This document shows positions 1-25,330 of a DNA stretch of 25,330 nucleotides, one piece after another (the first letter of the stretch is position 1; each line of letters begins with the position of its first letter). The DNA comes from a virus, in IMG/VR virus record IMGVR_UViG_3300037042_000410, positions 1 through 25,330 of that record. The stretch is one strand, 5' to 3'. The notes under the pieces were generated by a model. The model saw nothing but the letters and a program-made list of their open reading frames with translations. It ran no database searches and was not told the origin of the DNA. Both the position numbers and the translations under genes were made by a program.

Positions 1-144
1 CTGTGATCCTGTTGCACCCTGTGATCCTGTTGCACCCTGTGATCCTGTTGCACCCTGTGATCCTGTTGCACCCTGTGATCCTGTTGCACCCTGTGATCCT
101 GTTGCACCCTGTGATCCTGTTGCACCCTGTGATCCTGTTGCACC
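1..144 (-). repeat. Eight perfect 18-nt tandem repeats encoding (GATGSQ)8
   Basis: The plus-strand unit CTGTGATCCTGTTGCACC occurs eight times without a mismatch, from 1 to 144. It probably continues beyond the left edge. Degenerate units of the same length follow at 145-162, 163-180 and 181-198. The unit is six codons long, so gain or loss keeps the fibre frame. The nucleotide identity, including third codon positions, points to recent expansion by slippage or recombination. Confidence 0.95.
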
Positions 145-636
145 CGTGACACCTGTGATGCCTTGAGATCCTGTTGCACCTGTGATGCCTTGTTCACCTG
201 TTGCACCTGCTGCACCAGTTACACCTGCTGGTCCCACTGTTCCAGCATTTAATGGTTGAACCCATTGTGGAGAATCACCATCGTTGATGTATACAAATTC
301 AATTCCTGTGTCAGAATCCATCCACCTGTCGCCAGTAGTTATACCAGAAGTCGGAGCAGCAGATTGATAATAGAATATTGGTCCTTGACCAGCAGTACCA
401 GTAGTGGCAATTGTTATAATTCCACCAGTACCACTTAGAGTGATACCAGACCCCGCTGAGAGCGTGACCCCACCAATGAATCCATTTATGGATATTACAT
501 AAGGACCACTAATACCACCAGAACCCCCTGTGCTAGTTCCTAAATCTAGTCTATCCCATGCGATGCCATTATATGACCACACACGACTATTAACGCCGTG
601 TGTGGTTCCTGAAATTGGATTTATTGGAAATGCCAT
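1..636 (-). CDS. Collagen-like tail fibre protein, N-terminal part (partial)
   Basis: The reading frame starts at ATG 636-634 and stays open to the left window edge: 212 codons seen, C-terminus missing. Residues 1-80 are Gly/Ser/Thr-rich beta-type sequence. Residues 102-126 hold a GDRW...QWV module ([20 protein letters not shown], then ...QWVQ) often seen in phage fibre proteins. From Gly135 the chain is an uninterrupted Gly-X-Y repeat of 26 triplets; the last 16 are eight copies of GATGSQ. This is a trimeric collagen-like shaft. The role is inferred: a virion fibre or adhesin reaching toward the host. It is the last gene of the leftward run and follows the glycosyltransferase gene by 28 bases. 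A TATAAATA late element lies 15 bases before the ATG. No clear Shine-Dalgarno is seen. The exact T4 equivalent cannot be told. Confidence 0.82.
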
Positions 637-651
637 AGTTTACTATAGCAC

Positions 652-659
652 TATTTATA
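652..659 (-). promoter_or_regulatory. T4-type late promoter element TATAAATA before the fibre gene
   Basis: The minus strand reads TATAAATA, an exact match to the T4 gp55-dependent late -10 element. It lies in the 28-base gap between the GT2 gene and the fibre ATG, with 15 bases between element and start codon. It would let the fibre be made late, independently of the sugar genes upstream. Confidence 0.7.
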
Positions 660-664
660 CAAAA

Positions 665-1879
665 TTATTTGACTTTTTGTTTCTTTCGTTCCTTAAATTT
701 TTGGGATTTAATTTCAGGAACTGGTTGTGTTTTTTGTATGTGTGCTTCGTATTGTTTTCGTTGTTGATCTATTTGTTCAAGAATTGTTTTATATTGATTA
801 TAATTTTGTTGAACTCTATCAATTTCACCCTTTGGTAGTCTATTTTCTTCCAATAGTTTCTTACATGCAAGAAATCCGAGTTCTGGTCTACCAGCAGCGA
901 ATGCTGTTGCTCCCAGTTCATCTAATGCCACAAAGTTATAAATGGCATCAGGAACAAATAGAATCTCACCTTGAGGTAGTGGCATTTCTGCTGCCATTCG
1001 TGCAAATACAAATGCGGCAGCTGGTTGATTATACTTTTGACGAAGAACCTGAGAAATATGAACTAATGGTTCAGAACGAATTGGACGGTAATTATATGCA
1101 TCAAGGAATGATGCTTGAATCTCAGGCCACGGTCTATCCATCATTGCGCGACATACAGCAACCCGATAAAGTGCGTAATAAACTTCCTCTGCCCATCCAC
1201 CCATTTCAGCACGCTTCTTATACGCCGCCTCAGACTTTTCCCATTGCTGAGAATCAAAATACGATTGTGCAAGATAGAATTGATACCTAGTGTTGGTTGG
1301 TTCATCCACCATTGCAATTTCAAGCATATCGGCATCTCTCTTGTATTTTTCTACTGGAGTAATTCCAACATTTCTTGCACCAAGAGTTCGTGCATTAAGA
1401 TTATACTTTCCTTCAATCTTTGTAAGCATTGGTTGTTCTTTAGCACATGCTGGATATTCGTGAAGAACACCTTTGTATTCCCACTTGGCATCCATTCGGA
1501 AAATTTGAGTTCTCCACCAAGAGAAATCTTCGCGACCCATGCGAATCACATATCCATCTGCGGTCATTTCTGGTGGAAATTTAAAATCACCTTCTATGCA
1601 GTCATCCGCATCAATCATCCAGATATAATCACACTTACCATCACAATGGCGAAGTGCCTGAGTTCTATTGTGACCAAAGTTCTTCCACTCATCTTGATGA
1701 ATTTCGCCAGGAATTCCTTTTTCTGCAAAGAAGTTCTTAATGATATCCTGAGTCCCATCGGTGGATCCAGTATCGGAAACAATCCAGTAATCAATGTACT
1801 TGTAAATAGAATTCAAACACTCATGAATAATATGAGATTCATTCTTAACGATCATAGATAGTGCAATTTTTGGTTTCAT
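665..1879 (-). CDS. Family 2 glycosyltransferase with helical C-terminal repeat region
   Basis: 404 aa. The N-terminal GT-A domain (about residues 1-230) shows SMIVKNE at 8-14, the nucleotide-sugar motif SDTGSTDGT at 35-43, and a metal-binding DAD at 90-92 in MIDADDC. It should transfer a sugar from a nucleotide donor in the cytoplasm; donor and acceptor are unknown. Residues from about 190 (YQFYLAQSYFDSQQWEKSEA) look like tetratricopeptide-type helices, possibly for holding a protein acceptor. The tail is Lys/Gln-rich. No membrane segment is visible. The start is ATG 1879 with AAAGG upstream. It is the last gene of the carbohydrate run and lies directly before the fibre gene, so the fibre is a possible acceptor; that is inference only. 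Confidence 0.85.
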   Translation of the reverse strand: MKPKIALSMIVKNESHIIHECLNSIYKYIDYWIVSDTGSTDGTQDIIKNFFAEKGIPGEIHQDEWKNFGHNRTQALRHCDGKCDYIWMIDADDCIEGDFKFPPEMTADGYVIRMGREDFSWWRTQIFRMDAKWEYKGVLHEYPACAKEQPMLTKIEGKYNLNARTLGARNVGITPVEKYKRDADMLEIAMVDEPTNTRYQFYLAQSYFDSQQWEKSEAAYKKRAEMGGWAEEVYYALYRVAVCRAMMDRPWPEIQASFLDAYNYRPIRSEPLVHISQVLRQKYNQPAAAFVFARMAAEMPLPQGEILFVPDAIYNFVALDELGATAFAAGRPELGFLACKKLLEENRLPKGEIDRVQQNYNQYKTILEQIDQQRKQYEAHIQKTQPVPEIKSQKFKERKKQKVK

Positions 1880-1904
1880 AATTAATACCTTTTAGTTATG
1901 TATA

Positions 1905-2951
1905 TCAGAGAACAGGATTGAGTTTGTTATCATGAACATGCAGCATGAAATCTCGTCTTGCCAGATTAAAATCATGATCTGCCATCATATTGATGAGTTC
2001 ATCTATAGTAATCTTTGGTTCCCATCCTAATTTCTCTTTTGCCTTTGTTGAATCTCCAAGAAGTTGATCAACTTCTGCTGGACGATAATATCGTTCATCA
2101 ACTTCAACATAATCTAGGTAATTCATACTATATCTTGCAAATGCCTTCTCACAGAATTCACGAACAGTGATCATCTTTCCAGTTGCAATCACATAGTCAT
2201 CTGGAGTTTCTTGCTGAAGCATCAACCACATTCCTTCAACATAATCTCCCGCAAATCCCCAGTCTCGTAGTGCATCAAGATTACCCAGATAGAGTTTCTT
2301 TTGAAGTCCATGATATATTCTACCAACCGCTCGGGTAATCTTACGAGTTACAAATGTTTCTCCTCTTCTTGGACTTTCATGATTAAATAAGATACCAGAA
2401 GAGGCATGAATGCCATAGGATTCTCTATAGTTTATAGTCAACCAATGTGCATAAACTTTTGCACACCCATACGGAGATCTAGGCCAGAATGGAGTATTCT
2501 CTTTTTGTGGCACTTCCTGTACCTTACCAAACATTTCTGAACTACTTGCCTGATAATATCTAATTTTATTACCAGTATTGTGTTCATATAGTTTTATCGC
2601 TTCTAGAACATTAAGAGTCCCAATTCCTACAGTTTCACCAGTATATATTGGGATATCAAATGAAACCTTAACATGACTTTGAGCTCCAAGATTATACACT
2701 TCATCTGGATGATATGTATTAATCAATTTTTCAACACTGTTATAATCAGTCAAATCTCCATAATGAAGATGGAATGTCTTATTATATACTTCTGAATTTT
2801 GAATTAAATGCTCAACACGAGCTGTGTTGAATGATGAAGATCTGCGAATAATTCCATGCACAACATATCCCTTGGACAATAGTAAGTCTGCAAGATATGA
2901 ACCATCTTGACCCGAAACACCAGTAATTAACGCTACTTTATTTTTTGACAT
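1905..2951 (-). CDS. gmd: GDP-mannose 4,6-dehydratase
   Basis: 348 aa, the usual length of the family. It converts GDP-D-mannose to GDP-4-keto-6-deoxy-D-mannose using bound NADP(H). Seen: Rossmann motif [10 protein letters not shown] (residues 11-20), the arginine-rich [14 protein letters not shown] segment (36-49), the catalytic ASSSEMFG (135-142) with Glu139, and Tyr161/Lys165 in YGCAK. These are the hallmarks of GMD rather than of general epimerases. The start ATG has AAGGA upstream. An 89-base gap separates it from the methyltransferase gene upstream, and 25 bases from the GT2 gene downstream. Its product is the substrate for the ColD-like enzyme encoded at 3605-4762, so the two probably act in one pathway. 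No residue looks damaged. Confidence 0.95.
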
Positions 2952-3040
2952 TATTAAAATTCCTTACAAACATATCAATTGTTATTTTTAATACATCTTC
3001 CATCAGTAACTAAAATATTATCACATTCCATATATGTCAC

Positions 3041-3589
3041 TCATTCTTTCCTGTGCATCCAACAAAGTTCGCCAGTATAAATAGATCCCTTGATATTTTC
3101 ATTAACTGCTCTAACAACACCTGGCCATGAATCATTATAATCGTGACCTGATATTATTCCATTCTTCTTAACCTTTGGATACCAAGCACGAATATCTTCA
3201 ACAACACATTCGTATTGATGACATGCATCTATGAATACAAAATCTAAACTCTCATCTTCATAAAGTTTAGCAGCCTCTACTGAAGTTGCTTTGATTGGGT
3301 TATAGTATTTTTCTAGAGGTTTCATATTTGAGATGAATGTATCATAAAGGGCAGAAGTATCAAAATCAACATGTTCTGGACCACCTTCCCATGTATCAAC
3401 ACAATCAAATTTTATATTTTTTCCGCTATTAGCAATCTCTACTGCTAAAAATGCCGAAGATTTTCCTTTCCAAGATCCAACTTCAACAAAATGTTGATTA
3501 TCTCCTGCTTGTTCTACAATTTGTCTATATAAATTTGGATAGGTGAACCAATTTTCGCCGAATTGTGTTTCTGTGTATATGTGTTCCAT
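3041..3589 (-). CDS. Class I SAM-dependent methyltransferase (Methyltransf_24-like)
   Basis: 182 aa. The SAM-binding glycine loop is VEVGSWKGKSS at about 35-45. An acidic residue at the end of strand 2 is in DCVDTWEG, and a strand 4/5 segment reads LDFVFIDACHQYECVVEDI followed by GIISGHDY. This is the pattern of the Methyltransf_24 family, often found in sugar-modifying clusters. It probably methylates a sugar or a glycan end, but the substrate cannot be read. The start at 3589 has AAGGGA just upstream within the 15-base gap after the PLP enzyme gene. The N-terminus (MEHIYTETQFGENWFTYPNL) resembles the short remnant at 11998-12051, suggesting that the cassette once held a second copy. Confidence 0.78.
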   Translation of the reverse strand: MEHIYTETQFGENWFTYPNLYRQIVEQAGDNQHFVEVGSWKGKSSAFLAVEIANSGKNIKFDCVDTWEGGPEHVDFDTSALYDTFISNMKPLEKYYNPIKATSVEAAKLYEDESLDFVFIDACHQYECVVEDIRAWYPKVKKNGIISGHDYNDSWPGVVRAVNENIKGSIYTGELCWMHRKE

Positions 3590-3604
3590 TTTTTTCCCTT
3601 ATGT

Positions 3605-4762
3605 TTAAATACTATCGTTTACAAGATTTGCTATAAAAATTATTTCTTCTTCTGTCATATCTGGATTGTTTGGTAGATACAATCCATAATCGTGAATTTT
3701 ATCTGAAAATGTGAATGTCTGTTTTCCATATCTTTCATAAAAGAAAGGCTGTCTTGATATACTTCCAGCAATCAATGGACGGCATTCGACTTGATTTTCT
3801 GTAAGGGTTTCCGCGATCTTTGATGAATTAGGATGAATTATTGGATATGCAAAATTAGAAACAAATTCAAATTGACTAATATCAATTTTCCAATAATCAT
3901 TATTGATTAACTTATCATATATTTTTAAGTTAGCATATCTTGAATTACAGAAACCATCTAATTTTTTAAGTTGATTAATTCCGATAACTGCCTGTAGATC
4001 CGTTGATCTTAAATTGAATCCAGGATGATAAAAAGTATACAAATTTCTAAAATCATCCACATCGTACTTTAATTGTAGATCTCTACGAGCAACTTCATCC
4101 AGATCTCTCGACCATCCATGGGATCTAATACTCTTGAAAATATTATATAATTCCTGATCATCTGTGCAGATGAATCCACCCTCTATGGTTGAAAAATGAT
4201 GACCATAGTATGTACTGAATGAAGATGCTAATCCAAAGGTTCCTGTCTTCTTACCCCCAACAGTAGTTCCCACACTCTCGCAAGAATCTTCCAGTAAGAT
4301 TACATCATATTTTTCACAAATTTCTCTAATACATTTCATGTCGTTTGGAAATGCCAGTGCGTGAACAATCATTACTGCTGCTGGATTCTGCTCTTGGCAT
4401 ATCTTTTCTAACTGATTTGTATCTATTCCCAAATTATTTGGATCAGTCTCACAAAGAATTGGTTCAAGTCCCAATTGAATAGCAGGAGCAACTGTGGTAA
4501 CCCAAGAAACGCAGGGGAATACAATCTTTTTATTTTTCAATCTTCCAGAAAGAATAAGTCCATAGAATATGGCAAGATTTGCTGAAGATCCAGAATTGAC
4601 AAATACCGAATACTTACAACCTAACCAATTACTCCACTGCTGCTCAAATTCAATTGTTTTTGTTCCTTTTGTGAGTCTTGGATTTTCCCCCAACCAAGAT
4701 ATCAACTGAGCAATATCATTACGATCTATCGTATCTTTTACTAAAGTGATCGGTAAATTCAT
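3605..4762 (-). CDS. PLP-dependent DegT/StrS-family sugar 3-dehydratase, ColD-like
   Basis: 385 aa, a full-length DegT/DnrJ/EryC1/StrS fold. Asp159 in LLEDSCES would bind the PLP ring nitrogen. At the usual Schiff-base lysine, six residues before the EGG motif, there is His188 (SFSTYYGHHFSTIEGG, 181-196 region). In this family His at that place is the mark of 3-dehydratases such as GDP-4-keto-6-deoxy-D-mannose 3-dehydratase ColD, which remove the C3 hydroxyl using PMP formed from glutamate. Aminotransferases keep Lys. With GMD in the same operon, the likely substrate is GDP-4-keto-6-deoxymannose and the product a 3,6-dideoxy sugar; this is inference. The start overlaps the stop of the gene before it (TAATG). 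An inactive or differently acting homologue remains possible. Confidence 0.85.
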   Translation of the reverse strand: MNLPITLVKDTIDRNDIAQLISWLGENPRLTKGTKTIEFEQQWSNWLGCKYSVFVNSGSSANLAIFYGLILSGRLKNKKIVFPCVSWVTTVAPAIQLGLEPILCETDPNNLGIDTNQLEKICQEQNPAAVMIVHALAFPNDMKCIREICEKYDVILLEDSCESVGTTVGGKKTGTFGLASSFSTYYGHHFSTIEGGFICTDDQELYNIFKSIRSHGWSRDLDEVARRDLQLKYDVDDFRNLYTFYHPGFNLRSTDLQAVIGINQLKKLDGFCNSRYANLKIYDKLINNDYWKIDISQFEFVSNFAYPIIHPNSSKIAETLTENQVECRPLIAGSISRQPFFYERYGKQTFTFSDKIHDYGLYLPNNPDMTEEEIIFIANLVNDSI

Positions 4763-5106
4763 TAGTTGCCCTTGTAGATTTTCACAGAGTCTTCAGTTAG
4801 TTTTCTACCAGTCACAATTGCATCATCGAGCATACGATTTATTGCTTGAATGTACTGCGGTCGTTTTTGCTTGAAGCAAATATCAATTTTTCTCTTTAGT
4901 GTTGCGACCTCTTCATCTGTTTTAGCAACACCAACCATATCCTCTAAGAACCAAGTTCTTATGTGAAGGATGCATAGTTTTTCTATAACTTCTGCTATAT
5001 TATCGGTTACTATTAGATTGTCTGGAAGTTCTGGAATATTTCCAGCAGACAAAGTTTCATTTATTTTTTGTTTAATAAATTCTTCAATTGAATTTGATAT
5101 ATTCAT
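4762..5106 (-). CDS. DUF4254-like protein of a carbohydrate cluster
   Basis: 114 aa, mostly helical, no signal or membrane segment. Residues 46-97 (ILHIRTWFLEDMVG... then LKRKIDICFKQKR...IQAINRMLDDA) match the pattern I know from DUF4254: a His/Trp-x-x-Glu-Asp motif followed by K-R-x-I-D and N-Q-x-R-x-x-x-I-x-x-I-D. DUF4254 proteins are found in lipopolysaccharide gene clusters and have no settled function. The start forms an ATGA overlap with the stop of the SDR gene, and its own stop overlaps the ColD-like start by one base, so translation of the three is probably coupled. A helper role for the neighbouring sugar enzymes is only a guess. Confidence 0.62.
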   Translation of the reverse strand: MNISNSIEEFIKQKINETLSAGNIPELPDNLIVTDNIAEVIEKLCILHIRTWFLEDMVGVAKTDEEVATLKRKIDICFKQKRPQYIQAINRMLDDAIVTGRKLTEDSVKIYKGN

Positions 5107-5906
5107 TTTATAAATCCTTTCACGGATAACAATTCAGTTACAGTCTTATTTATAACACTTTCTATTCTGTATTCAGGGACATCAAATGTGTTGTAAAACA
5201 TTCTATTTCTATAATGTGAAAAATTCTCTATGTTTACGGTGACATACTTTTTATAATCCATACCCATTTTTGTATACAGATCTACAATAATATCATTGAC
5301 ATGAGACAATCGTCCAGAACCAACTATAAAATCTTCTCCAATTATATCATGTTTTAATGTACAATCAACTACCATTTCTGGATGAACAATATCTCTATAA
5401 TAATTAGTATCGCCTATAGTAATCGGAATTTCTTCTAGTATGGATTGAAAAATCTTAGAAAAAAGATATCCACTCTTTCTATAAATTGAATTGAAATTGA
5501 AAGGATACACTATGGAAACATTTGAATACTTTTTTTTGTTCAACAATTCCATCGTGATATTGTATTTGGATATCGTATAACTATTTGGGTTGAACTGGAA
5601 TGGTGTAGTGACATCAACAGGACCATTGAGGTCATTCCACAATTCCGCAGTAGAATAATAAATTATCCTATTTGCTTTTAAATTATCAATAACCTGCTTG
5701 ACTAAACAAAAATTAATATTGTTAAACTCATTATCAATTTTATTATCTGCAAGAAATGTTCTTTGTTCGGCAAAGCAAATATAAACACAATTCCATTTCT
5801 GACTTTGAATATATTCATAATCAATATTTCTTGAAGAAATTTTTACAAAAGAATCAGGAAAATATCTTGCTAACTGAGATGTATCACCTACTACCAAATT
5901 TTGCAT
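5103..5906 (-). CDS. Extended SDR (NAD(P)-dependent sugar epimerase/reductase-like)
   Basis: 267 aa from ATG 5906, chosen because GAGGA lies six bases upstream; an in-frame ATG at 5918 and a TTG at 5921 lack this. The protein opens with a degenerate nucleotide loop (NLVVGDTSQLARYF) and carries the catalytic pair in SYTISKYN, with STAELW before it as the Ser/Thr part. The C-terminal part (FIVGSGRLSHVNDIIVDLY) is like that of sugar-nucleotide SDRs. It overlaps the preceding gene by 23 bases and the DUF4254 gene by four. Standing just before the ColD-like gene, it could supply the reductase/epimerase step (as ColC does) for a GDP-3,6-dideoxyhexose. The similarity is too low to say so firmly. Confidence 0.68.
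   Translation of the reverse strand: MQNLVVGDTSQLARYFPDSFVKISSRNIDYEYIQSQKWNCVYICFAEQRTFLADNKIDNEFNNINFCLVKQVIDNLKANRIIYYSTAELWNDLNGPVDVTTPFQFNPNSYTISKYNITMELLNKKKYSNVSIVYPFNFNSIYRKSGYLFSKIFQSILEEIPITIGDTNYYRDIVHPEMVVDCTLKHDIIGEDFIVGSGRLSHVNDIIVDLYTKMGMDYKKYVTVNIENFSHYRNRMFYNTFDVPEYRIESVINKTVTELLSVKGFIK
5147..5154 (-). promoter_or_regulatory. Possible late promoter element inside the SDR gene (weak)
   Basis: The minus strand reads TATAAATA within the 3' end of the SDR coding region, 40 bases before the DUF4254 start. The match is exact, but the region is AT-rich and the codons explain the sequence, so chance is a fair alternative. Confidence 0.25.
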
Positions 5907-6777
5907 TAATTTCCTCATCAATCATAACGAATACATTTTGCTCGCATCCATAATCACTAGTATGCCATAGTTGTTTAGCATGTTCAGGTAAATTGTAATC
6001 TGTTAAAGTAATCCAATTGACTTCTTTTTCTGAAGAACCAAACACAATATATGTTTTATCTTTATTATATAAATTCTCTGGGACATGTGTGAAGCAAAAC
6101 GGACCACTACCTCTACCAACAATTATATCACAGAAAAGAGATATATAAGAAATTTCATTTAAATTTGATTTTGTTTTGTCTGCAATTAATGAGTTTGCAT
6201 CTATAATATTAGTGAGATTGGTTTGAAATGGTTGTGTAATATAGAATATACATGATGGATGTTTTTGCGCAAGAGATTCAATGATTGGAACGAAATCAAA
6301 GTTTCTTGCTTGTCCAGAAATAACAGGACCATTACAAATTAATATATTTTTATCTTTTCTTAAATTTATAGATTCAATATTATATTTGCTATAATCTATG
6401 GATGGAATATATTGCAATTCATCTAATAATTCCAATCCCAATATATTTGCAAAGTCTTTAAACATATTATAATTAGTTTTAATAGTACATCCATCTGGTT
6501 GCAACCATTTATGGTGAGCCTGTCCAATCCAGGTTCCAAACATCAATACAGGATCTTCAAAGTAAACTCCTATAGAACTTGGGTTTGTTTGAGTTGTAGG
6601 CAAGTTTTGCAAAAATGTCAAAGGTAAGTCTCTAAGAAGATATGGACATCTAATATGCGTGTAGGTTGAGGTAAATGGCAATTTTTGACAAAAATATTTT
6701 ACAAACTCTCTGCTGTAATGCAAATCGCCATTACCAAAAAAATTATAATACGCTACATGTCCTATATTAATATTCAT
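5884..6777 (-). CDS. Putative GT-B glycosyltransferase, GT9/heptosyltransferase-like (tentative)
   Basis: 297 aa, no signal peptide or membrane segment. The N-terminal part (NINIGHVAYYNFFGNGDLHY) has a glycine-rich loop after strand 1. The C-terminal half has ILICNGPVISGQARNFDFVP, a strand IFYITQP, and ISLFCDIIVGRGSGPFCF. The last resembles the place where GT9 heptosyltransferases have their donor-binding D-S-G-P motif; here it reads GRGSGP. A heptosyltransferase would fit the heptose genes in the same run, but the identification rests on fold-like patterns only. ATG 6777 overlaps the previous stop (ATGA). The protein could also be a cluster-specific protein of unknown function. Confidence 0.5.
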   Translation of the reverse strand: MNINIGHVAYYNFFGNGDLHYSREFVKYFCQKLPFTSTYTHIRCPYLLRDLPLTFLQNLPTTQTNPSSIGVYFEDPVLMFGTWIGQAHHKWLQPDGCTIKTNYNMFKDFANILGLELLDELQYIPSIDYSKYNIESINLRKDKNILICNGPVISGQARNFDFVPIIESLAQKHPSCIFYITQPFQTNLTNIIDANSLIADKTKSNLNEISYISLFCDIIVGRGSGPFCFTHVPENLYNKDKTYIVFGSSEKEVNWITLTDYNLPEHAKQLWHTSDYGCEQNVFVMIDEEINAKFGSR

Positions 6778-7658
6778 TGTAAACCATATTCCTTAAATAA
6801 ATTATCTGTATCTAGAAGATCATAACGCCAGTCTTTTGATTGAAAATAATCAAGTTTGCTTTTCAATAATTCTTCTGTAATATCACACCATCGCTCAACA
6901 ACAAGAATTGGAAAAAATTGAGCAAAGTATCTATTTGAGGCATTATCCTCAACTACTGGTATTGCACCCAAATACAAAGATTCCCACATTCTATGAGACT
7001 CTTTGCTATTTCCTGGTGGAGACAAAACATAATGATGTTCCTGAATTTCTCTAAAATATCCAGATTTTAATTGTGAGTTTTCTTCTGAATAATTTGCAAC
7101 AGTACATTGGTTGCCCAAATTGTTACTAATTATGTTGAGTATTTGAGGTCTTTTGTGTATATTTGTTCCTAATTGGAAATTAGCATACATTAATTTTGTT
7201 CTAGGAACATCAACTACAACATCCGCCAACGATGAAGCATTGGTTACTCCCCTACCCCAAGGGGGTGGGACTCCAATAGGAATTGGTATCATTGTATTAT
7301 TTGCTACTTCTGCATTTTGCGAATACCATTTTTTAAAATTCTTTGGCATAAATTTTGGAACAGCATAAAACACATTTAAATGATCATTAAATACTGTAGT
7401 TCCATTTGGATCGGTGAGATTATCGTCATCTCCTGTTATAATGATTAGATCTTTTAAGGAGGTAGATTCTATCATAGTGAATAGCTGATTAGCAGCCCTA
7501 GTCCAACAGTATATTTTCATACCATTCTTCAAATTGGATAAATCTAGATTGGATGTATATCCATACCTTGCCGCATCAGGTCGCATGATATAGTAATCAC
7601 AGCGAATGCAGTAATTAATACAAGATAATATCGTATTCGGAATATACTTTTGCAACAT
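6774..7658 (-). CDS. Exostosin-like (GT47-type) glycosyltransferase
   Basis: 294 aa. The best sign is the C-terminal donor-binding segment at 210-239: HYVLSPPGNSKESHRMWESL followed by YLGAIPVVEDN. It has the order S-P-x-G...S-x-R-x-W-E-x-L-x-x-G-x-I-P-V-V that I associate with exostosin-type GT-B domains. The middle contains TKLMYANFQLGTNIHKRP, which precedes that domain in similar proteins. It is soluble as far as can be seen. The start touches the epimerase stop (TAATG) and the end overlaps the GT9-like gene (ATGA), so it belongs to one translationally coupled block. Donor and acceptor are unknown. Confidence 0.68.
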   Translation of the reverse strand: MLQKYIPNTILSCINYCIRCDYYIMRPDAARYGYTSNLDLSNLKNGMKIYCWTRAANQLFTMIESTSLKDLIIITGDDDNLTDPNGTTVFNDHLNVFYAVPKFMPKNFKKWYSQNAEVANNTMIPIPIGVPPPWGRGVTNASSLADVVVDVPRTKLMYANFQLGTNIHKRPQILNIISNNLGNQCTVANYSEENSQLKSGYFREIQEHHYVLSPPGNSKESHRMWESLYLGAIPVVEDNASNRYFAQFFPILVVERWCDITEELLKSKLDYFQSKDWRYDLLDTDNLFKEYGLQ

Positions 7659-8557
7659 TATAATTGACTCCTAACCCAATCCAATATGGAAACTGTTGGA
7701 CTCCATCCAGTTTTTATTGAAAACTTCTTATTGTTGCAAAGATTGTTCAATACTTCACTTTTTCGTTTTGAAACAAAAATTATATCAGATGATATTGTTT
7801 TTGCAAGATCTATTACCGAAATTTCAGTAGAAGAACCAATATTAAATGGGGTAGCAGTTGCTATCTCGGGAAACTCAGACTGCAAAGTCATTGATAAAAA
7901 GTTGGCGTGAACAACATCCTTAACATAAATAAAATCTCTTTTTTGTGTTCCGTCACCCACCACTGTCAGTGGTGTATTTGATTTCCGTTGATTTAAAAAT
8001 ATACCAGTAACCAAAGCATATTGTCCAGTGCATGGTGCTCGCTCACCAAATACATTAAAATAACGCAATATTGTTCCTGGAACACCATATAAGGTATTAA
8101 AATTTCTTATCAATAATTCTGCTGCGTATTTTGTAGAAGCATATGGATTGAGACAATCTTCCTTATGGTCTTCGGTTATCGGTAATATATTTGTAAGACC
8201 ATACACGGAAGAAGTTGATGAGAAAATTATTCCCATTCCGTGTTCCCTACAACATTCCAAAACCGAAAGAGTCCCACCAACATTTGTATCAAGTGCTTTC
8301 TTAGGATTTTGTGTTGCCAATTGAAGTCGTGATTCTGCTGCGAGATGAAATACAAATGAACACCCCCCTGACACTTCCATCAATCTTTTGGTATTAGTGA
8401 CATTAAATTTATAGTTTTTTGCTTTTTTATTAAAATAAAATTGTTCATTATTTGCAGAACAATCATCAACATTAATGACTTCATAATTGTTGTCTACAAG
8501 ATAATCAATTAGATGACTTCCAATGAATCCAGACCCACCAGTTACAAGTACTTTCAT
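7658..8557 (-). CDS. NAD-dependent sugar-nucleotide epimerase/dehydratase (GalE-like SDR)
   Basis: 299 aa, a complete extended SDR. Seen: GGSGFIGSH at 7-15, an acidic residue for NAD ribose binding at the end of strand 2 (VDD, 30-32), HLAAES at 71-76, SSTSSVYG at 113-120, and Tyr139/Lys143 in NPYASTKYAAE. GDGTQKRDFIYVKDVV is the usual C-terminal substrate-site segment of UDP-glucose 4-epimerase relatives. It should act on a nucleotide sugar, most likely a 4-epimerisation; a dehydratase or decarboxylase role cannot be ruled out. ATG 8557 overlaps the methyltransferase stop (ATGA). Confidence 0.85.
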   Translation of the reverse strand: MKVLVTGGSGFIGSHLIDYLVDNNYEVINVDDCSANNEQFYFNKKAKNYKFNVTNTKRLMEVSGGCSFVFHLAAESRLQLATQNPKKALDTNVGGTLSVLECCREHGMGIIFSSTSSVYGLTNILPITEDHKEDCLNPYASTKYAAELLIRNFNTLYGVPGTILRYFNVFGERAPCTGQYALVTGIFLNQRKSNTPLTVVGDGTQKRDFIYVKDVVHANFLSMTLQSEFPEIATATPFNIGSSTEISVIDLAKTISSDIIFVSKRKSEVLNNLCNNKKFSIKTGWSPTVSILDWVRSQL

Positions 8558-9186
8558 TTAATCAACCTTGCTGTGAATACAAATCCTAGATCGCCTTCGC
8601 TAACTGGACGAGGCAGATGGGTAAAGATATATTCACCCATCTCCATTCCATGGTTCTTGAACAGTTCTGCCCATTTGGTTTTTGGGAATATGGAAACATG
8701 AGTTCCTGATGGACAAACATGGGTTGCAACACTTCCACAGAAAATACCAGTATCCTTCAAATGCTTCTTGATGTTTTCAAAGAGCATAGGTAGTTTTTCT
8801 TCGGGAATATGCTCAAGCACTTCCCACATTTGAATGTAATCAAATAACAGATGTCCAGTTTCATCATCTACAGAGTATGGTTCAGTGATATCACAAAGAA
8901 ATAAATTTTGATTGAACAAAATCTCCCAGTTGTGTTTTCCCGTACCACGGAAAACATTACTGCTTCCCTCCAATCCAACAGCAAGATCACCCAACAAATG
9001 ATGATCGACAATTATCTGCCCACCAGCACAACCAAGATCCATGGCATTCATCTTGGAATCATTAAAATGCTTCTTTACTTCTTTAATATAATGGATGTTA
9101 CTATTGTTGTCGCGAACGACTCCAAATGGATACAAATGATCTAGACTGTCTGTTGCAATATTTTTATTTGTTGTTACTTTAATCAC
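8554..9186 (-). CDS. Class I SAM-dependent methyltransferase
   Basis: 210 aa. SAM loop NAMDLGCAGGQ at 47-57; an acidic post-motif region; WEVLEHIPEEKLPMLFENI as the motif around the active-site strand and helix; then HLKDTGIFCGSV and an end strand FVFTARLIK. These are standard Methyltransf_11/23 features. The substrate is unknown; from context, a sugar nucleotide or glycan. The start is GTG at 9186, eight bases inside the end of the HAD-nucleotidyltransferase gene, with GGAAA upstream; no better ATG exists before residue 46. Its end overlaps the epimerase start by four bases. Confidence 0.78.
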   Translation of the reverse strand: MIKVTTNKNIATDSLDHLYPFGVVRDNNSNIHYIKEVKKHFNDSKMNAMDLGCAGGQIIVDHHLLGDLAVGLEGSSNVFRGTGKHNWEILFNQNLFLCDITEPYSVDDETGHLLFDYIQMWEVLEHIPEEKLPMLFENIKKHLKDTGIFCGSVATHVCPSGTHVSIFPKTKWAELFKNHGMEMGEYIFTHLPRPVSEGDLGFVFTARLIK

Positions 9187-9904
9187 GATTCGATTTCCAA
9201 TCTGTAAAAAGTTCTGTTATTTGTCTCTTCAATCCAGTAGTAGAATATCCATGATTTCTGGATACAAACATCACCGAGATGTTTAAATGATCTGCTGTAT
9301 ATGATTTTCCTTCATAGTCATCACCTATGAATCTTCTGTCATATTCACCGACCTTGAGTAAATCATACAATTCGCTTTCGGTCTTATATGTTTTTATTTT
9401 ATCAATATATTTTATAGATGAAAGTATTTCTATTCTTTCAGCAAGAGTGTGTACTAGTTTCATCTTTGATCTTTCCACTGAAGGATCTTCGTGTAATAAA
9501 ACCGTCAAATGATCACAATTTTCTTTTGCAAATTTAAACATCCTGCAATATCCAGGATGTATAAGATCAAATGCTCCAGCAAGAACACCGCGAACACCAC
9601 AGTTGCGAATTCTCCACTCCAATGCATTTATCGCCTTATCGTCAATCACAACATCATAGGTTGGTTTGACATTCATTATCAGTTTATGATGCTTCAATCC
9701 CCACGATTGCAATTGTTCTGCGGTGACAGCAGTCCAATCAATACCACTGGAAGATCCTCTTCCTGTAAAAATTAGAATTGTGTTACCTTTATCGAAAAGA
9801 GAGTTTACCTTTTCAATTGCTTTAGTTAATGGTTTGGCATTTCTGTAGTTGCCATCAGTCACAGACTCACAAAGAGTCCCGTCAAGATCAAAACAATAAA
9901 TCAT
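9179..9904 (-). CDS. HAD phosphatase-nucleotidyltransferase fusion (heptose activation, GmhB/HldE-C-like)
   Basis: 241 aa with two domains. Residues 1-100 form a small HAD phosphatase without a large cap: DLDGT at 6-10, FTGRG at 46-50, Lys80 and DD at 88-89. The N-terminal pattern (FDLDGTLCE...NYRNAKP) is close to capsule phosphatases of the EcbF/BcbF type. Residues 105-241 are a cytidylyltransferase-fold nucleotidyltransferase: GVLAGAFDLIHPGY at 106-119, LAERIEILSSIKYID at 154-168, and YSTTGLKRQI at 220-229. The second His of the HxGH motif is Tyr119, which is unusual. Placed after GmhA and an HddA-like kinase, it could do the last two heptose steps: removing the 7-phosphate and attaching the nucleotide. 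Another sugar or polyol phosphate is possible. AAGG precedes ATG 9904. Confidence 0.8.
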   Translation of the reverse strand: MIYCFDLDGTLCESVTDGNYRNAKPLTKAIEKVNSLFDKGNTILIFTGRGSSSGIDWTAVTAEQLQSWGLKHHKLIMNVKPTYDVVIDDKAINALEWRIRNCGVRGVLAGAFDLIHPGYCRMFKFAKENCDHLTVLLHEDPSVERSKMKLVHTLAERIEILSSIKYIDKIKTYKTESELYDLLKVGEYDRRFIGDDYEGKSYTADHLNISVMFVSRNHGYSTTGLKRQITELFTDWKSNRD

Positions 9905-9912
9905 ATATCACC

Positions 9913-10428
9913 TTAAATTATTGAATGTAAAAATATCTCATGCACACATTCAACTACACCGTAATTACTATTATTAATCCAAAAATTTATTAATGCTTTA
10001 TCTGATGACAAAGTCTTCAATTTATTGTTTTCGGAGAATCCAGTCAAAGATATAAAAGGTATAGATTGTACGATGCAATAGTTGGCACAGTTAACTATGT
10101 TAGCAGAATTTCCAGAAGAACTTATCAATATAACCAGACCATTATGCTCTGCAAACTCGACAAGATATTGTTTGAAGGCATTATCATATCCATAGTCATT
10201 TGCATAGCAGGTGAGTCTTGGGGCATCAGAAAAACACAATGTTGGTTTCTTTAATGCCTTGGTATAATCTTCAGCAATATGCGCTGCGATTGCATTGCTT
10301 CCACCATTACCCAATATTATAATCTTACCCTTCGTATTAGTCACGATGTCGGAAAGATCGTATACTTGATTAAGTTTTATGGAATCAATAGCATCACGAA
10401 TTGATTTTAAAAAAGTACTGCTAGTCAT
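9913..10428 (-). CDS. gmhA: SIS-domain sedoheptulose 7-phosphate isomerase, GmhA-like
   Basis: 171 aa, close to the usual GmhA size. The phosphosugar-binding SIS signature is clear: KIIILGNGGSNAIAAHIAED at about 35-54, and LVILISSSGNSANIVNCANY further on. GmhA turns sedoheptulose 7-phosphate into D-glycero-D-manno-heptose 7-phosphate, the first heptose-specific step. The choice of GmhA among SIS proteins rests on the GNGGS...H..ED pattern and on the neighbours: the HddA-like kinase directly upstream (ATGA overlap) and the HAD-nucleotidyltransferase eight bases downstream. It seems intact. Confidence 0.82.
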   Translation of the reverse strand: MTSSTFLKSIRDAIDSIKLNQVYDLSDIVTNTKGKIIILGNGGSNAIAAHIAEDYTKALKKPTLCFSDAPRLTCYANDYGYDNAFKQYLVEFAEHNGLVILISSSGNSANIVNCANYCIVQSIPFISLTGFSENNKLKTLSSDKALINFWINNSNYGVVECVHEIFLHSII

Positions 10429-11363
10429 ATTAAACGCCTTACTCCACTTTTGCTTATGGATATTTTTCTAAATCCATCAGGAACTTCCGTTCCTTTTTCA
10501 AAGAACACAAGAAAGAATCCACCATTACCAGCACCACACAGTTTACTTGCTACACAATTATGTAGGGAAGAAATCCAGGTGTCCAATTCAACCAACAATT
10601 TATTGGTCATTGCACCTTTAGACATTTTCTTCTTTTCTTGCCACCCAATGCGAATAAGATCCATAAATCCATAATAATTTTGAGTCAAAATCATCTTCTC
10701 TGCTTCACCAACCAAAGGATTCAATACATCTTCTTCTGGACATACTACACTCTTTAGCACTTCAGTAGAACTGCGAGTTATTCCAGTATAGTAAAGATAC
10801 ATGTCAAAATGATTAAATATTTCTGTTGGTAAAAATGTATACTTTGGATAATCCTCACCCTTTACGAATTCTATCTTCTTGAATCCACCAACACAACATC
10901 CAAAAATATCTTGCATACCCAACAATGGATTTATTTGTTTTTCTAAATCATGTGCTTGTCTGCCACATTCTATTTCGCTGATCTCTGTATTTTTGAATTC
11001 ATTCAATGCATATGTTAGAGCACAAGAATAGGAAGACGATACTGCCAATCCAGATCCATGTGAAAATATATCACTGGTTAAATGCACCGAACATGGTTTT
11101 GTATTGTTTTCTTTTAAACAAAGACGAACAAGATCATTTTGAATTTGATCAATTCTGTTTACTTCCTCACGAATTGAATAGTTTACAATGTATTTTTTAT
11201 CTAGATTATTTCTACCAAGAACATCTTTGTAAATAGAAACATAGGTATATAAATCTGGAGTAAACGATATAACAGAACCTGCGTTGTGTCTATTTAAATA
11301 GACATCCAAATCGCTCCCACCACCAACAAAAGAAATGCGCACGGGACACCTTACTGTTATCAT
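10425..11363 (-). CDS. hddA: GHMP-family sugar kinase, HddA-like (D-glycero-D-manno-heptose 7-phosphate kinase)
   Basis: 312 aa from ATG 11363, chosen because it makes a four-base ATGA overlap with the preceding stop and because VRCPVRISFVGGGSD (4-18) is the normal family N-terminus. A TTG further upstream has no support. The ATP-binding GHMP loop is GSGLAVSSS at 103-111. LLGMQDIFGCCVGGF gives the second substrate-site motif, and KLCGAGNGGFFLVFF the C-terminal glycine motif. HddA adds a 1-phosphate to heptose 7-phosphate in the GDP-heptose branch; a fucose or other sugar kinase is the main alternative. GmhA directly follows. Confidence 0.8.
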   Translation of the reverse strand: MITVRCPVRISFVGGGSDLDVYLNRHNAGSVISFTPDLYTYVSIYKDVLGRNNLDKKYIVNYSIREEVNRIDQIQNDLVRLCLKENNTKPCSVHLTSDIFSHGSGLAVSSSYSCALTYALNEFKNTEISEIECGRQAHDLEKQINPLLGMQDIFGCCVGGFKKIEFVKGEDYPKYTFLPTEIFNHFDMYLYYTGITRSSTEVLKSVVCPEEDVLNPLVGEAEKMILTQNYYGFMDLIRIGWQEKKKMSKGAMTNKLLVELDTWISSLHNCVASKLCGAGNGGFFLVFFEKGTEVPDGFRKISISKSGVRRLI

Positions 11364-11980
11364 TGATGTTCTCTTGTTTTTTCGTATTCCCAAGCAGCAG
11401 GACTAATACCAATCCAAACTTTATACCGTGGAATCATATTTGCCATATGATATGCTCCAGATCCAGCATAATTTATTAGTTCTTTCTTGCGCAAAGGAAT
11501 ATTTGTACTTTGATACAAATCAATCAAGGTACAATGTTCAGAACAGAGATAATTTGGATCTTTTCCTTTTATTTCATTTATTGTTTGCCATTCCTCTAGA
11601 AATTGAATTGAATTTTTAGTATTATTGAAATAAATGAAACCAGCATGTGGAGTGATTCCGTCGTGGTGTCTTATGCAAACTGCAATATCGTATTCTGCAT
11701 CTAGATTTTCAAATTCATCTAACTTTTGTTGGACAACGCAATCAGCATCAATCCACACAACAGAATCATTTAATTCTTTCATCTTTTTCAATAAAAAAGA
11801 TGGTTTAATCATATTTAATTTTAGATAACTAGAATCTAAACCCAACCCATCAAAATCTATATAATCAAACGAATACTTATACCCACAAGTTGCGAGTTGT
11901 TTTTCTAATCTAATTGAACAGTCTGTGTAATAAGACGATACTTCTGGGTGTTTATCATAATAATAAGATACAAAATGCAT
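11360..11980 (-). CDS. Small GT-A-like DxD glycosyltransferase
   Basis: 206 aa, soluble. It has SVVWIDADC at about 73-81, with the DxD metal and nucleotide-sugar motif (DAD 78-80) after a hydrophobic strand; KPSFLLKKM before it; and HAGFIYFNNTKNS later, as in nucleotide-diphospho-sugar transferases. It looks like a diverged paralogue of the enzyme encoded at 12048-12716, with the same strand-DxD plan and the same K-P-x-F-x-L segment. GAG lies about eight bases before ATG 11980. The 67-base gap upstream holds a methyltransferase remnant. Donor and acceptor are unknown. Confidence 0.65.
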   Translation of the reverse strand: MHFVSYYYDKHPEVSSYYTDCSIRLEKQLATCGYKYSFDYIDFDGLGLDSSYLKLNMIKPSFLLKKMKELNDSVVWIDADCVVQQKLDEFENLDAEYDIAVCIRHHDGITPHAGFIYFNNTKNSIQFLEEWQTINEIKGKDPNYLCSEHCTLIDLYQSTNIPLRKKELINYAGSGAYHMANMIPRYKVWIGISPAAWEYEKTREHQ

Positions 11981-11997
11981 TTTAAATTCTCATTTTT

Positions 11998-12051
11998 TTA
12001 GTTGAACCATCCATCAATTTTATAAAAATAATGTTCCATAATATTTGTCAT
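11998..12051 (-). pseudogene. 17-codon remnant of a methyltransferase gene
   Basis: An ATG overlapping the previous stop (ATGA, 12048-12051) opens a reading frame of 17 codons, MTNIMEHYFYKIDGWFN, then stop. The part MEHYFYKIDGWFN resembles the N-terminus of the Methyltransf_24-like protein encoded at 3041-3589 (MEH...GENWF). I read it as the 5' end left after deletion of a second methyltransferase gene. A short real peptide, or a spacer that keeps coupling, is possible. The segment is very short, so the match is suggestive only. Confidence 0.45.
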
Positions 12052-12716
12052 CCTTTGGTGTTTCCTACTAAATTAAATTTTACAACTGCATCATTGAGTC
12101 CCATTTCTCTCAATGAATTTTCTTTGGATTTTCCATCTGCGATACCCATAGTTATCATGGGTTTAACACCTTCTGGGAATAATCTTCCAGGCCATATGGC
12201 ATATGGATGTCCAAGCATACCAATTCGCATCTTGGATAAAAATTCAGGAAGAACTTCACTCATCAAAACTTCATGATCAAATAATTTCACACCCAAATTC
12301 ATTTCATTAAATTCACATCGTTCAACCCAGTAAGTTAAACACTGTATGGTATTTTCTGTATAATTTATATAAATTGGTGATGCTTTGGGCAAATTGGGAT
12401 TCACATCTGGAGGATTGCCTTGATATGCAAATGCCATATCGCAGTTGTCTTTCAGTGTATCAAATATAGAAAGTTCAGCATGAATCAAAGAATCCACATC
12501 CATCCACACAAATGGTCGTTTCTTTTCTTCTAACACAGAAAGAATAAATCTTGGTTTAGCAAGACAATTTAAACGGTATTCGCCACGCGAAGGTAATTCG
12601 CGAATATCGTGTGGAATATTATTCTCATTGCAATTAATTCTCAGACGACGCGCGTGATCGCTATAGTATGTACGATCATCTATATCACAATAAAAGGATA
12701 CAATTTCAGTTTTCAT
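12048..12716 (-). CDS. GT-A-like DxD nucleotide-diphospho-sugar transferase
   Basis: 222 aa with no membrane segment. RPFVWMDVDSLIH at about 67-79 gives a DxD motif (DVD 73-75). LAKPRFILSVL precedes it, and SPIYINYTENTIQCLTYW follows as the acceptor-side segment. HPYAIWPGRLFP near the end may close the active site. It probably transfers a sugar in the cytoplasm. It begins within the last 11 bases of the GT10-like gene, and its stop overlaps the remnant ORF that follows. It is similar in plan to the neighbour at 11360-11980, suggesting duplication within the cassette. Confidence 0.68.
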   Translation of the reverse strand: MKTEIVSFYCDIDDRTYYSDHARRLRINCNENNIPHDIRELPSRGEYRLNCLAKPRFILSVLEEKKRPFVWMDVDSLIHAELSIFDTLKDNCDMAFAYQGNPPDVNPNLPKASPIYINYTENTIQCLTYWVERCEFNEMNLGVKLFDHEVLMSEVLPEFLSKMRIGMLGHPYAIWPGRLFPEGVKPMITMGIADGKSKENSLREMGLNDAVVKFNLVGNTKG

Positions 12717-13545
12717 TGATTAAGTCAAATAATTGATCATCGGCATTGACGAGTTCTTTAACACGATTAAAGTTATCTCTTACCGCATCAATTTTACTTT
12801 CATATAGTTCTTTTGTTAACATTCGTGGATCAAAATCTGAAGTTAATTGTATAATTCCATCTTTGTTGAAGATGTCTCCAATGTTAGGAGCTCCCCAATA
12901 TACTGGTATTGTTCCCGTAGCAAAACAATCAGTTAACTTCTCGGTGTAGTAGGTTTCATACTTATCATTTTCAATAGTAATGGAGAACATGTAATCATTA
13001 AGTGCTTCTGATTTATCGCCCCATGGTATTCCTGGACTTAATTTTTTAGATCCCATTACTCCACCATAGAGGTCTAAAGAATCTTTGAATCTTTCCGCAG
13101 TCAAATGTCTAAGTTGGTGTCCAAAAGTCGTTGTCTTTTCAGAAGCAATCAATGATACTAATTTAGATTTTGAGAAGATATCTTGATTCTTGATCCAAGG
13201 AAGATTGCTTCCTGCAAGACAGAATTTAATATTTGATGCTTTTTCAAGCCATTGCTTATCAGATACAAAGATCACATCATATGCAGCAGCAATTTGAACA
13301 ATGTTTTGTTCCCAAACATCAACTGGAACATACCATGCATGAAAAATAGCACGGGATTCTGCAATCCATGCTATTTTCCTCTCTCCTGGTTTTTTGATAT
13401 ACCCCATTCCAGATATTATAGCAGAATCTATAAAGACCTTGATTGGTTCATCTGATGAAGACCAATCGAATTTTTGTGGTTTATAGTCTGAGCATCCAGA
13501 ATAATTTGTTGAAAATCCAGCACCAATTGCTTGCATTTTTTTCAT
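12706..13545 (-). CDS. Fucosyltransferase-like (GT10-type) glycosyltransferase
   Basis: 279 aa from ATG 13545, chosen because GGAG lies ten bases upstream; the longer frame from GTG 13563 lacks a site. The C-terminal signature at 187-218 runs MFSITIENDKYETYYTEKLT and then DCFATGTIPVYWGAP. It matches the GT10 alpha-1,3-fucosyltransferase pattern F-x-x-x-x-E-N...Y-x-T-E-K...G-x-x-P-V-x-x-G. The fold is GT-B and the donor would be a GDP-deoxy sugar. That fits the GDP-mannose-derived sugar made by GMD and the ColD-like enzyme, though the link is inference. It is the first gene of the carbohydrate run, 27 bases after regA. Confidence 0.78.
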   Translation of the reverse strand: MKKMQAIGAGFSTNYSGCSDYKPQKFDWSSSDEPIKVFIDSAIISGMGYIKKPGERKIAWIAESRAIFHAWYVPVDVWEQNIVQIAAAYDVIFVSDKQWLEKASNIKFCLAGSNLPWIKNQDIFSKSKLVSLIASEKTTTFGHQLRHLTAERFKDSLDLYGGVMGSKKLSPGIPWGDKSEALNDYMFSITIENDKYETYYTEKLTDCFATGTIPVYWGAPNIGDIFNKDGIIQLTSDFDPRMLTKELYESKIDAVRDNFNRVKELVNADDQLFDLINEN

Positions 13546-13572
13546 AATATAAAATCTCCACACTTATATATG

Positions 13573-13968
13573 TCACTTACCGATGTGATACTTCGGAATC
13601 AAAGTCCATTCTTTCTTTTCTTTATGTGGAATGATCTTCAATCTAGCAAGAGAAAGTTGTGGTTGCTCATACTGTTTTGGATCTAGCACATTCACCAATT
13701 CCCATTCTACCAGCAATTTAACTATTGTATTTCTTCGCCCAAGATCGTCTTCTGATATATCAGAGTCAAGACCATCAAGAACAAACATTTCTTTAAAATG
13801 TATGATAGCATATCTACCTCGCTTGTGTAGTATATGACACGATTGATATAATTTCTTTTCAGTTTTAGAAGATACACCGATTCTAGTGAGAGTTTCCTTA
13901 ACTTTAAGGAAATCTTCTTCACTTTTCAATGTTATCTCCACGCCCAATCCCTCAAAAATATCTTCCAT
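13573..13968 (-). CDS. regA: RegA translational repressor
   Basis: 131 aa (T4 RegA is 122). It binds the start regions of early phage mRNAs and blocks ribosome loading. The match to T4 RegA as I remember it is clear: ITLKSEEDFLKVKETLTRIG, then KLYQSCHILHKRGRYAIIHF, KEMFVLDG, and the end KKEWTLIPKYHIGK. There are about nine extra residues at the N-terminus. GGAG lies seven bases before ATG 13968. It ends the replication block, 35 bases after gene 62, and marks the border to the carbohydrate cassette. Confidence 0.96.
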   Translation of the reverse strand: MEDIFEGLGVEITLKSEEDFLKVKETLTRIGVSSKTEKKLYQSCHILHKRGRYAIIHFKEMFVLDGLDSDISEDDLGRRNTIVKLLVEWELVNVLDPKQYEQPQLSLARLKIIPHKEKKEWTLIPKYHIGK

Positions 13969-14003
13969 AATAATGCTCCATATTATAGAAAATATTTAGG
14001 GTT

Positions 14004-14375
14004 TTACCGTTTTTGACCACCTTTTTGTATTAATTCGCGTAATTTGTCCATAGGAAGCAAGTCAATTACCTCTCTAGCACGGGCATCTGAGTACCCATAG
14101 ACTTCCTTGATCACCTCTAAATCCTTGCTTTCCTCGGATTTGATCCACTTGGAAAAACGCTTACGCTTGGATATTGAGTGAATATAATAGTCATATTGCA
14201 TCTTTTTATCTAAGAATGCAGACTGATTCATTCTATTGGCATAAAAGATGGTATCGGGAAAATACGAAAAGCATTTATTGATAACAAAGGGAACATAATC
14301 TTTCTCCAGACGGGGGTCTTTGGATAGGAGATTTTCCTTGGTCTGATTGATTGAGTTTAGGATATCGGAAAGCAT
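14004..14375 (-). CDS. 62: Clamp loader small subunit gp62
   Basis: 123 aa, shorter than T4 gp62 (187 aa). It is placed right after gene 44 with one base between stop and start, as in T4-like phages. With gp44 it forms the ATP-driven loader that puts the gp45 clamp on DNA. Visible parts: FVINKCFSYFPDTIFYANRM and MQYDYYIHSISKRKRFSKWI, a helical protein with a basic surface. The gene order is the main evidence; the sequence alone is weak. Confidence 0.85.
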   Translation of the reverse strand: MLSDILNSINQTKENLLSKDPRLEKDYVPFVINKCFSYFPDTIFYANRMNQSAFLDKKMQYDYYIHSISKRKRFSKWIKSEESKDLEVIKEVYGYSDARAREVIDLLPMDKLRELIQKGGQKR

Positions 14376-14376
14376 A

Positions 14377-15321
14377 TTATTTGAAAGCGCAAGACATCAT
14401 CAACTGGACTAGACACGCTACAAGATTGATCTCTTGATCGGCAACAAACGCAGAGCGGTACTGTGCCTCTGCGATTATCAAGATCGCCTCTGGAATGGTC
14501 TGATTCTCCATATGGTCACCAAGGGCATCGTAGATTTTCCTATAGATCTCTTGGGGAGAGGTTTCAGCATTGAGTGCTGCCCAACGACGAACCGTAACAA
14601 AATCCTTGTTGCGAAGTGCAGCCATCAAGTTCTTAATCTCTACCTCTGCGATAGAAGAAAGAATTCCCACATCAATCGTACCAGACACTCCGTACCGTTG
14701 CAATTCATTTAGAATTCTACGCATATCGGGAAAGTGCTTCATGATCAATTGACCAAGAACCTTCTTGTCTGCCTTAACACCTTCTTGGTTAAGAATATAT
14801 GAACACCGTTCCATCATCTTTGCGGCAATGGTTGGTTTTTCGGAGGCAGCAAGTACGAAGTCAATACAAGTGCAACGAGAGTGAATAGGTTCAATAATTC
14901 TTGATTTATAGTTACAAGTAAGGATAAACCTGCAATTATTTGCAAATTCTTCAATAGCACCTCGCAAAGCAGGTTGAATGCTATTAGCATTTGAATAATC
15001 AAACTCATCTAGAATGACCACCTTCTTTGTATCACCAATCAAAGATACCGTGCTGGCAAACTGACGAATCTTTGTTCGCAGTGTGTCAATGTTTCCTTCC
15101 TCGGAGCAATTGATGATAATCCAATCACACCCCATCTCATTACAGAGTGCTTTGGCAACCGTGGTCTTACCAACACCAGCAGTACCAGAGAAGAGTAAAT
15201 TCTGAGGTTCTCCTTTAGCAACCATGTCGCTGAAGGTAGACTTCAGCGACATGGAGAGGACGCAATCTTCAATGGTCTGCGGACGATACTTTTCAACCCA
15301 CAGAAAATTTTCTGGTTTCAT
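14377..15321 (-). CDS. 44: Clamp loader large subunit gp44 (AAA+ ATPase)
   Basis: 314 aa (T4: 319). It is an AAA+ ATPase loading the sliding clamp at primer-template junctions. Seen: LWVEKYRPQTIEDC at 7-20, typical of clamp loaders; Walker A SGTAGVGKTT (45-54); Walker B VVILDEFDYSN (101-111); sensor 1 ILTCNY (133-138); and the arginine-finger SRC motif at 148-150. The rest is a helical collar domain. It starts two bases after the gene 45 stop with GGA upstream. All catalytic motifs are intact. Confidence 0.97.
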   Translation of the reverse strand: MKPENFLWVEKYRPQTIEDCVLSMSLKSTFSDMVAKGEPQNLLFSGTAGVGKTTVAKALCNEMGCDWIIINCSEEGNIDTLRTKIRQFASTVSLIGDTKKVVILDEFDYSNANSIQPALRGAIEEFANNCRFILTCNYKSRIIEPIHSRCTCIDFVLAASEKPTIAAKMMERCSYILNQEGVKADKKVLGQLIMKHFPDMRRILNELQRYGVSGTIDVGILSSIAEVEIKNLMAALRNKDFVTVRRWAALNAETSPQEIYRKIYDALGDHMENQTIPEAILIIAEAQYRSAFVADQEINLVACLVQLMMSCAFK

Positions 15322-15323
15322 TA

Positions 15324-16007
15324 TTAAGATCCATAGTTAGAGGTATTTGCTTCCATCGCATACCAGTACTTGACAGGAATAGACTGGTGAATGAATTCAC
15401 CAACTACATTCTTGGCAAAGTTAATCTTATAATCTCCAGGAAGAATCTTGATATTCTCCATCTTAAAGTTAAACAAGAATTCTGGACCATTGTATTTCGT
15501 CCCAGAAACTACCTTATATGAATTACTGGTAGGATCTCCAAGATCAGAAACCATAGCAACAATGTCACCATCGTCAGACTTAAACGACATATCAGGAAGT
15601 TGCATCACCGATGCTGCTTTCTGAAGTTCGTTGAAGTTCTTTTCGGTGAGAATAATACTCACATTGATTTCTGGCATATTGACATCCTTTGTAGGACATG
15701 TCAATAGTCGTGGTTCTGAGTAGTAATAATTGACTACAGAATCTCCACCATTCTTGATCTTGACGCTCTTATCTCCAAAGTTGAATGTTGGATTATTGAA
15801 GAGACTGACTACACCAAGAAACTTATTGAGATCCCAGATGCCGAACTCAACATCAAAGGTTTCTTCAATGGTAGCGACTGCCATACCTGTCTTGGATGGT
15901 GTAATCGTCTTGATCACATTTCCTGGTTTTACTAGAATATTGGAATTTAGGCTTGAGAAGTTCTTAAGAATTGTTAGGGTATTTTTCGAAAAAGTCACAG
16001 TGCTCAT
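15324..16007 (-). CDS. 45: DNA polymerase sliding clamp gp45
   Basis: 227 aa (T4: 228). It forms a trimeric ring that tethers the DNA polymerase and, in T4, also activates late transcription through gp33 and gp55. It is recognised by length, by its place before genes 44 and 62, and by segments such as FSKNTLTILKNFSSLNSNIL and a C-terminal IPVKYWYAME, as in T4-like clamps. ATG 16007 has GAGG six bases upstream, overlapping the end of the 59-codon gene. In T4 this start region is a RegA target; I cannot show that here. Confidence 0.93.
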   Translation of the reverse strand: MSTVTFSKNTLTILKNFSSLNSNILVKPGNVIKTITPSKTGMAVATIEETFDVEFGIWDLNKFLGVVSLFNNPTFNFGDKSVKIKNGGDSVVNYYYSEPRLLTCPTKDVNMPEINVSIILTEKNFNELQKAASVMQLPDMSFKSDDGDIVAMVSDLGDPTSNSYKVVSGTKYNGPEFLFNFKMENIKILPGDYKINFAKNVVGEFIHQSIPVKYWYAMEANTSNYGS

Positions 16008-16010
16008 AAT

Positions 16011-16190
16011 TTACCTCATAAAGTTATCTTCAAAATTATCGTCCTCAAAGTTGCTTTGGACATAATTTTTCAGTTGTTGTTTTGATCTATTCTTCTCTGA
16101 ATCTTTTTCCTTACGGGAAATAGATTTTAATTGTTTAGGCGGTTTTGGCTTTTCTTTAAATTCATTACGCCCCGTATTGATGTTATTCAT
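16011..16190 (-). CDS. Small hypothetical protein, basic with an acidic Phe-rich tail
   Basis: 59 aa, read directly from the sequence: ATG 16190 with AGGA six bases upstream, stop TAA 16013-16011, three bases before the gene 45 start. The first 40 residues are Lys/Asn/Ser-rich with KPKPPKQLKSISRKEKD; the tail is acidic with repeated Phe (NFEDDNFEDNFMR). No family recognised. The position next to the sliding clamp gene and the acidic-aromatic end recall the clamp-binding tails of T4 gp33/gp55. A role as a late-transcription co-activator is only a hypothesis. The site, spacing and sense codons make it a credible gene. Confidence 0.6.
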   Translation of the reverse strand: MNNINTGRNEFKEKPKPPKQLKSISRKEKDSEKNRSKQQLKNYVQSNFEDDNFEDNFMR

Positions 16191-16217
16191 AACTTGTCCT
16201 ATTATACCATGTTTTAA

Positions 16218-16538
16218 TCATAATTCAACCCAAAAAGCATTATTTCTTTCTTTAACATAAGTGTACATTATTGCTGTAGACGGAATATACCATCTATCTC
16301 CAACTTCAGCATTTTTTGGTAATTGTTCTTGAATAAAGAAACCAAAATTTCCTCCAGTTTCTTTCCAATATGCTGAACCTTCCTGTGTTCCTGGAATTTT
16401 AGTGGATGTTACCTTTACAGCAACATAAATTTGAGAATTGTGTTCAACAGAATCCCCTATAAAATAAATATAAGGATGACCATCAACATCATATTGACGA
16501 AATTTTCCTCTAAAATTAAGTGTATCTACTTTAGACAT
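16218..16538 (-). CDS. Hypothetical protein with CBM5/12-like and fibre-type modules
   Basis: 106 aa. Residues 24-60 follow the pattern of small chitin-binding-type carbohydrate modules: YFIGDSVEHNSQIYVAVKVT, then a Pro-Gly turn, then YWKE. Residues 79-106 (GDRWYIPSTAIMYTYVKERN then NAFWVEL) resemble the GDRW...QWV module in the tail fibre encoded at 1-636. It therefore looks like a virion or fibre-associated protein, although it sits between nuclease gene 46 and clamp gene 45. There is no signal peptide. ATG 16538 is three bases from the gene 46 stop and has only a weak AAG upstream. Function unknown. Confidence 0.65.
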   Translation of the reverse strand: MSKVDTLNFRGKFRQYDVDGHPYIYFIGDSVEHNSQIYVAVKVTSTKIPGTQEGSAYWKETGGNFGFFIQEQLPKNAEVGDRWYIPSTAIMYTYVKERNNAFWVEL

Positions 16539-16541
16539 GTC

Positions 16542-18272
16542 TTAGTTATATATGATCTTGCTAAAATTATTCTTTTTCTCAACAGAAATAATGGTTGAAA
16601 ATTTATCAACTAGTTGATCTGCTTTGTGACTAATAACATATACATTCGCTTTGTCGCTTATAAGTTTTAAAAGTTTCATAAGTTCGTCCATGCCAACGGA
16701 GTCTAAAGAGGAGTCAAACACCTCATCTAGAATCAAGAGATTGCAACTGACGCTGTTCTTGAGTCTTGCGATCTCTCGCCATGCTAGCAACAGTGCCAGA
16801 TCTATACGCATTTTCTCACCTTCGCTAAAATTCATGTAACTGAAATCATCACGATAGCGAGATTTAATCTGTTCATTGAATTCCTCATCCAGTTGAAACT
16901 GTACAAAGAAATCCATGGACGATAGAAACTTATTGATGAACTTATTCATATGAGGAAGATAATACTTGATGATCTTTCCCTTGACTCCACCATCGCGAAG
17001 CAACTCACCTGCAAATTCGTGATACATTAGATCACTTGAATGAAGTAACTTTTCCTCGTCTAAAGCAGCAAGTCCACCCTCAAACATCTTGAGTTTTTCC
17101 TTTTCCTCTACAAGATCATCCTTAATCGCGGATTTATGCATAGTGCTACGAATCCGTTCAATCTCTTTATTATATGCTTCAATTTCTTTGTTGAAGGAAG
17201 TTACTTCATATAGGAGATTGGTTGTATCTTGAATGTGACTTTCAAATTTAGTGATATCATATTGAAGAGAATTGCTATGGTCTTTGGTCGTTACCATATC
17301 ATCTTCTAGATTAGAAATCTCATAATTATTCATCAACACCTTTTCCTTCTTGACTTTATCATCAATAGGTTGGGTGCAAGTTGGGCAGGTACAATTTTCC
17401 TTAAAGAAGTTTATCTCCTTCTGTTTCTGATCCTTTGAAGTCTTCAGTGTGCCGATATGTGTGCGACAATCCTGAATTCTGTTGGTTTTGTCCTTTAAGG
17501 TTTTCTTTGCATGATTAATATCTTCTTGTAGACTCTCAACCGAAAGATTTTTGCATATTAAATCATATTGAATTGTTTTAATCTTTGTCTCTAGTTCAGC
17601 AATTCGTTGATTCTTTACATCATCATCTTCGTTGTTCTTCTTTTCAAGAGTAGCAATATAACTCTTTTGAACATTGATCTTGTTCTTTTCAATTTCAATC
17701 TTCATGCTGAGTTCTTTGATCATTTCTTTTAATGAAAGAATTTTACCCCTGAGCACAATATTCATTGTGCTGAATATATTGATGTCAAGAATATTTTCAA
17801 TAACAGAACGACGATCTGCTGCCGACAATTGCATGAAAGGAACAAATGAAGAACTGCCAAGAATCACGACCTGCGTGAATGTCTTGTAATTCATCTTAAG
17901 AATTTGATTCTCAAGAAGTTCCTGATAATCAAGACTCTTGGCATCCTGATCAATAAGTTCACCATTTCTATAGATCTCAAAGACGCGCGGATTAATACCA
18001 CGACGAATCATAAACTTGTCGGATCCACGACTAAAATCAATCTCGACTAAACACCCCTTTTCATTGACTGAATTGACAAGTGTAGGAATATTGATCTTAC
18101 GAAATGGTTTGCCAAACAACGCAAATGTGATGGAATCAAGAAAAGCAAAAGACTTGCCACTTCCATTGCTTCCACAGATAAGAGTTGTGCTGTTTTTATC
18201 CAGCACGATTTCTGTGATATTGTTTCCAAACGATCCAAAGTTTTTGAATCTTACTTTTTCAAATTTAATCAT
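16542..18272 (-). CDS. 46: Recombination endonuclease subunit gp46 (Rad50/SbcC-like)
   Basis: 576 aa (T4: 560). It is the ATPase partner of gp47; together they resect DNA ends for recombination-dependent replication. Seen: Walker A CGSNGSGKS (33-41); long coiled coil from about 160 to 410, interrupted by the zinc-hook CTCPTCTQPI near 294-303; ABC signature NFSEGEKMRIDLALLLAW; Walker B NLLILDEVFDSSLD; and a switch His in VYVISHKADQ. All parts expected of Rad50-type proteins are present. ATG 18272 overlaps the gene 47 stop by four bases (ATGA), as usual for this pair. Confidence 0.97.
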   Translation of the reverse strand: MIKFEKVRFKNFGSFGNNITEIVLDKNSTTLICGSNGSGKSFAFLDSITFALFGKPFRKINIPTLVNSVNEKGCLVEIDFSRGSDKFMIRRGINPRVFEIYRNGELIDQDAKSLDYQELLENQILKMNYKTFTQVVILGSSSFVPFMQLSAADRRSVIENILDINIFSTMNIVLRGKILSLKEMIKELSMKIEIEKNKINVQKSYIATLEKKNNEDDDVKNQRIAELETKIKTIQYDLICKNLSVESLQEDINHAKKTLKDKTNRIQDCRTHIGTLKTSKDQKQKEINFFKENCTCPTCTQPIDDKVKKEKVLMNNYEISNLEDDMVTTKDHSNSLQYDITKFESHIQDTTNLLYEVTSFNKEIEAYNKEIERIRSTMHKSAIKDDLVEEKEKLKMFEGGLAALDEEKLLHSSDLMYHEFAGELLRDGGVKGKIIKYYLPHMNKFINKFLSSMDFFVQFQLDEEFNEQIKSRYRDDFSYMNFSEGEKMRIDLALLLAWREIARLKNSVSCNLLILDEVFDSSLDSVGMDELMKLLKLISDKANVYVISHKADQLVDKFSTIISVEKKNNFSKIIYN

Positions 18273-19330
18273 ATCTTTAGACTTTCCATATAAAGATCAC
18301 GAATCAAAGTCTTAAGTTTACCTTTATCCACATCGCGTTCAATCGCATCAATCTCACGACCTATGATGCTCATTGTATCCTCAGATTCACTGAATTCAAC
18401 TCCAGATGTTTTATGATCTATTTGATCTTCCACTACCGATAGATCTTGAATTCCTTTATCCCAAAGAGCATCAATAAATTTATCAAAGATCTCTTGTCGT
18501 GCCTTGGATCTTACCGTGACACGAATAAACCCATTCTTTAGATTGGTTTCATTTATAAATTTGACGATACGCTTGACTTCATCTTGATTAGAATCGTCAT
18601 AGTTAAACACATGAAATATATTACCAACATTCTCAATAAAATCCATCTCGTCGGTTTCTGTGTCATAAACATGAAACCCCTTCGTAGAATATACATCTGA
18701 GAAATTCAATTGATATTGAGTCCCGAGATAATGAATATTTCCTTGTGATTGTTTGATATGAAAGTGTCCAGATAAAACACGATCAAATCGTTTGAAGATT
18801 TCTGTAGTGAATCCATGTGAATGCTTGACACCCATGACTACTTGGAATCCATTGATTTCAAAATGTCCACCAATCATTCTACATGGACATTTTGAAATGA
18901 AATCAACGACTTCTGCTTCGTTATCCTTAGTCACCCAAGGAACGATTCCAAAGCAGAAGTCGTCAAAATTAATTGTAGTTGGGTTTTCGTAAAGTTTAAT
19001 ATTATCGTAGCGATCAGTCAAAAGTTCACGCAAAGAATTTAATTCATTTGTGTTGCGAAAATAAGTATCATGATTTCCTATGGTAATATGAAAAGTGATA
19101 TTATGCTCTTGTAACTTATCCACAAATCGTTTTCTGACCAAAGAAAGTGTGTTGAAATTGACATACTTCCTTCGGTCAAAAAAGTCACCAAGATGAATAA
19201 CTTGAGTAATATTGTTGTCTTTTAAAAATGGAAAGAATTGATTTTCAAAAAACGATAGGGCATTATCCAAAAAGAAAGGCGAATCATTTCGGACACCAAA
19301 GTGGGTATCACATATAAATGCTAGTTTCAC
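18269..19330 (-). CDS. 47: Recombination endonuclease subunit gp47 (Mre11/SbcD-like)
   Basis: 353 aa (T4: 339). It is the nuclease of the gp46/47 complex. The metallophosphoesterase motifs are in order: CDTHFG (9-14), HLGDFFDRR, TIGNHDTYFRN, GHFEINGF and SGHFHIKQ; these hold the two Mn ions. The start is GTG (19330-19328), overlapping the gene 55 stop as GTGA, so it is probably translated by coupling. Inside the gene, at 18855-18898, lies a perfect 15-bp inverted repeat, listed separately. Confidence 0.97.
   Translation of the reverse strand: MKLAFICDTHFGVRNDSPFFLDNALSFFENQFFPFLKDNNITQVIHLGDFFDRRKYVNFNTLSLVRKRFVDKLQEHNITFHITIGNHDTYFRNTNELNSLRELLTDRYDNIKLYENPTTINFDDFCFGIVPWVTKDNEAEVVDFISKCPCRMIGGHFEINGFQVVMGVKHSHGFTTEIFKRFDRVLSGHFHIKQSQGNIHYLGTQYQLNFSDVYSTKGFHVYDTETDEMDFIENVGNIFHVFNYDDSNQDEVKRIVKFINETNLKNGFIRVTVRSKARQEIFDKFIDALWDKGIQDLSVVEDQIDHKTSGVEFSESEDTMSIIGREIDAIERDVDKGKLKTLIRDLYMESLKI
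18855..18898. repeat. Perfect 15-bp inverted repeat inside gene 47
   Basis: The plus-strand arm ATTTCAAAATGTCCA at 18855-18869 is exactly complementary to TGGACATTTTGAAAT at 18884-18898, with a 14-base spacer. Both arms are coding (they encode parts of SKCP and GGHFEI). In RNA this would form a stable hairpin. There is no U-run after it, so it is not a normal terminator. Confidence 0.85.
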
Positions 19331-19893
19331 TTACGCTTCCTTTGTTTCCTTTTCTTCTTATCTTTTGGTTCTAATTTTTCAATATCATTTTCAGTTAATG
19401 CAAAATGTTTTTGTAAAAATTCACCATAAGAACTTGCCTCTCCATCCTGCTTCAACCAATTCACCACTTTACCATCAAGATCGTTCAATTGCAAGCACTT
19501 ATATTTTATAAATGCTTGTTTCTTTTCTTTTTCTATGCGACGAAGAAAAGCATAATAAATTATCTGAGTAAAATATGAAAATGGATTTGATGATTTTGCA
19601 GGATCAAAATTATGAGCATATAGAAGACAATTCTCAATACCATCACCAATCATATCATCTCTAAATTGATAATTGATAAAGTTTGGTCTATGTGAGAGAT
19701 GCTCTGCAATTTTAAGAAAAGATTCTGCAATATAGTCAGTAACAGGTGGACGCTTTTCTCCACACTGCTCTGCAATATGCACTAGTTTTTTCCATTCGGT
19801 CATTGACTGGCAAAACTTTACATTATCTATGTAATGTTTCAGAGTCTTTACTTCTTGTTCTATAATTTTTGGATCTTCATTTTCGTTTATCAT
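19327..19893 (-). CDS. 55: Late-transcription sigma factor gp55
   Basis: 188 aa from ATG 19893, preferred because AGGA lies five bases upstream; the ATG at 19899 overlaps that site. It directs host RNA polymerase to TATAAATA-type late promoters. The conserved core near 79-130 (FRDDMIGDGIENCLLYAHNF ... NPFSYFTQIIYYAFLRRIEK) matches T4 gp55 region 2 closely. The C-terminus ends in a run of Lys/Arg (KKKRKQRKRK) instead of the acidic-hydrophobic clamp-binding tail of T4 gp55. A sigma-70-like promoter lies just upstream at 19915-19942. It is followed by gene 47 with a GTGA overlap. Confidence 0.93.
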   Translation of the reverse strand: MINENEDPKIIEQEVKTLKHYIDNVKFCQSMTEWKKLVHIAEQCGEKRPPVTDYIAESFLKIAEHLSHRPNFINYQFRDDMIGDGIENCLLYAHNFDPAKSSNPFSYFTQIIYYAFLRRIEKEKKQAFIKYKCLQLNDLDGKVVNWLKQDGEASSYGEFLQKHFALTENDIEKLEPKDKKKRKQRKRK

Positions 19894-19914
19894 GGTCATC
19901 CTGTTCGTAATGCA

Positions 19915-19942
19915 AGTATACCATAGAAAACCAATCTTTCAA
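19915..19942 (-). promoter_or_regulatory. Sigma-70-like promoter for gene 55
   Basis: On the minus strand, TTGAAA (19942-19937), a 16-base spacer and TATACT (19920-19915) lie 22 bases before the gene 55 start. Five of six bases match the consensus in each box. It would let host polymerase make gp55 before late transcription, together with genes 47 and 46 downstream. Confidence 0.6.
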
Positions 19943-19981
19943 GTGTTTTATACTATTTTTGGTAAACTTGATGATAAAGGC

Positions 19982-20011
19982 TTGACAAGAATCGTACATT
20001 GCGTGTATAAT
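19982..20011 (+). promoter_or_regulatory. Consensus sigma-70 promoter pointing against the genes
   Basis: The plus strand reads TTGACA (19982-19987), an 18-base spacer and TATAAT (20006-20011): both hexamers are perfect. Transcription would start near 20018 and run rightward, antisense to the Sm-like gene and then uvsW and uvsY. No plus-strand gene follows. The gap 19900-20053 contains this, the gene 55 promoter and no other feature I can support. Confidence 0.55.
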
Positions 20012-20053
20012 TCCTGTGTGGTAATAAAGAAGGATCCCTATAATAGCTAACTA

Positions 20054-20773
20054 TTAGTTATAGTCATCTGACTTAGGATCGGGATTCCAATCGGAAAACT
20101 TAGTACCGAAATCGCCACGATCCTTCTCATCACCAGTGAACTTATTACGCTTCTTGACTTCTTTTACCATATCAAGTAGAACTTTTGGTTCTAGAAGACC
20201 ACTGGTCACCATATTCATAATTGCCTCAGCTGGAATGTAGAGTTGCATCATAATCATATGACGCTCTAATTCGCTTTCATCTGACATATCTGGTGGAAGA
20301 TAATCCTTCTTTGGTTTTCTTTTTCTCTTTGGACCTTCTCTATGAGAAGTAGGAGGTCGCGTATAATCCAAAGATTGATTGATAAGTTGTTCCAAGAACA
20401 TACCAAACACATCTGCATCTTTTTCATTCATTTTAATAGAAGATGCTGGTGGTTTTTCAGTTTCTTCAACAGTGGTCTTGTAAGAATCTTTCTCAAATTC
20501 TTTGACACTTTCAATTTCATATAGTTTTTTGGTGTTCTTATTTGGTTCGCTGATAAATGCAACATGATCCATTGGCAATGAAACATTTTTCTCATCGGTA
20601 TTTACCAACCAATCATGAATTGTGGTGATATCACAAGGATTACCATCATCATTAAATGATTGAATTATATTAAAGAACATAGGTTGAAAGATTTTCACTG
20701 AGGATTCAGTTTCTTCAAGAATCTGACCTATTATTTCTTCACCGCTTCTAAGTTTCAGGATTTTAAGATTCAT
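20054..20773 (-). CDS. Hypothetical protein with N-terminal Sm-like domain
   Basis: 239 aa. Residues 3-33 (LKILKLRSGEEIIGQILEET then SVKIFQPMFFNI) have the Sm1-type pattern: beta strands with a G-x-E-I-x-G turn, as in LSM/Hfq-fold proteins. The middle is charged and low in complexity, with a basic stretch GPKRKRKPKKDYLPPDMSDE (about 146-165). The part around 165-205 is helical, and the tail is acidic (DWNPDPKSDDYN). It may bind RNA or nucleic acid; function not known. Similar proteins occur in T4-like marine phages as hypotheticals. ATG 20773 has AGGA seven bases upstream; uvsW ends nine bases before it. Confidence 0.7.
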   Translation of the reverse strand: MNLKILKLRSGEEIIGQILEETESSVKIFQPMFFNIIQSFNDDGNPCDITTIHDWLVNTDEKNVSLPMDHVAFISEPNKNTKKLYEIESVKEFEKDSYKTTVEETEKPPASSIKMNEKDADVFGMFLEQLINQSLDYTRPPTSHREGPKRKRKPKKDYLPPDMSDESELERHMIMMQLYIPAEAIMNMVTSGLLEPKVLLDMVKEVKKRNKFTGDEKDRGDFGTKFSDWNPDPKSDDYN

Positions 20774-20782
20774 TGGTAGTTC

Positions 20783-22231
20783 CTAACTTAATTTAATTTT
20801 AGTTTTTTTGAATGTGAACTCTTCATTAGTATATATGGTAGTGCGCTCATCTAGATGTCGGAGAGCATGATTTCTATACTTGCCCCAACTGAGATCGTCT
20901 CCTATGTCATATACCGTTGCCTTTTCCTTCGTATCTGACTTTCTAAGACCACGACCAATTGATTGAAGAACACGAACAACTGATTTTGATGGCGAAGCAA
21001 ATACAATAGCATGAATGTTCTTGATATTGATACCTGTGCTGCATGTTCCATAGGATGCCACAAGAACGCTATTGTTGCCTTTGTCTACAATCTTTCGTAT
21101 TTCTTCTCTTTGTTCAATTTCGGTTTTACCACAGATAAGATACGACTGTTTCTTACTTGCTTTTGAAATCTTCTGATATAAAGGTATTCCATGCTTCTCA
21201 ACAAAATTAAAAAGAACGAGCACATTGCCAGGAATGCTAGTTGCGAGATCTGTAATAAACTGATTTCGTTTATCATTGAGAACCAACCATTCAATTTCAT
21301 CAGGATATTTTGCACGCTTAATCTCCTGTATATCTTTGTCAGGATAACGAAGAATCAAACATTCAATATTTAACTGAGCTAGTACTTCTTTATCTATAAG
21401 TTCTTTTGTAGATGTGACTTGATGTACAGGACCAAATAATCCTTCAAGAACCAAACGATGTACCTGTGTACCATCAAGCGTGCCTGTGGTTCCTATTCTA
21501 TATTCACAGGTCTTCAATTTACTCATGATCTTTACTAGAGATTTTGCCTTAAACAAATGAGACTCATCGCCGATGATACTATCAAATTGTTCAAAGTATT
21601 TTTCATCCTGTGTATACAGACTTTGCCATGTGGATATTATAACTCTACATTCAGTTGTTTTTTCCTGACCACCATATATCAAATGAATATGTTTGGCAAT
21701 TGCCTTGGTATTTGCATAATCTTGAAAGTCTGAATTTAATTGTGTAACAAGTCCTGTAGTCGGTACAACAATTAGAATCTTTTTCTTTGTACGCTTTAAA
21801 AGTTCAAGCATAATCATATAGATGATCAAACTCTTACCACTTCCTGTTGGCGATATCAGGAGCGTCCTACGATTTGCAAGGGCGTGTTTGATCGCATCAA
21901 TCTGGTAGTCGTGCGGTTGAATGACCTTGCCTCCAGAATAGACTGTAGGCAGTTCTAAACAGGTGGTGTCTGGTGATAGACTTGATTGATATTCTACTTT
22001 ATAACCACGATCAGAAGCAAATGTTAGAACATATGAAAGCAGTCCAGCATAGATTTTGTTTGTAAGAATACTGAACAAGCGAATCTTGCCATCCCAACGC
22101 TTCTTGCGAAATGCTGGATTGTATTGCGAATTCGGCACATTGAAGGTAAAGAATGAGGATAACTCCTTGGCGATACTTTTCTCGCACTCAATCTCAATAT
22201 ACACAGAATCTACTTGATGTATCTTAATCAT
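20783..22231 (-). CDS. uvsW: UvsW DNA/RNA helicase
   Basis: 482 aa (T4: about 500). It is an SF2 helicase that unwinds R-loops and branched recombination intermediates, shutting off origin replication late. N-terminal DNA-binding part (SQYNPAFRKKRWDGKIRLFS, about 35-54); Walker A SPTGSGKS (127-134); DESH box at 222-225; TTGTLDG as motif III; C-terminal RecA domain with VLVASYGTCSTGINI and motif VI QSIGRGLRKSD. All motifs are present. Its ATG overlaps the uvsY stop (ATGA). Confidence 0.96.
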   Translation of the reverse strand: MIKIHQVDSVYIEIECEKSIAKELSSFFTFNVPNSQYNPAFRKKRWDGKIRLFSILTNKIYAGLLSYVLTFASDRGYKVEYQSSLSPDTTCLELPTVYSGGKVIQPHDYQIDAIKHALANRRTLLISPTGSGKSLIIYMIMLELLKRTKKKILIVVPTTGLVTQLNSDFQDYANTKAIAKHIHLIYGGQEKTTECRVIISTWQSLYTQDEKYFEQFDSIIGDESHLFKAKSLVKIMSKLKTCEYRIGTTGTLDGTQVHRLVLEGLFGPVHQVTSTKELIDKEVLAQLNIECLILRYPDKDIQEIKRAKYPDEIEWLVLNDKRNQFITDLATSIPGNVLVLFNFVEKHGIPLYQKISKASKKQSYLICGKTEIEQREEIRKIVDKGNNSVLVASYGTCSTGINIKNIHAIVFASPSKSVVRVLQSIGRGLRKSDTKEKATVYDIGDDLSWGKYRNHALRHLDERTTIYTNEEFTFKKTKIKLS

Positions 22232-22662
22232 ACGCCTTGGGTAAACTTAATCCATTCAATCGCTGAACGAATATTCCACATCTTGTTTGAAATGATCTTG
22301 ATGACACTTTCAATGTATATTACTTTTTCTTTTTGAAGAAATACTTTATTAGAAAGGTTAATGACTTCAGAATCGCTGTCAATGAACCGATCAAGGTCTT
22401 GCTTAAGAATGTTAAGACCAAATGGTTCCCAACCTTTCTTCTTTAGTTCTTCTTCTGACAATTTGCCAGAGTAATATAACCATTTATCACGCTTGAGTAC
22501 TTTGAGTTTAGATTCAAAATTCTCAAGAACGAGTTTTTCATCCATAAGAATGCAAAGATATTTATTGTGAATCTGAGGAACCTTCGTAGACTCTTCGTCT
22601 AGGTGGTTCACATCAATTACAGTATCAAGTTCCGCTTGTGCTTTTATTTGGTCAATGTTCAT
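22228..22662 (-). CDS. uvsY: UvsY recombination mediator
   Basis: 144 aa from ATG 22662 (T4: 137 aa). The open frame extends 14 codons upstream into the tail tube-like gene, but MNIDQIKAQAELDTVIDVNH is the natural beginning. UvsY loads the UvsX recombinase on gp32-covered single-stranded DNA. The segment KRDKWLYYSGKLSEEE matches the YYSG region of T4 UvsY, and the end AIEWIKFTQGV is typical. Mostly helical. No good Shine-Dalgarno is seen. A CATAAATA late-type element lies 16 bases before the start. Position before uvsW supports the call. Confidence 0.9.
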   Translation of the reverse strand: MNIDQIKAQAELDTVIDVNHLDEESTKVPQIHNKYLCILMDEKLVLENFESKLKVLKRDKWLYYSGKLSEEELKKKGWEPFGLNILKQDLDRFIDSDSEVINLSNKVFLQKEKVIYIESVIKIISNKMWNIRSAIEWIKFTQGV

Positions 22663-22678
22663 AATGTAAAGTATAAGG

Positions 22679-22686
22679 TATTTATG
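22679..22686 (-). promoter_or_regulatory. Late promoter element CATAAATA before uvsY
   Basis: The minus strand reads CATAAATA, fitting the NATAAATA form described for T4-like cyanophages. It overlaps the stop codon of the tail tube-like gene and lies 16 bases before the uvsY ATG. Confidence 0.55.
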
Positions 22687-23272
22687 GGTCTGTAGTGAAC
22701 ACATTCACTTCATAGTGAGTGTATGAAAATGTTGCAGTTGCTATGATTGTGTCGGTATCTGCTGCTGATGAATCAAAATCAATACCACTTAGAAATGTTG
22801 GATATAGATTTTTAAATGTAAAAGAAATCATTGGTCTATACGCACTATTCAATACAAGTAAATATGCGCTTGCTACCTTTTGATGTTCATTTAAAACTTC
22901 AGTTGCGCTATTGTACGATACACCAAGATCTTTTATCCAGTTGTGAATTTCTAACCAATTTTTCATATTTTCATCAACAGAAAAACCTATTTGTAGATCC
23001 TCATAGACATAGGAGGTTCCTGGTCTTTTGATTGTTACACCAGTTGGATTTGATTGAATACTTGTTCCAAAACTCAATGATGGCACATTTGCTCTTTGAC
23101 AAAAATATGTCATAGTTGGGCAACGAGTCATAACAAATCTAAACTTATTATTTGTTAGAGTATTATTTGTTGTTGGTTGAAAGTTATTTTCAAATAACAT
23201 ATCTCCAGGCAAATCTTTCAAAATGCTCGCTGGAACATTATCTCGGATTATCTGCTGACTGTTGTTTGGCAT
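22682..23272 (-). CDS. Tail tube-like structural protein (T4 gp19 family; position of cyanophage 'gp3')
   Basis: 196 aa. The core (NKFRFVMTRCPTMTYFCQRA, then NVPSLSFG, then YVYEDLQIGFSVDENMKNWL with EIHNWI) is the pattern of gp19-type tail tube proteins of T4-like phages, which stack as rings inside the contractile sheath. The place between gene 23 and uvsY is where cyanophage maps list the tail completion protein gp3, so it may be the tube terminator rather than the main tube subunit. The first 24 residues are polar and variable; Met25 with GGAG two bases upstream is a second possible start. The ATG at 23272 lies only five bases after a TATAAATA element. Confidence 0.75.
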   Translation of the reverse strand: MPNNSQQIIRDNVPASILKDLPGDMLFENNFQPTTNNTLTNNKFRFVMTRCPTMTYFCQRANVPSLSFGTSIQSNPTGVTIKRPGTSYVYEDLQIGFSVDENMKNWLEIHNWIKDLGVSYNSATEVLNEHQKVASAYLLVLNSAYRPMISFTFKNLYPTFLSGIDFDSSAADTDTIIATATFSYTHYEVNVFTTDP

Positions 23273-23277
23273 ACTAG

Positions 23278-23285
23278 TATTTATA
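23278..23285 (-). promoter_or_regulatory. Late promoter TATAAATA before the tail tube-like gene
   Basis: Exact T4 late element on the minus strand, directly after the gene 23 terminator. The start codon follows after five bases, so the transcript would begin at or near the ATG. Confidence 0.72.
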
Positions 23286-23317
23286 AAAGAAAAACCCAGG
23301 GACTTTCATCCCTGGGT
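23286..23317 (-). terminator. Intrinsic terminator of gene 23
   Basis: On the minus strand ACCCAGGGA, a six-base loop and TCCCTGGGT form a perfect 9-bp stem (arms 23309-23317 and 23294-23302), followed by TTTTTCTTTT. It begins 26 bases after the gene 23 stop. A strong terminator at the end of the most expressed gene makes sense and separates it from the next late promoter. Confidence 0.93.
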
Positions 23318-23342
23318 CTTCTTAACTATTTACTGATCTCTA

Positions 23343-24830
23343 TCAGGCGGTATTGCCGTGGAGATTCTTGACTGCGAAGAGGCGGAAGTAAGCATTGGTA
23401 GATGCAACTAGACCATCGTTGCCAAGTTGTGTTGCTGTGAATGCATCGCGACCTTGAGCGAACGGATTGGCGACAAGACCATAACGAGTCTTGAAACCGA
23501 TCTTTGGTTGGAAGGTGTCTTGACCAACAGCACGGACCATTTGTAGTGGAACATATGGGCAGTAGAAGAATCCTGCGTCATATGGTGAGGTTCCCTTGTA
23601 TCCAACAGTGACAAAGTTGACATTGTTGGCAACGAATGGATCAATGAATACCTTAAACTTATTGTTAAGAACACCAGCGAAGACATTACCAGTATCATCT
23701 ACTTGCATGTCAACATTGAGTGCTGGTGAGAGATTAAGGAATCCACCCATTGCAAGTGCGGATGCAACATCTGCACTGCATACGATGAAGTTGCCCTTAC
23801 CTCTACGAGTATCCTTAGCAATTTGATTTGCTTCGCGTTCAATCTGGAACATCAGACCGCGATAGCGTTCTGCTGACCAACGACCGTCAGAGTCTTGAAC
23901 AAGATCGTATACGCCACCTTGTGGTAAAGAAGCTGATCCGTAACCAGCAAGATCGTCATTTACGCAACCCGTCTTAGCAACAAAATACATTGCTCGGAGA
24001 ATTTCGCGGTTGATTTCATTCATGATTTCAACTGAGAGAATATTAGCGAGTTCTGCTTCGGCATCAAGACCGTGAACTGCACGAAGATCTTGTGCAAGTT
24101 CTGTGGTATATTCTGCTTTCAGAGCGCGTGAACGAGCTTGTACTGCGACACGCTCAATACTGAATGCCATTTCACGGAAATCAGATCCTGTGGTCGAAGA
24201 ACCAAGAGATTCAGCAGTTGAGGTCAACATTCCACGGAATTGAGTGAAGGGATCAACACGGGTGATAAATGTAGCACCTGCGCTTGCAAGAACACCACTG
24301 AGAACACCAGCGGATGAACCACTGAGAACAGCTGCATAGTTAGCTCCACCAGGACCAGATGCACCACATATACCAGAGAATTTAGCCCATGGTTCGTCAA
24401 AGAGTGCTTCTGTACCACCAGTATAAGCACCAGAATCATTGCCGTAACGAGCACGCATTGCGAAGATGAGTCCTGTTGGAGCACTCATCGGTTGAACGCC
24501 TGCAATATCGTAGGCGACAACATTCGGCATTGCGCGACGAACGAGTGAAATCATTACTGGATCGTATCCAGCAAAGTTTCCTGCTGCGCCAACTTGACCA
24601 TTGATAAAATTACCACCCATACCGACTGGTCCCATTGAGTTTTCAAAGAGACTAGTGTTGCCTGTTACTCTTTCTTCAGACATTGCCTTGATTTGGTTTT
24701 CAAGAAGAATTGCCGTTACTCTACGCTTGTGGGAATCTCCGATTGTTGGTAGTGACTCGTGGTCCAAAACTGGAGCCCATTTTTCAACAAGAAGATCTGC
24801 TGCGGTACTTTGATTGAATTCATTTGACAT
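23343..24830 (-). CDS. 23: Major capsid protein gp23
   Basis: 495 aa (T4: 521). It forms the hexamers of the prolate or isometric head. Identified by the N-terminal sequence LLVEKWAPVLDHESLPTIGD, the central FIVCSADVASALAMGGFLNL (compare the T4-like 'NFIVCSADVASAL' segment) and FFYCPYVPLQMVRAVGQDTF near the end. The prohead protease gp21 cuts after (I/L)-x-E; the likely site is LFE at 61-63, removing a 63-residue head region. AGGAGAG six bases before ATG 24830 is the strongest ribosome site in the window. Upstream there is only a poor late element (ACTAAATA). A terminator follows. Confidence 0.96.
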   Translation of the reverse strand: MSNEFNQSTAADLLVEKWAPVLDHESLPTIGDSHKRRVTAILLENQIKAMSEERVTGNTSLFENSMGPVGMGGNFINGQVGAAGNFAGYDPVMISLVRRAMPNVVAYDIAGVQPMSAPTGLIFAMRARYGNDSGAYTGGTEALFDEPWAKFSGICGASGPGGANYAAVLSGSSAGVLSGVLASAGATFITRVDPFTQFRGMLTSTAESLGSSTTGSDFREMAFSIERVAVQARSRALKAEYTTELAQDLRAVHGLDAEAELANILSVEIMNEINREILRAMYFVAKTGCVNDDLAGYGSASLPQGGVYDLVQDSDGRWSAERYRGLMFQIEREANQIAKDTRRGKGNFIVCSADVASALAMGGFLNLSPALNVDMQVDDTGNVFAGVLNNKFKVFIDPFVANNVNFVTVGYKGTSPYDAGFFYCPYVPLQMVRAVGQDTFQPKIGFKTRYGLVANPFAQGRDAFTATQLGNDGLVASTNAYFRLFAVKNLHGNTA

Positions 24831-24876
24831 GTTTTTCTCTCCTATTTCCTTTTTAGTATTTAGTTTTTTAAAAATT

Positions 24877-25330
24877 TTAGAACAAATTGTCCTTGGGGGA
24901 CATACCCATATTTGGGTTCATGATTGATTGGATACGAGTATTTACTAGTGAATCACTTAATGACTTAAGTGCGGGTCTTGCTGGTCTATTCTTGTTAATT
25001 GCTGTGATGGCGTTAACAATATTATTCATTGCGGCATCTGATGTTTCCGCAGAAACATAGGATGAATCTTCAGTCAACATTTGTCCTGCTGATTGTGGTG
25101 TATAGTAAGTGGTTTCTGGTGATGAAGACATTCTTTGACCAAAATACGATTCTTTCAGCAATGAAACTTTTTCACGGTAATGATTTACATTTGTAAATTC
25201 AATTCCTTCTGAAAGTTTGGCAAGTTTTTCAATTTGAGTGTCAGCAAGTCCTGCTGCTTCTTCCATAAATGCTTCAGCACAAAGACGAGCAGTAATCTCA
25301 TTTTTGAGTTGAATATTTTCTTTTATCAAA
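24877..25330 (-). CDS. 22: Prohead core scaffold protein gp22 (partial, N-terminus outside)
   Basis: About 151 codons of the C-terminal part are seen; the frame is open at the right edge, so the start lies outside. It is a helical, Glu/Lys/Ala-rich protein (EITARLCAEAFMEEAAGLAD, then TQIEKLAKLSEGIEF), like the scaffolding core gp22 that fills the prohead and is degraded by gp21. The tail PNMGMSPKDNLF and the place directly before gene 23 agree with this. Identification rests mainly on position and composition. A 46-base gap leads to gene 23. Confidence 0.85.
   Translation of the reverse strand, partial: LIKENIQLKNEITARLCAEAFMEEAAGLADTQIEKLAKLSEGIEFTNVNHYREKVSLLKESYFGQRMSSSPETTYYTPQSAGQMLTEDSSYVSAETSDAAMNNIVNAITAINKNRPARPALKSLSDSLVNTRIQSIMNPNMGMSPKDNLF

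Follow-up and report, generated by a model that had tools for sequence, protein, structure and literature searches.

A conserved phage gene cassette with a probable role in nucleotide-heptose formation

A minus-strand glycan cluster of a T4-like phage contig harbors genes for a GmhA-like isomerase, an HddA-like GHMP kinase, a HAD-nucleotidyltransferase fusion, and an epimerase-type SDR, a combination that recurs in dozens of viral contigs and in some Prochlorococcaceae genomes. A phage-borne cassette providing a nucleotide heptose is the best explanation of this arrangement and, in our judgment, probably the correct one.

Genomic setting of the cassette

The window, i.e., the whole analyzed stretch of 25,330 bases, is an IMG/VR virus record carrying T4-like myovirus markers (gp23, homologues of gp46/gp47, regA, and gp44/gp45-type genes). 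Its gp23 has its nearest relative in cyanophage gp23 (~55% identity). The glycan cluster is bounded by regA and a collagen-repeat tail-fiber gene and includes, together with the latter, the following features:

1-636: collagen-repeat tail-fiber gene, cut by the contig end, beside the glycan cluster
1905..2951, minus strand: GDP-mannose 4,6-dehydratase (PF16363, 4.2e-143)
3605..4762, minus strand: DegT/DnrJ-family sugar aminotransferase (PF01041, 1e-63)
6774..7658, minus strand: exostosin/RXYLT1-like glycosyltransferase, downstream of the cassette (RXYLT1_C, 2.6e-8)
7658..8557, minus strand: NAD-dependent epimerase-type SDR, fourth core gene (Epimerase, 4.9e-52)
8554..9186, minus strand: SAM-dependent methyltransferase, optional cassette member (Methyltransf_23, 1.3e-11)
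9179..9904 (stop included), minus strand: HAD-nucleotidyltransferase fusion ORF, 241 aa (CTP_transf_like, PHROG 1238)
9182..9598, minus strand: TagD-like nucleotidyltransferase domain of the fusion, residues 103-241, HPGY variant (1coz, TagD profile)
9602..9904, minus strand: HAD phosphatase domain of the fusion, residues 1-101, AfhF/RB69ORF051c type (9iqw, phiR1-RT g052)
9913..10428, minus strand: GmhA-like sedoheptulose 7-phosphate isomerase, 171 aa (TIGR00441, PRK00414)
10425..11363, minus strand: HddA-like GHMP sugar-1-kinase, 312 aa (NF049969; alternative TTG start at 11393)
11360..11980, minus strand: probable glycosyltransferase directly upstream of the kinase (weak Glyco_transf_8 and Nucleotid_trans matches, below cut-off)
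12706..13563, minus strand: fucosyltransferase-like GT10, upstream (Glyco_transf_10, 1.2e-8)

Kinase, isomerase, and fusion occupy three consecutive ORFs lying nearly end to end. The kinase reads from an ATG at 11363 to a stop at 10425 and overlaps the isomerase (10428-9913) by 4 nt, while a gap of 8 nt separates the latter from the fusion (9904-9179). The glycosyltransferase-like gene upstream overlaps the kinase by 4 nt; downstream, the methyltransferase overlaps the fusion by 8 nt and the SDR overlaps in turn by 4 nt. In consequence of these overlaps, the run reads as operon-like.

All three proteins possess intact catalytic motifs and match the Pfam families GHMP_kinases_N (kinase, 7.6e-9), SIS_2 (isomerase, 1.5e-9), and CTP_transf_like (nucleotidyltransferase, 5.1e-9), with none of them reaching a curated equivalog cut-off. 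In a Pfam scan of 20 window proteins, neither the GT9 heptosyltransferase family nor an HddC-type nucleotidyltransferase domain (PF00483) was matched. Elsewhere in the cluster, the GDP-mannose dehydratase (1905-2951) and the DegT aminotransferase (3605-4762) constitute a GDP-perosamine-like pair.

Recurrence in viral contigs and bacterial chromosomes

A search of viral contigs with the single kinase protein returned one relative and a search with the kinase alignment 239, the best 80 of which were kept; these 80 comprised 53 distinct loci with 3.3 kb or more available downstream. Beside the kinase, the isomerase was present in 51, the nucleotidyltransferase in 52, the HAD in 49, and the SDR in 45 of the 53 loci. 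Isomerase, HAD, and nucleotidyltransferase occurred jointly in 48/53 and together with the SDR in 44/53. Because the search relied on the kinase alone and yet 48 of the 53 contigs retain the block, chance is ruled out. The three adjacent genes described in a preceding sequence-only reading were thus confirmed by ORF coordinates, family matches, motifs, and block conservation. As the SDR represents the fourth gene of the conserved unit, the product of the other three is probably an intermediate. A methyltransferase homologue was located beside or inside the cassette in 13 of the 53 loci.

By a script count, 44 of the 49 loci with a HAD encode it as a fusion with the nucleotidyltransferase. In four of the five non-fused calls both halves share the same frame, the counted stop probably being situated where the alignment overruns the end, and only L131 showed a true split into separate genes of one cassette. 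Other variants comprise a nucleotidyltransferase fused to GmhA (L096) and a 458-aa ORF uniting an HddA-like kinase with an HPGY nucleotidyltransferase, followed by an SDR (L194:4992-6368 in LR756511, a 595-kb phage). In L027, a GmhA-like SIS protein, a transaldolase (283.8, above the curated cut-off of 281.95), an HddA-like kinase, the fusion, and the SDR form one run. Transaldolase is an enzyme forming sedoheptulose 7-phosphate.

The fusion was also found in 5 of 300 Prochlorococcaceae genomes, with the four-gene order in all five. One copy resides on a 1.94-Mb chromosome contig and another one on a 0.58-Mb contig, both adjoined by glycosyltransferase-like and sugar-phosphate-transferase-like genes as judged by eye. 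MAG contigs binned as Actinomycetota likewise carry the cassette, with a binning error being possible. The combination of enzymes, initially regarded as an unusual mix, is therefore to be seen as a recurrent cassette. Its gene content, motifs, conserved order, fusions, and occurrence in bacterial polysaccharide regions are direct observations.

One of the Prochlorococcaceae genomes, G214, contains a fusion with a degenerate HAD half, having lost the T, K, and first-D motif residues, and encodes a GmhB above its cut-off ~3 kb away in the same region. GmhB exceeds this cut-off in 14 of the 300 genomes and was not found in tests of the four remaining cassette genomes. The GmhB beside a degenerate HAD, albeit a single case, points at heptose-1,7-bisphosphate.

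Isomerase and kinase

Of the NCBIfam models, GmhA scored highest for the isomerase and HddA for the kinase. The isomerase obtained 64.9 bits (8.2e-18) with the GmhA model TIGR00441, below the curated cut-off of 209.45, and 5.5e-18 with the GmhA model PRK00414, and all of its top 12 PDB profile matches are phosphoheptose isomerases. Its residues H50, D54, E160, and H168 are invariant in the family. Relative to the active-site set of E. coli GmhA, which we take to be H61, E65, Q172, and H180, both histidines are kept, whereas E65 and Q172 are replaced by the likewise invariant D54 and E160 (C-terminus read by hand, ungapped, after pairwise alignment, the automatic alignment being shifted there).

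Among all GHMP models, the HddA model NF049969 scored best for the kinase (68.3 bits, 8e-19), below a curated cut-off of 600. The GHMP motifs and Asp152 are invariant in the family. A structure comparison supported the HddA-type assignment, with the WcbL heptokinase 4usk as top fold (TMq 0.82) and the FKP fucokinase 9iip close behind (TMq 0.78). In a kinase tree, the cassette kinases form their own clade (96/98), its sister group holding the HddA references and excluding GalK and ThrB; the joining forks are weak (85/39, 83/44) and the branches long. Copies of cells and viruses are interleaved; the well-supported branches require at least three changes, which makes an exchange likely. By analogy, a GHMP kinase implies an alpha-1-phosphate, unlike the HldE branch, whose heptoses are beta-configured.

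Phosphatase domain of the fusion

The HAD half is matched by PHROG 1238 over residues 1-95 (1.3e-22) and conserves its catalytic residues (DxD, T47, K80, D88-D89). The nearest solved relative is AfhF of phage HY126 (PDB 9iqw; 1.8e-13, 36% identity), a D-arabinose 1,5-diphosphate phosphatase according to the PDB entry title. A further relative is phiR1-RT g052 (33% identity, 2e-19). No GmhB model appeared among the 16 matches at E-values up to 0.1. Judged by its sequence, the domain is AfhF kin and not of the GmhB type. This kinship supports a role as sugar-1,n-bisphosphate phosphatase, without fixing the sugar.

As a result, a pentose pathway has to be considered a real rival, in which D-arabinose or another pentose would be nucleotide-activated starting from ribulose 5-phosphate, perhaps for DNA modification. 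It would parallel RB69-type phages, in which this HAD, together with a SIS isomerase and a protein containing a nucleotidyltransferase, is encoded near regA and gp43 (PMC6024577), and the cluster in the window also starts beside regA. We nonetheless regard this pathway as unlikely. The isomerase is of the GmhA type, the KdsD model scoring 13.8 against 65 bits, and has no substantial resemblance to the phage arabinose 5-phosphate isomerase. The kinase is HddA-like, while the counterpart protein of phiR1-RT has a GT-A-type nucleotidyltransferase and lacks a GHMP domain. Moreover, the transaldolase and GmhB associations point to a C7 sugar, cassette copies are found in bacterial polysaccharide regions, and a hydroxymethylase was not identified in the window.

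Several phage genes for AfhF-type HAD phosphatases bear the erroneous label "phosphoheptose isomerase" (L002:11068-11388, L191:6001-6366, PHROG 1238), so that heptose claims built on this label need checking. In two other loci, such a HAD precedes an RpiB sugar-phosphate isomerase fused to a cytidylyltransferase-like domain (L032:6318-7163, L056:6311-7156), followed by a class II aldolase in L056. Standing alone, the HAD adjoins a GmhA-like SIS protein and a NeuB-like synthase in L031, L044, and L048 as well as in L111 and L112 (Prochlorococcaceae), which suggests a nonulosonate-type pathway.

Nucleotidyltransferase domain and SDR

The nucleotidyltransferase reads HPGY in place of HxGH, with the tyrosine present in 80 of 82 aligned rows. 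As HAGH forms occupy the same slot in L155, L140, and L184, the tyrosine form probably still works. The STTR5 motif is absent, the sequence being RNHGYSTT compared with (F/L)XXGRSTT of promiscuous HldE/HldC members. Profile comparison of the family yielded 73 bits for TagD, 69 for ECT, and 43 for HldC, and fold comparison placed TagD 1coz (Z 17.6) ahead of HldC (15.5). The proposed cytidylyltransferase fold of HldE consequently holds as far as the fold is shared, yet in profile and structure TagD is nearer, and the HldE-type reading is weakened. With TagD and ECT being closer than HldC, CTP is the leading guess for the base, at about even chances.

The same pathway operating with ATP, i.e., a formation of ADP-heptose as by HldE with the SDR acting as an HldD-like 6-epimerase, is a less probable option. 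On single sequences, the HldE domain II model TIGR02199 (46.8 bits; cut-off 181.5) is nearly level with the TagD model TIGR01518 (49.3 bits; cut-off 165.4, HxGH absent), and for L200 even slightly ahead (54.5 vs. 54.1 bits). In addition, a PHROG match is annotated as heptose adenyltransferase, and the SDR matches the HldD model TIGR02197 at 103.5 bits. This score, however, is far below the cut-off of 274.6, and the kinase is not a PfkB-type HldE kinase. Besides the profile and fold comparisons, R216 corresponds in the alignment to the Arg of the TagD motif RTEGISTT, which is missing from the HldE sequence as read by eye.

Marine Gammaproteobacteria and a flavobacterium encode stand-alone HPGY nucleotidyltransferases on their chromosomes (L088:7992-8396, L095:7986-8390, L083:7977-8399); in most of these marine bacteria gmhA was not found. 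As a clue to the substrate, their neighbors (lapB-like, otsA-like, and methionine-synthase-like by eye) in the marine Gammaproteobacteria and Bacteroidetes, along with the mostly absent gmhA, gave no answer.

The SDR (7658..8557) carries the motifs SSTSS[VAI]YG and PYxxSK. For an SDR acting as a 4,6-dehydratase, a TDE/TSE-like active-site motif would generally be expected. A 4,6-dehydratase was considered, as LegB is the best NCBIfam model, but rejected on the basis of this motif, which is not TDE/TSE-like.

Proposed pathway and significance

For the preferred heptose reading, we infer the substrate, each reaction, the base, the epimerized carbon, and the final glycan. The isomerase would convert sedoheptulose 7-phosphate of the host into an aldoheptose 7-phosphate, to be phosphorylated by the GHMP kinase at C1, in alpha configuration by homology with HddA. 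In the fusion, the distal 7-phosphate would then be removed by the HAD half and the remaining 1-phosphate be activated by its nucleotidyltransferase partner, with CTP as the most likely cosubstrate. Subsequently, the SDR would epimerize the nucleotide sugar, and the glycosyltransferases of the cluster would incorporate it into a glycan on the surface of the infected cell. The sequence-only reading had considered three genes sufficient for a complete pathway from sedoheptulose 7-phosphate to a nucleotide heptose. The four enzyme types indeed suffice on paper and the context favors it; completeness is nevertheless a deduction from proteins all scoring below their equivalog cut-offs, and the SDR has to be added as a fourth core gene.

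Heptose is the best-supported reading because GmhA and HddA are the best families, nucleotidyltransferase fusions to GmhA or HddA exist, one variant includes a transaldolase, and G214 contains GmhB. The linkage of the nucleotidyltransferase by three different fusions, to HAD as the rule and to GmhA and HddA, counts in its favor. On the other side are the scores below equivalog cut-offs, the isomerase replacements D for E65 and E for Q172, and the pentose bisphosphate as substrate of the closest characterized HAD relative. Similarly, the stand-alone HPGY nucleotidyltransferases of marine bacteria mostly lacking a detected gmhA, the GmhB swap being a single case, and the missing GT9 match among the 20 window proteins scanned weigh against heptose.

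Regarding its destination, the sugar might be attached to the virion (e.g., to the collagen-like tail fiber at 1-636) or to phage DNA instead of the host surface. The cluster abuts the collagen-repeat gene and DNA glycosylation by phages is known; we still consider this improbable, as bacterial chromosomes harbor the cassette as well, surrounded by polysaccharide-type genes, the GMD and aminotransferase genes give the cluster an O-antigen look, and a change of the host surface has been argued for pelagimyophages (PMC7029224). That the cassette is nonfunctional passenger ("stuffer") DNA, a possibility raised for cyanophage LPS clusters in general (PMC3037559), is highly improbable in light of catalytic motifs kept across ~45%-identical proteins in dozens of contigs, the conserved order, and the overlapping genes.

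Tentatively, the heptose cassette may represent a hitherto undescribed route to nucleotide heptoses in aquatic phages and picocyanobacteria, in which an HddA-type alpha-kinase feeds a HAD-HPGY fusion making CDP-alpha-heptose prior to SDR epimerization, leading to heptose on hosts with LPS reported to be heptose-free. Since the LPS of marine Synechococcus (WH8102, CC9311) was reported without heptose (PMC4515613), such a cassette in cyanophages and some Prochlorococcaceae would predict a surface sugar that is foreign to, or was unrecognized in, these hosts. It further offers a defined, assayable enzyme set in which the active-site change from HxGH to HPGY calls for an explanation.

Comparison with known systems

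The capsule pathway of Campylobacter jejuni (PMC10680097) resembles the cassette in its four reaction types, GHMP (alpha) kinase, GmhA-type isomerase, and clustered genes. Its last enzyme, however, is the GDP-forming guanylyltransferase HddC and its GmhB is encoded outside the capsule cluster, whereas in the cassette an HPGY protein of TagD fold takes the last place, its fusion partner being a HAD from a different subfamily. With the ADP-heptose pathway (GmhA, HldE, GmhB, HldD), it shares the isomerase type, the nucleotidyltransferase fold, and the SDR as last enzyme; it differs by a GHMP instead of a PfkB kinase, by the absence of HxGH and STTR5, and by an SDR far below the HldD cut-off.

The arabinose pathway of RB69/HY126-type phages (AfhF) follows a corresponding logic of isomerase, bisphosphate phosphatase, and nucleotidyltransferase, with a homologous HAD and a similar genome position in T4-like phages. 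In contrast to the cassette, it involves a pentose, lacks a GHMP kinase, and serves DNA, as the DNA of RB69 is arabinosylated (PMC6024577); its isomerase and nucleotidyltransferase are unrelated or distant. phiR1-RT holds a matching arabinose gene set, with an isomerase and a GT-A nucleotidyltransferase protein unrelated to those of the window.

Tang et al. (Science 2024) reported that viruses can encode functional NDP-heptose enzymes, some nucleotidyltransferases making CDP-heptose (PMC11461863, PMC11573728). As far as these accounts go, they concern beta-heptoses and describe the phosphatase as absent in viruses; the fused AfhF-type HAD is thus a plausible candidate, outside the GmhB family, for the phosphatase of which the survey, as summarized in PMC11461863, found none in viral NDP-heptose pathways. 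LPS clusters are known from cyanophages (PMC3037559) and pelagimyophages (PMC7029224). Closest to the window, genes 204-207 of cyanophage SynMITS9220M01 (MT408532) are the same four genes in the same order with 45-51% identity. Three of them were already called heptose-related LPS genes in the 2020 announcement (PMC7378029), while the fusion was annotated as hypothetical protein and the phosphatase/nucleotidyltransferase step not named. As far as the searched literature shows, the conserved four-gene unit, its likely phosphatase, the TagD-like HPGY character, and the chromosomal copies are new.
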